Part shown: piece after piece, positions 1-55,265 of the stretch | Position numbering within the stretch: position 1 is the first letter of the stretch | Layout of the letters: each line of letters opens with the position of its first letter | DNA from: Deltaproteobacteria bacterium RIFCSPLOWO2_12_FULL_60_19 | Lineage (GTDB): Bacteria > Desulfobacterota > Binatia > UBA9968 | NCBI GenBank assembly: GCA_001798595.1 | Contig: MGSS01000094.1 | Span: 1-55,265, forward strand | Reading direction: 5' to 3' | DNA length: 55,265 nucleotides | Translations under genes and position numbers: made by a program | The notes under the pieces: generated by a model | Told to the model about the DNA's origin: nothing | The model's database searches: none | Seen by the model: only the letters and a program-made list of their open reading frames with translations

Positions 1-2
1 AA

Positions 3-806
3 GATAAGCGCCCGTCGAGCGAGACGCCGCTCCATCTCGCCGTCTATCACGGGACCGACGCCAAGGCGGTCATTCATGCCCATCCGCCGATGGCGCTCAC
101 CTTCTCGCTTTCGCATGAGAGCTTTGTCCCGCTGAGCTTCGAGGAAAAATATACCATCGGCGAGGTCCCGATCGTGCCCCAGGAGACGCCGACCGTCACC
201 GAGACCGGAAAAGTCGTGGAGGAGTTGAGGCTGCGCCCGATCGTTATTCTCCGTGGGCACGGCACCGTTGCTTACGGCAAGGATTTGCAAGACGCCTTTC
301 TGCTGACCGACCTGCTGGAAGAGGCCGTGCACTGCAAGCTGATTCGCGACACGGGCGGAGCGCCGTCGGGGCCGGAGGAAAAGCAAGCTGCGAAGCCGCG
401 GCAAAAAGCGGCGCCGCAAAAAGGCGAAAGCTATCCGCTGTTTTCGCGCGAGCACATGGAAGCTTTGACCGCGAGCGCCAACGGCGACGCCGAGTTTCAA
501 CAGCGGGCAAGCGAAACGAATCTCACCACGACGCTCACGCTCAGGATGGCGGAGGGGACGACGCCCTGGACCGTCCGCTTCGAAAACGGCCGGATCGCCG
601 GCCTGGAGGCCGCCGACGGCGGCGACTTCGCCATCAGCGGAGCGCGGGAGTGGTGGGAGGCGGTCTTTCGCGGCCGCATTGATCCGTTTCTGGCGACCCA
701 GCAAGGCAAGCTTAAGCTCGAGCGCGGCGAGTTGTGGCAGCTTTCCAAGTGGTTCAAACCTTTCCAGCGGGCATTTGCGCTATGGCAAACAATACCAATC
801 CAGTAG
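3..806 (+). CDS. Class II aldolase/adducin-family protein fused to an SCP2 domain (5' end outside the window)
   Basis: The reading frame is open from the first bases, so the start lies upstream. The N-terminal half has the class II aldolase pattern: RPSSETPLH, then the zinc-binding VIHAHPP pair of histidines (bases 69-89), then a third histidine in LRGHGTVAYG. Such enzymes are zinc-dependent aldolases, decarboxylases or epimerases acting on small hydroxy acids or sugar phosphates. After a Lys/Ala/Pro-rich linker (about 350-430) the last 120 residues match an SCP2 lipid-binding fold: NLTTTLTLRM, PWTVRFENGRI, DPFLATQQGKLKLERG. The fusion is unusual and hints at a hydrophobic or CoA-bound substrate. 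It overlaps the next gene by 25 bases. The family call is firm; the substrate is unknown. Confidence 0.8.
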   Translation, partial: DKRPSSETPLHLAVYHGTDAKAVIHAHPPMALTFSLSHESFVPLSFEEKYTIGEVPIVPQETPTVTETGKVVEELRLRPIVILRGHGTVAYGKDLQDAFLLTDLLEEAVHCKLIRDTGGAPSGPEEKQAAKPRQKAAPQKGESYPLFSREHMEALTASANGDAEFQQRASETNLTTTLTLRMAEGTTPWTVRFENGRIAGLEAADGGDFAISGAREWWEAVFRGRIDPFLATQQGKLKLERGELWQLSKWFKPFQRAFALWQTIPIQ

Positions 807-2314
807 GGTTCTTTGCCGCGGAGGTTCTCGACCGGACCGCGGGAAACCAGCCGCAGAAAACCGCGATCGTCGCCAAGGAAGAAGAGCTGACGTTTGCGGC
901 GTTGAACCAACGGGTTCACGCCCTGGCGGGCCACCTGCAGATGGAAGGCATTCGTCAAGGTGATCGGGTCGGCGTGCTCCTGCCGAACTCCACCGCGATT
1001 CCACTCAGCTACTACGCCACGCAAAAGATCGGCGCCGTGACCGTCATTCTCGACGCGCGCTTGAAGGGCAAAGAGCTCCAGGGCGTTTTGCAGGACGCCG
1101 ATTTGAAGCTGTTCGTCGTGCACCAGCAGCTCTATCCCGAAGTCGAAGAAATCTTCAAAGCGATGGGGCCGATTCCCGTCTGGATCGCCGGCGGCGCGGG
1201 CGAGCGCAGCTTCGAGAAACGTTTCGCCCCGCCCGGACGCGACGCGACGTTGCCGCGTTTGAACGACGACGACGACGCGTTGATCCTTTACACCTCGGGA
1301 ACCACGGGCGAGCCTAAGGGCGTGGTGCTGAGTTACCGCAATCTCGCTCAGTATCCGATGGTCATGGGCGAAATGAATATAACGGCCTCGTCGACGATCC
1401 GCGGCTGCATTCTGCCGATGTCGCACATCGTCGGTCCGGTGGTGTGCAACGAGCTGGCGGAAAAGGGCTACACGCTGGTGATCTTCGATCAGATCAACCC
1501 GATCGCGCTTTTGGAGGGCATTCAGAAATACCGGGTGAATGTTTTCGAAAGCGTGCCGATCGTATTTCAGCTCCTGCTCGGAGTGAAAAACCTCGCCGCC
1601 TACGACACCACGAGCATGAAGATCGCGGCGATGATGGGCACGACCATCCCCTTGCCGCTGCTGCGCGCCTTTCAAGCGGCGCAACCGCATATCAAAGTGA
1701 TCCAGGGTTACGGGCTGACGGAAACTTCGCCGATGATCACGCTGGTTGAGCCGGATCGAGCCGAAACCAAAGTCGGAAGCATCGGGCGGGCGGTCCCCGG
1801 AGTCGAAGTGAGGATCGTCGGCGAGGACGACCGGGAGGTTCTCGGCGGCGAAGCCGGCGAGATCGTCACGCGCGGGCCGCATGTGATGAAGGGATACTTC
1901 CGCCGGCCCGACGCGACCGCGGAGCGCATCCGCGGCGGCTGGCTTTACACCGGCGACATCGGCCGCAAAGACGCCGACGGCTACTACTACCACCTCGGGC
2001 GGAAGGACGACATGATCATCACCGGCGGGCTTAACGTCTATCCGGCGGAAGTGGAAAATCTCATCTACAACTATCCGGGCGTGCAGGAAACGATCGTCTT
2101 CGCTATCCCCGACCCCAAGCGGGGCCATGTCATCGGCGCCGCGGTCGTCATCCGTCCGGGAGCCAGCGTCGTCGAAAAAGAATTGCTGGGCTTTTTAAGG
2201 TCGAACCTCCAGGGTTTCAAAGTGCCGCAGCGGATCGTCATCCGCGAAGCTCTGCCGCGTACCGCGACGGGCAAGACGATCCGCGACGCAGCGACGCTGC
2301 TCTCAACACCGTGA
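782..2314 (+). CDS. AMP-dependent acyl-CoA synthetase (class I adenylate-forming)
   Basis: This 510-residue protein would activate a carboxylic acid with ATP and transfer it to CoA. The core motifs are in order: the phosphate-binding loop YTSGTTGEPKG at residues 170-180, GYGLTETSP, the YTGDIG aspartate, KDDMIITGGLNVYPAEVE, and the C-terminal catalytic lysine in PRTATGKTIR. The ATG at 782 is chosen because the protein then begins MANNTNPVGFF; the frame stays open upstream, but only inside the preceding aldolase gene. The 25-base overlap with that gene suggests translational coupling and a shared pathway. Length is normal for short- to medium-chain or aryl acyl-CoA ligases. The substrate cannot be told from the sequence. 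Confidence 0.88.
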   Translation: MANNTNPVGFFAAEVLDRTAGNQPQKTAIVAKEEELTFAALNQRVHALAGHLQMEGIRQGDRVGVLLPNSTAIPLSYYATQKIGAVTVILDARLKGKELQGVLQDADLKLFVVHQQLYPEVEEIFKAMGPIPVWIAGGAGERSFEKRFAPPGRDATLPRLNDDDDALILYTSGTTGEPKGVVLSYRNLAQYPMVMGEMNITASSTIRGCILPMSHIVGPVVCNELAEKGYTLVIFDQINPIALLEGIQKYRVNVFESVPIVFQLLLGVKNLAAYDTTSMKIAAMMGTTIPLPLLRAFQAAQPHIKVIQGYGLTETSPMITLVEPDRAETKVGSIGRAVPGVEVRIVGEDDREVLGGEAGEIVTRGPHVMKGYFRRPDATAERIRGGWLYTGDIGRKDADGYYYHLGRKDDMIITGGLNVYPAEVENLIYNYPGVQETIVFAIPDPKRGHVIGAAVVIRPGASVVEKELLGFLRSNLQGFKVPQRIVIREALPRTATGKTIRDAATLLSTP

Positions 2315-2628
2315 GACGGACAAAGAAAAAGACTTTGACGGAAGGCGAGAAAATTCTCGACCGCGTCAAGCGCGTCGGAATGATCATTCTCGGCGTTTCG
2401 GAGAACCGCAACTGGATCGAGTTGCTCTACGAGGGCGATCTCGCGCACGCCAAGAGGATAGAGCTGCCCGGCGCCTCCCAAATCCTGGTCGAGGAGATTC
2501 CCCACAAAACGACGGTTTACGAACACCCGCGCACGATGATCTATCTTGACGGCCCCTGTGACATCGAGATTTGCCGGGAGGGGAACCAGATCGTCGTGAG
2601 AGGACAGAAGGTAGAGCCGGCGGCCTAG
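2311..2628 (+). CDS. Small conserved-looking hypothetical protein
   Basis: A 105-residue protein starting with GTG, whose first four bases overlap the stop of the acyl-CoA synthetase (GTGA), so it is very likely cotranslated with it. It begins with a basic stretch (MRRTKKKTLTEGEK) and then alternates short strand-like segments, for example GMIILGV and TVYEHPRTMIYLDG. There is no signal peptide, membrane segment or metal motif. I do not recognise the family. The position suggests an accessory role to the aldolase/acyl-CoA ligase unit. Its stop overlaps the convergent ATPase gene by four bases. Confidence 0.55.
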   Translation: MRRTKKKTLTEGEKILDRVKRVGMIILGVSENRNWIELLYEGDLAHAKRIELPGASQILVEEIPHKTTVYEHPRTMIYLDGPCDIEICREGNQIVVRGQKVEPAA

Positions 2629-3539
2629 ACTGCAGGCTCGGTAAATTTCGCCAGCGCCGGCGAGAACTCGAACTGCAGTGTCGCTTTTTCTCCGCCGCGG
2701 TTTTTCACGATGTGGAGCGTCACCGCTCGCTTGGGTTCGGTAAACTGCCTGGTCCGCTCCGCGTCCTTTTCCATGACCATGATCGTGGTCGCGCCGGCCA
2801 CTCTCTCCGCCCATCCCGCCGGCTGGATTTTAGCCGAAGCCGAAGCCGTGAGAGCCGGCCAGGTCGCAAGCAGCGGAATGTCGAGTCTCATGGCCAGCTC
2901 TTCGAGCCGCTCGGCGACGAGCGGAAGACGGGCTTCGACGGAAAAACCGCGCTCTCCGAGTCGTTGAGCGTCATCGATGACAACGCACGCGCGGGCAGAC
3001 CCTTTGATTGATACGACGGCCCGGGTGCGGTCCTCGATGTCGCGCAGAGTTGTGCGATGGTCGCACTCGAACAGATAAAGCAGATCGAGCCAGCCCTTCG
3101 CGTCTTCCGCCACCCGGTTGAGCTTCTCCCAGCTTGCGGGCATCTCTTCGGCCTCGGCCATTTGCCGCTTAGGCGCCCCGTATGAGTGGAACAGATATCC
3201 CGCCCCGCGGCGAATCTCTCGCGTCTCAAGCCCGCTCAAGCGCGCCAGCGTTCGCATTCTCAGATCGTCGCTCTTTTCGGAAGACGCAAAGAAGAGGCCG
3301 GGCACCGAGTTTTGCTGCGCGATTTGATCTAGAAGTTGTCCGGCGAATGCCGTCTTGCCGCAGCCCGGCGGGCCGATGAGCAGAGTGAGGCCCGGAAGCA
3401 GTCCGTTCAAAACGGCGCTGAGCTTAGGAAACCCGGTCTCCCATCCGGCGATCTCTTTGACCTCCTGCACACTTTGCAGGCGAGCGAGAAAAGAACCCAG
3501 CTCCTCACCCTCGGAGATCGGGCGTTTCTTGTCGGCCAT
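2625..3539 (-). CDS. Stand-alone RecA/DnaB-like P-loop ATPase
   Basis: About 304 residues, made of a single RecA-fold ATPase core. A Walker A motif LLIGPPGCGKTAFAGQLL lies about 60 residues in, followed by GLFFASSEKSDDLRMRTLARLSG, which resembles the strand after the P-loop in the replicative helicase DnaB. The Walker B strand is ACVVIDDAQRL. The N-terminal primase-binding domain of DnaB and a KaiC-type duplication are both absent. The ATG at 3539 (MADKKRP) is preferred; the frame extends to a TTG at 3614 but through repeat-like intergenic DNA. It lies downstream of the toxin-antitoxin pair on the same strand. Its role could be plasmid- or phage-derived replication, or regulation; this is unresolved. 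Confidence 0.65.
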   Translation of the reverse strand: MADKKRPISEGEELGSFLARLQSVQEVKEIAGWETGFPKLSAVLNGLLPGLTLLIGPPGCGKTAFAGQLLDQIAQQNSVPGLFFASSEKSDDLRMRTLARLSGLETREIRRGAGYLFHSYGAPKRQMAEAEEMPASWEKLNRVAEDAKGWLDLLYLFECDHRTTLRDIEDRTRAVVSIKGSARACVVIDDAQRLGERGFSVEARLPLVAERLEELAMRLDIPLLATWPALTASASAKIQPAGWAERVAGATTIMVMEKDAERTRQFTEPKRAVTLHIVKNRGGEKATLQFEFSPALAKFTEPAV

Positions 3540-3675
3540 CGCAGAGGAGATTACTGATTTTGCGCGAACGAGGCAAGGCGGGGTTGGCTCGTCGTAGTTT
3601 TTCGACCGGCTCAACGCGAAGGGTGAGGCGCATGGTTTGTCCGCGGCGCCTCCGCCCTGTGGTTCGACCCATGAC

Positions 3676-4002
3676 TCACAAGCGGAACTTTTCGTTCCAC
3701 AGCGCTCTCACCCGATCGAAATCCTCGCGGGCCAATCTTCCGATACGGAGTCTGAGGAGGGGCTTTTCCACCGTAACCAGGCGCGACAGCCGGATGGTAG
3801 ACGGTTTTTCCAGACCGGCTTCCTGCCAGTTGGCCACCGGCAGGTCGAGAAAGCCGCGATGGGGAACAGAGGTGATTCGACAGACTAGGCAATCAGGACC
3901 AAGGTCCATCAAAACGAGAACAGGTCTGGCCTTGGCCGCTTGCCCGGAGGTGAAGGGGAAAACGCAGACATACACTTCGCCGAGCTCAACGGTACTTGTC
4001 AT
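3676..4002 (-). CDS. MazF/PemK-family toxin (type II toxin-antitoxin)
   Basis: A 108-residue protein with the family's opening signature: GEVYVCVFPFTSGQAAKARPVLVL, meaning the strand before the loop, then the R-P-V-L core. It ends with LRLRIGRLAREDFDRVRALW, the usual final helix. The family cleaves RNA at short motifs or poisons gyrase. The start at 4002 (MTSTVELGEV) overlaps the antitoxin gene by 17 bases, the arrangement expected for translational coupling; an in-frame ATG at 4029 would give a longer overlap. It shares the promoter at 4208-4236. No frameshift is visible, so it looks active. Confidence 0.8.
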   Translation of the reverse strand: MTSTVELGEVYVCVFPFTSGQAAKARPVLVLMDLGPDCLVCRITSVPHRGFLDLPVANWQEAGLEKPSTIRLSRLVTVEKPLLRLRIGRLAREDFDRVRALWNEKFRL

Positions 4003-4201
4003 AGACTGCGTCTTCGTCTGAATCATCACTCAGAAACTGCTCATAGCTCGCCTTGCGCCATGCGGTGTCCTCGGGGTCCATGTTCACAAAGACCACAATG
4101 GTCGCCTTTCCCTTTGACGGCAAGGCTGTGGCAATTTCCGGAGGTATGCTCAGAGTGTGACCGCCAGTCAGTTCTGTTTCAAATTCTATCGTTTTAGTCA
4201 T
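3986..4201 (-). CDS. Antitoxin partner of the MazF/PemK toxin
   Basis: A 71-residue acidic protein directly upstream of, and overlapping, the toxin gene. The N-terminal half (FETELTGGHTLSIPPEIATALP) looks like a swapped-hairpin, AbrB-type DNA-binding region. The C-terminal half is acidic (MDPEDTAW, FLSDDSDEDAVYDKYR) and would be the toxin-binding, proteolysis-prone tail. Such antitoxins bind their own promoter. The ATG at 4201 lies about where transcription from the strong promoter upstream should begin, so the message may be leaderless. Antitoxin identity rests mainly on size, composition and partner. Confidence 0.7.
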   Translation of the reverse strand: MTKTIEFETELTGGHTLSIPPEIATALPSKGKATIVVFVNMDPEDTAWRKASYEQFLSDDSDEDAVYDKYR

Positions 4202-4207
4202 GATTTC

Positions 4208-4236
4208 ATCGTACCCGGCGAGGATAACGCTGTCAA
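4208..4236 (-). promoter_or_regulatory. Sigma-70-type promoter of the toxin-antitoxin pair
   Basis: On the minus strand there is a perfect -35 box TTGACA (4236-4231), a 17-base spacer and a -10 box TACGAT (4213-4208, 4 of 6 to consensus). Initiation about seven bases after the -10 would fall at or within a base or two of the antitoxin ATG at 4201, leaving no room for a ribosome binding site. Confidence 0.6.
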
Positions 4237-4322
4237 TACGGTGATTCTTTAGTCGAACGCGGCGGCGGGTGAACCGCCGGACCCGAAGCGCGCTTGCGCG
4301 CTGAGAGAACGACCGGCTTCAC

Positions 4323-4465
4323 CGGGAGCGCGCGAATTTGCTGTAGGACATCCTCCCAAGGAATGCCCTCAGGCCCTGAGCGTTAGAGGTCAGCCAATCG
4401 CCGGTCCAATTCATCTCGTTGCCGATCGGTTGAGCGGCAAAGCCTCCGGCGACTCACTGACCCAT
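4323..4465 (-). pseudogene. Broken addiction-module antitoxin (Unstab_antitox-like)
   Basis: Reading the minus strand gives WVSESPEALPL, then after a one-base frame change DRQRDELDRRLADL, an in-frame TAA, and in the same frame RSGPEGIPWEDVLQQIRAL. These are the pieces, in the right order, of the short putative addiction-module antitoxin family that ends in GIPWEEVxxRIR. One frameshift and one stop make it a pseudogene. The N-terminal part is replaced by an intergenic repeat-like stretch (about 4466-4515). No matching RelE-like toxin is seen beside it. Confidence 0.55.
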
Positions 4466-4519
4466 TCGACTAAGCTCACCCATCGACGGGCTCAGGGTGA
4501 CCCTGAGTTTATCCCCATC

Positions 4520-4772
4520 TGACAACAGGGTCGGCACTCTCAATTCGCAAGTTACGAGGCTCTGTATGGGTTCCCGGCTGGTACGGCCTGTGAGTTTGCG
4601 ATCCTCCGCTCTGCGTGCCCTTTCTCTTACCTCCTTCCCTTTGTACTGGAGTTTTCTCGATCCGCTTAGCCTTGAGAGTCGCCTCTCAAAACCGGATCTT
4701 CGCTAACGGGGTGAACCGATAATTCCCCGCACCGGACTTCAACCGGTTAGTTGCTCCGCTTCCGCGGCGCAC
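4520..4772 (-). mobile_element. Possible 5' fragment of a group II intron
   Basis: From 4772 the minus strand starts GTGCG, the group II intron 5' consensus. It is followed by a CCGC/GCGG hairpin and the stretch AACTAACCGGTTGAAGTCC with its CCGGT partner, which resembles domain I of bacterial introns as I remember them. Further on are AAGGCTAAGCGGATCGAGAA and an AAGGGAAGGAGG stretch. No reverse transcriptase reading frame and no recognisable domain V follow; the element would be a truncated relic. This is pattern memory, not a covariance-model hit. Confidence 0.3.
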
Positions 4773-4836
4773 TGTCAGACTTGCCTAACTTGAATGAGGC
4801 TACCTGTTTTATTTCTCTAATTGCTCTCAGGGATTT

Positions 4837-4990
4837 TTATTGCGGAACGACGACGCCCCAGAGCTCTTTGAGAAAGCCACTCTTATCCAGATTCTCGGCG
4901 AAGCTGTTGTCGATAATCTCCGACGCCTTTTTCTTGACGTTCGTGCCCTGCTCGCGCGCGACCTCAAGGCCTCTCCGGAATTGACGCCCC
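4837..4990 (-). pseudogene. C-terminal remnant of a solute-binding protein
   Basis: The minus strand encodes LEVAREQGTNVKKKASEIID, NSFAENLDKSGFLKELWG and VVVPQ followed by TAA at 4837-4839. The KSGFLKELWG ending resembles the tail of NMT1/TauA-type ABC substrate-binding proteins, of which this window has two complete copies elsewhere. No matching N-terminal part exists: the upstream DNA is the VOC gene on the other strand. With the intron and antitoxin fragments it marks a decayed segment. Confidence 0.35.
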
Positions 4991-5030
4991 GGTGCGGATC
5001 GAGTAATGATCGCGCGGGAAGGAGAACGCC

Positions 5031-5402
5031 ATGGCTCAAATCAAGCACATCGCTATACGGACGGCGGATCCGGAGAAAACCGCGGCCTTTTATCAGGAAG
5101 CCTTCGGCCTAAAGAAGGTCGGGTTGGGACGAAACGGTATTTATCTGTCGGACGGCCACATCAATCTCGCGATCCTGAAAGGCGGCGGCAAGCTCGGGAT
5201 CGAACATTTGGGTTTTCAGGTGGAAGACGTGGACGGCGCGCTCGATAAGGTCAATCGGCTGGGCGGAAAGTCTCTGACGGAGCGAGTCAACGTCACGCCA
5301 ACGGATGCGTCCAATCCGCAGTCTTATTACGAGATCAAGTGCCTCGGTCCCGATGAGCAGATCATTGACGTGTCAGGCTCAGGCTGGGTCGGCACGGACT
5401 AG
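5031..5402 (+). CDS. VOC/glyoxalase-superfamily protein
   Basis: A 123-residue single-domain protein with one vicinal-oxygen-chelate module. It opens MAQIKHIAIRTADPEKTAAF (metal-ligand His in IKHIAI) and continues YLSDGHINLAIL, GIEHLGFQVEDVDGA and YYEIKCLGPDEQIIDV, which carries the usual terminal Glu ligand. The family includes glyoxalases, extradiol dioxygenases, epimerases and resistance proteins; this length fits a homodimeric lyase, isomerase or dioxygenase. A good ribosome binding site (GGAAGGAG, 5016-5024) precedes the ATG. It stands alone, so the substrate is unknown. Confidence 0.75.
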   Translation: MAQIKHIAIRTADPEKTAAFYQEAFGLKKVGLGRNGIYLSDGHINLAILKGGGKLGIEHLGFQVEDVDGALDKVNRLGGKSLTERVNVTPTDASNPQSYYEIKCLGPDEQIIDVSGSGWVGTD

Positions 5403-5436
5403 CCAAGCCTCGATCAACCGCCGTGGGCGAAAGCGC

Positions 5437-6507
5437 CTATATCGGTGAATCTTGCTTGGGAGATGCCCCCGAGGATGAGGCTGCCCTGCGCGTCTTGAGC
5501 TGCCTGCGCAACGCTCTTTGACGCGCCATCCGCGGCTCTCTTCCGTCGCGGTAAAAGCCGAGCCAGTTCCACTGATCCGGATAGCGTCTGACCGCGGCTT
5601 CCAGGTGTTGCGTAAACAGCGCGGTGTTGGCGGCCACGTTTTGCTCCCGGTCGCCGCGATCGATAAGCTCGATGCGGGGCCCGATGCGGAGCGTGAGACG
5701 CCCTCGGTCGTCGCGCGTCGCGAACATCGGCAGGGTTGCGGCGCCGGTTCTGAGCGCGAGCGTCGCCGGCCCGCGCGGCACGGGAGAGCGGCGGCCGAAA
5801 AAATCCACTTCGATACCCTCGGACTTAAACTCGTCGGCGACGACCAGAACGATGCCGTTGGCCCGAATCGCTTTCAAAATTCCCCGCACGGCTTCACTCC
5901 GGGGCTTGGCGGAGATCGTCTTGATTCCGAGCTGAGCTCTATAATCGTCGATCAGCCGGGCGAAGCGCCGGTCTCCTGGGTGCTTCACCACGACGCTGAA
6001 GGAATAACCCGCCGCGGCGAGCCGGGCGCCGATCATGGTAAAATTTCCGAGATGGGCGCTGAGCGCGATGACCCCCTTGCCGGCGGCGAGCGCCCGTTGC
6101 AAGTGCTCCTCTCCCTCGAGCGCGACGCGGGAGACGATTTCGGCCTTGGAGGCATGCATCATCCAAAGGGTTTCCAAAAGCCCCTTGGAGAAATTCGTCC
6201 AAATCCTTCGGACCAAAGCCTGCCGCTGCTCAGGGAAAGGAAACTCGCCGGCCATCGCCACCGCGATATTCTCTTCCATCCGGATACGGTATTTCCGCAG
6301 CAGGACGAAGGTCGTTTTTTCGGCAGCCGCGGTAAAAAGGTTCACCAGGCTCGGAGAAGTCCGCGGCAGTACACGCACAAAACCTCTCAGGCAGTATTCC
6401 CCCACGCGGTAGCGCAACCATTGAAGCGCCGCCTGCGCGAGCCTTCGGGAAAGGCGTAAAAGCCTCCTCGGGCGAAAGCGCCTTTTCCGTTTTTTTTTCT
6501 TGGCCAT
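5437..6507 (-). CDS. LpxL/HtrB-like lipid A acyltransferase family protein
   Basis: A 356-residue protein with a strongly basic start (MAKKKKRKRRFRPRRLLRL) and the layout of lysophospholipid/Kdo acyltransferases. The catalytic region is ALSAHLGNFTMIG near residue 150, followed by VVKHPGDRRF, IRANGIVLVVADEF and FFGRRSPVPRGPATLALRTG, a set typical of LpxL. LpxL usually has H-x-x-N-W-E; here the final position is Thr, which could lower or change activity. It would add a late acyl chain to lipid A at the inner membrane. The C-terminal 40 residues are basic and disordered-looking. The position after an Rrf2 operon is probably coincidental, since a terminator lies between. Confidence 0.75.
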   Translation of the reverse strand: MAKKKKRKRRFRPRRLLRLSRRLAQAALQWLRYRVGEYCLRGFVRVLPRTSPSLVNLFTAAAEKTTFVLLRKYRIRMEENIAVAMAGEFPFPEQRQALVRRIWTNFSKGLLETLWMMHASKAEIVSRVALEGEEHLQRALAAGKGVIALSAHLGNFTMIGARLAAAGYSFSVVVKHPGDRRFARLIDDYRAQLGIKTISAKPRSEAVRGILKAIRANGIVLVVADEFKSEGIEVDFFGRRSPVPRGPATLALRTGAATLPMFATRDDRGRLTLRIGPRIELIDRGDREQNVAANTALFTQHLEAAVRRYPDQWNWLGFYRDGREPRMARQRALRRQLKTRRAASSSGASPKQDSPI

Positions 6508-6562
6508 CGAAACCGCTCGAAATTTTTATACACTCTTTCCGGCCGGCACGGCAAGCGAACTG

Positions 6563-6603
6563 GAAAAATAAAAAGGCGGTGGCCCCAACGGCCCACCGCC
6601 CCC
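6563..6603 (-). terminator. Rho-independent terminator after the iron-sulfur operon
   Basis: On the minus strand a GC stem (GGCGGTGG at 6600-6593 pairing with CCACCGCC at 6582-6575) is followed directly by TTTTTATTTTT. It lies 24 bases after the stop of the last gene of the operon, as expected of an intrinsic terminator. Confidence 0.75.
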
Positions 6604-6626
6604 GCATCGAACGCGACGCCGAAGAG

Positions 6627-7085
6627 CTAACGACTCGCCGCTTTGAGCAACCGCTGGCCGGTTTCGCTTGGCGACGCAACCGGGCTATGCTCTTTAATCT
6701 CCCTCGGCGCCAGACGATAGACCTTGGCCTGGGGCCGCGCCTGAAGCTTGGCCGCTTTCCACCGCATCAACCCATCGCGGACATACTGCGGGTTAAAGCC
6801 CAACATCTCGCAGATGTTCTCAAAGGAAAAAAGCCAGTCGGCGTTTTCCTCCTCGATCCATTCCGCCGCGTCGCGGAACAGCGTCTTCCCCTTGCCGTCG
6901 CGCGCGTGGATATACTTTTGGAAGCATGCGATCGCGTCCTCCAGGACGGCGAGCATCAAGCGCTTCTCCGGCTCCAGATGCGTCTTGCGACGAAAAGTAT
7001 CCAGATATTGATCCGGGAGCAGCGTGTCCGTCTGAAACAACGACGACACTTTTTCTTCCACGCTCAGACCCTTTTCCTGCATCAT
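6627..7085 (-). CDS. Hypothetical protein at the end of the iron-sulfur operon
   Basis: A 152-residue soluble protein. The ATG at 7085 is chosen for its excellent ribosome binding site (AGGGAGGT, spaced seven bases). The body is helical and acidic-basic mixed: KRLMLAVLEDAIACFQKYIH, RDGKGKTLFRDAAEWIEEE and LFSFENICEMLGFNPQYVRD. The last segment looks like a helix-turn-helix-sized unit, but no named domain is clear. It follows the Rrf2 gene after 64 bases and precedes the terminator, so it is probably the last cistron of the operon. I do not recognise a function. Confidence 0.6.
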   Translation of the reverse strand: MMQEKGLSVEEKVSSLFQTDTLLPDQYLDTFRRKTHLEPEKRLMLAVLEDAIACFQKYIHARDGKGKTLFRDAAEWIEEENADWLFSFENICEMLGFNPQYVRDGLMRWKAAKLQARPQAKVYRLAPREIKEHSPVASPSETGQRLLKAASR

Positions 7086-7149
7086 AAAAACTACCTCCCT
7101 ATCGGGTGCGGCCTGCATGCGGGTTAGACGGCCCGCGACGTTTTTGTCT

Positions 7150-7605
7150 TCATGCCGCACTCGAAAGAGAGGTCGATCCCAACCCCTGTTGCCAGGGGCT
7201 CCTCTGGAGATCCGCCAGCGTCGTGTGGGCCAACACATCCACCACCCGACGCTGGATCTCGTGCCAGACCCCGACCATGGCGCACCGGGGCAAGTGATTA
7301 CAATTCATCTCCTGGGCCATGCAAAGATTGACCGCCACCGGCCCCTCCAGCGCTTCGACGATATCCTGAAAGGAAATCTCTCCGGGAGCGCGCGTCAGGG
7401 TATAGCCGCCGTCGGGACCGCGCTTGGACTTAACCAGCCCGCTATGAATCAAATCCTGAATGATCTTTTCCAAAAACTTGCGCGGCACGCCTTGACGCTC
7501 GGCAATCTCCGCCAGGGAGCAGTTGCGCTCGCGGTCCTGCGCCGCCAGATAGATCGCAGCGCGCAGCCCGTAATCCACTCGCCTGGGGATCTGCATCACG
7601 CCCAT
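7150..7605 (-). CDS. Rrf2/IscR-family iron-sulfur transcription regulator
   Basis: A 151-residue protein starting at an ATG with an AGGAGGT site seven bases upstream. The winged helix is clear: IPRRVDYGLRAAIYLA, LAEIAERQGVPRKFLEKIIQ and KRGPDGGYTLTRAP. Residues about 90-106 carry three cysteines (C-x6-C-x5-C in LCMAQEMNCNHLPRC), the place where IscR and RsrR-type proteins hold a 2Fe-2S cluster. It sits inside the iron-sulfur assembly operon, five bases after the desulfurase gene. The operon's promoter carries an IscR type-1-like palindrome (12013-12037), so this protein is the obvious autorepressor sensing cluster status. Confidence 0.85.
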   Translation of the reverse strand: MGVMQIPRRVDYGLRAAIYLAAQDRERNCSLAEIAERQGVPRKFLEKIIQDLIHSGLVKSKRGPDGGYTLTRAPGEISFQDIVEALEGPVAVNLCMAQEMNCNHLPRCAMVGVWHEIQRRVVDVLAHTTLADLQRSPWQQGLGSTSLSSAA

Positions 7606-7610
7606 CGCTT

Positions 7611-8837
7611 TTACCTCCTGGCCCCGATCGAGCCCGCTGCTTGATAAGTCTCGCCTCGGTTCGCCGGCTGCCGCCCGAGCTTGCCGAGGGCTGAAAGACT
7701 TTGCAGCCGCTGAACGACTTTGGGCACGGTCTCGCTCACCCGTCGCACTTCTTCGTCGCTGTTGTAGCGGCTGAGGCTGAACCTGACTGCGCCCTGAAGC
7801 CAATCCGGCTCCACTCCCATCGCGCGCAGCACGTGCGACGGCTCCACCGAGCCGGCGGTGCAGGCCGATCCGGTCGAAGCGCAAATGCCGTCCTGGTCCA
7901 ACAGCACGAGAATCGCTTCGCCCTCAAGATACTTAAAACTCACGTTGAGAGTGTTCGGCAGGCGTTTTGCTCGATGGCCGTTGACGCGACTGTCCGGGAC
8001 GAGCTCGAGCAGCGACCGTTCCAACTCATCCCTCAGCGCGCCGACCCGCTGTTCGTCTTGGCCCATAGTTTTGAGCGCCAACTCAGCGGCCTTGCCCATC
8101 CCGACGATGCCCGCGCTGTTCTCCGTCCCCGCCCTGCGGTTCAACTCCTGATGGCCGCCGATCATAAACGGGCGGAAGGTCAGTCCTCTTCTCGCATAGA
8201 GGGCGCCGATTCCCTTGGGGCCGTGAAATTTATGAGCCGAGATCGTGAGCAGATCAACCGGGCTGTTCTTGAGCGACAGAGAAATTTTTCCCGCCGCCTG
8301 CACCGCATCGACGTGAAACGGGATTCCCTTCGCTTTGACGATCTCGCCGACGGTATCGATCGGAAAGATCGCGCCCGTCTCGTTGTTCGCGTACATGACA
8401 GAAACCAGCGCCGTGTCGTCGGTCAACGACGCCCGAAGCTCGTCCAGATCGAGCATCCCGTCGCCGTCCACGCCCAGCCAGGTTACGCGATATCCCTTCT
8501 TCTCCAGATGCTGGCAGAGGCCTAGCACCGCCGGGTGCTCGACCTGCGTGGTCACGATGTGGCGCTTCTCCGGCCGCGACTCAAGGACGCCGCGAATCGC
8601 CGCGTTATCGCCCTCGGTGCCGCAGCTCGTAAAGATGATCTCGATCGGATCGGCGGCGCCGATGAGCGACGCCACCTGCTCTCTGGCCTCCTGGATCTTC
8701 CGCGCCACCTGGCTGCCGAAGCGGTGGATGCTCGACGGGTTGCCGTATTGCTCCGCGAGATAGGGCTGCATGGCGGCGAGCGCTTCCGGCGCCAGCCGTG
8801 TCGTGGCGTTATTGTCGAAGTAAACCAACGAGTCCAT
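7611..8837 (-). CDS. Cysteine desulfurase (NifS/IscS-like), second copy in the operon
   Basis: A 408-residue PLP enzyme that takes sulfur from cysteine as a persulfide. It begins VYFDNNATTRLAPEA and has the PLP lysine in TISAHKFHGPKG (about residue 202) and the mobile catalytic cysteine in STGSACTAGSVEPSH (about residue 325), the class I pattern. It lies between sufB and the Rrf2 gene. Its core parallels the IscS-like gene at the start of the same operon, though the two differ widely in sequence; two desulfurases in one operon is unusual. The C-terminal tail (GRQPANRGETYQAAG) is extra and disordered-looking. Confidence 0.88.
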   Translation of the reverse strand: MDSLVYFDNNATTRLAPEALAAMQPYLAEQYGNPSSIHRFGSQVARKIQEAREQVASLIGAADPIEIIFTSCGTEGDNAAIRGVLESRPEKRHIVTTQVEHPAVLGLCQHLEKKGYRVTWLGVDGDGMLDLDELRASLTDDTALVSVMYANNETGAIFPIDTVGEIVKAKGIPFHVDAVQAAGKISLSLKNSPVDLLTISAHKFHGPKGIGALYARRGLTFRPFMIGGHQELNRRAGTENSAGIVGMGKAAELALKTMGQDEQRVGALRDELERSLLELVPDSRVNGHRAKRLPNTLNVSFKYLEGEAILVLLDQDGICASTGSACTAGSVEPSHVLRAMGVEPDWLQGAVRFSLSRYNSDEEVRRVSETVPKVVQRLQSLSALGKLGRQPANRGETYQAAGSIGARR

Positions 8838-8915
8838 CCTATCTTCTCATCGACCTGAACGGCTCAAACGATCTAAACCGGTTAGACACCTAAAACGTTC
8901 CAATGGTTCCAACCC

Positions 8916-10376
<1,461 letters not shown>

Positions 10377-10428
10377 CGACTACCCTTTCTTCCTTTTGCG
10401 CCCGTCCGTTCCCTGCTCCAACTCTCCC

Positions 10429-10749
10429 CTAGACCGTAAACGATGTGCCGCAGCCGCAAGCGTGCTTCACGTTCGGATTTTGGAAGACAAATGCCGACTG
10501 GAGCAGCTCTTCTTTGTAATCCAGCTCGGTGCCGTTCAGGTAGAGCAGACTCTTCATATCGACCAAAACCCTCGCGCCGTCGCGCTCGATAACCTTGTCC
10601 CCAGGCCGCTGGGTATCCAAATCCATCTTATATTGGAGGCCGGAACAGCCTCCTCCCACGACCTTAAGCCGCAACCCTTGGCCCTCTTTGTTTTCAACCG
10701 CCATGAGCTGTTTAATTTTCGCCGCGGCTCTTTCAGTAATGCTCACCAT
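10429..10749 (-). CDS. A-type Fe-S carrier protein (IscA/ErpA/SufA-like)
   Basis: A 106-residue HesB/IscA-family protein with the three conserved cysteines: one in GGGCSGLQYKM and two in the C-terminal KHACGCGTSF. These proteins receive nascent clusters from scaffolds and pass them to apo-enzymes. The ATG has a GGAGGT ribosome binding site. It lies 28 bases after the IscS-like gene and 52 bases before sufB, clearly cotranscribed. Which A-type subgroup it belongs to cannot be fixed by eye. Confidence 0.9.
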   Translation of the reverse strand: MVSITERAAAKIKQLMAVENKEGQGLRLKVVGGGCSGLQYKMDLDTQRPGDKVIERDGARVLVDMKSLLYLNGTELDYKEELLQSAFVFQNPNVKHACGCGTSFTV

Positions 10750-10777
10750 TTTCGAAACCTCCGTTACTCTTCGAGAG

Positions 10778-12007
10778 CTAAGAAATGTGCTCCGCTTTGA
10801 GCGCCCTCTCGGCGCCTTGACGCCCCTCTCTTCGTCGCGCTTCGTAAAGCGGCGAGAGAGAGCGCAGCCGTGTAATCTCCTGGACCAATCGATCCACGAC
10901 GTAATCTATCTCCTCCGCGCCGTTGAATCGCCCGAGACCGAAGCGAATCGAGGAGTGAACCAGATTGTCCTCCATCCCAAGGGCTCGGAGCACGTGCGAC
11001 GGCTCAAGGCTCGCGGAAGTGCAGGCCGAGCCGGAGGAGAGCGCAATGTCTTTGAGCGCCATGAGCAGCGACTCTCCTTCAACATAGGCGAAGCTTATGT
11101 TCAGGTTGCCGGGGAGACGCTCGGTCGGATGGCCGTTCACAGAGACCTCATCGAGGCGGCTCAAGAGGCCGTCCTTCAGTCTCTCCCTTAACTCGGCCAT
11201 GCGCTGGGCCTCGCCGGACATCTCCCGGCACGCGATCTCGCACGCCTTGCCGAAGCCGACAATCCCCGGCACATTCAGCGTGCCGGAGCGTAGCCCCCGC
11301 TCGTGGCCGCCGCCGTCGATCATCGGACTCAGTCGGACTTTCGGATTCTTCGCCCGAACGTAGAGCGCGCCGATCCCTTTGGGACCGTACATTTTGTGCG
11401 CCGAGATCGAGAGCAGATCGATCCCCATTTCCTCCACGTCTATCGGAATTTTTCCCACCGCTTGCGCGGCGTCGCAGTGGAAGAGGACGCCTCTCGCCTT
11501 CGTCTCCCGGCCGATCTCTTTGAGCGGGTGGATCGTGCCGATCTCATTGTTGGCCGCCATGAGCGTGATGAGAACCGTCTGCTTCGTGATCGCCTCGCGC
11601 AAACGGTCAAGATCGAGCGAGCCGTAACGGTTCACGCGGAGATAAGTGACGGCGCAGCCGCTGCGGGCGAGCGCCTTACAGGTATCGAGCACGGCGCGAT
11701 GCTCGGTCACGCAGGTGACGATGTGGTTGCCCTTTTCCTTGTATGATTCGACGACGCCCTTGATCGCCAGATTGTCGGATTCGGTGGCCCCGCTGGTGAA
11801 CACGATCTCTTTCGGCGAGGCGGCATGAATCAGCCGGGCGACCTGTTCACGCGCCTCATCGACCGCCGCTTCAGCCTCCCAGCCGAAGCAGTGATTCCGG
11901 CTCGCCGCGTTGCCAAATTTATCGGTCAAATAGGGCAGCATCGCCTCCAGCGCCCTGGGATCAAGCGGCGTACTTGCGTGGTTGTCTAAGTAAACTGGTG
12001 TCTTCAT
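10778..12007 (-). CDS. iscS: Cysteine desulfurase IscS-like, first gene of the iron-sulfur operon
   Basis: A 409-residue class I desulfurase: [19 protein letters not shown] at the start, the PLP lysine in [12 protein letters not shown] (about residue 202), and the catalytic cysteine loop [15 protein letters not shown] (about residue 328). It supplies persulfide sulfur for cluster building. It is the first gene behind the promoter and IscR-like operator at 12013-12067, with only about 25-30 bases of leader and no clear ribosome binding site. Its C-terminal tail is basic ([19 protein letters not shown]). The symbol follows family resemblance; the operon mixes ISC and SUF parts. Confidence 0.88.
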
Positions 12008-12012
12008 GTCAT

Positions 12013-12037
12013 AATTCGGACTGTTTCAGTCTGGTAT
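12013..12037 (-). promoter_or_regulatory. IscR type-1-like operator
   Basis: The minus strand carries ATACCAGACTGAAACAGTCC, continuing GAATT. The known IscR type-1 consensus is ATASYYGACTRWWWYAGTC followed by RRSTAT: the central GACT-RWWWY-AGTC block matches fully (12019-12031) and the ATAC left flank matches, while the right flank is weak. It overlaps the expected transcription start of the iscS-sufB operon, which encodes its own Rrf2 protein, so repression by the cluster-loaded regulator is the natural reading. Confidence 0.65.
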
Positions 12038-12040
12038 AAA

Positions 12041-12067
12041 ATTATCCAAACCACCTTCCTATGTCAA
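12041..12067 (-). promoter_or_regulatory. Promoter of the iron-sulfur operon
   Basis: Minus strand: perfect -35 TTGACA (12067-12062), then GATAAT (12046-12041, 5 of 6 to TATAAT) after 15 bases, or TAATTT (12044-12039) after 17 bases. The slightly off spacing or poor -10 fits a regulated promoter. The operator lies immediately downstream. Confidence 0.55.
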
Positions 12068-12166
12068 GGCGAGATGCCTACGGTGGAATGTAGCCACTGC
12101 GGGGACGACTTTACAGGGGGCGACAGCGTAAAAAGTATGATAGAAAACCCTCGCGGAATGCCAGGT

Positions 12167-14707
12167 TTAGGTTTTCCTGTTAACCAAAATCTCCTTTAAA
12201 TACAGCCCTGTAAGCGACCTATCCACCCCTGCGATATCCTCAGGGGTGCCACAGGCAACCACCTCGCCGCCGTTTATGCCCCCATCCGGGCCTAGATCTA
12301 GGACGTAGTCCGCCGACTTGATGACCTCCTGGTTGTGCTCGATGACGATGAGAGTATTGCCGGCCTCCGTTAGACGGTCGAGAACCTCCAGGAGTTTACG
12401 CACATCGTCGAAATGCAGCCCGGTGGTAGGCTCATCGAGGATGTAGAGAGTCCGGCCGGTGGAGCGCTTGCTCAACTCCTCAGCGAGCTTGATGCGCTGC
12501 GCCTCGCCGCCGGACAGCGTCGTCGCCGGCTGGCCCAGGCGAACATAACCCATGCCGACATCTCGGAGCGTCTCGAGCTTGCGGCGGGCGGCGGGAAAGT
12601 TCGCCAAAAATTCCAGTGCCTCATTGACGGTGAGATCGAGAACATCGGCGATGCTCCTGCCTTTGTACATCACCTCCAGCGTCTCGCGGTTGTAACGGCG
12701 GCCGTGGCAGACCTCGCAGGTTACAAAAACGTCCGGCAAAAAGTGCATTTCGATCCGCGTGATCCCGTCTCCGGCGCAGGCTTCGCAACGCCCTCCCCTG
12801 GCGTTGAACGAAAATCTGCCCGCTTTGAAGCCGCGCACCCGCGCCTCCGGAAGCTGGGCGAACAGGTCGCGAATGGGGTCGAACAGCCCCGTGTAGGTCG
12901 CCGGGTTGGAACGGGGCGTGCGTCCGATCGGGCTTTGATCGACGCTGATCACGTTGTCGAAAAAGTCCCATCCGGCAAGCTCGTCGAACAGTCCGGGATT
13001 TGCTTTCGAGCCGAGGAGCCGTTGCGCCATCGCCCAGTAGAGCGTGTCGACCACCAGCGTGCTCTTGCCGGAGCCGGAAACGCCGGTCACGCAGCTCATC
13101 GCACCCACGGGAAAGCTCACGGTAATATTTTTCAAATTGTGTTGCCTGGCCCCCTTGAGGGTAAGCGCCTCTCCGCTGCCTCTGCGGCGGTGAGCGGGAA
13201 CCGGGATTCGCAATCGACCTGAGAGATAACCGCCGGTTTGCGAATTCTCATTCGCCATGATCTCGTCGGGCGTTCCGCAGGCGATCACCTCGCCGCCGTT
13301 GACACCCGCCCCGGGACCCAGATCCACGACGTAATCCGCCGCGAGGATCGTTTCTCGGTCGTGTTCGAGCACGAGCACCGTGTTGCCCAGCTCTTGCAGT
13401 CGCCGCAGCAGCGCCAGCAGACGGCCGTTGTCTCTCTGATGGAGCCCGACGCTCGGCTCGTCGAGAATATAGAGGACGCCGACAAGACCCGCGCCGATCT
13501 GCGTCGCCAGATGGACTCGATGCGTCTCGCCGCCGGAAAGGGTCGCGGCGGGCCGGTCGAGCGTCAGATAACTCAGGCCGATCTCGCTCAAGCAGCCGAG
13601 CCGGCGGGCGATATCTCTCAGAATCGTTCCGGCAACCGCCCGGTCGCTTTCGGGAAATTTTAAGCCCAGCAAAAACTCGCGGGCCTCGTCGATCGGAGCC
13701 TTAGCGACATCGGCGATATTTTTGCCGCCGACTTTTACGTGCAGGCTCTCTTTCCTCAGCCGCGCGCCCTCGCACTCCCGGCACGGAGGGCCGTCGGACG
13801 AAATCTCCGGCGCGTCGGATTTCCCGCTACTGACGGCGCGGCGGCCGAGCCCGCCGCAGGCGGGACAGGCCCCCTGCGGGCTGTTGAAAGAGAAAAAACT
13901 GGGCGCGATTTCCGGATAGGAGATGCCGCAGCGCGCGCAAACGGCTTTTTGAGTAAAGATCAGCTCCTCGGTTTGCCCCGAGCCGCCGCCGGGAAGAACG
14001 TCAACCTTGATGACCTCTTTGCCGTAGCGCGAGGCGACTTCGAGAGAGTCCGCCAGGCGCTTCTCGATGCCCCCTCTCATCGCCAGGCGATCGACGACGA
14101 GATCAACCCTCCGCGCCGCGGGTCTCTTGAGCGCCGAAGCCTCGGCCAGCTCGTAAAGCTTGCCGTCGACCTGCACGCGGGCGAAGCCGGCGCGCGCCAG
14201 CGCGTCAAGCTCGCGCTGGTACGGCTTCCTGTCCGCCACGCCGATCGGCGCCAGGATGTGCAGTTGCGTTTGCGGCGGAAAAGCGCGCAGGCGATCGACG
14301 ATCTGCTGGATGGTTTGGGCGGAGATCTCGTTGCCGCACTGCCAGCAATGGGGCTTGCCCACTCGGGCGAAGAGCAGCCTCAGGTAATCGTATATTTCCG
14401 TGATGGTCCCGACCGTAGAGCGGGGATTCTGGATTGCCCCGCGCTGCTCGATGGCGACGGCGGGAGAGAGGCCGTCGATCGAGTCCACGTCGGGCCGCTC
14501 CATCTGGCGCAGAAACTGCCGGGCGTCGGCGGACAGCGACTCGACGTAGCGCCGCTGCCCTTCGGCATAGAGCGTGTCGAACGCCAGCGAGGACTTGCCG
14601 GAGCCGGAAACTCCCGTGATGACGACAAGTCGATCGCGCGGAATCTCGAGATCGATGTTTTTTAAGTTATGCTGCCGCGCGCCTTTGATGACGATCTTGC
14701 CCGGCAT
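12167..14707 (-). CDS. uvrA: Excinuclease ABC subunit A with a missing insertion domain
   Basis: An 846-residue UvrA, about 95 residues shorter than usual. Both ABC ATPase units are intact: GVSGSGKSS near residue 35 and again near 544, signatures [12 protein letters not shown] and [14 protein letters not shown], and two ILDEP Walker B strands. The UvrB-binding region (about 117-250) is present, so this is not the UvrA2 class that lacks it. The shortening is between the cysteine pairs CPACGGLG and CRECEGARL: only about 20 residues remain where E. coli UvrA has roughly 125. That removes the DNA-contacting insertion domain. The second zinc module ([16 protein letters not shown]) is intact. The protein would find bulky lesions in nucleotide excision repair. 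Confidence 0.92.
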
Positions 14708-14714
14708 CCCATTC

Positions 14715-16070
14715 CTAAAGGCCCTGGAGCTCTTTCAGCTTCGTCTCGATGATCTGCCGATATTCCCGAAGCTTCTCGTCGCTCGTGGCTTCGAAGCGGA
14801 GGACTAATGCCGGCTGGGTATTGGAAGCTCGAATCAAACCCCAACCTTCGGGGAATTGAACGCGCACTCCGTCGACGTCGATAATGGGATAGTGGCGACG
14901 GAAAAATTCCTTGGCTTGCTCCGCAATCTCAAACTTCCGCTCGTCGGGACAATCGACGCGGATCTCCGGCGTCGAGAAGCTCTTCGGCAGATCGGCCATG
15001 AGCGCGGAAAGCGGCTTCCCCATTCGCGCCACAAGCTCTATCAGGCGCAAAGAGGCGTAGATCGCATCGTCGTAGCCGAAATAACGGTCGGCGAAAAACA
15101 TGTGGCCGCTCATCTCGCCGGCCAGCAGCGCGCGCGTCTCCTTCATCTTCGCCTTGATCAGGGAATGGCCGGCCTTCCACATGACCGGCACGCCGCCCTG
15201 CCGCGCGATGTCGTCGAACAGCCGCTGCGAGCATTTCACCTCGGAGATCACCACCGCTCCGGGATGGCTTTTTAAAACGTCCCGCGCGAAAAGAATCAGC
15301 AGCTCATCCCCCCAGAGGATTGTGCCTTTTTCATCTACCACTCCGATACGGTCGGCGTCCCCGTCGTAGGCGATCCCGACGTCGGCCCGCTCTTGTCTAA
15401 CTTTGCGGATGAGCCATTCGAGATTTTCAGGAACTGTAGGGTCGGGATGATGCAGCGGGAAAGAGCCGTCCGGGATACAGGCGATCTCCCACACCTCACA
15501 CCCGAGCCGCCGGAAGATCGGCGGCGCAACCGGTCCCCCGACGCCGTTGCCCGCGTCGATCACGACTTTGAGCGGGCGCGACAGAGACGGAATATTGCCG
15601 AGCAGGTGCTCTTGATAGGGAGGAATGATGGCATAGCTCTCGCGTTTTCCGCCGCCGCTTTTCCTGAAATCCCCTTGCTCCATCCGCGTTCTGAGGTCCT
15701 GGATCTGTGCGCCGTAAAGCGTCTCTTTGCCGAGGCAGACTTTGAAGCCGTTGTATTCCGACGGATTGTGACTCGCCGTCACCTGCATCCCGCCGTCGAG
15801 ATCGAGGTGAAAGAGCGAGAAATAGAGCAGCGGCGTCGGGCAGACCCCGATGTCGTAGACGTGCAGCCCGGTGGAGAGCATGCCGTCGATCGCCGCCTTG
15901 CCGTAGGGATCGGAGCTGGCCCGGCAGTCGCGCCCCACGGCGACGCGCTTGCCGCCTCGCTCGCACACGAGCCCGCCGACCACTTCGCCGAGACGGCGGG
16001 CGAAGCCGGCATCGAAATCCTTTTCCGCCAGCCCGCGGATGTCGTACTCCCTAAAAATCGCCGGATTCAT
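14715..16070 (-). CDS. Phosphomannomutase/phosphoglucomutase (alpha-D-phosphohexomutase)
   Basis: A 451-residue phosphohexomutase that interconverts hexose 1- and 6-phosphates for sugar-nucleotide and cell-surface glycan synthesis. It starts [19 protein letters not shown] and contains [12 protein letters not shown], the phosphoserine loop [13 protein letters not shown], the metal loop [14 protein letters not shown] and the sugar-binding GEMSGHMFF. The ATG at 16070 has a GGAGGG site and overlaps the end of pdxA by four bases (ATGA), so the two are cotranslated. It is of the AlgC/ManB type; sugar preference cannot be read off by eye. It ends eight bases before uvrA begins. Confidence 0.9.
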
Positions 16071-17080
16071 GACGCCCTCCTCCGCGCGCCGCGGCCCGCC
16101 AGGCGGGCCGCGAGCAGGATCGCCTCTCGCATACTGGTGGCGTCCGCTTTGCCCTTGCCGGCGATGTCGTAGGCGGTGCCGTGATCGACGGAAGTTCTGA
16201 CGAACGGGAGACCGAGGGTCAGAGCGACCCCGCCGATGAAATGGAGCAGCTTGAGCGGGATCAGACCCTGGTCGTGATACATGCAGACGACCGCGTCGTA
16301 GTCGCCTTGAGCGGCCTGATAAAAAAGACTGTCGGCCGGAAAGGGGCCCGTCACGGCGATGCCCCGCCTTCGCGCCTCCCGCACGGCCGGCAGGATAATT
16401 TGTTTCTCCTCGTGCCCGAAGATCTCCTCCTCGCCGGCGTGCGGATTGAGCGCCGCGACGGCCAGCCGGGGTCTTGAGAGTCCGAAGCGATCGCGCAATG
16501 CGCGATCGGCTAATTCGATCGTCACACGGATTTTTTTCGTCGTAAGCTCCCGGGAGACGCGCATGAGCGGGAGATGCACCGTGACGAGCACCACCTTCAG
16601 CCGATTGCCGAGTAGCATCATCCGGCACTCGCGCGTGCCGCTGAGTTCGGCCAGCAGCTCCGTGTGGCCCGGGTAGCGATAGCCGGCGAGTTGGAGAACC
16701 TTTTTATTGAGCGGCGCAGTAGCGATCGCGTCAACGGCGCCGGCCATCGCCAGCTTCGCCGCCTCGCTGACGTAACGATAGACGGCTTCGCCGCACGCCC
16801 GCGACGGACGCCCCGGCCGCCACTCGGTCGCAGTGAGAGCAGAAAGAGAGTGGACCAAAACACTCCCGCTCCTCCCGTCGATCGCCTCGCCTCTCCGCCA
16901 CGGCGCCAATTTGACGCGGGAGCGGCTGTCTCTCAGTTGGCGCCGGAGGACCCCCCAGTCGCCCAGCACGAGGGGAAAACAGGCTCTTTTGACGGCCGGG
17001 TGAGAAAGCGCTTTGACAACCACCTCCGGCCCCACTCCGGCCGGATCCCCCATGGTCACAGCCAGGATAGGTTTAGCCAT
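16067..17080 (-). CDS. pdxA: 4-hydroxythreonine-4-phosphate dehydrogenase
   Basis: A 337-residue enzyme of the DXP-dependent vitamin B6 pathway. It opens AVTMGDPAGVGPEVVVKAL and has the metal-binding YPGHTELLAELSG, the substrate region LNPHAGEEEIFGHEE, and YDAVVCMYHDQGLIPLKLLH, then FVRTSVDHGTAYDIAGKGKA, all hallmarks of PdxA. It follows surA by 64 bases on the same strand, repeating the surA-pdxA order known from Enterobacteria, and overlaps the phosphomutase gene by four bases. The last residues are basic ([13 protein letters not shown]), a slight extension. Confidence 0.94.
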   Translation of the reverse strand: MAKPILAVTMGDPAGVGPEVVVKALSHPAVKRACFPLVLGDWGVLRRQLRDSRSRVKLAPWRRGEAIDGRSGSVLVHSLSALTATEWRPGRPSRACGEAVYRYVSEAAKLAMAGAVDAIATAPLNKKVLQLAGYRYPGHTELLAELSGTRECRMMLLGNRLKVVLVTVHLPLMRVSRELTTKKIRVTIELADRALRDRFGLSRPRLAVAALNPHAGEEEIFGHEEKQIILPAVREARRRGIAVTGPFPADSLFYQAAQGDYDAVVCMYHDQGLIPLKLLHFIGGVALTLGLPFVRTSVDHGTAYDIAGKGKADATSMREAILLAARLAGRGARRRAS

Positions 17081-17144
17081 TTTGCGCCCTGGTGTTGCCG
17101 CGGGTGATCGCCCCGGAATAAAGATCCGTAGAGGAGAAGCGGTC

Positions 17145-18470
17145 TCACTTCCCTTTGGAGAAAGGGTTTATGGATTGCCAGATCGAAGAGAATAAGCCGC
17201 CCGAGTCTTGCGACTTATCCGAGCTCTTCAGTTCAGCGGCCCCAACCGGATCTTCGGGAACATCGTCCGCGGAATCCGTCTTGAAGAGAGGGGTGCCGAG
17301 AAAGCTGATCACGCTCTGGTCGGTCTCCCGGCTGGGCTTGCCTTCTTCCTCTTCCTCGATTGGAGTCTCCTTAAAGATATAGGAAAAGGGATTGAGATAA
17401 CTCAGGAGACCGGACCGCTCGTTCCGAGCGCCCCTCGAACTCGACGCAGCCAGAGTACTCATCGTGCTGTCTTTCTTATCCTGGGCGCGGAACACGACGC
17501 CCGGCAACTTGACGTCGACTCGATGTTTTCTCCTCAAGTCCCCTTTAAGCCACTGCTGGAACCGCTCTTCCAGCGCTTTTTCGTAAAGCTCTTCTCGGAC
17601 TTTGGCCCGGACGTCCGAAAGCGGCAACTGGCGTCCCCCTTCCCGGTTTTCCAATTTGATCAAATGAACGCCCAAACTGGTGCGCACGGGCTGGCCCACC
17701 TCGCCGATGGAGAGTTTATAGAAGGCAAGGTCCTCTATCTCTTTAAGAAGCGTGCCCCGCGTGACCCAGCCGATATCTCCGCCTTCGCTGCCGCCGGCGC
17801 CTTCGGTGAACTCTTGGGCGAGCGTGGCAAAGTCCTCGCCGGACGTCGCCCGCTTGCGAATCTCCGCCGCTTTAGCCGCTGCGGCTTTCACCTGCTGCGC
17901 AGTGGCCTTGTCGGGCAGTGAAACAAGAATGTGACGCAACCGCACTCTCTGCTCGCTCAGGTATCTCTTCTGGTTCAGCGTGTAGTAACGCTCCACGTCC
18001 TCCGAGGTGATATTGACCCGCTTGCGAACCTGGCGGTTGATGATCTCGGCCTTCTCGATCTCGCCGCGGATGGACACGCGATACTTCTCCATCGTCGTCC
18101 CTTCCCGCTTCAAGGCCTCCAGCAGGTCCGCATCCCGGAGTTGATTTTTCTCTTTGATCTGAGCAATGTATTGATCGACTTCGTCCTCGCCGACTTTAAT
18201 GCCGCCCTGCTTAATCTCGGCCGCCAGGAGCTTGTCCGTAATAAACTGCTCCAGCACCTCCTGGTCTTCCTTTTCCAAACGGTTCAGATCGCCGGCCGGA
18301 AACTGCCGCCCGATCTGGGCGCCGGCATAATCCTTCAAGTTGGAGAGAGTGTACGGCTCGCCGTCGAGCACTACCAGGATTTGGTCCACCATGCCCGCGC
18401 CGGCGACGGCGGAGCAGAGAGCGACGAACAACGCGATCGAAATGAGGCGAGAAAGCCTTTGCGTCAACAT
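17145..18470 (-). CDS. surA: SurA-like periplasmic peptidyl-prolyl isomerase/chaperone
   Basis: A 441-residue exported protein: signal peptide at residues 1-25 (LISIALFVALCSAVAGAG), a SurA_N-like helical region with EKEDQEVLEQFITDKLLAAE, and one parvulin domain (about 175-280: VRLRHILVSLP, GGDIGWVTRGTL, LGVHLIKLEN). SurA escorts unfolded outer-membrane proteins. Only one parvulin domain is evident, against two in E. coli. The C-terminal 110 residues form an extra charged tail (PIEEEEEGKPSRETDQ). The surA-pdxA order supports the assignment. Confidence 0.85.
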   Translation of the reverse strand: MLTQRLSRLISIALFVALCSAVAGAGMVDQILVVLDGEPYTLSNLKDYAGAQIGRQFPAGDLNRLEKEDQEVLEQFITDKLLAAEIKQGGIKVGEDEVDQYIAQIKEKNQLRDADLLEALKREGTTMEKYRVSIRGEIEKAEIINRQVRKRVNITSEDVERYYTLNQKRYLSEQRVRLRHILVSLPDKATAQQVKAAAAKAAEIRKRATSGEDFATLAQEFTEGAGGSEGGDIGWVTRGTLLKEIEDLAFYKLSIGEVGQPVRTSLGVHLIKLENREGGRQLPLSDVRAKVREELYEKALEERFQQWLKGDLRRKHRVDVKLPGVVFRAQDKKDSTMSTLAASSSRGARNERSGLLSYLNPFSYIFKETPIEEEEEGKPSRETDQSVISFLGTPLFKTDSADDVPEDPVGAAELKSSDKSQDSGGLFSSIWQSINPFSKGK

Positions 18471-18581
18471 AAAACGACCGATGGTTTTGCCCGGCGGAAT
18501 CTACGAAGCTCGCTATCGCACGGCCTGCCCAAAGGTAAAAGCCACGGCACAAACGACAACAGCGTGATTTCCCGGCCGCTC

Positions 18582-18671
18582 CTATTTGCTCCGCTTCGCC
18601 TCCCACCAGGCGAGGTAAAAAATCACCCCCAGCAGGAGGATCATCACTAAGGGAGGGAGCACGGCGGCCAT
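18582..18671 (-). CDS. 29-residue single-pass membrane protein
   Basis: A very short gene in the gap upstream of surA: the protein reads MAAVLPPLVMILLLGVIF followed by YLAWWEAKRSK. It has one membrane-spanning helix (about residues 5-22) and a basic C-terminal tail, implying an N-out, C-in topology. A strong ribosome binding site (AAAAGGAG, five bases before ATG) and a clean stop argue it is real. It resembles in design the tiny membrane subunits or regulators found with transporters and oxidases, but no such partner is adjacent. The function is unknown. Confidence 0.55.
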   Translation of the reverse strand: MAAVLPPLVMILLLGVIFYLAWWEAKRSK

Positions 18672-18844
18672 ACCAATCTCCTTTTGATCGAATAAGCTGT
18701 GAGAACGGCTCTCGACGACCGGCCTTGCGTTCAGCCGGCAAGGGGATTCTGCCACTGCCGGGGTTGGTCGTCAACCTCCCGCCCGATTTTCTTTGTAGAC
18801 CCGATTTTAAATCCCTGCTATAGAGGCTCTAAAAGCGACCAATC

Positions 18845-19456
18845 ATGCGGAGGTTTCTTAAAGGCTTGGGCGGCATCGCGCTCTTCTGCGCGCTCGGAAT
18901 CGCCCTCCAACCGCGCGCCGTCGCTCAGGAAAATCGATACCTCGCCGGGCAGTTTCTGATTGCGACACCGGAGATGGGCGACCCGCGCTTCGCCGAAACT
19001 ATCATCTACATGATCAACCATGACGAGAGGGGGGCGATGGGTTTAGTCATCAATTCGCCCGTCGCCAAAGGGCCCCTTTCGGACCTGTTCAAGGCCCTCG
19101 GACGCGAGCCGAAGCCCACGGAAAAAACCGTCATTCTTCATTACGGCGGTCCGGTCGAGCCGGACCGGCTGTACGTCCTCCACAGCTCCGAGTACAGCGG
19201 CAAAGGCACGAGCGTGGTGGGGCCGGGAGTCGCCGTGAGCGGAGACTCCGCAGTGTTGGAAGCCATCGCCGAAGGGAAAGGGCCGCGGCAAAGCCTCCTC
19301 ATCTTCGGCTACGCCGGCTGGGCGCCGGGCCAACTGGAAAGCGAAATCAACGCCGGAGCGTGGTTCTCGATCCCGGCCGACCCGGCCTTGATCTTCGACA
19401 GCAATGCCGAAACAAAGTGGCAGCGCGCGATGGCTAAACGGAAGGTGAAGGCGTAG
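18845..19456 (+). CDS. YqgE/AlgH-family protein with an N-terminal signal peptide
   Basis: A 203-residue protein of the AlgH (UPF0301) family: YLAGQFLIATPEMGDPRFAE, MINHDERGAMGLVINSP, ILHYGGPVEPDRLYVLHSS and FGYAGWAPGQLESEI are the family's landmarks. Normally these proteins are cytoplasmic and start at about the YLAGQFLIA segment. Here there are 30 extra residues with a basic start and hydrophobic core ending in PRAVAQ, a good Sec signal with an AxA-like cleavage site. It is therefore probably exported. The family's biochemical role is unsettled. It is monocistronic, followed by repeat copy A. Confidence 0.85.
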   Translation: MRRFLKGLGGIALFCALGIALQPRAVAQENRYLAGQFLIATPEMGDPRFAETIIYMINHDERGAMGLVINSPVAKGPLSDLFKALGREPKPTEKTVILHYGGPVEPDRLYVLHSSEYSGKGTSVVGPGVAVSGDSAVLEAIAEGKGPRQSLLIFGYAGWAPGQLESEINAGAWFSIPADPALIFDSNAETKWQRAMAKRKVKA

Positions 19457-19470
19457 TAGACTGAGGAGGT

Positions 19471-19653
19471 CGAGCGCAGTCATCGCAACTGCCCGCCTGG
19501 GGGTCTCTCAAAGGGCCGATGCGTGGGACGAAGAGATGCAAGCGTAGCTCAGAGTGACCCTCAGCTATTGGGAGCAGCGTAACACCGACGTATCGCATCG
19601 GCACGGAGAGAGATTTCCAGGCGGGCGGTAAACGGGCTGTTTTCGACGGCCTA
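19471..19653. repeat. Palindromic intergenic repeat, copy A
   Basis: A 134-bp core (19492-19625) begins CCCGCCTGGGGGTCTCTC and ends GAGAGAGATTTCCAGGCGGG; the inner parts GGGCCGATGCG and CGCATCGGC also pair, so the whole core folds into a long hairpin. The middle (GCAAGCGTAGCTCAGAGTGA) is shared with copy B. Flanking TCGAGCGCA on the left and TTCGACGGCCT on the right are shared too. The right edge overlaps the last codon of mfd. Confidence 0.8.
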
Positions 19654-22600
19654 GCAGAGACCTTCCAGAAACTGCAGCACCTCCGGAATCATCTCATCCC
19701 AGGATTGATTTTTTGGACTGAAAGAGAGGCGGCCTTCGGGAGTGAGGCGCAATCCGCCTTTATCTTTCGACACCAGCTCCACCAGCTTTTCCACCTTCAC
19801 CGGCGATTGAGTGTGGAAGAGGAGAGAGACGCGGCCGTCGTTGTAGGCGATCTGCTCGACGAGGTAATCTTTGAGCATGCGACGGAGGTTCATCACTAAG
19901 AAAAGATTTTCCACCGGAGGCGAAAACGCGCCGTAGCGGTCCCTGATATCCGCCTTGATCTCCTCCAACTCTTCCAGGTCGCGGAGGCTCGCCAGCCGTT
20001 TGTAAAAAAACAACCGCTGATTGGCGTCGGGAATATAGTCGTCGGGAAAATAGGCGGGGATGCCCAGGCGGATCTCCGGCTCGACCTCGGCGCGGACCGC
20101 TTCGCCCTTTATCCCGCGAACCGCCTGCTCCATCAGCTGCGTGTACAGCTCGAAACCGACGGCGACGATCTGCCCCGACTGTTCGCGGCCGAGCAGATTC
20201 CCCGCGCCGCGGATCTCCAGATCGTGAAGCGCCAGCTTGAAGCCCCCTCCCAGCTCGTCCACTTCCTGCAGCGCCCTGAGTCTCCGCTCGGCGTCGCGCG
20301 TCACGATCTTCTCGCCGGGAATCAGCAGATAGGCGTATGCGCGCCGGTTGGAGCGCCCCACGCGGCCGCGCAATTGGTAGAGCTGGGCCAGGCCGAATTT
20401 GTCCGCCCGATTGATAATGATGGTGTTGGCGTTGGCAAGGTCGAGTCCCGACTCGATGATCGCCGAGCAGACCAGCACCTGGCTCCGGTTTTCCATGAAA
20501 TCGAGCATGATCTTTTCCAGCTCGCGCGGCCGCAGCTGGCCGTGGGCCACGGCGACCTTGGCCTCGGGCACGAGGCCGGCGATCTTCTCGGCCATGCGGG
20601 TAATGGTTTCCACCCGGTTGTGCAGGAAAAAGACCTGCCCGCCGCGCTCGATCTCGCGCAACACCGCCTCGCGGATGACGGTTTCGTCGTAGCGCGTGAT
20701 GATGGTGCGCACGGCGAGGCGGTCCACCGGCGGAGTTTCGATGATGCTCATGTCGCGCAGGCTGATGAGCGACATGTGGAGCGTGCGCGGGATCGGCGTG
20801 GCCGTGAGGCTCATCACGTCAACCTGCGAGCGGAGCTTCTTAAGTCTTTCCTTCTGCGCCACGCCGAAGCGGTGCTCCTCGTCGATGACGACCAGCCCGA
20901 GATCCTTGAATTCAACGTCTTTCTGGAGCAACCGGTGCGTGCCGATGACGATATCGACTGCTCCCTTGGCGAGAGCGTCGAGCGCGCCTCGGCTCTCTTT
21001 CCCAGTGCGGAAGCGGCTGAGCGCTTCGATCCGCACGGGATAGCCGCGAAAACGGCGGCGGAAAGTCTCCATGTGCTGCTGCACCAAAACGGTGGTCGGC
21101 GCCAGGATCGCCGCCTGCTTGCCGCCCATCACGGCGAGAAACGCCGCGCGTAGCGCCACCTCGGTCTTGCCATAGCCCACGTCGCCGCAGATCAGACGGT
21201 CCATCGGCTTTTTTTTCTGCATGTCGCTCAGACTCTCTTCGATCGCCCGCTCCTGGTCGGGCGTCTCTTCGAACTCGAAGGCGGCCTCGAACTCGCGGTA
21301 GAGCTGGTCGGGCGGCGGGAAAGCGTGGCCCTGGTGCACTTCGCGCACGGCGTAGAGGTCGATCAATTCTTGAGCCATCTCCAGCACCGACTTCCGGGTC
21401 TTGGCTTTAACTTTTTCCCACGAAGTCCCGCCGAGCCGGTCCAACGCCGGTCTGGCGCCGTCGCCGCCGACATACTTTTGCACCAGATTGATCCGGTCGA
21501 CCGGCAGATAGAGGCGATCGCCCCCCTCGTATTCCAGCTGGAGAAATTCTCCCTCGGTTCCAGCCACCTGGAGAAACTTGAGGCCGCGGTAAATGCCGAT
21601 CCCGTGATCCAGGTGCACGATGGCGTCGTCCGCCTTGAGCTCGCTCAGGCTGGTGATGAAATGGCCGAGAGCGCTTTTCCTGCCCGGAACGCGGGCGAGC
21701 TTTCGGGTGCCGAAGATCTCGTCGGCCGTGATGAGGATCAAACGGTCCTCGGGGAGGCGGAAACCCTGCGTGAGATGGCCTACCAACAAAACACGCGCCG
21801 GTTTTTCACGGGAGTTCACGCGCGGAAATGGACCGGCAACGAGCGTAAGATCGACCTCGTAATGGGCCAGGAGTTGTTTGAGCCGGGTCGCGTCGGCGCG
21901 GGTGGGGGCTATTAGAAAGACTCTTTCGTCCTCCCACTCTTTAAGCCGCGCCGCCAAAGGGCCCAGCGACGGCTCCCTTCCGGGAAGCGACATGAGCTCG
22001 GCGTGAAGGTCGGTGTTGAGATACGACTTGACGGTATAGACGGAGTCAGCGCTTTTTCCCCGCGGCGGAGCAATACCGAGCGACTCGCTATCGAGTCGAG
22101 CGAAGGGGCGCGCCGCTTCCCGCCATTCCTCAGCGTTGAGATAGAGCCGTTCCGGCGGCGGCGTGAGCCGCCCCTGTTCCTTGGCCCGGGCGCTCATCTC
22201 CCATAAAAGTCGTTCGAACTTCTCGGCCTCCGCCTCCACATGATCGGGCCGATCGAGCCAGAGGAGCGTTTGCGGCGGAAGATAGGAAAAAATGGTCGAC
22301 AGCGCAGGGTAGAAATAGGGAACCAGAAATTCCATCCCAACAAACGGAATGCCCTCTCTGACGGATTCCAGCAGGGCGTTTTTCTCGATGCGCCCCAGCT
22401 CCAGCCCCTCCGCGCGTCTCTCGATCTCCCGCGCGATCCGCCCGATATCGTCGCGCCTGAGCGAGAATTCCTTCATCGGCAGGAGCAACAGCTCCTGCAG
22501 TTCGCTTTGCGAGCGCTGCGTGGCCGGATCGAATTCGCGGATGGATTCCAGCCTGTCCGCGCTGAACTCAAGGCGGACGGGCCGTTCGCAGCCTGGAGGA

Positions 22601-23157
22601 AAGATGTCCAAGATCCCGCCGCGCACGCTGAAGTCGCCGCGCTCTTCCACCAGAGGAACGTTTTGGAATCCCCAGTTGACGAGATGTTCGAGCAAGCCTT
22701 CACGGGCGCTCTCTTCGCCCGCGACCAGATAGCGGTAAGAATTTTTTAGCGCCTCCTTGGGAATCACCTGCTGCATGACCGCCGCAGCGCTGGAGACGAG
22801 GATGGGGGCCTCTCCCTCGACCAGATGATAAAGCCCCTCGAGCCGCGCGCCGATCGTGTCGGGATGAGGAGAGAGGTTTTCAAACGGCAAAATTTCCCAG
22901 GAGGGAAAGAGGTGGAGACGCTTGCTCAGCAGGGGCGGAGATTCCTCCACGCCTAAAAAAAAGGCCAGGTCCTGAAACAGCTGCTCCGCCTCGCGCGCGG
23001 TCGGCGCGATTACGAGGATCGGCGCGCGGCGCGATTCGGCGATCAGCGACAGCAGATAGCCGCGCGCCCCGCCCTGGAGACCATAGATTGTTTTTTCGCC
23101 GGGATCGGCGGAGGCCAACAGGGACTCGATATGTTCGTGTAGCGTGGAGGCCGGCAT
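19651..23157 (-). CDS. mfd: Transcription-repair coupling factor Mfd
   Basis: A full-length 1168-residue Mfd. The N-terminal third is the UvrB-like UvrA-recruiting region ([38 protein letters not shown]). Next comes the CarD-like RNA-polymerase-interacting domain ([20 protein letters not shown]), then the RecG-like translocase with [16 protein letters not shown] near residue 655 and DEEHRFG near 757, and [15 protein letters not shown]. The C-terminal TRCF domain closes the protein ([20 protein letters not shown]). It removes stalled RNA polymerase and brings in UvrA, also encoded in this window. The ATG at 23157 is three bases after the upstream DUF309 stop, so the two are cotranslated. Confidence 0.95.
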
Positions 23158-23159
23158 GA

Positions 23160-23522
23160 TTAAAAGAAGATGAAGCGGCTGAGACGAATCTTCGGCGCGC
23201 CCGCGCGTGCGACGGCCGGGTTCGCTTCTAGCTCGCCGGCCCAGCTTTCCATCGCCTCGATCAGGTCTTGAACTCGCACGCCGAGGTATTTCGGCTGATA
23301 GTTCTCGAGGCGAATGATCGCCTGGCGGGCCATCCGCGCCGGCCCTTTGGTTTCGCTGAAGTCGTGGAACATCCTGAGCGCCGCGGCGAGCTGGATCAGC
23401 CCTTCGACAAAGGGTTTGTCCTGTTCTGCGGCGCTGAGATAGAACTCTTCCAGCGCCTCGTGCGCGTTGAAGTAACGGCCGGCGTTGAATAGACGAATCC
23501 CCTCTCGCAACCGAGCATCCAC
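23160..23522 (-). CDS. DUF309 protein
   Basis: About 120 residues with the DUF309 core: LREGIRLFNAGRYFNAHEAL, EEFYLSAAEQDKPFVEGLIQ and LAAALRMFHDFSETKGPARM. The family is all-helical with a conserved H-E pair; its function is unknown. The GTG at 23522 is taken as the start, since further upstream the frame runs through an AT-rich hairpin tract that translates to non-family sequence. It directly precedes mfd, which starts three bases after its stop. It is followed in the opposite direction by the molybdoenzyme. Confidence 0.75.
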   Translation of the reverse strand: MDARLREGIRLFNAGRYFNAHEALEEFYLSAAEQDKPFVEGLIQLAAALRMFHDFSETKGPARMARQAIIRLENYQPKYLGVRVQDLIEAMESWAGELEANPAVARAGAPKIRLSRFIFF

Positions 23523-23524
23523 CA

Positions 23525-23630
23525 GGGACAATTTAAAATTGAAAAATGCAAAAATCAAACTGCAAAACGGCTTCGGAGTCCTTCCGATTTTAAACTTTTC
23601 AATTTGCACTTTGCATTTTGCATTGGGCGA
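23525..23630. repeat. AT-rich hairpin tract 1 (TTTGCATT words)
   Basis: Inverted words: AAAATGCAAA (23543-23552) with TTTGCATTTT (23610-23619), and AAATTGAAAA (23536-23545) with TTTTCAATTT (23596-23605), around a GC centre CGGCTTCGGAGTCCTTCCG. It lies between the divergent DUF309-mfd unit and the molybdoenzyme gene. Confidence 0.6.
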
Positions 23631-23675
23631 GAGGCTTTACTGGACCCGCCTTTTCAACTATCTTCTGAACTGCCT

Positions 23676-26078
23676 ATGAAGCTCTCTCCCGCGTCCCTGG
23701 GTGGCGCTTACACCGTCCGCGGTTATTGCGCCTTATGCACGGCGCATTGCGCGACGGTGACGACGGTGGAGAAGGGCCGGGTCGTGAAACTCGATTCCGA
23801 TCCCGACCATCCCCACGGCGGCGTCATGTGCATCAAAGGCAAGGCCGCGCCCGAACTCCTCTACCATCCCGACCGGCTCGACTATCCGCTCAAGCGCACG
23901 CGTCCCAAGGGAGATCCGGACCCCGGATGGAAGCGGGTCGGCTGGGACGAAGCGCTCGACGATATCGCAGAGCGATTGCTGGCGATCCGCGAGCGTTATG
24001 GCGCCCGCGCCGTCGCTTTGGCCAAGGGAACCAAGAGCGGGACATCGGTCGATGACGCCGAGCGGTGGCTTGGGCGGCTGCTCTACGGGTTCGGGAGTCC
24101 CAATTGGGTTTCGACCACGCACGTTTGCAACTGGCACAAAGACACCGGCTTCAGTTACACCTTCGGGACTAACCTGCCGACTCCCGATCTCGAACAGAGC
24201 AACGCCTTTCTTCTGTGGGGCCACAACCCCAGCTCGACCTCTCTGATTCTCGCCGAGAACATCGTCGCCGCCCGATCGAGGGGGATGAAGATTGTAGCGG
24301 CGGACCCGCGGCGGGTCGGCATCGCGAGCCAGGCGGATATTCTGCTTCAAGTGCGCCCGGGAACCGACGGCGCGCTCGCGCTGGCGCTGATTCACTGCCT
24401 GCTCGAAGAGGGCTGGTACGACGCCGAATTTGCCCGCAATTGGACCAATGGCCCGTTTCTGCTGCGGCGCGACACGGGAAAATTGCTGACGGAGTTCGAC
24501 CTCGAGGCGTCCGGCGACCGCGAGCGATGTGTCGTGTGGGATGAAAGCGCCGAGCGGCCGATCATTTACGACACGGCCTCAGGATCGATGGAGAAGACGG
24601 CTGCTCGTCCGCTACTCTTCGGCGAGAGAAGCGTCAGGGACAAAAATGGATCTGAGATGGCCTGCGAAACCGTGCTGCAAGCCATCGCGCGAATCGCCTC
24701 GCGCTACAGTCCGGAGCGCTCCGAACCGATCACGCGCGTGCCGGCGCAGAAAGTCTGGCAGGCGGCCAACCTGCTTGCGCACAATCGGCCGGTCAGCATG
24801 TACATGTGGAACGGCCTCGGCCAACATACGAATGCGACGCAGACGAGCCGCGCCGTCGCCGCGCTCTACGCCCTGCTCGGCGACATCGACCGGCCCGGCG
24901 GCAACGTCGTGTTTCCCAAGCCCAAGTTGAACGGCGTGGATGGAAAAGACCTTTTGCCCAAAGAAGTCGCCGCTCAGAGGCTCGGCCGCGCCGAGAAGCC
25001 GCTCGGACCGCCGGCCAAGCCGGGCAACTGCGCCGCATACGATCTCTTCACCGCGATTCTTGAGAGCCGCCCCTATCCTGTGAAAGCTCTGCTCAATTTC
25101 GGCTCGAATGGAATCATGTCGAGCGCGGACTCGCGCCGGGCGCGCGCGGCGCTTTGCGCTTTGGAATTTGCCGTGGCGACGGAACTGTTCATGACGCCGA
25201 CGGCTGAGCTTTGCGACTACGTGCTGCCGGCGACCTGCTTTCTTGAGATGGGAAACCTCTCCAACGGCTTTGAGCACCGAAGGCGGGCCAAGTTGCATCT
25301 CCAATACCGCCCCGCCGTCGTGCTCCCCCTCGCCGAGCGCCGCTCGGATACGTCGATGATCTTCGAGCTTGCCAAGCGCCTCGGGTTGGGCGAGCGCTTC
25401 TGGGATGGAGACATCGAAGCGGGCTATGCCCACGAACTTGCGCCGAGCGGCGTTACGCTCGACCAGCTCAAGGCCTCGCCCGGCGGGATCACGGTCGAGA
25501 TTCCTACACGCTATCGAAAATACAGCGAGGCCGATGAGACAGGGATCGCTCGCGGCTTTGCCACGCCGTCGCGCAAAGTCGAGCTTTACTCGCAGCTCTT
25601 CGCCGCCCACGGCTACCCTCCGCTGCCCGTCTACGAAGAGCCGCTGATGAGCCCCGTAAGCCGGCCGGAGATCGCCAAAGAGTTCCCGCTTATCCTCACC
25701 AACGCGAAATTCACCACCTTCATTCACAGCCAGCAGCGCGCGCTGCCGGCGCTGCGCAAGTCGTCGCCGGAGCCGATCGCCGAACTTCACCCCGAAACAG
25801 CAGCGGCCGTCGGTATCAAAAACAAAGATTGGATCGTTGTCGAAAGCCCGAAGGGGTCGATCCGCGTGCGCGCGCGCGTGACGGAGAGAATTCTACCGGG
25901 GGTCGTCTGCTGCCAGCACGGCTGGTGGCAGGAGTGCCGCGCGCTAAAACAGCCGGGCTATGACCCGTACTCCGATGACGGCGCTAATCCGAGCGTGTTG
26001 ATCGGCACCGAGCTGAGAGATCCCGTCAGCGGCTCGCTGCCGCACCGGTCCTATCTCTGTAGAGTAAGGCCCGCCTGA
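23676..26078 (+). CDS. Molybdopterin oxidoreductase (DMSO reductase family catalytic subunit)
   Basis: An 800-residue catalytic subunit. A 4Fe-4S site starts it: C-x2-C-x3-C in GYCALCTAHC, with the fourth Cys in GGVMCIKGKA. The bis-MGD binding regions follow: LLWGHNPSSTSL, IVAADPRR, YMWNGLGQHTNATQTSRAVA and the C-terminal molydop-binding domain LILTNAKF, AELHPETAAAVGI. Cys in TTHVCNWHKD is at about the place of the molybdenum ligand, as in formate dehydrogenase, arsenate or polysulfide reductases. There is no twin-arginine signal, so it is probably cytoplasmic. No FeS-protein or membrane subunit adjoins it; the substrate is unknown. Confidence 0.85.
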   Translation: MKLSPASLGGAYTVRGYCALCTAHCATVTTVEKGRVVKLDSDPDHPHGGVMCIKGKAAPELLYHPDRLDYPLKRTRPKGDPDPGWKRVGWDEALDDIAERLLAIRERYGARAVALAKGTKSGTSVDDAERWLGRLLYGFGSPNWVSTTHVCNWHKDTGFSYTFGTNLPTPDLEQSNAFLLWGHNPSSTSLILAENIVAARSRGMKIVAADPRRVGIASQADILLQVRPGTDGALALALIHCLLEEGWYDAEFARNWTNGPFLLRRDTGKLLTEFDLEASGDRERCVVWDESAERPIIYDTASGSMEKTAARPLLFGERSVRDKNGSEMACETVLQAIARIASRYSPERSEPITRVPAQKVWQAANLLAHNRPVSMYMWNGLGQHTNATQTSRAVAALYALLGDIDRPGGNVVFPKPKLNGVDGKDLLPKEVAAQRLGRAEKPLGPPAKPGNCAAYDLFTAILESRPYPVKALLNFGSNGIMSSADSRRARAALCALEFAVATELFMTPTAELCDYVLPATCFLEMGNLSNGFEHRRRAKLHLQYRPAVVLPLAERRSDTSMIFELAKRLGLGERFWDGDIEAGYAHELAPSGVTLDQLKASPGGITVEIPTRYRKYSEADETGIARGFATPSRKVELYSQLFAAHGYPPLPVYEEPLMSPVSRPEIAKEFPLILTNAKFTTFIHSQQRALPALRKSSPEPIAELHPETAAAVGIKNKDWIVVESPKGSIRVRARVTERILPGVVCCQHGWWQECRALKQPGYDPYSDDGANPSVLIGTELRDPVSGSLPHRSYLCRVRPA

Positions 26079-26122
26079 AAAACAGCAGAGGAACCTAAGG
26101 GTGGGGGCGCCGGGATGTTTCC

Positions 26123-27382
26123 CTACTCCCTCGCAACGCTGCTCCCTTGCTGCGTTTTCCACAGCCGCTGATCGTAGACCGCCACGCGGCGCAGCGTAGC
26201 CAGCCATACGCAGACGTCCGAAAGAGACAGAACGATAGCGGAGAGGGCAAACGATATCAGGTAGCTCCCGCTCACGTCGTAGAAAAAGCCTCCAAACCAC
26301 GAGCCGAGCGCGCCGCCGACGCCGACGCTGACGACTGCGTAGCCTAAGATCGCGCCGAACCCTTTGCCGGAAAAGATGTCGGCGGAAAGCGCGGAGAAGA
26401 TCACGGCCCGCGAGCCGAAGCCGATGCCGAAAAAGACCAGGTAAACATACAACAGCCAGGGTTGAGAGGTATCCCGGGCGACCATCAACGCGGCGACGCC
26501 GACGAGAGTCATCACGATGTTGGCCGTGTAGGCGGCTTGCTTGGAGAGAAGGTCGGCAATGTAACCGAACACGACCCGGCCGCAGGTGCTGGTCATGCCG
26601 ACGAATCCGAAGATGGTCGCGGCGTAGAGACGGCTGTAGCCGATATCGACGACGTGGGCGACCTGGTGGGTGACGATGACGGTGGTGCCGCCGGCGGCAA
26701 AAATTCTGGCAAAGAAGAGCAGCCAGAATTGCAGGCTTTTCAGAGCCAGCTTCGCCGTCCATTGATTGTGGGACTCGCGGCCTTCCGCCGCCTTCCCGGT
26801 ATGAGGGCCGCGCCGGTAGAGAGTCGCGACCAGAGGAAGGAGCGCGACCACGACGCATCCCGCGAGTGTTTGCAGCGCCCGCTCCCATCCCCAGGTCGAG
26901 ATCATCCACTCGCTCAAGGGCGCCAGGAGGAGAATCCCGACTCCGGCGCCGGAGTAGACCACGCCCAGCGCCGAGGCCCTCTTGGTCGAGAACCATTCGG
27001 AGATCAAAACCACATGGGGAACCATCCCCATGAAGCTCAGCCCCAGGGCCGAGACCAGGCCGAAGAAGAGGTAAAACTCCCAGAGGCTCGCGATCCGGCT
27101 ACTCAGCCATAGGCCCGCGGCCAACAGGAGACAGCCGGCGCCGACCACTTTTTTAGGCCCGAAGCGGTCCAGCAGATGGCCCACCACGGGAGACACGATC
27201 GCATCGACGATCAGGGCGACCGAGAACACGCCCGCCGTGATCGCCCGGCTCCAGCCGAAAGTTTCAAGCAGAGCGACGTAGAAAACGCCGAAAGAAGAAT
27301 GCAGCCCCCGATCGAAGCCAAGAATCACGAAGGCCAGGGCCGCGACGCTCCAGGGATTTGAGACTTGACGCATTTCTCTCAT
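26123..27382 (-). CDS. MFS transporter (monocarboxylate/oxalate-formate type)
   Basis: A 419-residue protein with about twelve hydrophobic segments. The first (WSVAALAFVILGFDRGLHSS) and the loop GHLLDRFGPKKVVGAGCLLL after helix 2 show the major-facilitator D-R-x-G-x-K/R pattern. The second half repeats it in GYIADLLSKQAAYTAN. The arrangement resembles the OFA/monocarboxylate porter group. Two possible starts lie nine bases apart (27382 and 27373). It ends convergently 45 bases from the molybdoenzyme gene and might move that enzyme's substrate, but they are on opposite strands. Substrate unknown. Confidence 0.82.
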   Translation of the reverse strand: MREMRQVSNPWSVAALAFVILGFDRGLHSSFGVFYVALLETFGWSRAITAGVFSVALIVDAIVSPVVGHLLDRFGPKKVVGAGCLLLAAGLWLSSRIASLWEFYLFFGLVSALGLSFMGMVPHVVLISEWFSTKRASALGVVYSGAGVGILLLAPLSEWMISTWGWERALQTLAGCVVVALLPLVATLYRRGPHTGKAAEGRESHNQWTAKLALKSLQFWLLFFARIFAAGGTTVIVTHQVAHVVDIGYSRLYAATIFGFVGMTSTCGRVVFGYIADLLSKQAAYTANIVMTLVGVAALMVARDTSQPWLLYVYLVFFGIGFGSRAVIFSALSADIFSGKGFGAILGYAVVSVGVGGALGSWFGGFFYDVSGSYLISFALSAIVLSLSDVCVWLATLRRVAVYDQRLWKTQQGSSVARE

Positions 27383-27511
27383 CGTTCCGGCGGGGGTAGA
27401 AAGAAAACGGGCATGGCGGAGGTTAAGAACCCGAGGCCGCAGGCGGCGTCGAGCGTCCCGACTTACATCAGCGAACGGATTAACGTTTCATAATTATCAG
27501 GGATGGTTACG

Positions 27512-27555
27512 GATGTAAAAGAAGAAAAGGGGCCGCCTGAGAATTCAGGCGGCCC
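27512..27555 (-). terminator. Rho-independent terminator of the secreted Ala/Pro/Lys protein gene
   Basis: A perfect 11-bp stem (GGGCCGCCTGA, loop of four, TCAGGCGGCCC at 27530-27555) followed on the minus strand by CCTTTTCTTCTTTT. It begins 25 bases past the stop of the gene at 27580. Confidence 0.85.
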
Positions 27556-27579
27556 GTTCGAGCTATGAAAAGCAGCGCG

Positions 27580-28017
27580 CTACTTTGTGGGCGTTGTCGA
27601 CTGTGGCTTTTGGGTTTTCTGCCGGGATGATTTCGATTCGGTTCTTACCCGGCCCTTCTCCAGCCTAGCCAGCACAAGTTTGCCGTCTTTTTCAGTATAC
27701 ATAAACCGCACCGGATCCCCGACTTTGACCTTCGTCAGGGCGTCTTTGGTTTCCTTTGTGTCGGCGATGAGACTCATCTCTCCGTCCCTGCCTTTGACTT
27801 TCGCCGTCCCCGCCTTGGAATCCACTGCGAGGAGCTCTCCTCTGGCCCGGTTGACCTTAACTGTAGCTTCTTTCTTCTCGGTCGTCTTCGCCGGAGCGGC
27901 CTGCTTGGCTGGAGCGGCAGGTTTGGCCGGAGCTGGAGTCGTACCCTGCGCGAAACCCGTTCCGACAAAGGCGAAGAGCGCCACAGGCACAAGCAATAAC
28001 TTGATGATGTTTTTCAT
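27580..28017 (-). CDS. Secreted Ala/Pro/Lys-rich small protein with a beta-strand domain
   Basis: A 145-residue protein: Sec signal peptide (IKLLLVPVALFAFVGTGFAQ), a linker of repeated PAKPAAPAKQAAPAK, then a compact domain (about 50-120) with VKVNRARGELLAVDSKAGTA, GEMSLIADTKETKD and VGDPVRFMYTEKDGKLVLA, which looks like a small barrel of the kind found in periplasmic metal- or ligand-sensing proteins. The tail is Ser/Lys/Thr rich. A GGGGG-type ribosome binding site precedes the ATG and a strong terminator follows, so it is a single-gene transcript, probably abundant. Function unknown. Confidence 0.7.
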   Translation of the reverse strand: MKNIIKLLLVPVALFAFVGTGFAQGTTPAPAKPAAPAKQAAPAKTTEKKEATVKVNRARGELLAVDSKAGTAKVKGRDGEMSLIADTKETKDALTKVKVGDPVRFMYTEKDGKLVLARLEKGRVRTESKSSRQKTQKPQSTTPTK

Positions 28018-28149
28018 TCGACTTACCCCCTTTTAATCCGTTTAGACGTCGCCACCCAAAATGGCTTCAATTTGATTTTTATAGCACACCATCCGATGGT
28101 TTGGAAGCAACCCTCTTCAATCGCCGCGTTCGATCGCAATGACCATCGT

Positions 28150-29214
28150 TCAGGCGGCTGAGTGATTGAACAACGATAGCTGCTCCGTAGGCCGTCGGAA
28201 CTGTTCGGTGCTAAGGCGCGGCGCTCTTTCGTGAATCCCGGTCTTCTTGCAGGCCACGCGAAACAGCTCAGCCATCTGTTCGGCGAAGATTCCCTCTCCT
28301 TTCATCCGGCTGTGAAAACGTGGGTCGTTGAGCTTGCCCGAGCGGACGGCGCGGAGGCGGTTTAAGATCTTGTCTTTTTTCCCCGGATAATGTTGCTCCA
28401 GCCAATTTTCGAAGAGCTCTTTCACCCCGTGCGGCAGGCGCAATGCGACATAGCCGGCAAATCGCGCGCCAGCGCCGGCGGCTGCTTGGGCGATAGCCGG
28501 CGCCTCCGAGTCCGTCAGGCCTGGAATCATGGGCGCCAGGAGAAATCCCACGGGGATCGACGCGCGCGCCAGCGCTTCGATCGCCGCCAGCCGCCTGACC
28601 GGACGCGAGGCGCGCGGCTCCATCAGGCCCGACAACTTCTCGTCCAGCGTGGTGAGAGAGACGAACACGGCCGCGCATTGGTGTCTCGCCAACTCTGACA
28701 GAATATCGATGTCCCGGGTGACCAAGTAATTTTTGCTCACGATCGTCACCGGGTTGCGAAATTCCAGCAAGACCTCCAGGCAGCGGCGCGTGAGTTCCAG
28801 CTTTTTTTCAACCGGCTGGTAGCAGTCGGTGACGCCGCTCATCGCCAATACTCTCGGTTTCCACTTGGGGCTGCTCAACTCCTTGCGCAACAACTGAGGC
28901 GCATCCCCCTTCACCATGATCTTGGTTTCAAAGTCCAACCCTGCCGAGAAGCCCAAATATTCGTGCGTCGGGCGGGCGTAGCAGTAAACACAACCGTGCT
29001 CGCAGCCACGGTAAGGGTTAATGCTCGCGTCGAAGCCGACGTCGGGGCTGTCGTTGTAAGCGATGAGACTCTTCGAATGATCGGGGAGAAATTGGGTGGC
29101 GGGCGATGAAACCTCGTCGGCGTGCATCGGCTCCGAAACCCGCTCCAATGACTCGAAACGGTTTTTCGGGTTTGAGGCGGAGCCGCGTCCGCGCAGCGGA
29201 GACGGCGTTTTCAT
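28150..29214 (-). CDS. Radical SAM protein of the SPL/PA0069 family (photolyase-like)
   Basis: A 354-residue radical SAM enzyme with its cluster motif C-x3-C-x2-C in YRGCEHGCVYCYARPTHEYL (about residue 75). The following GFSAGLDFETKIMVK and LAMSGVTDCYQPVEKKLELT are characteristic of the Rv2578c/PA0069 family, related to spore photoproduct lyase; most members have not been tested. FVSLTTLDEKLSGLMEPRAS continues the barrel. Start assigned at the longest frame. It lies six bases upstream of nothing related: the next gene is a Rho_N-like protein on the same strand. A DNA-repair role fits the neighbours nth, mfd and uvrA but is unproven. Confidence 0.85.
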   Translation of the reverse strand: MKTPSPLRGRGSASNPKNRFESLERVSEPMHADEVSSPATQFLPDHSKSLIAYNDSPDVGFDASINPYRGCEHGCVYCYARPTHEYLGFSAGLDFETKIMVKGDAPQLLRKELSSPKWKPRVLAMSGVTDCYQPVEKKLELTRRCLEVLLEFRNPVTIVSKNYLVTRDIDILSELARHQCAAVFVSLTTLDEKLSGLMEPRASRPVRRLAAIEALARASIPVGFLLAPMIPGLTDSEAPAIAQAAAGAGARFAGYVALRLPHGVKELFENWLEQHYPGKKDKILNRLRAVRSGKLNDPRFHSRMKGEGIFAEQMAELFRVACKKTGIHERAPRLSTEQFRRPTEQLSLFNHSAA

Positions 29215-29220
29215 AAAGGT

Positions 29221-29613
29221 TTATCCGGCTGCCGGCGGCGTCGGCGCGGGAGCGGCGGCTTGGGCGGGCGCCGCAGCCTGCGCGGCTTGGGTGGTCTTGA
29301 CCTCGTGCGCCAGGTGGCGTGTCAGCCGCTTTAGCCGCCTGATCTTTCTCTGAAACTTTTTGAGTTTCTTCGGATCGCGGGAGGAGGTCAAAAGCGCCGC
29401 CTTCTGCTTCTTTAGCTCACGGATGTCATGCTTGATGGAGTGAATGGCGCTGGCGTCCTTGTGCGACTCGTCGTAGGCGATGTCCTTGGCTTTGGCCACG
29501 GCCTTGATCAAATCTTCCTTGTGCATCCCTCCGACGCCCTGAAGCTCGGTCTCCGCCTTGGCAAAATCCCTGAGCTTGGGAATGGTCATTCTTCTAAGCT
29601 CTTTTAAGTCCAT
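29221..29613 (-). CDS. Rho N-terminal/SAP-like small nucleic-acid-binding protein
   Basis: A 130-residue protein with an ATG preceded by GGGAGGAT. The first 45 residues (MDLKELRRMTIPKLRDFAKA, VGGMHKEDLIKAVAKAK) match the helix-extended-helix Rho_N or SAP fold that binds nucleic acid. A basic helical stretch follows (KKLKKFQRKIRRLKRLTRHL), then an Ala/Gln/Pro tail. It is divergent from nth with about 60 bases between the starts, and its stop is six bases before the radical SAM gene start, so those two are probably one transcript. A chromatin-like or repair-accessory role is possible; nothing more is certain. Confidence 0.65.
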   Translation of the reverse strand: MDLKELRRMTIPKLRDFAKAETELQGVGGMHKEDLIKAVAKAKDIAYDESHKDASAIHSIKHDIRELKKQKAALLTSSRDPKKLKKFQRKIRRLKRLTRHLAHEVKTTQAAQAAAPAQAAAPAPTPPAAG

Positions 29614-29675
29614 TCGGCGAATCCTCCCTTTGACAACTGCTGTAAACTCGTAGCATATTTCCCTGGAAAACCAAA

Positions 29676-30347
29676 ATGGCCAAGCCACCGAAGCCAAACC
29701 GCAAAGTCGCCCCGACGCAAGCCGGAGTTAGGAAGATCATCGAGCGGCTTGACAAGGCCCATCCCGGCGCCAAGCTCGACCTCGACTTCACCAATCCTTT
29801 GGAGCTGTTGCTCGCCCTCATCCTCGCGGCACAGGCCCGAGACGACCTGGTGAACCGGGTCACGCCCGCGCTTTTTGCCAAGTACCGCAGCGCAAAAGAT
29901 TACGCCGCGGCGCGGCTGGAGGAACTCGGAGGGTATGTTCGCAGGATCAACTTCTCCCGCGTCAAGAGCCGGCGGATTAAAGATTGCTGCGCGGAGTTGG
30001 TCCGGCGGTTCAAAGGCGAAGTGCCGCAAAATTTGGATGATTTGCTAACTCTCCCCGGCGTCGGCAGAAAGACAGCCAACATCGTCCTCGGCAACGCCTT
30101 CGGCCAACAGGCGATCGGCGTCGATACGCATGTGATGCGATTGTCGCAACGGCTGGGGCTTACCAAGAACACCAACCCTGACAAGATCGAGTTCGATCTC
30201 ACGCCTCTGGTTCCGGAAAATCAGCGCGTCCGCTTCTGCCACCTTCTCCAGTACCACGGCCGCCGGGTGTGCTTCGCGAAGAAACCCAGATGCCCGGAAT
30301 GCACGATCCGATCCCTTTGCCCGTATCCGGACAAAACCAAGGCTTAA
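29676..30347 (+). CDS. nth: Endonuclease III
   Basis: A 223-residue base-excision-repair glycosylase/AP lyase. The helix-hairpin-helix and catalytic lysine are in LTLPGVGRKTANIVLGNAFG (lysine near residue 132), the catalytic aspartate in GVDTHVMRLSQRL (near 149), and the 4Fe-4S loop C-x6-C-x2-C-x5-C in VCFAKKPRCPECTIRSLCPY. All catalytic residues are present. The N-terminal 25 residues are basic and extra. The DUF456 gene follows after 11 bases and is probably cotranscribed. Confidence 0.94.
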   Translation: MAKPPKPNRKVAPTQAGVRKIIERLDKAHPGAKLDLDFTNPLELLLALILAAQARDDLVNRVTPALFAKYRSAKDYAAARLEELGGYVRRINFSRVKSRRIKDCCAELVRRFKGEVPQNLDDLLTLPGVGRKTANIVLGNAFGQQAIGVDTHVMRLSQRLGLTKNTNPDKIEFDLTPLVPENQRVRFCHLLQYHGRRVCFAKKPRCPECTIRSLCPYPDKTKA

Positions 30348-30358
30348 AGGGACTTCCG

Positions 30359-30844
30359 ATGGAGTTGACTCTGTTGCTTTGGATTCTCGCCGTAGCTCTG
30401 ATTGTCATCGGCACGGCGGGACTTGTCCTTCCGGTGATGCCCGGCGCTCCAGTGCTTTTTGCGGGACTGTTAGTGGCGGCCTGGGCGGATAATTTCGCCT
30501 ACGTAGGCTGGGGAACGCTCATCGTGCTCGGCATTCTGGCTCTTCTCACCTATGTCGCGGACTTCGCCGCGACTGCTTTCGGCGCCAAGCGATTCGGCGC
30601 GTCCAACCGGGCGATAGTCGGCGCCGCTTTGGGCGGCCTCATTGGTATTTTCTTTGGCCTCCCCGGCATTCTGGTTGGTCCATTCGTGGGCGCGGTGATC
30701 GGCGAACTCTCAGCGCAGCGGAGCCTCGACGCCGCGACCCGCGCCGGCATCGGTGCGACGATCGGACTCGCGCTCGGCGCAGCCGCCAAACTTGCCCTGG
30801 CCTTTTCGATGTTGGGTATCTTCGCGGTAGCCCGCTTTTTCTAA
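30359..30844 (+). CDS. DUF456 membrane protein
   Basis: A 161-residue protein, almost wholly hydrophobic with glycine-rich helices: LLLWILAVALIVIGTAGLVL, PVMPGAPVLFAGLLVAAWAD, LIVLGILALLTYVADF and GALGGLIGIFFGLPGILVGP-type segments with the GPFVGA glycine zipper. This is the DUF456 pattern (conserved P-x-x-P-G and GxPxxGxxxGPxxGA). The ATG at 30359 is chosen because it follows an AAAGGGA site and starts at the first helix. Function unknown; it is 11 bases after nth. Confidence 0.8.
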   Translation: MELTLLLWILAVALIVIGTAGLVLPVMPGAPVLFAGLLVAAWADNFAYVGWGTLIVLGILALLTYVADFAATAFGAKRFGASNRAIVGAALGGLIGIFFGLPGILVGPFVGAVIGELSAQRSLDAATRAGIGATIGLALGAAAKLALAFSMLGIFAVARFF

Positions 30845-30853
30845 CGACGCCCG

Positions 30854-31852
30854 CTACCGAACCGCCTCCGCAAACCCCCGCAGCGTCTCTTCCCGGCTCC
30901 CGCCGGGGGGGCTGTAGGGGATAATCGCGATCTGCTGGATGCCGCTTTTTTTTATCCGCTCGACTTGAGCGCGGCATTCGGCGACGGTGCCGGCGACGGC
31001 GAATTTGTCCACCAGCCAGTCGGGGATCACTTCGGCGTGGTTGGCCTCCTGGTCCATGTGGTGGTAGTAGTCGTAGGTCTTGCGGATCTCTTCGAGCACC
31101 TTTTGTTCCTTTGCATCGAGCACGTAGGGCTGCGGATGGGCGACCACGCGCGCGACGTGCGCCTTCACCGCGTCTTTGGCCGGCGCTTTGTCCGAGACGG
31201 CGCAGGGAACCCAAAGGACAAGATCGATATCGCTCAGCTTTCGCCCCGCGGCCTTCGCGCCCGTCTCAATCTTCACTTTGGCCTGGCGGAGATATTCGTC
31301 GGCGACGCCGACGAGCACGATGATGCCGTCGGCGATCCTGCCTGAAAGCTCCAGCATCTTCGGCCCGCTCGCGGCAATGTAGATAGGAATTTTGTTTTTG
31401 GACGGATGCTTGAGGTGGATCTTTCCCGTCTCCAGTTGCACTTCTTCTCCGGCAAGCAGCGCGCGCATCTGTTGGATCGTTTTTTCAAAATAATCCAGCT
31501 TCGCCGGCTTCATCCCCATCGTCTCCACCGAGCTGTCTCCGAGTCCGATGCCGACGATGAAGCGCCCTGGCGCAAGCTCTTCGAGTGTCGCGTAGGCGCT
31601 GGCTACCACCGATGGATGGCGTGTCAGGGGATTGGTAACTCCGGTGCCGAGCTTGACCTTCGATGTGTTCAACGCGGCGGCCGCCATGTTGACGTAGGCC
31701 TCGCGCCAGATGAGATGCGAATCGCCGATCCAGACGTGGCTGAAGCCCAGCTCTTCCGAGAGCTTGGCAAGTTGGATCATGTTCCGCAGCGGCTCCGTGG
31801 GGAAAAGGCCTACGCCGTAATTCATTGCGCTCACGGGAATATTCATTATCAT
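30854..31852 (-). CDS. LLM-class F420-dependent oxidoreductase
   Basis: A 332-residue luciferase-like TIM-barrel protein: GFSHVWIGDSHLIWREAYVN, LGTGVTNPLTRHPSVVASAY, PGRFIVGIGLGDSSVETMG and IPIYIAASGPKMLELSGRIA are the landmarks shared with methylene-H4MPT reductase (Mer) and other F420 enzymes. The window carries a complete-looking F420 branch (46-50 kb), supporting F420 rather than FMN as cofactor, though sequence alone does not prove it. It converges with the DUF456 gene, ten bases apart. Substrate unknown. Confidence 0.82.
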   Translation of the reverse strand: MIMNIPVSAMNYGVGLFPTEPLRNMIQLAKLSEELGFSHVWIGDSHLIWREAYVNMAAAALNTSKVKLGTGVTNPLTRHPSVVASAYATLEELAPGRFIVGIGLGDSSVETMGMKPAKLDYFEKTIQQMRALLAGEEVQLETGKIHLKHPSKNKIPIYIAASGPKMLELSGRIADGIIVLVGVADEYLRQAKVKIETGAKAAGRKLSDIDLVLWVPCAVSDKAPAKDAVKAHVARVVAHPQPYVLDAKEQKVLEEIRKTYDYYHHMDQEANHAEVIPDWLVDKFAVAGTVAECRAQVERIKKSGIQQIAIIPYSPPGGSREETLRGFAEAVR

Positions 31853-31992
31853 TCCAGCTCACCCTTCGACATGGACGCCACCACCCGCTCTCCGAGCCCG
31901 CGCAATGGGGTTGCTGCTTAATCCCACCGGCAGTATCGGATGCGCGGGCTCTACGAACGGCTGGCGGCGTTCACTGCGAGGCCCTCCTTATT

Positions 31993-33159
31993 TTATTTCT
32001 GCGTTGCGAGACGCTCCGGCGGCGGCGTCTGCTGGCTGCGGCCGGCGACGCGGATCTCGCCGTCGATGATCACCATCGAGATGCCCGGCAAATCGCCCTT
32101 GGCGAAGGAATCGAGCGCGTCTTGCGCAACTGAACCTGCAATCTTGTGCAGCAGCACTATGTCCGCCGGCCGCCCTTCCTCGAGCAGGCCGAGGTTGAGA
32201 CCGTGAGCCCGGCCGACGTTGCCGGTCGCCATGCAGATCGCAACTTCAGGCGGCACCTCGGCGACCGAAGATAAAAACGCGATCTCGCGCAGCATGCCGC
32301 GCGGGATAATTCCCGTTCCGCCGGGCGTGTCGGTGCCGATCAGCACGCGGTGGTAAGCGTTGTGCGCCTTGACCGCGCGGATGAGGCTCAGCGCCATGCG
32401 GTAATTTCCCGAGCTGCAAATCTCGACGTGATAGTCCGTCTCGGCGACGATCCGCGTCATATCTTTTTCCGGCATGGGAATCGGGCCGCCGGTGATATGG
32501 CCGACGACATCCGGCTTGATTGTCGTCACAATGTCGAAGCCCGCTACCTGGCTCACGCCGGAGCGCGACACGCCGCCCGAGTGAATCTTTACTTTGATGC
32601 CGCGCGCCCCGGCCCATTTCACGTACCGCTCCGCTTCGCCGTTGGGCAACAGGCTGTAGTCGTAGAAAATAAATTTCACCAGGCGGATGCCGGCGGCGGC
32701 GATCTCGTCGAAATCTTTTTCCGTGAGTCCCGGAACTAATAGCAGCGTGCCGGCAAAAACTTTTACGCCGGACGGGCGCAGGTTGTCGTAGCAGCGCTTG
32801 GTGACCAGGGCGAGCGACAGCGCCGTCCTCGCGTCGGGCGGCAGAGGCAGGCCGGGCAGATGCAACTCGCCGGCGGAGATGAGCGCCGTCACGCCGCCGT
32901 GCATGTAGTTGGTGATCCAGGAGAGCGAGTTCTGCGCCGGCGTGTATTCGCCGATGGAGGGATGCGAGTGGGAATCGACTAAGCCGGGGATGGCGGTGAT
33001 CCCCTGGGCATTGATGACCGTGTCCGCGCACTCGCCGATCCCGTTGCCGATCGCGCGGATGAGACCGTCTTCCACATAGATCGAGTCCGCCCGCCGCAGG
33101 GGATTTTTCAAATCGCCCGTGACCAGAGCGCCGATATTCCTGATCAGAACCGAAGCCAT
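31993..33159 (-). CDS. Amidohydrolase, enamidase-like
   Basis: A 388-residue metal-dependent hydrolase. The metal site starts with PGLVDSHSHPSIGEYTPAQN, continues MHGGVTALISAGELHLPGLP, KVKIHSGGVSRSG, DVVGHITGGPIPMPEKDM and the final aspartate in LIGTDTPGGTGIIPRGM. The SIGEYTPAQN-MHGGVTALISAGE stretch resembles enamidase from the anaerobic nicotinate pathway, which opens an enamide ring. No other nicotinate-pathway gene is nearby, so only the subfamily is suggested. The C-terminal urease-type strand is VIIDGEIRVAGRSQ. Confidence 0.78.
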   Translation of the reverse strand: MASVLIRNIGALVTGDLKNPLRRADSIYVEDGLIRAIGNGIGECADTVINAQGITAIPGLVDSHSHPSIGEYTPAQNSLSWITNYMHGGVTALISAGELHLPGLPLPPDARTALSLALVTKRCYDNLRPSGVKVFAGTLLLVPGLTEKDFDEIAAAGIRLVKFIFYDYSLLPNGEAERYVKWAGARGIKVKIHSGGVSRSGVSQVAGFDIVTTIKPDVVGHITGGPIPMPEKDMTRIVAETDYHVEICSSGNYRMALSLIRAVKAHNAYHRVLIGTDTPGGTGIIPRGMLREIAFLSSVAEVPPEVAICMATGNVGRAHGLNLGLLEEGRPADIVLLHKIAGSVAQDALDSFAKGDLPGISMVIIDGEIRVAGRSQQTPPPERLATQK

Positions 33160-33243
33160 AAAAATCGCAGCGCGGCGTAACTCGGTGGGACTATATCAAA
33201 GCGATCTGAGAAGACAAAGTCCGGGAGGCCGAGTAGTCGCTCC

Positions 33244-34605
33244 TCAGCCTTCGGTCACCGCCTTGATCGATTGATATGTCACATCCACAAGGCTTGCCAG
33301 CTCATTTTCCGTAATCGTCAGCGGCGGCATCAGGATAATTACATCACCCAGAGGCCGGATCATCACGCCCCGCTTGCGCGCGTCAAGAATTACTTTGTGG
33401 CCGATTCTCTTTGCCATCGGGTAACTTTTGCGGCTGTCTTTGTCCTCGGCCAGCTCGATCCCGACCATGAAGCCCCACTGGCGAATATCGGCCACGTGAG
33501 GCAGCGGAACAAATTCTCGCTCCAGCCGCCGCTTGAGGTAATCGATCTTCGGCTGCATCCGTTCGATGATCTTCCCCTGCTTGAAAAGCTCAAGACTCGC
33601 CAGGGCGACGGCGCACCCCAGGGGATTCCCGGTATAAGTGTGGCCGTGAAAGAAGGTTTTGAATTCCCTGTACTCCCCGAGAAAGGCGGAGAAGATTTTC
33701 TCCGTCGTAAGCGTCGCGGCCAGCGGAAGATAGCCGCCGGTGATCCCTTTGGCTAAACAGAGTATGTCGGGCGTTACTCCCGCCTGCTCGCAGGCAAACA
33801 TCCTGCCGGTTCTGCCGAAGCCGGTCGCGACTTCGTCGGTAATAAAAAGAATTCCGTTCTTGCGGCAGATTTCGCTCAACGCTTTGACGTAGACTGCGGG
33901 CTGCGACCACATCCCCGCCGCGCCCTGCATCAGCGGCTCCGCGATAAGCGCGGCAAGTGAATTTTTCTCTTGCGCGAGCTTTTCTTCGGCCTCCTGGATT
34001 GCGCTCTTGAGCGCCGTCTCCTCGCTCATGCGCTTAAACCAGCGAAAAACATGCGGCGGGTTGAGGCGCAAGACCGGAAACAGCAACGAGCGGTGAAAAT
34101 GGTGAAACGTCTCCGAGTAGCCGACGCTCATCGATCCGACGGTGTCGCCGTGATAGGCCTCGACGAGCGAAGCGAAGCCGGTGCGAGCTGTCTCGCCTTT
34201 GAGCTGCCAGTACTGCATGGCGATTTTCAGGGCGACTTCGACCGCCGTCGCGCCGCTATCGGAATAAAAAACCCGCTTGAGGCCGCTGGGAGCGATTTCG
34301 ACAAGCTGTTCAGCCAGTTCGATGCCGGGCACGTGACTCAGACCGAGAAAGGTCGAATGGGCGATGCGATCGAGCTGTTCTCTCAGCGCCCGATCCAGCT
34401 CTGCTTTTCGATGGCCGTGAACGTTGCACCAGAGTGAAGAGACCCCGTCGAGGTATCTTTTCCCCTCGACGTCGACCAGATAGTGTCCCTCGCCCCGCTC
34501 GATAATGATGGGATCTTCTCCCATCCACTCTCGCATCTGCGTAAACGGATGCCACAAATAAGTGCGGTCGAGATGCTTAAGTTGTTCGTATCGGGACATG
34601 GTCAT
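33244..34605 (-). CDS. bioA: Adenosylmethionine-8-amino-7-oxononanoate aminotransferase
   Basis: A 453-residue PLP aminotransferase of biotin synthesis, turning KAPA into DAPA with SAM as amino donor. Recognised by the start HLDRTYLWHPFTQMREW, SLWCNVHGHRKAELDRAL, FYSDSGATAVEVALKIAMQY, DEVATGFGRTGRMFACEQ and the PLP lysine in CLAKGITGGYLPLAAT (about residue 282). It follows bioF on the same strand with an AT-rich hairpin between them. bioB and bioD are not in the window. A second ATG six bases in is an equally possible start. Confidence 0.93.
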   Translation of the reverse strand: MTMSRYEQLKHLDRTYLWHPFTQMREWMGEDPIIIERGEGHYLVDVEGKRYLDGVSSLWCNVHGHRKAELDRALREQLDRIAHSTFLGLSHVPGIELAEQLVEIAPSGLKRVFYSDSGATAVEVALKIAMQYWQLKGETARTGFASLVEAYHGDTVGSMSVGYSETFHHFHRSLLFPVLRLNPPHVFRWFKRMSEETALKSAIQEAEEKLAQEKNSLAALIAEPLMQGAAGMWSQPAVYVKALSEICRKNGILFITDEVATGFGRTGRMFACEQAGVTPDILCLAKGITGGYLPLAATLTTEKIFSAFLGEYREFKTFFHGHTYTGNPLGCAVALASLELFKQGKIIERMQPKIDYLKRRLEREFVPLPHVADIRQWGFMVGIELAEDKDSRKSYPMAKRIGHKVILDARKRGVMIRPLGDVIILMPPLTITENELASLVDVTYQSIKAVTEG

Positions 34606-34607
34606 AT

Positions 34608-34690
34608 AAATGTTGAATTTTGAATGTTGAATTTTAAATTTTAAGATCGAGATTCCAATTCAAAACTCAAAATTAAGAATTCAAAATTCT
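34608..34690. repeat. AT-rich hairpin tract 2 (TTGAATTTT words), between bioF and bioA
   Basis: Perfect inverted words AATTTTGAAT (34616-34625) and ATTCAAAATT (34679-34688). The tract overlaps the stop region of bioF and reaches almost to the bioA start, leaving bioA without a visible ribosome binding site. Confidence 0.6.
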
Positions 34691-35844
34691 CCGCGCACTT
34701 CTTCGAAGGTCCGCAGTGCGCGATGTAGGTGCTCGTGCGTGTGCGTCGCCATGAGCGTGATTCTCAGGCGCGAAGTCCCTTCCGGCACCGTCGGCGGCCG
34801 GATGCCTTGCGCAAAGACGCCTTTCTCCAGCAACCGCTCGGAAAACGTCATGCATTTTTGCGAGTCGCCAATGATCAGCGGCAAAATCTGGCTCTCGCTC
34901 TGCCCGAGGCAAAATCGCAATTTTCTAAGTCCCTCCCTCAGCGCGCGGCAGTTGTGCCAGAGCGCCAGCCGCCGCTGCGGCTCCTGGTACAAGAGATCGA
35001 CGGCGGCGATGGCTGCGGCCAACACCGGTGGCGGGAGCGAAGTCGTGAAGATAAAACTCCGGCAGCGATTGATGAGTAGCTCGCGCAGCGCGTGGCTGCC
35101 GGCAACGTAAGCGCCGAAGCCGCCGAGCGCCTTTCCCAGCGTCCCCATCTGCACGAGTATGCGGTCGCCCACCCCCACTTTTGCCACGACTCCGGCGCCG
35201 TTTGGGCCCAGGACGCCGGTAGCATGGGCCTCATCGACCATGATGAGCGCGCCGTGGCGCTCCGCCAGCTCGACGAGCTCCGCCAGCGGCGCTTCGTCCC
35301 CGTCCATGCTGAAAAGCGTTTCGGTGACGATTAGCTTGCGTCCGGTTGCCGGCGCCCTTTTTAATTCGTCTTCGAGCCGCGCTAAGTCGCAGTGCGGATA
35401 GACCACGGTCTTGGCCCGCGACAGACGGCAGCCGTCGATCAGGCTTGCGTGGTTGAGCGCGTCGCTAAAAATCACGTCGCCTTCGCCGGCGAGCGTGGGA
35501 ATGATGCCGACGTTGGCCTGAAAGCCGGAGTTGAAAACCAGCGCCGCCTCGGTCCCTTTGAGCCCGGCGATTTTCTCCTCCAGCTCCTCGTGCAGCGCCA
35601 TGTTCCCTGAGATCAGCCGCGAGGCCACGGCGCCAACGCCGTAGTGGTCGATCGCCTCCTTCGCCGCTTTTTTGAGCGCCGGATGGTTCGCCAGGCCGAG
35701 ATAGTTGTTGGAAGAAAAATTCAGCACTTCCCTGCCGTCGAGGAGCAGAGTCGCCCCCTGTTCCCCCTCGACGCGCCGCAGCTTGCGGTAAAGCCCCTGC
35801 CGCTTGAGCGCATCAAGCTCATCTTGGATAAAATTCCCAGCCAT
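34681..35844 (-). CDS. bioF: 8-amino-7-oxononanoate synthase
   Basis: A 387-residue alpha-oxoamine synthase, the first committed step of biotin ring assembly. Landmarks: [90 protein letters not shown] and the PLP lysine in [17 protein letters not shown] (about residue 238). The start at 35844 is chosen because the frame upstream encodes non-family residues. A -10 box TATAAT at 35865-35860 would start transcription only about nine bases before the ATG. 2-amino-3-ketobutyrate CoA ligase is the alternative, but bioA next door favours BioF. Confidence 0.88.
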
Positions 35845-35859
35845 TGCGCGAATAGATTT

Positions 35860-35865
35860 ATTATA
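35860..35865 (-). promoter_or_regulatory. Consensus -10 box ahead of bioF
   Basis: Perfect TATAAT on the minus strand, 15 bases before the bioF ATG. No convincing -35 box stands at the right distance, so recognition may need an activator. The leader would be only about nine bases, with no ribosome binding site. Confidence 0.35.
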
Positions 35866-36005
35866 TGGAGGAAACCATAGCAACCGGCGCAGTTCATCCA
35901 TTACCCCAATACTCCATTACTCCAACACTCCATTTCCCCAAGCTTGACCATCGAACAAGCGCAGTGGTAGACATATATCGAGTTTAGGTTTTGAAAAGTC
36001 TATTC

Positions 36006-36222
36006 CCAGGCCGGTCAAAAAGGTCTCAGATGCATCGAGCGCAACCATCGCTACCGCCCGCCTGGGGGTCTCTCGAAGGGCCGATGCGTGGGACGAGCAG
36101 GTGCAAGCGTAGCTCAGAGTTACCCTTAGCTTGTAGGAACAGCGTAACATCGACGTATCGCGTCGGCCCGGAGAGAGATTCCCAGGCGGGCTGACGGCAG
36201 GTGAGCCTTTTTCAACGGCCTG
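36006..36222. repeat. Palindromic intergenic repeat, copy B (most complete)
   Basis: A 134-bp core (36057-36190) starts CCCGCCTGGGGGTCTCTC and ends GAGAGAGATTCCCAGGCGGG, with inner GGGCCGATGCG pairing to CGCGTCGGCCC. Outer arms also pair: CCAGGCCGGTCAAAAAGGTC (from 36006) against the inverse of GCCTTTTTCAACGGCCTGG (to 36222). The core is exactly as long as in copy A and the sequences are alike throughout, including the loop. It lies in a 392-bp gene-free stretch between divergent bioF and the hydrolase gene; bases 35866-36005 hold nothing else I can name. Confidence 0.8.
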
Positions 36223-36236
36223 GGGGGAGGTATTTT

Positions 36237-36956
36237 ATGGCTGAGCGTATCTGGGATCGTTTTCTGACCGAGCAGGATAAGGCGCATCTCGCCATGAAAC
36301 CGCCCAGGCCGATCGGCTTCGGCAAAAAGCCCGCGCTGCTGCTGATCGACCTCTACCGCTGGGTCTTCGGCGACAAGCCTGAGCCGATCCTGGAAGCAAT
36401 CAAGAACTGGCCGGGGAGCTGCGGCATGGCGGGCTGGAACGCGATCCCGCATATTCAAACCTTGCTCAAAACTGCGCGCGAAGCGCGGATTCCGATTGTT
36501 CACGTCACGGGTCTGGCCGGCGCCGGCGTGCAGGAATGGTCTTTCAGGCGCAACGGCGACCCGAGCAAGCTAAGTCCCGAAGGCCAGCAGCGCCGCCAAC
36601 ACAAGTTCGACATTATCGACGAAGTAGAGCCGCTTCCCGGCGAGGCGGTGCTGAGGAAAACCTCTCCGAGCGCCTTCTGGGGCACGCCGCTCGTGGGACA
36701 CTTGAATCAACTCGGCATCGACACCGTGATCGCCTGCGGCGAGAGCACGAGCGGTTGCGTCCGCGCGAGCGTGGTCGACGGCACCACCTATCGTTTCCGC
36801 ATGGTCGTCGCGGAGGAGTGCGTCTTCGACCGCCACGAGGCCTGCCACGCCATCAACCTCTTCGACATGAACCAAAAGTACGCCGACGTCCTGCCGCTGA
36901 ACGAGGTGGTTCAGTACATGCGCTCCTGGCGCGCCGAACAGCCTGTGGGAGCTTAG
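36237..36956 (+). CDS. Isochorismatase-superfamily cysteine hydrolase
   Basis: A 239-residue protein with the catalytic triad of the family: Asp in ALLLIDLYRW (about residue 36), Lys in VLRKTSPSAFWGTPL (about 140) and Cys in GESTSGCVRASVVDG (about 174). The cysteine context is typical of N-carbamoylsarcosine amidase-like hydrolases, which release ammonia and CO2 from amides; true isochorismatases lack the Cys. A strong GGGGGAGG site precedes the ATG. It is followed after 22 bases by a solute-binding-like gene, and both probably serve uptake or breakdown of the same small amide. Confidence 0.85.
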   Translation: MAERIWDRFLTEQDKAHLAMKPPRPIGFGKKPALLLIDLYRWVFGDKPEPILEAIKNWPGSCGMAGWNAIPHIQTLLKTAREARIPIVHVTGLAGAGVQEWSFRRNGDPSKLSPEGQQRRQHKFDIIDEVEPLPGEAVLRKTSPSAFWGTPLVGHLNQLGIDTVIACGESTSGCVRASVVDGTTYRFRMVVAEECVFDRHEACHAINLFDMNQKYADVLPLNEVVQYMRSWRAEQPVGA

Positions 36957-36978
36957 GGGCAAGCCACACTTTCACACG

Positions 36979-37938
36979 ATGCGCATCGCGGTTCCCGACC
37001 TGGTCTCCAATTCCTACTTTCCGGCCATCGCCGCCGCGGAGTTGGGCTTCTTCAAGGCCGAAGGGCTCGACATCGAAAAGGTCGAACTCCTCTTTCCGGT
37101 GCCGAAGACGATGGAGGCGCTGCACGATGGCACGCTCGATTTCGTCGCCGGCTCGGCGCATGCGACGCTGATGGCCTTTCCGGATTGGAAAGGCGCAAGG
37201 CTTTTAGCCGCTTTGGGCCAGCGGATGTATTGGTTCCTCGTCCTGCGCGCGGACCTCGGCGCCAAGCGCGGCGACATCCAGGCCGTCAAAGGTCTCAAGA
37301 TTGGCGCGGCGCCGGGCGTCGACTATGGGCTGAAGCGCCTCTTGCTCGAAGCCGGCATCGACCCTGTGCGCGATCAGGTCCAGATCGGTCCTGTTCCGGG
37401 CGCGACCGGCGCTACCGTCTCCTTCGGCCTCACCGCGGCCAAGGCGCTGGAAGAAAAAAAAATCGACGGCTTTTGGGCCAATGCGATGGGGGCCGCGCTC
37501 GCCGTGCGCCGGCGCGTCGGGACGGTCGTCCTCGACGTGCGGCGCGGCGACGGACCTCCGGCCGCTCGCAACTACACCTTCCCCGCTTTAGTCACGACGG
37601 AGCAGCGAGTCCAACGCGAGCCGGCAAGCGCCGCCGCCGCCATACGGGCGATCGTGCGCGCCCATCGGGTGCTGCGCGACGATCTCGGACGCGCGACGGA
37701 GGTCGCTCGAAAGATTTTTCCGCCCACGGAGACGCAGCTCATTGCCGAGCTGATCAACCGCGACCTTCCCTACTACGATGCGACGATCTCCGAAGAGGCC
37801 GTGAGCGAGATGAATCGCTTCGCCCAGGATATGGGGCTCCTCTCCGGGCCGGTGGCGTACGATCAGGTCGTGGCCACGCAGTTTCGCAACCTGTGGAAGA
37901 GTGACGGGGTAAGGGGCCACCGGGATGGCGAAAGCTAA
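36979..37938 (+). CDS. NMT1/TauA-type substrate-binding protein without a signal peptide
   Basis: A 319-residue type II periplasmic-binding fold: MRIAVPDLVSNSYFPAIAAA, ELGFFKAEGLDIEKVELLFP, ALHDGTLDFVAGSAHATLMA, GLKIGAAPGVDYGLKRLLLE and the hinge-crossing KALEEKKIDGFWANAMGAAL. The family normally delivers aliphatic sulfonates, pyrimidine precursors or nitrate to ABC permeases. Here the mature domain begins at residue 1 with no Sec or lipoprotein signal, and no permease or ATPase gene is near, so it may act in the cytoplasm as an enzyme or sensor. It overlaps radA by 14 bases. Confidence 0.75.
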   Translation: MRIAVPDLVSNSYFPAIAAAELGFFKAEGLDIEKVELLFPVPKTMEALHDGTLDFVAGSAHATLMAFPDWKGARLLAALGQRMYWFLVLRADLGAKRGDIQAVKGLKIGAAPGVDYGLKRLLLEAGIDPVRDQVQIGPVPGATGATVSFGLTAAKALEEKKIDGFWANAMGAALAVRRRVGTVVLDVRRGDGPPAARNYTFPALVTTEQRVQREPASAAAAIRAIVRAHRVLRDDLGRATEVARKIFPPTETQLIAELINRDLPYYDATISEEAVSEMNRFAQDMGLLSGPVAYDQVVATQFRNLWKSDGVRGHRDGES

Positions 37939-39286
37939 AGTCGTCTACTCCTGCCAGAATTGCGGCTTCCAGTCGCCCAAGTGGCTGGGAAAATGTCCCG
38001 ATTGCAATCAATGGAACACGCTGGTCGAGGAAAAATTCGAGCGGACGGCTCACCCGCGCGACGAGTTCAATCTCGGCACCAAGGAGAGCCCGGCATCGAT
38101 CGCCGAGATCTCAACCGCGGAAGCGGGCAGGGCCCTCTCCGGCATCGGTGAGTTCGACCGCGTGCTCGGCGGCGGGCTGGTTCCCGGCTCGGTCACGCTG
38201 ATCGGCGGCGATCCCGGCATCGGCAAGTCAACTCTTTTGCTGCAAGCCTTCGCCGCGCTGAGCCAAAGCGGCCTTTGCTGCCTCTACGTCTCGGGAGAAG
38301 AATCGCAGCGGCAGATCAAGATGCGCGCCGAGCGGCTCGGCATCGTCTCGCCGAAGCTGTTGATTCTGAGCGAGACGTCGCTCGAAAGAATCCTGGAGCA
38401 GGTCAAGAAAAATAAGCCCGATGTCCTGGTGATCGATTCGATCCAGACGATTTTCACCTCCACCCTTCCTTCCGCGCCGGGCAGCATCGGCCAGGTCAGG
38501 GAATCTTCCGGCCTGATTATCACGCTGGCGAAAAAGAGCGGCCTCAGCGCCTTTCTCATCGGCCACGTGACCAAAGACGGATCGCTCGCCGGCCCGCGCG
38601 TGCTCGAACACATGGTCGATACCGTGCTCTATTTCGAGGGCGACAGGGGGCACAACTTCCGGATTCTGAGGGCGATCAAGAACCGCTTCGGCTCGACCAA
38701 CGAGATCGGCGTCTTCGAGATGAAGGAGAGCGGGCTTCGGGAGGTGAGCAATCCCTCGGAGATTTTTCTCCTGGAGCGGCCGCTGCACGCGCCCGGCTCG
38801 GTGGTGATCTGCAGCATGGAGGGGACGCGCCCGATTCTGGTCGAGCTTCAGGCGCTGGTCAGCCACTCTTTTCTCGCCGTCCCGCGCCGCACCACCATCG
38901 GCGTCGATCACAACCGCGTCGCGCTGCTGGTCGCAGTCCTGGAAAAAAAGATGGGGGTGAATCTGTTCAACCAGGACGTGTTCGTGAACGTCGCCGGCGG
39001 CGTGCAGGTGGAAGAGCCGGCGGTCGATCTCGGCATCGTCGGAGCGATCGCCTCAAGCTATCAGGAGAAGGCCATCGACGCGAAGACGGTCATCTTCGGC
39101 GAAGTGGGCCTCGCCGGTGAGGTCCGCGCCATCGCCCAGGCCGAGGCGCGCGTCAAAGAGGCGGGAAAGCTCGGCTTCGAGCGCTGTGTCCTCCCGCAGA
39201 GCAACAGCGCGCAATTGGGTCACGTCAAGAGCCCGGTGCTGATCGGCGTAAGCTCGCTGGCCGAGTGCTGGGAAGTCCTGTTCTGA
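37925..39286 (+). CDS. radA: DNA repair protein RadA/Sms
   Basis: A full-length 453-residue RadA: a zinc finger at residues 10-27 (C-x2-C-x10-C-x2-C in SCQNCGFQSPKWLGKCPDCN), Walker A GGDPGIGKST near residue 95, the RadA-specific KNRFG motif in AIKNRFGSTNEIG near 250, and a Lon-like C-terminal domain (DVFVNVAGGVQVEEPAVDLG). It is a RecA-related branch-migration helicase for recombination repair. It starts inside the end of the binding-protein gene, an odd partner that suggests transcriptional read-through rather than shared function. Confidence 0.94.
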   Translation: MAKAKVVYSCQNCGFQSPKWLGKCPDCNQWNTLVEEKFERTAHPRDEFNLGTKESPASIAEISTAEAGRALSGIGEFDRVLGGGLVPGSVTLIGGDPGIGKSTLLLQAFAALSQSGLCCLYVSGEESQRQIKMRAERLGIVSPKLLILSETSLERILEQVKKNKPDVLVIDSIQTIFTSTLPSAPGSIGQVRESSGLIITLAKKSGLSAFLIGHVTKDGSLAGPRVLEHMVDTVLYFEGDRGHNFRILRAIKNRFGSTNEIGVFEMKESGLREVSNPSEIFLLERPLHAPGSVVICSMEGTRPILVELQALVSHSFLAVPRRTTIGVDHNRVALLVAVLEKKMGVNLFNQDVFVNVAGGVQVEEPAVDLGIVGAIASSYQEKAIDAKTVIFGEVGLAGEVRAIAQAEARVKEAGKLGFERCVLPQSNSAQLGHVKSPVLIGVSSLAECWEVLF

Positions 39287-39328
39287 GGGCCAATAACTTC
39301 AACGCTGCTCGGTATCGAGACTAGAATT

Positions 39329-39721
39329 CTAAGGGGTTTGTTGGACCGGCCATTTATACAATATCGGCATAGCAGCATCTCTAAGGTTATTGAGCTGAGT
39401 TGCATTTAGCTGGCCACGAGATTTTGGTCCAAAAACTAGGGCATGAGCAGGATCCTCTGGAGTAGGCTCGCGTTCGATTGTGCAACCTAAAGAACGGGCA
39501 AATCCAGCTTCAAATTCAACAACGCTGTGTTTGGGATAATCTCTCGTTAGGATTTCGATCGTTGTTTCCGAAGCTATTGAAACGGAAAGCCCGTCGCGGG
39601 TATTGAAGGCTCCGGTACTTACGCGAGGTGGGTTGAGAGTCCAATCAATTTGCGACGGATGAACACGCCGCCACAAGCGTTCGCTGTTGTCGATTGAGGG
39701 GTCATTCTGCCTCTCGGGCAC
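39329..39721 (-). CDS. Third gene of the tRNA-side island: uncharacterised protein
   Basis: A 130-residue protein from a GTG start with an AGGA site. Segments that look conserved are SERLWRRVHPSQIDW, STGAFNTRDGLSVSI, VVEFEAGFARSLGCTIEREP and PEDPAHALVFGPKSRGQL. I recall a widespread family of unknown proteins with the same skeleton (RR-x-H-P-x-Q, SxAF, GFAR, PAHAxVxG), often carried on islands, but no function is attached to it. It lies 13 bases after the second gene. Codon and base use are AT-richer than the neighbouring genes, a sign of transfer. Confidence 0.65.
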   Translation of the reverse strand: MPERQNDPSIDNSERLWRRVHPSQIDWTLNPPRVSTGAFNTRDGLSVSIASETTIEILTRDYPKHSVVEFEAGFARSLGCTIEREPTPEDPAHALVFGPKSRGQLNATQLNNLRDAAMPILYKWPVQQTP

Positions 39722-39734
39722 AGCGTTTTCCTAA

Positions 39735-40289
39735 TCAAGCGGCTACCTGCATTGAGTCTGAGGAAAGAAGCCATAGAAAGAGCGGACGAACGTCATCCGT
39801 GAGATGAAGGCGATCTTCCCGGTGCGGTTCTCCCGCCTCCATTGTTAAATACTCGACTGATCCGTCATCGAGGATCTCCAATTCAAGTACTCGCGACCCA
39901 ATCTCCCATTCCAGCTGTAACCCGCCTCCCGATATCGGGACAACGCGCGGAGCAATAAAGTATTCAATGGTAGTACTGGTTAAAATCGCCATCGCAGTAG
40001 TCGCAGCGGCGACAGTAGGCGGGGGGCTACCATAACTGTCCCAATTTTCCGGAAGCGAGAGAACTTTTTTCAATGTCTTTATTCCGTGAATCTGCCACTC
40101 ACTAAGGGTCTCAGTAGGAACGGCACTATTCCATTGCGCGTAGCTAACCGGATTCACAACAATCGGTGATGCGTAGGTTAAACCCGAACCCGATGCAACA
40201 ACAGTGGAGGTGAAATTAGAACTGCCGCTTCCCATAATGGCTATTCCTGTTCCCGTGTACTTAGCTGAAGCGAATTGTCGGAACGTCAT
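39735..40289 (-). CDS. Second gene of the tRNA-side island: uncharacterised protein with an LPENWDSYG motif
   Basis: A 184-residue protein whose ATG at 40289 overlaps the upstream stop by four bases (ATGA) and has a GGGGGAG site six bases before it. Residues 1-60 are rich in Ser, Thr, Gly and Ala. The body has KKVLSLPENWDSYGSPPPTV, then PRVVPISGGGLQLEWEIGSR and VLELEILDDGSVEYLTM. I remember the W-D-S-Y-G plus GGxQLEW pairing from other unknown island genes, but nothing about function. Tight coupling to the TIGR04255-like gene implies the two proteins are made together. Confidence 0.65.
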   Translation of the reverse strand: MTFRQFASAKYTGTGIAIMGSGSSNFTSTVVASGSGLTYASPIVVNPVSYAQWNSAVPTETLSEWQIHGIKTLKKVLSLPENWDSYGSPPPTVAAATTAMAILTSTTIEYFIAPRVVPISGGGLQLEWEIGSRVLELEILDDGSVEYLTMEAGEPHREDRLHLTDDVRPLFLWLLSSDSMQVAA

Positions 40290-41095
40290 ATTTTTCTCCC
40301 CCAAAAGTCGTGCATGTCTTTAGCCGTCAAATCCGTAAAACCTCGGACAATCCATTCATGTCCTAGGTCGAACCACTCTAAAACATGCTCCATGTCGGCC
40401 GATTCTGGCTTTCCTCGTGCCGTAAGATTTAGTTGCAGAATCTCTTTGGCATCCTGTGTAATCGCTGGTTGCATCTGTATATGAAGTCTTCCTCTTTTGT
40501 CGGGTAACCCGTACCTGGCACCGATGTTTATCGATTCGGGCGCCGAAAGAAATTTGCCTGAGTACTTGCCTGACCAGCATGAAATGACTTTGTTTAATTC
40601 CCCGTAAGAATTCCAGCCCTGCCCTAACTCGATATGGTTCACATACGTTATTTCGCATTGATTGATTTCGGGCTTCCCAAGATCTGCTTCTTCTAAAAAT
40701 TTACAAAATGTTTTCCACTCCTGACTAAAACTAGGTTTAATTCTATCGTAGTGAACGTACACGTCCTCGGGCTTCAGCTTTCGCCAATTATGTATAAAGC
40801 GGTTTGTTTGGACCTGCGTAAGCATGCGTCCGGATTTGTCGATAAACCAGCACCGAACATCTGGAATTGAGACTAATTCCACTCCCAATTTTGCTTGCAC
40901 GAAGCGCTCAGTCTCAAATTGCTCCATTACAGTAGGTAAGGGAGGCTGCACCTGGAAATCAGGATAGTTATCGCGTATCTTTGCCCAGTAAAGCCCAAAA
41001 TGGGGAATAGAAAATTTGACCAGGGGCGAAAACTGGACACCTAGATAAGTTTCAACAACCGGGGGTCGGTCATAATCCGGAGTACGTTCTGGCAC
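40286..41095 (-). CDS. First gene of the tRNA-side island: TIGR04255-family protein
   Basis: A 269-residue protein from a GTG start (AAGGTG seven bases upstream). The start PDYDRPPVVETYLGVQFSPL and the C-terminal DLGHEWIVRGFTDLTAKDMH fit the sporadically distributed TIGR04255 family, whose function is unknown. The DNA is visibly AT-richer than the rest of the window, with runs such as CTTCTAAAAATTTACAAAATG, pointing to horizontal acquisition. It opens a three-gene unit behind its own promoter (41116-41143), and a perfect palindrome GCACAGCTGTGC (41092-41103) covers the start codon. It lies next to tRNA-Leu, a classic island site. Confidence 0.75.
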   Translation of the reverse strand: MPERTPDYDRPPVVETYLGVQFSPLVKFSIPHFGLYWAKIRDNYPDFQVQPPLPTVMEQFETERFVQAKLGVELVSIPDVRCWFIDKSGRMLTQVQTNRFIHNWRKLKPEDVYVHYDRIKPSFSQEWKTFCKFLEEADLGKPEINQCEITYVNHIELGQGWNSYGELNKVISCWSGKYSGKFLSAPESINIGARYGLPDKRGRLHIQMQPAITQDAKEILQLNLTARGKPESADMEHVLEWFDLGHEWIVRGFTDLTAKDMHDFWGRKI

Positions 41096-41115
41096 AGCTG
41101 TGCACCTTGTCTAGT

Positions 41116-41143
41116 AGAATAGCACCGAAAACCCAGTTGTGAA
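41116..41143 (-). promoter_or_regulatory. Promoter of the three-gene island
   Basis: Minus strand -35 TTCACA (41143-41138, 5 of 6), 16-base spacer, -10 TATTCT (41121-41116, 4 of 6). The palindrome GCACAGCTGTGC follows at 41103-41092 over the start codon and could be an operator. Confidence 0.45.
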
Positions 41144-41417
41144 CAAGATGATCGCGCGATCCTGTGGCCTGATCTCAGGTATGTATATTGCGACGCCCCA
41201 ACGCGCTATATTTGTGGCCTTTTGCAAGAGTTAGGTGCATTATAAAACCCACCGATGAAGAATGCAACTTCATTCTCCCTGCGAGTAGGGTCAAATCCAG
41301 ACGCATTTCTGTCCTTATTCTGTGCCCAACTCATTAAGACTATGTCACGCTCAGCACGAGACAACGCCTCAAGGCAAATCTGTGATCTTGCGGCCAAAAG
41401 ACGACACTATTGTAAGG
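41144..41417. other. Gene-free AT-richer stretch between the island and the tRNA
   Basis: Two 63-codon frames cross here on opposite strands (41206-41397 minus, 41255-41446 plus), neither with a ribosome binding site nor a recognisable family. It may hold the decayed end of a former gene or an attachment-site region; I can support nothing more. Confidence 0.3.
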
Positions 41418-41446
41418 TTGACGACGTCACAGCTCTAAGCTATTGA
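41418..41446 (+). promoter_or_regulatory. Likely promoter of tRNA-Leu
   Basis: TTGACG at 41418-41423 (5 of 6), a 17-base spacer and TATTGA at 41441-41446 (weak). Initiation would fall a few bases before the mature tRNA 5' end at 41457. Confidence 0.4.
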
Positions 41447-41456
41447 ATTTGGACAC

Positions 41457-41542
41457 GCCGGAGTGGCGGAATGGCAGACGCGTCGGACTCAAAATCCGAT
41501 GGAGGCAACTCCGTGGGGGTTCAAGTCCCTTCTCCGGCACCA
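41457..41542 (+). tRNA. tRNA-Leu (anticodon CAA), CCA encoded
   Basis: An 86-base class II tRNA: acceptor GCCGGAG pairs with CTCCGGC, the anticodon arm is TCGGA-CTCAAAA-TCCGA with CAA at the anticodon, the long variable arm is TGGAGGCAACTCCG-like, the T arm is GGGGGTTCAAGTCCC, and the discriminator A is followed by encoded CCA. It reads the UUG codon. It flanks the AT-rich island at 39.3-41.1 kb. Confidence 0.95.
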
Positions 41543-41560
41543 GCCACAGTTAGAGCCATC

Positions 41561-41616
41561 CCCTAGGAATTAGGCATTGGGGGGTAGGAGTTGGGGGGCC
41601 CAATTCCTAATCCCGC
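41561..41616. repeat. Hairpin tract 6 (GGAATTAGG words) after tRNA-Leu
   Basis: TAGGAATTAGG near 41565-41575 is mirrored by CCAATTCCTA near 41600-41609 around a G-run GGGGGGTAGGAGTTGGGGGG. It separates the tRNA from the convergent EutA-like gene and may serve as a terminator or be another of the simple-word hairpins. Confidence 0.4.
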
Positions 41617-43088
41617 TTTTCCTTTACCGCGGTAGGAAAGATCAGCGACTTGATGACCACCGGCACCGCGCCGGAGGAATGGATCAGCGCGCCGATGTCG
41701 ATGTAATCGAACTCGTTGAGCGACACGCCGTCGATCGATATCACCGGACTGGCGATCCGCATCTCCTCTTTGAAGTGAAGGCCGATAATGCCGCCGATGT
41801 CGCCGTCGCTGACTAGCGTGAGCGGATGGCCTTTGGCGAGGATTTTTCCGAGACCTTCTTTTACTCCGGAGCAAAAGGCCTGAAGGCGGGCAAACGTCGC
41901 CGAGCCCTCCCAGTGAAAGGCGACGGCCACCGGCTGCTTGCCGTCGACGAGATCCATGCGCGCGAGCGCCCGCTCCACCGCGCCTTTGACCGCCGCCGGG
42001 TTCATCGCATCGTCGCCAAACGGAAACTCCGGCGCGACCACCGGCATGTTGCGCACCGGCACCGCGTCGAGCGGATCGACGAAGATCGTGCTGCCGCTAA
42101 CCTGGATCGTGTACTGCGACGCGCCGATGACCGTGGCGCGGATTTTTGCGGCCGGTTCCAGTACGGGAATGCCCAGACGGCCGATTCGCTCCTTGACCTC
42201 GCTCGCCAGCAGCGCTCCCAGATCGCCGAAGTCGCCCGGCTTCTGATCGTAAATGAACTCCGACACTCCGCCTGAGAAGGTAATCGCGTCAACTTTTCCC
42301 CGGTAGGACAGAGGCGGAAGACGGAGCAGCGCTTGCGTCTCCTGCGACCGAGAATTCAAACTCACGACCTCAAACAGACGGTCGGCCATCAGCGACGCCA
42401 TCGACTGGAGCTTGGACCGATCCGCTTTCTGGCCCAGAACCGGATTCAGTCCGACGGCCGTAGCAAAAAGACGACCGGCCTCTTCCAGGCGCGTGATGAT
42501 GCCGTCCTTGTCCAACACAATTAGCCGCGCGCCAACGTCGATCGCCGTCGCCTCCCGCACCCTGCCTTTGACGCAGATCGCGATCTTGCTCGTCCCGCCG
42601 CCGACGTCGATATTCATACAGACGCCGCCCAATCGCGCGGACTCGGCCACCGCCCCCGAGCCGTGCGCCGCCATCGTGCTCTCCAACCGGTCGCCGGCAC
42701 TGACCGCTACGAATCGCCCTGCCTCCTGGGCGAACAGCTCGCCGATCGCGCGCGCATTGCGCCGCCTGACCGCCACGCCCGTGAGAATCAGCGCGCCGGT
42801 GTCGACGTCGTCGCGCTTGAGTCCCGCGTGCTCGTACTGGCGGTTGATGAAGTTTTCCAGCGCCGCGACATCGATGGTCAAGTCGTCGAGGTAGGGCGTG
42901 AGAAGAATTTCCGACTCGTTGAGAACAACGCGCCGCTTGACGACGTAGCGCGTCCCCTCCTGCCGCATTTCAAGACGGGAGAAGACGAGATGGGACGTTG
43001 ACGAGCCGATATCGACGCCGACGCTTGTGAGCTTGATCTCGTCTTCTTCGACGATGTGGCGGCCGGGTGCAGTAAAACTACCCTGCAT
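41607..43088 (-). CDS. EutA-like reactivating-factor family protein
   Basis: A 493-residue member of the actin/Hsp70-fold reactivase family: TSVGVDIGSSTSHLVFSRLE (phosphate 1), GGVCMNIDVGGGTSKIAICV (phosphate 2), DAITFSGGVSEFIYDQKPGD (adenosine), then IRATVIGASQYTIQVSGSTI. EutA swaps damaged B12 out of ethanolamine ammonia-lyase. Length and motifs fit EutA, but eutB and eutC are not in the window; the genes beside it encode a cupin and a MetE-like protein. It may reactivate a different cobalamin enzyme or its partners may be remote. A hairpin tract lies between it and the cupin gene. Confidence 0.8.
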   Translation of the reverse strand: MQGSFTAPGRHIVEEDEIKLTSVGVDIGSSTSHLVFSRLEMRQEGTRYVVKRRVVLNESEILLTPYLDDLTIDVAALENFINRQYEHAGLKRDDVDTGALILTGVAVRRRNARAIGELFAQEAGRFVAVSAGDRLESTMAAHGSGAVAESARLGGVCMNIDVGGGTSKIAICVKGRVREATAIDVGARLIVLDKDGIITRLEEAGRLFATAVGLNPVLGQKADRSKLQSMASLMADRLFEVVSLNSRSQETQALLRLPPLSYRGKVDAITFSGGVSEFIYDQKPGDFGDLGALLASEVKERIGRLGIPVLEPAAKIRATVIGASQYTIQVSGSTIFVDPLDAVPVRNMPVVAPEFPFGDDAMNPAAVKGAVERALARMDLVDGKQPVAVAFHWEGSATFARLQAFCSGVKEGLGKILAKGHPLTLVSDGDIGGIIGLHFKEEMRIASPVISIDGVSLNEFDYIDIGALIHSSGAVPVVIKSLIFPTAVKEKRD

Positions 43089-43126
43089 GATTTATTGAGA
43101 GAAACCGAAGATTCGGTAGAGTAACC

Positions 43127-43199
43127 CATTTTCGATTGCCGATTTTAGATTTTCGATTAGGAAAAGCCGCCTGCCAATCTAAAATCTAAAATCGAATCA
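43127..43199. repeat. AT-rich hairpin tract 3 (ATTTTAGATT words)
   Basis: TTTTCGATTGCC and GATTTTAGATTTTCGATT on the left are mirrored by AATCTAAAATCTAAAATCG on the right around AAAAGCCGCCTGCC. It fills the gap between the cupin gene stop and the EutA-like gene start. Confidence 0.6.
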
Positions 43200-44390
43200 G
43201 GGCTTGTGGTAGAGCGAGTCGGCCATTCTGGGGGCGACTCCCTCGTTCTTCAGCGTCTCCTCGTATTCCTTTCGCAGGTAGGGATCTTCGTCATAGTAGG
43301 GAATCGCCGTGCCGCCCTCATGGATATCGATCGCGCCGTAGTCGATCGCTTTTTCACCCGGACGGCCGCGCTCGCGCCCGGGCGCGTTCGGCCCGAACCA
43401 CGCCGACAGGCGCAGCGGCTCTTTGCTGGTGCCGAAGTGGGCGTGAAACCAGTTTCCGCCCATCGGCGCGGCGCTGACTAATCCGACCGGCTCGTAATCC
43501 TGCCGCCTGACCTGATCGCCCTTCCCGTCTTTCCAGGGATTCTGTCCGAGGGTCGCGGGCCAGGTATACGTGTAGCCCTTCCCCGCGAGGCAGACGAGGA
43601 CGGCCGCGGAGCCGTGCGCGTGGGCTTTGGAATATCTGCCGTTTTCGTGCTGCCCGATCCAGAGATAAAAATTGTTGCCTGTCATGTGCGGCTCGATTCT
43701 CCGGTAGCCGGGTGAGCGGCGATTATCGAGCGGCAGCTCGCAGTTTATAATGTCCGGAATAATGTTGGTTTGGCGCATCGCAAGGCCGCGCACCGGATCG
43801 GGCTCGATCTCTTCCTTGGGCTTGTAGTAATCGTCCGTCGGATCGAAGCGGTCCTTGAAAGTGTAGGGGCAGTTGAAGATGAAGTCGGGGTTCGAGAGGA
43901 GATTCATCATGTTCGGCGCGGTCGTGCCCGCGAGCAAAAGCGCGGGGCTGGAGGTCGCGTTGACGATTCGGTGGGACGCGTTGAGCGGGATCGAGAACAG
44001 CGAGCCCCGCTGCCACTCGAAGGTGAGCTTCTTGCCGTTGCCTTCCGCCCACACCTCCGTCGTGCCGCGCCCTTCGACGACCAGATAAATCTCCTCGTAG
44101 AGATGGCGCTCGGGGTTGAGCGCGCCGGCGCCCGGCACCTCGACCACGTAACAGCCCCAAAGCCCCTCAGTGCCGAGCAGTTGGATGAAAGTCCCGTTGC
44201 CGCCCATCTTCTTCCACGGCTTGCGCGGCAGGTCCTGAACTCTTCGCACGCCGATCTCTCGATAGATCGGAATCTCCTGCGCCTCCATGTAGAGGTCATA
44301 GGGCGTTTTTGGACGAAGAAACCTGCCGTAGCCGGCTTTGGTCGTCTGATCGGTAGGCTCGTGCCACTTGGATGCGCTGGGCTGAGACAT
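43197..44390 (-). CDS. Bicupin-domain protein
   Basis: A 397-residue protein with two cupin barrels. The first shows ERHLYEEIYLVVEGRGTTEV and later LFSIPLNASHRIVNA; the second shows RYSKAHAHGSAAVLVCLAGK and MGGNWFHAHFGTSKEPLRL. The H-x-H and terminal His positions fit a metal site in the second barrel, the first looking degenerate. Gentisate dioxygenase-type and other bicupins share this shape, but no substrate pattern is recognised. A strong GGGAGGAAG site precedes the ATG. It lies between the MetE-like and EutA-like genes on the same strand. Confidence 0.75.
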   Translation of the reverse strand: MSQPSASKWHEPTDQTTKAGYGRFLRPKTPYDLYMEAQEIPIYREIGVRRVQDLPRKPWKKMGGNGTFIQLLGTEGLWGCYVVEVPGAGALNPERHLYEEIYLVVEGRGTTEVWAEGNGKKLTFEWQRGSLFSIPLNASHRIVNATSSPALLLAGTTAPNMMNLLSNPDFIFNCPYTFKDRFDPTDDYYKPKEEIEPDPVRGLAMRQTNIIPDIINCELPLDNRRSPGYRRIEPHMTGNNFYLWIGQHENGRYSKAHAHGSAAVLVCLAGKGYTYTWPATLGQNPWKDGKGDQVRRQDYEPVGLVSAAPMGGNWFHAHFGTSKEPLRLSAWFGPNAPGRERGRPGEKAIDYGAIDIHEGGTAIPYYDEDPYLRKEYEETLKNEGVAPRMADSLYHKP

Positions 44391-44463
44391 ATAACTTCCT
44401 CCCTTTCCTTAGTTGTTCCTAAGGTATTTACGGGCGAATTTCAACGCGTCCGGCGGATGTGCC

Positions 44464-45474
44464 TCAAAGAGTTTGCCGTAGTTTGCGCGCGGCTTGAACC
44501 AGCAGCGCCGCCTTGGCCATCGCCAGCTCGCGGCTGATCGTCATCAAGCCGCAGTCCGGCGCGAGCAGCAGAAGCGATGGCTTCACATAGTCAAGAGCGG
44601 GACGAACGCGCGCGACGACTTTTTCCACCGGCTCCGGCGGCGTATCGCCGGGATCGACGGAGCCGAAGACGACGAGCCTGTCGCCGCAGAGTTTGAGCAA
44701 CGCCGGATCGTAACCGCTGCGGGCGAACTCCAGCGAGAAGCCGCCGATGCGGCTCCGCATCAGCAAAGAGATCAGCTCCGGATATTCGTATTCATGCTGG
44801 CGCTTGCCGCCGCCCGGATAGCCGTAGCAGAGGTGAACGATGGTGGGGATCGTAATCCCTTCGAGGCAACGGTCGAGCGCGCGCGCGCCATAGGCCGCAG
44901 CCTTTTCGTGGTAGCGCGTCATCGCCGGCTCGTCAATCTGGATGACATCGCAGCCGGCGGCTTCAAGCTCGCGCAGTTCTTGATTGAGCGCCGCCGCGAC
45001 ATCCATCGCCAGCGCCGCTTCATCTCTGTAGAACTCGTCGTAAGTGCTGTCCACCACCGTCACCGGCCCGGGCACGGCCATTTTGACAGGGCGCGAGGTC
45101 TGCGCCTTGGCGAAGCGCAGGTCAGACACCACGGCCGGAGCGAAGCGGCGGACCGGTCCCACCACGCGCGGCACCATCCGCTCGACATCGCTCCGCCGGC
45201 GAATCGCCTTGGCGTGGCGCTTGGCGAAGTCGAAGCCGTCCATGCTCGACAGCACGTGGTAGATGAATTGCGGCCGGCGCTGCTCGCCGTCGGTCAAAAG
45301 ATCCAGACCGACGCGCTCCTGCTCGTTTAGGATGATCCGCGTGGCGTCATCCTGCGCCTCGCTCAGCGCATTGCCTTCAAGGCGGAAGGTCACCTCGCTT
45401 CGCTCTTGATCGGCCAACCACCGCGGGCGCGGAAAACTGCCGATGGTAGTCGTCGCGATGGGAGGAAGATTCAT
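44464..45474 (-). CDS. MetE C-terminal-domain protein (cobalamin-independent methionine synthase core)
   Basis: A 336-residue protein made only of the catalytic half of MetE: it starts IATTTIGSFPRP, has LDLLTDGEQRRPQF, the folate-side KMAVPGPVTVVDSTYD, IDEPAMTRYHEKA, and zinc ligands in IVHLCYGYPGGG (His and Cys near residue 212) and APDCGLMTISRELA (Cys near 306). Such short 'core MetE' proteins take the methyl group from a carrier other than triglutamyl-folate, for instance a corrinoid protein, and some are not methionine synthases at all. The start at 45474 fits the family N-terminus. An EutA-like gene downstream adds a hint of cobalamin. Confidence 0.82.
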   Translation of the reverse strand: MNLPPIATTTIGSFPRPRWLADQERSEVTFRLEGNALSEAQDDATRIILNEQERVGLDLLTDGEQRRPQFIYHVLSSMDGFDFAKRHAKAIRRRSDVERMVPRVVGPVRRFAPAVVSDLRFAKAQTSRPVKMAVPGPVTVVDSTYDEFYRDEAALAMDVAAALNQELRELEAAGCDVIQIDEPAMTRYHEKAAAYGARALDRCLEGITIPTIVHLCYGYPGGGKRQHEYEYPELISLLMRSRIGGFSLEFARSGYDPALLKLCGDRLVVFGSVDPGDTPPEPVEKVVARVRPALDYVKPSLLLLAPDCGLMTISRELAMAKAALLVQAARKLRQTL

Positions 45475-45567
45475 TAGCCCACACTGTTCATGGTATGAGG
45501 AAAGACCGCAACGCTGTGTTGTTCGACGGGGCAACCAGAAAGGACAATCCAGCCTTGCGGTCGCTCT

Positions 45568-45993
45568 CTATCGACCCGTCGCCAAGCCAACGACATCCTC
45601 GATGATGTCTAAAATCCTCTCGGTCCGGCGATCGAGGAGGAGGACATGCCGTCCAAGAATCACGCCGCGCCCGATCTCGGAAACTCTAGGTAACCGAACC
45701 TCGAGGTCGCGGGGGAACGGCTCGAGCCTCTTTTGCAGGCCGGGAGGAAGCTGGCCTTTCCTCTTCAATTGTTTTTGCAGGCCCGGAGGCAGCTCGCTCC
45801 GCTTGGCCAAGCCGGGTGGAAGCCCGCCTGGTTGGTCGCGGAAAAAGTCCCTGATGATGTCACGCTCCTTAGGCAGGAACATAGTCGCCCGCTCCCTGTC
45901 CGCTGCCGGCAGAGAAGCAGCGGCGAGCGAGCCGCAGATTAGAAAAGCGAAGGTGGCTTTGTAAAACAGCCGATTCTGCAGAAGACTTATCAT
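45568..45993 (-). CDS. Secreted protein with LPPGL repeats
   Basis: A 141-residue protein with a signal peptide (LFYKATFAFLICGSLAAASLPAA-type core, cleavage near residue 28). Three repeats follow: GGLPPGLAKRSE, LPPGLQKQLKRKGQ and LPPGLQKRLEPF, each Pro-Pro-Gly-Leu plus basic residues. The C-terminal part VILGRHVLLLDRRTERILDI has strand-like character. Proteins with LPPGL repeats are common small periplasmic proteins in Proteobacteria; their role is unknown. It stands between the MetE-like gene and the F420 operon, about 30 bases from npdG's stop. Confidence 0.65.
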   Translation of the reverse strand: MISLLQNRLFYKATFAFLICGSLAAASLPAADRERATMFLPKERDIIRDFFRDQPGGLPPGLAKRSELPPGLQKQLKRKGQLPPGLQKRLEPFPRDLEVRLPRVSEIGRGVILGRHVLLLDRRTERILDIIEDVVGLATGR

Positions 45994-46024
45994 CGTCTTC
46001 TCCTTTCTGCAGGAAAAACTGCGT

Positions 46025-46678
46025 TTACTCCCCGATCCCTGTAATCTTCACGCTGCCGTGTTTGGATTTGTACTTGCGGTTGAGATAGATCAGCACGCCG
46101 GTGAGCCCCTCAACCACATAGGCGTTGGCCGCCGGGCCGGCGTCGAACGCGCGCGCGCCGATCCGCCGAATGATCTCCATCACGCTCTGCTTGGCCGCCT
46201 CGCTGTCGCCGCAAACCAGCACGTCGCCGAGACTCGCCTCCGCATCGCCCAAATCGGCCGCCGAGATATTGTGCAGCGCCCCGACCACCGGCGCTTCGCC
46301 TTCGATGATTTTTTGCGCTTCGAGCAAAGCGGACCCGGCGGGCGGCACGAAGGGCCTCCCCTTCTGCAGCGGCACGACAGTGTCAATCACGGTCTTACCC
46401 GCCAATTGGCCTTTGAGATCGGCGACGATCTTGGCGTGTCCTTCGTAAGGCACGGCGATGACGACGAACTCGGCCTCAGTCACCGCCTCTTGATTGCCTC
46501 TGCCTTCGAGCCTTCCTTGCGTCACTTTCGGTTTCAACGACTCGACGACCGCCTTCGCTTTTTCCGGGTCGCGCGAGCCGATCAACACCCTAACACCCGG
46601 CGCCGCCAGACGCGCCGCGAGCGCCGTGCCGAGATTGCCGGTTCCCCCTACGATAGCTACGGAAATTTCTTTCTCCAT
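46025..46678 (-). CDS. npdG: NADPH:F420 oxidoreductase-like protein
   Basis: A 217-residue Rossmann-fold protein: VAIVGGTGNLGTALAARLAA with the GxGxxG-type loop, IGSRDPEKAKAV for NADP specificity, FVVIAVPYEGHAKIVADLKG, VIDTVVPLQKG and VVGALHNISAADLGDAEA. This matches F420-dependent NADP reductase (Fno/NpdG), which moves hydride between NADPH and F420. The ATG at 46678 has AGGGG seven bases upstream. It is the last gene of the F420 operon, supplying the reduced cofactor that F420 enzymes such as the one at 30.9 kb would use. Confidence 0.88.
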   Translation of the reverse strand: MEKEISVAIVGGTGNLGTALAARLAAPGVRVLIGSRDPEKAKAVVESLKPKVTQGRLEGRGNQEAVTEAEFVVIAVPYEGHAKIVADLKGQLAGKTVIDTVVPLQKGRPFVPPAGSALLEAQKIIEGEAPVVGALHNISAADLGDAEASLGDVLVCGDSEAAKQSVMEIIRRIGARAFDAGPAANAYVVEGLTGVLIYLNRKYKSKHGSVKITGIGE

Positions 46679-46706
46679 GTCAGTGACCCCTGAGCGCGGC
46701 TCAGGG

Positions 46707-47462
46707 TCAGAAACTGCGAAAGAGATCTTCCGCCTCAGGGCGGAGCAGCTCCTTCGCCGATCCATCTTCCCCCTTTCTTTCGTACCCTCGAATAATCACC
46801 ACCGGTGTTTGACCTTTTTTCCCCATCACAATCTCCGCCGCGCCGGCCAGCTCGTCCGCCACCGCCGCCACCGCGGCTCTAAGCTCGTAGCCGTACGGAT
46901 CGTTGCTTTCCCGGTCGTCTTTGAACGGTCTCAGCCCGGCGACGCCGACGGCGATGTCCACCGTCCCCAGGCGCCAGGCCCGTCCGAAGCTGTCGCTGAC
47001 GATGATTCCCGGCGCGACGCCGACGCGCTGTTTGATCTCTTCTCGGATTGTTCGCGCCGAACCGTCGGGATCGCGCGGCAGAAGCGCAATCTTGCCCAAC
47101 CCGACGTTCGATTGATCCACTCCTGCATTGGCGCAGATGAACCCGTGATGCGTTTCAACGATGATCGCCCCGTGTCCCGTCCGAATAACCCGCCGGCTCT
47201 CCCTGAGAATGACCTCCAGCGCGCGCGCGTCTTTGCCGAGCTCTTTTGCCAGCTCGACCGCCCGCGGCGAAGGCTGAACCTCTGCCAGCTTGAGAACCTG
47301 CCCCTCGGCCTTGGAGACGATCTTATGCGCCACGACGAGCACATCCTGATCCGCAAGCGTTAGCCCCTGCCCGGCGCAACCATGAACAATCAGCGAGCCG
47401 ATCGAATCGCCGTGCCGCACTTCGCCTAAGCCTTCCAGCCCCACGATCTCCAGCCGCTTCAT
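46707..47462 (-). CDS. cofE: Coenzyme F420-0:L-glutamate ligase CofE
   Basis: A 251-residue single-domain ligase that adds gamma-linked glutamates to F420-0. Landmarks: VHGCAGQGLTLADQDVLVVA, HKIVSKAEGQVLKLAEV, IVETHHGFICANAGVDQSNV, LPRDPDGSARTI and IIVSDSFGRAWRLGTVDIAV. The actinobacterial FbiB C-terminal nitroreductase-like domain is absent, so this is the short archaeal/proteobacterial type. It overlaps cofC by four bases and precedes npdG by 28. Confidence 0.93.
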   Translation of the reverse strand: MKRLEIVGLEGLGEVRHGDSIGSLIVHGCAGQGLTLADQDVLVVAHKIVSKAEGQVLKLAEVQPSPRAVELAKELGKDARALEVILRESRRVIRTGHGAIIVETHHGFICANAGVDQSNVGLGKIALLPRDPDGSARTIREEIKQRVGVAPGIIVSDSFGRAWRLGTVDIAVGVAGLRPFKDDRESNDPYGYELRAAVAAVADELAGAAEIVMGKKGQTPVVIIRGYERKGEDGSAKELLRPEAEDLFRSF

Positions 47463-48142
47463 AGGTCACCCGAGCGGCGCGCGTCCGCCGCGCGTCTCAT
47501 CTCCATCACCTTACCGTAACTCTCAGCCGCTCCATCGCCCGACAAGATGAAGCGCTCCAGATCTTGCGGCTCGTCGATATCGAGTCCGATCCGCTCGTTT
47601 TCCAGCACACGCAGCGGCAGCTCCTGGGCCGCCACCTGGCTCAGATGATACGAGAAGCTGTCGTAGCCGAAGCGCAGCTGAATCAGGTCCGGCGGCGAGA
47701 GCAGCAGCGCATTGGTCCCCATCCGGTCGTGCGACGGAACCAGCAGGGCGAAAGGAGACAGGCCGTCGTGTCTGGCCGCCTGTCCAAGCACAAGCTCGAT
47801 GTCGCCGGCGCGGAGCAAGGGAATGTCGGCGGGAATAATCAGGGCGGCCTGGATTCCTCGGTGCTTCATCTCGGCAAGAGCATAGGTGACGGCTTCGGTC
47901 TCGCCTGCTTCCTTCTCTTCGATGATCACCTCGGCCCCGAGCGAGGCGGCGATCTCGCGCACGCGCCGATCTCCGGTCACGACGTGCGTTGATTCCAACC
48001 CGCGCGCTAAAAGCGTTTGGCGAAGCACGTCGCGCAACATCGTTTCGGCGAGCAGCGCGCGCTCGGGCTCGTTCAACAGAGCGGAGAGCCGCTGCTTGGC
48101 GTTGGCGAAGCCTTTCGCGGGGATGAGGGCGGAGACTTTCAT
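47459..48142 (-). CDS. cofC: 2-phospho-L-lactate (or phosphoenolpyruvate) guanylyltransferase CofC
   Basis: A 227-residue nucleotidyltransferase: VSALIPAKGFANAKQRLSAL, LGAEVIIEEKEAGETEAVTY, AALIIPADIPLLRAGDIEL and SPPDLIQLRFGYDSF are family hallmarks. It activates the three-carbon side chain with GTP for transfer by CofD. Which acid it uses (phospholactate, PEP or 3-phosphoglycerate) cannot be seen here. It overlaps both cofD and cofE by four bases, so the three are translated together. Confidence 0.92.
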   Translation of the reverse strand: MKVSALIPAKGFANAKQRLSALLNEPERALLAETMLRDVLRQTLLARGLESTHVVTGDRRVREIAASLGAEVIIEEKEAGETEAVTYALAEMKHRGIQAALIIPADIPLLRAGDIELVLGQAARHDGLSPFALLVPSHDRMGTNALLLSPPDLIQLRFGYDSFSYHLSQVAAQELPLRVLENERIGLDIDEPQDLERFILSGDGAAESYGKVMEMRRAADARRSGDL

Positions 48143-49059
48143 ACGAGAGCCAAAACCTCGCGGGCCGACCGTTTCTTATCGTCGAGAGAATTCATGCGTA
48201 TCGCAGTCGCCACCGTCTCGACGCCGAGCGCTTCGATGCGATTCCGTTGAGAGCTGTCCTCCGGCGCGATGACAAACGTATCCAGAAAGTCCGCGTAAGC
48301 CTTCGCCACACCGAACGAAGACGCCTCCATCCCCATCGCCGCCATCAACTTGTCCGCCGGACCGGTCACGGCGGCGCCCTGAATGATCGGACTTACTCCG
48401 ATGACGCGCGCCGGAGTTTCTTCCAACGCCTGTCGAACGCCCGGCACGGCCAGGATCGGCCCGATGCTGGTCACCGGATTGCTCGGACAGACGATCACCG
48501 CGCGAGCCTTGCGGATCGCTTCGACGACACCCGGCACCGCGCGGCTCTTCGCGACGCCCGCGTAAGCGACTCCGCTCACCTCGCTAGACCAGCGCTCCTT
48601 GACGAAATATTCCTGAAACGAGATTTCCCCCGCGGGCGTTCGGATTCTGGTCTCCACCTTATCATCCGACATCGGCAAAATCCCGCTTCTCACGCCGAGC
48701 GCCTTCCTGATTTTTTCAGTTGCCTGCGTGAGCGTCAGCCCTTCGTTCAACAGCCGCGTGCGCGTGAGGTGCGTCGCGAGATCGCGGTCACCGACCTTGA
48801 ACCAGCTCTCGCCGCCGTATTTGCCGATCCACTCAAGAGTCGCAAACGTGTCGCCTTTGATCCCCCAGCCCCTCTCCGTGTCCGCGAACCCGGCCAGCGT
48901 GTAGGTGGTCGTGTCGAGATCCGGCGAGATGTGGAGGCCATGGAAGACAAAGTCGTCGCCGGTGTTGCAGACGATGACAAGCTCGGCCGGATCGGTCTCA
49001 AGGCTCAAACCCTGAATCAGCTTCGCCCCGCCCGTCCCTCCCGTAAGAACCGCCAACAT
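48139..49059 (-). CDS. cofD: 2-phospho-L-lactate transferase CofD
   Basis: A 306-residue transferase joining the activated side chain to FO: VLTGGTGGAKLIQGLSLE at the start, VVCNTGDDFVFHGLHISPDL-type substrate loop (VIVCNTGDDF seen as IVCNTGDDF), DTTTYTLAGFADTERGWGIK, and VICPSNPVTSIGPILAVPG near the end. Length and order are normal for CofD/FbiA. It starts 12 bases after cofG and overlaps cofC by four. Confidence 0.94.
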   Translation of the reverse strand: MLAVLTGGTGGAKLIQGLSLETDPAELVIVCNTGDDFVFHGLHISPDLDTTTYTLAGFADTERGWGIKGDTFATLEWIGKYGGESWFKVGDRDLATHLTRTRLLNEGLTLTQATEKIRKALGVRSGILPMSDDKVETRIRTPAGEISFQEYFVKERWSSEVSGVAYAGVAKSRAVPGVVEAIRKARAVIVCPSNPVTSIGPILAVPGVRQALEETPARVIGVSPIIQGAAVTGPADKLMAAMGMEASSFGVAKAYADFLDTFVIAPEDSSQRNRIEALGVETVATAIRMNSLDDKKRSAREVLALV

Positions 49060-49071
49060 CCGCTTCTGCGC

Positions 49072-50289
49072 CTACGCCCTCAGCGCTTCCCGCGGCGCAC
49101 TCTCGAAGGTCGGCATCTTGGGCGACAGCTCCCGTGTGACTAATCCATCCGCATCGCGAAGCCGCTCGACGTAGGAAACAAGCGAAGATGGGATAAATTT
49201 CTCTCCCTGAGCGATGAACTCCGGATAGATCGGCAGCCGCGCCCTGAGCGTAAAACCCGCGGCGGCGGTTTTCTCGTGTAGCGCCGCGAGCGCCGGCCAC
49301 GGCGCCTCCGGGTTGATAAAGTCCGGCGTCACCGGCGACACTCCGCCCCAGTCGTTGATTCCGGCGCGTAGATAGAGCGGGTAGCTTTCAGGCGTGAGGT
49401 TCGGCGGCGCCTGAATGTTCATCTCGCCGCCCAAAATCAGCCGCGCGAGGGCGATGGTCTTCAGCATCTCTTCGAGGGACGGCTCCGGATGGTCGCGCAT
49501 CGGAATCTCCGGCTTGGCGCGGAAATTCTGGACGATGACTTCTTGGATGTGCCCGTAGCGTTGATGCAGCTCGCGGATAGCAAACAGGGAATCGATCCTC
49601 TCCTCCCACGTCTCGCCGATGCCTATCAGAATTCCGGTGGTAAAAGGGATGCGTAGCTTGCCCGCCTCGGCGATGGTTTTCAGCCGAAGCTCCGGCTTTT
49701 TATCCGGCGCGTCGAAATGCGGACCCGAGGGCAGCATGAGGCGGGGGCTCACGTTTTCCAGCATGAGGCCGAGACTGGCGTTGACCTCTTTAAGCTGCCG
49801 CAGGTCGCCGCTGCCCATAAGGCCGGGGTTCGAGTGCGGCAGCACTCCGGTCTCTTCCAGCACGACCTTGCAGGCTTCGTAGAGGTAGTCGAGCGTGCGC
49901 TTGAGTCCCAACTTCGCCAAAAACACTTTCATCTCGCCATAGATCGCTTCCGGCCGGTCTCCCAGGCTGAGCAGCGCTTCGGTGCAGCCGAGCGCCTTTC
50001 CACGGCGCACGACAGCCAGCACTTCAGCGAGGGTCATCGTTTTCGCGCCCGGCTCATCCGGCGCTTTGCGAAACGTGCAGTAGCCGCAGAAATCGCGGCA
50101 GAGATTGGTGAGGGGGATGAAAACTTTCGGCGAGAAAGTGACGGTCTTGCCTTTGTGGCGGTCGCGCAACGTCGATGCAGCTTCAAGAAGCGCTGCCAAC
50201 TCCTCCCCGCGCGCCGCGGCGAGACGCACCGCTTCATCTTTGGTCGGCGTCTTCCCCTGAAGGCGATCACTGAGGATGGTCCGTATCAC
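49072..50289 (-). CDS. cofG: FO synthase subunit CofG
   Basis: A 405-residue radical SAM enzyme with the cluster motif C-x3-C-x2-C in LCRDFCGYCTFRKAPDEP (about residues 63-70). Further marks are ALLSLGDRPEAIYGEMK, LMLENVSPRLMLPSGPHFDA, FTTGILIGIGETWEERIDSL, VIVQNFRAKPEIPM and INDWGGVSPVTPDFINPEAP, all of CofG. With CofH it makes the deazaflavin FO from tyrosine and a flavin precursor. Only the CofG half is here: no CofH domain or gene is in the window. The start is GTG with a weak AGG site. First gene of the F420 operon; repeat copy C lies upstream. Confidence 0.93.
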   Translation of the reverse strand: MIRTILSDRLQGKTPTKDEAVRLAAARGEELAALLEAASTLRDRHKGKTVTFSPKVFIPLTNLCRDFCGYCTFRKAPDEPGAKTMTLAEVLAVVRRGKALGCTEALLSLGDRPEAIYGEMKVFLAKLGLKRTLDYLYEACKVVLEETGVLPHSNPGLMGSGDLRQLKEVNASLGLMLENVSPRLMLPSGPHFDAPDKKPELRLKTIAEAGKLRIPFTTGILIGIGETWEERIDSLFAIRELHQRYGHIQEVIVQNFRAKPEIPMRDHPEPSLEEMLKTIALARLILGGEMNIQAPPNLTPESYPLYLRAGINDWGGVSPVTPDFINPEAPWPALAALHEKTAAAGFTLRARLPIYPEFIAQGEKFIPSSLVSYVERLRDADGLVTRELSPKMPTFESAPREALRA

Positions 50290-50339
50290 TCTGCCTGAAT
50301 AGCCGATTCACCCCATCAGATCAACTCCCCATCGGAATC

Positions 50340-50560
50340 TTGAAAAACAGCGTCGAGCGCAACCATCATCGCCGACCGCCTGGGCATCTCTCGGAGGGCC
50401 GATGCAAACCCTTCGGGATCTCAAATGGCAAATCTCAAATCCCAAATCTGAGATCTGTCCGCCACAGTACTTTGGCGGAGAAATTCCGAGCGTAGCGAGG
50501 ACATGTCGGCCCGGAGAGAGATTCCCTGGCGGGCGGCCTATGCTTTGACACGGTCTGAAA
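50340..50560. repeat. Palindromic intergenic repeat, copy C, with altered centre
   Basis: Arms as in copies A and B: CGTCGAGCGCAACCATC, ACCGCCTGGGCATCTCTC (from 50375) and GGCCCGGAGAGAGATTCCCT ending in GGCGGG (50533). The core is about 158 bp. Its centre is replaced by an AT-rich word hairpin (GATCTCA 50417-50423 mirrored by TGAGATC 50449-50455) and a second small hairpin CCGCCACAGTACTTTGGCGG. The right end sits just before the amidohydrolase start. Confidence 0.75.
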
Positions 50561-50568
50561 GAGGGACT

Positions 50569-51804
50569 ATGTTCTCCTCGGTGCAAGCGGAAGACCAAGT
50601 TATGACCGCAAACCTCGATAACATTCTGGTGATTGATGCGGACGGTCACGTCAACGAGGGCGACGTCGACCTTAAACCTTACGTGCCGGAGAAATGGCGC
50701 GCGCAAGCTCCCGTGCGTTTGCGCGACAACAAGGGCCACCCGCGCATGCTCCTCGAAGGACGCATCTGGCCGGCCGCCGAGGGGCCCGGCCCGGGAGTCT
50801 CTGGACCCATGACCGAGAAGGCGCGCAAGACCCGGCCCGGCATGACCGATCCGGTCGAACGGCTCAAAGACATGGACTTAGAGGGCATCGACGTCGCGGT
50901 GCTGTTCGGCACGCAAATCGCTCTGACTGTGAATGGCCTGATGAACGGCGATCTCGCAGCCGCGCTCTGCCGCGCAGTCAACGAGTGGCTGATCGAATAC
51001 TGTAGCGCCGATCCGAAGCGGCTCCTGGCGGTGGGGTTGATCCCGTGTCAGGCGCCTGAAGCCGCCGTCAAGGAGCTTGAGTTTCTCGCCAAAGCGGGCG
51101 CGGTGTCCGCCATGCTCCCGACCAACGTCTACGGCCGGAACATGGGAGATTCAATGTTTTTTCCGATCTACGACGCCGCGGAGAAAATCGGCATGACGCT
51201 CAGCGTCCATCCGCAGACCGGCCACGACGGCGTCCCCGGAGTTTCCGGCGTCATGGGCGCGGGAAGCCGCCGTTTCTATAAATACGTATATGTGCACATG
51301 ACCGCTTTTCCGTTCGAACTGATGATCGCGATGATGCACATGATCGGCGAAGGAGTCTTCGACCGCTTCCCGCGCCTCAGAGTCGCTTTTATGGAAGGCG
51401 GCGCCGGCTGGCTGCCTTACTGGATGGAGCGCTTCGATGAGCATATCGAAAAGCTCGCGCCGCAGATGCCGGCGCTAAAGCGCAGGCCGAGCGAGATCAT
51501 CCGCAGCGAGCAAATTGTGTTGAGTTGCGAATCGGAAGAGAGCGGCCTCGACCGCGTGCTGGAGGCCGCCGGCGCAGGGAGCGTGCTCTACGCGTCGGAT
51601 TACTGCCACTGGGACTGTCACTTCCCCTACTCGGTGAAAGACATAGTTGATGCGCGCCATTTGACGGACGAGCAGAGAGAGGAAATTTTAAGCCGCAACG
51701 CGATCGACTTCTTCAGGCTTAGGAACTTTCCCCAGCCCGGAGCGCTTAAAATCGCGCGGCAGAGCTGGGAGCAGGAAGCTCGTAAAGCCGCGGTGGGCAA
51801 GTGA
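50569..51804 (+). CDS. Amidohydrolase-2 family protein (ACMSD-like)
   Basis: A 411-residue TIM-barrel metal enzyme of the amidohydrolase 2 group, which holds decarboxylases and hydrolases. The N-terminal metal site reads LVIDADGHVNEGDVDLKPYV, so the usual H-x-H is D-G-H; further ligands are in LSVHPQTGHDG and the aspartate in VLYASDYCHWDCHFPYSV. The start at 50569 (MFSSVQ) follows AGAGGGA; 50602 (MTANLD) is an alternative. Its stop overlaps the binding-protein gene by one base (TGATG). A second family member lies 1.6 kb downstream, so the locus probably degrades one class of acids. Confidence 0.85.
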   Translation: MFSSVQAEDQVMTANLDNILVIDADGHVNEGDVDLKPYVPEKWRAQAPVRLRDNKGHPRMLLEGRIWPAAEGPGPGVSGPMTEKARKTRPGMTDPVERLKDMDLEGIDVAVLFGTQIALTVNGLMNGDLAAALCRAVNEWLIEYCSADPKRLLAVGLIPCQAPEAAVKELEFLAKAGAVSAMLPTNVYGRNMGDSMFFPIYDAAEKIGMTLSVHPQTGHDGVPGVSGVMGAGSRRFYKYVYVHMTAFPFELMIAMMHMIGEGVFDRFPRLRVAFMEGGAGWLPYWMERFDEHIEKLAPQMPALKRRPSEIIRSEQIVLSCESEESGLDRVLEAAGAGSVLYASDYCHWDCHFPYSVKDIVDARHLTDEQREEILSRNAIDFFRLRNFPQPGALKIARQSWEQEARKAAVGK

Positions 51805-52748
51805 TGCGCAAAGCTCTCGCAGCAGCTGTCACCCTGTCATGGCTTTTCTCTGCAGCCGTTGGGCAAGCCGCAGACATCCAACAAAAAATCCGCATCGGTT
51901 TTCCTTCGCTCGCCTTCTCGTACCTTCCGTTTTATGTCGCGCAGGAGAAAGGCTTGCTCAAGAAGACCGGCTTCGAGTCCGAGTACATCCAGATGCGTAC
52001 GGGCATTCAACCGCAAGCGGTCGTCAACGGCAACATCAATTTTTTCCCTTCTGTTTCCACGGGCATCTCCGCCGCGATCTCCGGCCTTCCGCTGGTCGTC
52101 GTGCTCAACCTCTATAACGGCACGCCCTGGATCCTGGTCACCGGCAAGGAGGTCAGTAAGCCGCAGGACTTGATCGGGAAAAACCTGGCGATCTCGGGTA
52201 TCCGCACATCGCCCTACTATTTCCTCCTCGCCGCGCTCAAAAAATGGGAGATCCCTGAAAAGAATGTGGCGCTCATCTCTACGGGAGGCACGGCTTCGAG
52301 TTTTGCCGCGCTCGCCAGCAACCAGGTGGCCGGCGCGGTTCTCACGCCGCCGTTTGACGACAAGGCCGTTTCTCTGGGCTTTAAAAAATTCCAGTTTCTG
52401 GGAGACTTGGTCGATATTCCCTACGTTGGTCTGGTCACATCGCAGGACGAGGTAAAGAATCACCGTGACCGCGTGCGAAAAACCCTAGCTGCGATCTTGG
52501 AGGCAGTCTCATGGACACGTTCCAACCGCGGCGAGAGCGTCAAAATGATCGCAGATAAATTCAAAGTGACTCCGGCCGAAGCGGAGCGAACTTACGAGAC
52601 GATGATTTCGATGCTGACGAAGGATGGCCGCTTGACCCCTAAAGTCGTCCGGGAATATATGGAAGTCTTGCGCCAGGAGCGGCCGATCCCCGCGGATCTC
52701 GACCCGCAGAAGTTGCTGGACTTCTCCATGTTGCCGCCAGGAGGATGA
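51804..52748 (+). CDS. NMT1/TauA-type periplasmic substrate-binding protein
   Basis: A 314-residue exported binding protein: signal peptide (LAAAVTLSWLFSAAVGQAAD), then IRIGFPSLAFSYLPFYVAQE, KGLLKKTGFESEYIQMRTG, GNINFFPSVSTGISAAISGL, DLIGKNLAISGIRTSPYYFL and AALASNQVAGAVLTPPFDDK. This is the SsuA/TauA/ThiY-like fold. It is translationally coupled to the amidohydrolase upstream, suggesting it brings in that enzyme's substrate, but no ABC permease or ATPase gene is in the window. Confidence 0.87.
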   Translation: MRKALAAAVTLSWLFSAAVGQAADIQQKIRIGFPSLAFSYLPFYVAQEKGLLKKTGFESEYIQMRTGIQPQAVVNGNINFFPSVSTGISAAISGLPLVVVLNLYNGTPWILVTGKEVSKPQDLIGKNLAISGIRTSPYYFLLAALKKWEIPEKNVALISTGGTASSFAALASNQVAGAVLTPPFDDKAVSLGFKKFQFLGDLVDIPYVGLVTSQDEVKNHRDRVRKTLAAILEAVSWTRSNRGESVKMIADKFKVTPAEAERTYETMISMLTKDGRLTPKVVREYMEVLRQERPIPADLDPQKLLDFSMLPPGG

Positions 52749-52749
52749 C

Positions 52750-53430
52750 ATGCGTACGCGTTGCCTTAGTGGCCGTATCCGTACGTTGTTTCTCGTCGCG
52801 TTCATCTTCGGCGCAGCGGCGCTCCTCGCAACTCCGGCGCGAGAGCTCAACTCGCAGACGAGGCAGCAAGTGAAGGTTGCCGTCGAGTTCAAGCAGACCG
52901 GCAGCCAGGGCCGGGAAACGCTGGGCGGAACCGGCGGCGTGATCATCACGAGAAAAAGCGTCCGCCCCGACGGGCGCGTGGTCGTCGAGGACACGCTGAC
53001 GAAAACCCGGCGCTCTACGGGGATTTTTACGTTGGTGCAGGACGGCGGCGAATCCAGCCTGCTCGTCGCCACGAAAGTTCCCTACACCGAGGCGATCTAC
53101 TATCAAAACTATCTGACCGGCGCCGGCTACACCGTCGCGCGCGTGGCATTTCTCGACGTCGGCACCGCGCTCAAAGTGCGGGCGCAGATCCTCCCGCAGA
53201 ATCAGATCCGGGTCCAACTGATGCCGCGGATCAGCTATTTTTCCACCGAGGGCGGCGGGGCGATCGACGTGACCGAGGCCGCTACTGAGTTAATCGTTCC
53301 GCACGGCCAGCCGGTTTTCCTCGGCGGCGCGACGACGCAGATGCACGAGGTCACGCGCCAGCTGCTCGGCTTCGGCAGCCGGCAGGGGGCGAGCGAAACT
53401 TCGATCACGCTCACCGCAACGATCCAGTAA
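52750..53430 (+). CDS. Exported protein with a secretin-like beta-domain
   Basis: A 226-residue protein with a signal peptide (RTLFLVAFIFGAAALLATPA), an AGGAGG site and a start one base after the binding-protein stop. Residues 35-90 are strand-rich (KVAVEFKQTGSQGRETLG, GVIITRKSVRPDGRVVV). The C-terminal half resembles the membrane-inserting C domain of secretins: VAFLDVGTALKVRAQILPQN, IRVQLMPRISYFST, TELIVPHGQPVFLGGATTQM. Real secretins are far longer with N-domains, so this could be an isolated outer-membrane ring or a shared fold. Its place inside a catabolic operon is unexpected. Confidence 0.65.
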   Translation: MRTRCLSGRIRTLFLVAFIFGAAALLATPARELNSQTRQQVKVAVEFKQTGSQGRETLGGTGGVIITRKSVRPDGRVVVEDTLTKTRRSTGIFTLVQDGGESSLLVATKVPYTEAIYYQNYLTGAGYTVARVAFLDVGTALKVRAQILPQNQIRVQLMPRISYFSTEGGGAIDVTEAATELIVPHGQPVFLGGATTQMHEVTRQLLGFGSRQGASETSITLTATIQ

Positions 53431-53452
53431 GCCTAAACAAGGAGACTTAGTC

Positions 53453-54538
53453 ATGGCGACGAATTCAACCTTAATTATGGACGGCGACGGACATGTCGTG
53501 GAGGATATGGACGCGATCTCGAGTCTCATGCCGCAGCGCTACCGGGAAAAATACGGCGAGCGCCTGTTCGATCCCTTTCCGCCGTTGGATCACTTGCACT
53601 CCTGCAACCTCCACGACCTGCCGCCCGGCGCCTTCGCGCGCGTCGGCCCCGACGGCTGGCTCGATTTTTTGAAAGACGTAGGCATCGAAGCGACCGTGCT
53701 CTACACCACGCGCGGGCTGGCGTTCGGCAAAGTCGTGAGCCGCGACTGGGCGATCGATCTGGCGCGCGCCTACAACGACTGGCTCCATCAAACCTACATC
53801 AAGCGGAGCCCCCGTTTCCAAGGCATGGCGCTCATCCCGCTGCAAGAACCGGACGCCGCGGTGGCAGAGCTCAGACGAGTGGTCAAAGAGCTGGGCATGT
53901 GCGGCGCGATGCTGCCATCGACCGGATTCCAGTTTAATCTCGGCCACAAGCTTTACTGGCCGATCTATGAAGAGGCGAACCGCCTTGGCTGCTGCCTGGG
54001 AATCCACGGCGGCGCGCATGAAAACCTCGGCATGGACGATCTCAATCCCTACGCGCCGGTGCACGCCCTCGGCCATCCCTTCGGCCTGCAGATCGCCTTT
54101 GCCGGTCTCATCTTTAACGGCATCTTCGACAAGTTCCCCAATTTACGAATCGGCTTCATGGAGGGCGGCGTCGCCTGGCTGCTCATGTGTCTGGAGCGCT
54201 TCGACCGCTCCTACGAGACGCACATCCAGCACGACCCGCGCGGCGAGTTTCTCCAGCTCCAAAAGGGCGAGCGGGTGAGCCACTACATCACGCGGCACAT
54301 CAAAGCCGGACGAATCTTCATCGGCTGCGAGGGGAGCGAGCCCGATATCGCCCACGCAATCAAGCGAGTGGGCAATAGCCCGTTTATCTTCTCCACGGAC
54401 TACCCGCACGAGGTGAACAGCGAGTTCTGTAAACATGAACTGAATGAAATCTTTGAGAACGAAGAGCTGACGGCCGACGACAAAGCGGCCGTTCTCCACC
54501 GCAACGCGCAGCGGTTTTATAATTTAGCGCGAGAATAG
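53453..54538 (+). CDS. Amidohydrolase-2 family protein, second copy
   Basis: A 361-residue TIM-barrel hydrolase/decarboxylase with LIMDGDGHVVEDMDAISSLM, so again D-G-H replaces H-x-H; further ligands are in CLGIHGGAHENLGMDDL and FIFSTDYPHEVNSEF. IGFMEGGVAWLLMCLERFDR matches the MEGG-WL-ERFD run also seen in the first copy. AAGGAGA sits before the ATG. The two copies differ in length and the loops, so they likely act on related but different compounds. It follows the secretin-like gene after 22 bases. Confidence 0.85.
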   Translation: MATNSTLIMDGDGHVVEDMDAISSLMPQRYREKYGERLFDPFPPLDHLHSCNLHDLPPGAFARVGPDGWLDFLKDVGIEATVLYTTRGLAFGKVVSRDWAIDLARAYNDWLHQTYIKRSPRFQGMALIPLQEPDAAVAELRRVVKELGMCGAMLPSTGFQFNLGHKLYWPIYEEANRLGCCLGIHGGAHENLGMDDLNPYAPVHALGHPFGLQIAFAGLIFNGIFDKFPNLRIGFMEGGVAWLLMCLERFDRSYETHIQHDPRGEFLQLQKGERVSHYITRHIKAGRIFIGCEGSEPDIAHAIKRVGNSPFIFSTDYPHEVNSEFCKHELNEIFENEELTADDKAAVLHRNAQRFYNLARE

Positions 54539-54544
54539 CGATCA

Positions 54545-54650
54545 GGCGATTTTGGATTGCCGATTTTGGATTTTCGATTGGAGGAGCGGACTTCTTAAAT
54601 CCAAAATCTAAAACCTGTACTGAGCTGAGTCGGAGTATCGGAAATCTAAA
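54545..54650. repeat. AT-rich hairpin tract 5 (GATTTTGGATTT words)
   Basis: Perfect 12-bp inverted pair GATTTTGGATTT (54562-54573) and AAATCCAAAATC (54597-54608), with further AATCTAAA words to 54650. It separates the amidohydrolase stop from the racemase-family start and could work as a terminator. Confidence 0.6.
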
Positions 54651-55265
54651 ATGAGAATCGGCCTCATCATCCCCTCCAGCAATCGACTCACGGAGCCGCA
54701 GTTTCACCGCTACGCTCCGCCCGGCGTCGGGATTCACGTCACGCGGCTGCGCATGACAGGAAAGTGGCACCGGCCGCTCGGACAACTCAAGGCGGCGGTC
54801 GCCGAGGCGGCGGCCGCATTGAGCGACGTCAAGCCCGGCATCGTCGTCTTTCACTGCACGGCAAGCTCTATGGAAGAAGGGCTCGCAGGCGAGGCCGGCG
54901 TGATCGAGACAATCAGCAAGGCGAGTGGATGCCCAACGATCACGACCGGCCAGGCGATCACTGAGGCGCTAAAATATCTCGGCATCAAAAAGCTGGTTCT
55001 GATCAGCCCTTATGTGAAGGCAACCAACGTGCACGAAGTCCATTACCTCCGCGAGGCGGGGTTTGAAGTCATTCACGAGTCGGGCCTGGGACTCAGCGGC
55101 AGCGACGACTACATCGCCGTCACGCCTGAGCGCTGGATGGAAATCGTTTGGGAGAACCGCCGCGTTGAGGCCGACGGGTATCTTTTAAGCTGCACCAACA
55201 CGACGATGATCGAGATGCTCGAAGTAGCCGAGCGCCGCCTGCAGAAACCGGTTGTCACCAGCAAC
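54651..55265 (+). CDS. Asp/Glu racemase-superfamily protein (maleate isomerase/AMDase-like), 3' end outside the window
   Basis: The first 205 residues of a protein starting MRIGLIIPSSNRLTEPQFHR. The two catalytic cysteines expected in this superfamily are visible: Cys69 in VVFHCTASSMEEGL and Cys181 in LLSCTNTTMIEMLEV. The TLTEP-like start, VVFHCTAxS and SCTNxT patterns fit maleate isomerase and arylmalonate decarboxylase relatives, which isomerise or decarboxylate small dicarboxylates. It probably belongs with the two amidohydrolases upstream. The frame is still open at the last base. Confidence 0.82.
   Translation, partial: MRIGLIIPSSNRLTEPQFHRYAPPGVGIHVTRLRMTGKWHRPLGQLKAAVAEAAAALSDVKPGIVVFHCTASSMEEGLAGEAGVIETISKASGCPTITTGQAITEALKYLGIKKLVLISPYVKATNVHEVHYLREAGFEVIHESGLGLSGSDDYIAVTPERWMEIVWENRRVEADGYLLSCTNTTMIEMLEVAERRLQKPVVTSN

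Follow-up and report, generated by a model that had tools for sequence, protein, structure and literature searches.

The three-gene island between radA and tRNA-Leu

The window analysed here is a stretch of 55,265 nucleotides, contig MGSS01000094.1 of Deltaproteobacteria bacterium RIFCSPLOWO2_12_FULL_60_19. Three minus-strand genes, which we call T, G2 and G3, lie in it between radA (37925-39286) and tRNA-Leu(CAA) (41457-41542). The features of the locus are as follows.

40286..41095, minus strand: T, a TIGR04255 protein of 269 aa with a GTG start; inferred chaperone or sensor of the antitoxin
39735..40289, minus strand: G2, an NWDSYG-domain protein of 184 aa counted from the ATG, whose start overlaps the stop of T (ATGA, four bases); inferred antitoxin of G3
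39329..39721, minus strand: G3, a protein of 130 aa beginning 13 bases after G2, with a predicted ADP-ribosyltransferase (ART) fold; inferred toxin
41092..41103, no strand assigned: perfect 12-bp palindrome GCACAGCTGTGC across the start codon of T, a possible operator
41150..41161, no strand assigned: second perfect 12-bp palindrome GATCGCGCGATC, upstream of T
39287..41456, no strand assigned: the whole stretch between radA and tRNA-Leu(CAA), 2170 bp

The preliminary description of the island, as three tightly packed AT-rich genes on one strand with a four-base ATGA overlap and a 13-base gap, was confirmed by the sequence. T scored 70.7 bits against the curated NCBIfam TIGR04255 cut-off of 30, matching positions 2-252 of the 252-position profile, and it occurs once in its genome. 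Pfam returned nothing for the three proteins at E<=1. The GC content of the island is 0.479, whereas 496 windows of equal length, taken in 100-base steps elsewhere in the 55 kb, have a mean of 0.6075 (sd 0.018, minimum 0.556). Third-position GC is 0.43-0.48, as against 0.79-0.83 for three neighbouring genes.

In order to determine whether the upstream region carries the island's own promoter, as had been proposed, and an operator, we compared both with chance. Four promoter-like sites were observed in the region where 2.3 were expected, hence a promoter is not supported beyond chance. A palindrome arm of 6 or more occurred in 117 of 5000 mononucleotide shuffles of the stretch holding the two palindromes, but 69 relatives show no excess of palindromes at the T start, and there is thus no sign that an operator is conserved.

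Presence at the same locus by vertical inheritance across the whole lineage had been named in advance as an outcome that would speak against transfer, and we examined the interval in related genomes. radA was sought in 29 genomes, the window's own included, of which 28 had a match, two of them weak, and 15 longer stretches after radA were taken from 14 genomes. In five of these, from four genomes of the same family, tRNA-Leu(CAA) follows radA after 84, 132, 140, 173 and 236 bp. In six (one from another family of the order) the two are 1.7 to 5.2 kb apart with other genes between them, and in four no tRNA-Leu was found, two of these stretches ending within 0.7 kb of radA. None of the 15 matches the window's T, G2 or G3 at E<=1e-5, although one of them, L200 (the prefix L denotes a sequence stretch or locus taken from another genome), holds a distant TIGR04255 module elsewhere. 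When the exact junctions of the insert were sought, the five short intervals did not align to it. The interval is therefore variable and the island is accessory, not inherited by the whole lineage. We rejected integration by way of tRNA-Leu for this island, since it lies on the 5' side of the tRNA and no att-like duplication of the tRNA end was seen, although genes that read like tyrosine recombinases sit at the 3' side of that tRNA in two relatives (L198 and L210).

Conservation of the trio and exchange of the third gene

Whether the three genes occur together beyond this locus had also been set beforehand as a test of their acting together. With an alignment of four T proteins, a scan of GTDB genomes gave 69 loci, by their titles in Armatimonadota, Nitrospirota, Gemmatimonadota, Planctomycetota, Acidobacteriota, Pseudomonadota, Thermodesulfobacteriota, Myxococcota, Nitrospinota, Actinomycetota and several candidate phyla. 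Profiles built from neighbouring ORFs found G3 downstream in 53 of 69, and T, G2 and G3 together, in that order, in 48 of 69, three loci being cut by the contig end. These counts include near-duplicates (L030/L031, L040/L041 and L074/L079 are alike) and L023, whose G3 lies 1.5 kb beyond G2. Two G2 types that look different come out as one family (hhalign probability 100), but the second profile had already recruited members of the first, so this is not an independent test. The T-to-G2 spacing is -73 to +21 bases, and is -4, -8 or -19 in 29 of 53, some starts being uncertain. The closest T proteins are from Armatimonadota (63%, L020, cut by its contig end) and Nitrospirota (58%). A Mycobacterium plasmid carries the same trio next to a MobF relaxase, annotated as TIGR04255 and two hypothetical proteins. 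A scan of genome contigs with window G3 alone returned nothing.

Within the window's phylum, close T is present in 5 of 247 genomes, the G2 profile in 9 and the G3 profile in 8, with both G2 and G3 in 7; one G3 match (genome G161) and one T match (genome G094) are marginal. In the two genomes with G2 but no G3 at that threshold, a weaker G3 is adjacent (L115, L116), and some of these loci have a different first gene (L014, L015, L112, L115, L016).

To sample the family as a whole, TIGR04255 was sought in the same 247 genomes and was found in 22 of them, at 28 loci. One ends at the contig edge, and the other 27 all show T, a small middle gene (X, here G2) and then a third gene: ART in 8, QGD in 5, DUF7689 in 4, HEPN-like in 3, PIN in 3, HicA-like in 3 and MazF in 1. 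One QGD and one PIN gene are fragments (L141, L147). The classes were seeded by eye from motifs and extended with profiles that contain the seeds, and Pfam was run on ten representatives only. Among these, PemK/MazF (2.2e-13), PIN in two of two (9.8e-12 and 8.7e-9) and DUF7689 (1.4e-40) passed the cut-offs, HicA (3.4e-4) and HEPN (0.0042) fell below them, and four had no hit, the second HEPN representative and QGD being without support. Since DUF7689 and QGD are unknown families, 9 of the 27 third genes have no toxin evidence. None of ten middle proteins scanned gave a Pfam antitoxin hit; that of L006 is a PDC-M32A-type protein. Among the 69 loci nearest to the window's T, the same classification found ART in 52, QGD in 3, PIN in 1 and nothing recognised in 13. 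Of the latter, three are cut by the contig end and L023 has its more distant G3; by eye L065, L069 and L083 have G3-like proteins and L022 a PIN-like one, which were not counted, and five Bryobacterales/Terriglobia loci (L032, L033, L034, L036 and L044) are left without an assigned third gene.

In order to assess whether the third gene is exchanged, we built a maximum-likelihood tree of 78 of 96 T proteins, leaving out 8 that were partial or duplicate and 10 without a recognised third gene, L020 being among the dropped ones because its contig ends there. The third gene changes at least 10 times on this tree, where 6 is the least possible and shuffles average 22.5, so it is both clustered and exchanged; the tree has long branches about whose joins the program warns. 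The T proteins of L125 and L127 are identical at 218 of 257 residues, yet one is followed by a QGD and the other by a MazF gene. Their middle proteins are identical at 47 of 82 positions over residues 1-82 (score 230, shuffle maximum 52), while the tails (score 20, shuffle mean 21) and the third genes (score 26, shuffle mean 28) align no better than shuffles. The MazF-type tail of L127 recurs in four other genomes of 148. In one of them, L215, it is 59% identical over 41 residues (E 4e-13) and lies directly beside a MazF gene with no T recognised, whereas in the other three we recognised no MazF. The PIN-type middle proteins of L124 and L088 share a tail (21 of 49, score 105, shuffle maximum 51), but a search for the PIN-type tail in 148 genomes gave one weak hit, in a gene that does not look like an antitoxin. 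These facts suggest a middle protein with a T-side part and a toxin-side part.

Predicted folds of T and G3

The AF2 model of G3 has a pLDDT of 92.8. No Foldseek match has E<=0.001, but the first fifteen rows are KptA/Tpt1 chains (1wfx) and the effector AvrPphF (best E 0.043, probability 0.99). VIA lists KptA (Z 7.6, rmsd 2.9 over 89 residues), AvrPphF (6.8), Tse2 (5.7), CC0527 of DUF952 (5.6), DarT (5.1), TreTu (5.0) and further ART-type toxins, at 8-18% identity. These Z values are in the middling range against which the tool warns, but nearly all of the upper rows are of one superfamily. An ART fold is therefore supported for G3, by a predicted model only. In an alignment of 60 G3 proteins, from which near-duplicates and fragments were left out (as in our alignments A4-A6), R18 is kept in 58, S46 in 58 and H93 in 60. 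They sit on the first, second and fifth longer strands, where ARTs carry R/H, S/Y and E. Since the strands were equated by order and not by superposition, and His stands where Glu is usual, the match to the ART active site is neither established nor excluded, and we leave the activity undecided. G3 aligns to about residues 80-187 of the listed KptA/Tpt1 chains and lacks the N-terminal lobe of KptA. No sequence link to ART families was found: there was no such Pfam hit among 47 G3 members, no PDB sequence hit below E 0.87, and DUF952 was found in 1 of 118 genomes, too few for a profile. G2 was not folded.

For T (pLDDT 93.4) the best PDB match by Foldseek is chain U of an RNA polymerase III complex (2.8e-4), which we take for TBP, followed by a TBP-TAF1 structure (1.2e-3). 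In the viral library the first hit is unnamed (1.5e-7) and is followed by early-transcription-factor, TFIID and TBP proteins of giant viruses (from 3.2e-6). VIA instead shows guanido kinases in its 50 rows (best Z 9.2, rmsd 4.2, 186 residues). The order of strands and helices agrees with the duplicated beta-alpha-beta4-alpha saddle of TBP, but TM-scores are low (0.24 in PDB) and the VIA ranking differs, so that the TBP-like assignment is not decided by these comparisons; we take T as a duplicated beta-alpha-beta protein, TBP-like at most in fold. EspG chaperones appeared weakly (E 0.011). SecB was not among the 50 rows shown for T, and as absence from the list does not exclude it, a SecB-like nature is left undecided. 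Sequence matches of G2 to HigB (E 0.5) and of T to HopQ (E 0.016) were set aside as chance.

Interpretation and comparison with known systems

We consider it more likely than not that the island is one member of a large modular family of tripartite toxin-antitoxin-like operons with the gene order T, X, toxin. In this view T is the shared component, X is a two-part antitoxin with an N-terminal part that goes with T and a C-terminal part that goes with the toxin, and the third gene is an exchangeable toxin, here an ART-fold protein expected to use NAD+. By analogy the NWDSYG part of G2 would be the toxin-side part for G3. T would hold or stabilise X, X would neutralise the toxin, and when T is lost, titrated or occupied, for instance by an invader's product, X would fail and the toxin would stop growth. 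The template is CmdTAC, in which the chaperone senses capsid protein, the antitoxin is degraded and an ART toxin is set free (PMC11618068). Our analysis demonstrates the gene order, the co-occurrence, the exchange of third genes, the resemblance of G2 and, weakly, of G3 to PDC-M32, and the accessory nature of the site; the folds of T and G3 are predictions, whereas toxicity, neutralisation, the chaperone or sensor role of T and the trigger are inferred. No experiment was performed, so toxicity, its relief by the neighbouring protein and stabilisation of the antitoxin by T were not measured, and we have no data on whether T senses a phage, a nucleic acid or nothing.

The interpretation given in the preliminary description, a transferred cassette of three sporadic and unassigned families acting together in defence, conflict or mobile-element support, is thus partly supported. 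That the products belong together and that the cassette was transferred are both supported, and a conflict-type function is supported indirectly, since TIGR04255 genes are followed elsewhere by known toxin folds. The claim that the families are unassigned was partly wrong, as G2 and G3 resemble a PADLOC candidate pair. Proximity to defence islands had likewise been named as a check, and PADLOC models were run on 116 neighbour proteins (thinned by hand from 163 listed) and 114 control proteins (from 129, in random stretches of the same genomes). They gave 148 against 33 matching families, but no shown family has more than 2 members against 5 in the control; since overlapping models of few proteins can explain the difference, we do not count it, and the comparison does not tell for or against enrichment.

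Of the alternatives, an anti-phage abortive-infection system proper, tripartite like CmdTAC and triggered by a phage product, is a tentative possibility. PADLOC lists relatives of G2/G3 as a phage-defence candidate, PDC-M32 hits were reported in Sinorhizobium prophages (PMC12429752), CmdTAC has three comparable roles, and at five of thirteen loci that were read (L017, L018, L019, L114, L117) type I R-M-like genes were seen nearby by eye. However, the neighbourhood comparison does not separate clearly, and no relatives were found in phage records with window G2 or a relative's T, nor, in pattern-based scans, in viral contigs with T or two G3 relatives. A mobile-element addiction module without a defence role appears doubtful: the foreign GC, the accessory place in a variable interval and the one copy beside a MobF relaxase would fit, but only 1 of 72,556 plasmid records matches T, none matches window G2, window G3 or a relative's G2, and by eye the 2.2-kb insert has no integrase-like ORF.

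It also seems unlikely that T is a nucleic-acid-binding autoregulator or sensor of the operon rather than a chaperone, with G2-G3 alone as the toxin-antitoxin pair, as in paaR-paaA-parE. TBP-type proteins are the best named Foldseek matches of T in two libraries, and the two palindromes lie at the window's T start. On the other hand, palindromes are not in excess in relatives, the fold does not show function, VIA ranks guanido kinases first, and in L125/L127 the N-terminal part of X stays with T while tail and third gene change, which suggests protein contact. A housekeeping or repair function, with G3 as a KptA-like RNA or NAD enzyme and T as a nucleotide-binding enzyme of guanido-kinase-like fold, is very unlikely. 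Although the closest structural matches of G3 are KptA/Tpt1 C-lobes and those of T in VIA are guanido kinases, the KptA N-lobe is missing, the presence of T is sporadic and the third gene is exchanged with PIN, MazF and HicA-like proteins.

A bolder reading, which our data leave possible but which we hold to be less likely than not, is that TIGR04255 defines an undescribed class of tripartite defence or conflict modules. One TBP-fold protein would then act as a universal sensor/chaperone that grips the N-terminal part of many different antitoxins and so controls at least five unrelated toxin folds (ART, PIN, MazF, HicA-like, HEPN-like), the toxin and the matching antitoxin tail being exchanged as cassettes. 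What is new here is that T, of a family known only by a number, is the constant partner of exchangeable toxin-like genes. This gives a testable role to T, G2 and G3, relates PDC-M32 to one toxin pair of a larger set, points to DUF7689 and the QGD family as candidate toxins, and offers a second case beside SecB-type toxin-antitoxin-chaperone (TAC) systems in which one kind of partner goes with several toxins. No paper in the literature searched contains TIGR04255 or DUF7689, though most subscription papers were outside that search and this is not proof of novelty. The literature considered also included PMC10440598 and PMC5105189.

The closest description of G2 and G3 is the PADLOC phage-defence candidate PDC-M32 (PDC-M32A and PDC-M32B). 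Residues 72-162 of window G2 match the C-terminal domain of PDC-M32A, positions 264-354 of 375 (E 5e-9), and 27 of 45 G2 family members match the best model at E<=0.01. Window G3 matched PDC-M32B weakly, with E 0.01 in one search and no listing at the 0.01 limit in another, which does not settle whether it is the M32B partner; 10 of 47 G3 members match the best M32B model, the best at 3.2e-9. M32A has an N-terminal domain (positions 1-219) that the window lacks, whereas T is a separate gene and matches no PADLOC model at E<=1. That domain also occurs in proteins next to what reads by eye as a PIN gene (L006-L008). A search for full-length PDC-M32A in 142 genomes around an Afipia relative gave three hits, to the C-terminal part only. 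That M32A carries the NWDSYG part behind another N-terminal domain, with M32B as partner, fits the proposed two-part antitoxin. We found no test of the function of PDC-M32; one paper in the literature searched names it (PMC12429752), and the main text of the PADLOC server paper (PMC9252829) contains no 'PDC'.

CmdTAC likewise has three genes with an ART toxin, an antitoxin and a third partner (PMC11618068), and TAC antitoxins carry a separate extension for the chaperone (PMC6377645). CmdC is SecB-like while T looks TBP-like, and CmdT has an HY-[E,D,Q] triad where G3 has R, S and H. Tpt1/KptA, DarT, Tse2, DUF952 and TreTu share with G3 the predicted ART fold described above. In the hyperpromiscuous antitoxin domain Panacea (DUF4065), one conserved domain is also paired with many unrelated toxins (PMC8832971), but Panacea is itself part of the antitoxin, whereas T is a separate first gene with an antitoxin-like gene between it and the toxin.

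The radA/tRNA-Leu region in related genomes

A genome of the same family, which lacks the window's island, was observed to carry another TIGR04255 module with a QGD-type third gene close to radA, 4.2 kb upstream of it (locus L200, 751-2427). In two relatives, genes that read like tyrosine recombinases sit directly at the 3' side of tRNA-Leu(CAA) (loci L198, 5779-6864, and L210, 1954-3054), so this tRNA is probably an integration site in the family. In one further relative (locus L202, 2490-5598) the radA/tRNA-Leu interval holds two ATPase-like genes, which by eye are AAA/DUF4143 and OLD/RecF-like, and it is possible that this is another defence insert.

Uncharacterised third-gene families after TIGR04255

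Two families without a known function were observed in the toxin slot after TIGR04255. One carries QGD and CD motifs and gave no Pfam hit in the three representatives scanned; it was seen at the following loci:
L125, 2614-3285, third gene with QGD and CD motifs
L140, 2418-3041, third gene with QGD and CD motifs
L145, 556-1188, third gene with QGD and CD motifs
L052, 7213-7821, third gene with QGD and CD motifs

The other consists of DUF7689 proteins (YNCIAWAA motif), for which no paper in the literature collection searched mentions the name DUF7689. These proteins lie in the same slot at L126 (590-1033), and also at the loci L128, L129 and L136.

Possible further partners of G2-G3 and of the PDC-M32A N-terminal domain

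G2-G3 pairs were also found preceded by first genes of 208-245 aa that the T profile does not match, and these could be either further partners or very distant relatives of T:
L014, 2352-3065, first gene before a G2-G3 pair
L015, 5923-6660, first gene before a G2-G3 pair
L112, 1023-1712, first gene before a G2-G3 pair
L115, 1690-2316, first gene before a G2-G3 pair

The N-terminal domain of PADLOC's PDC-M32A was observed to occur in proteins of 303-307 aa at three loci, L006 (1213-2136), L007 (1243-2166) and L008 (1186-2097). By eye, R-M- or helicase-like genes lie near in L007 and L008. These proteins are followed by what reads as a PIN gene, which opens up the possibility of another exchangeable partner.
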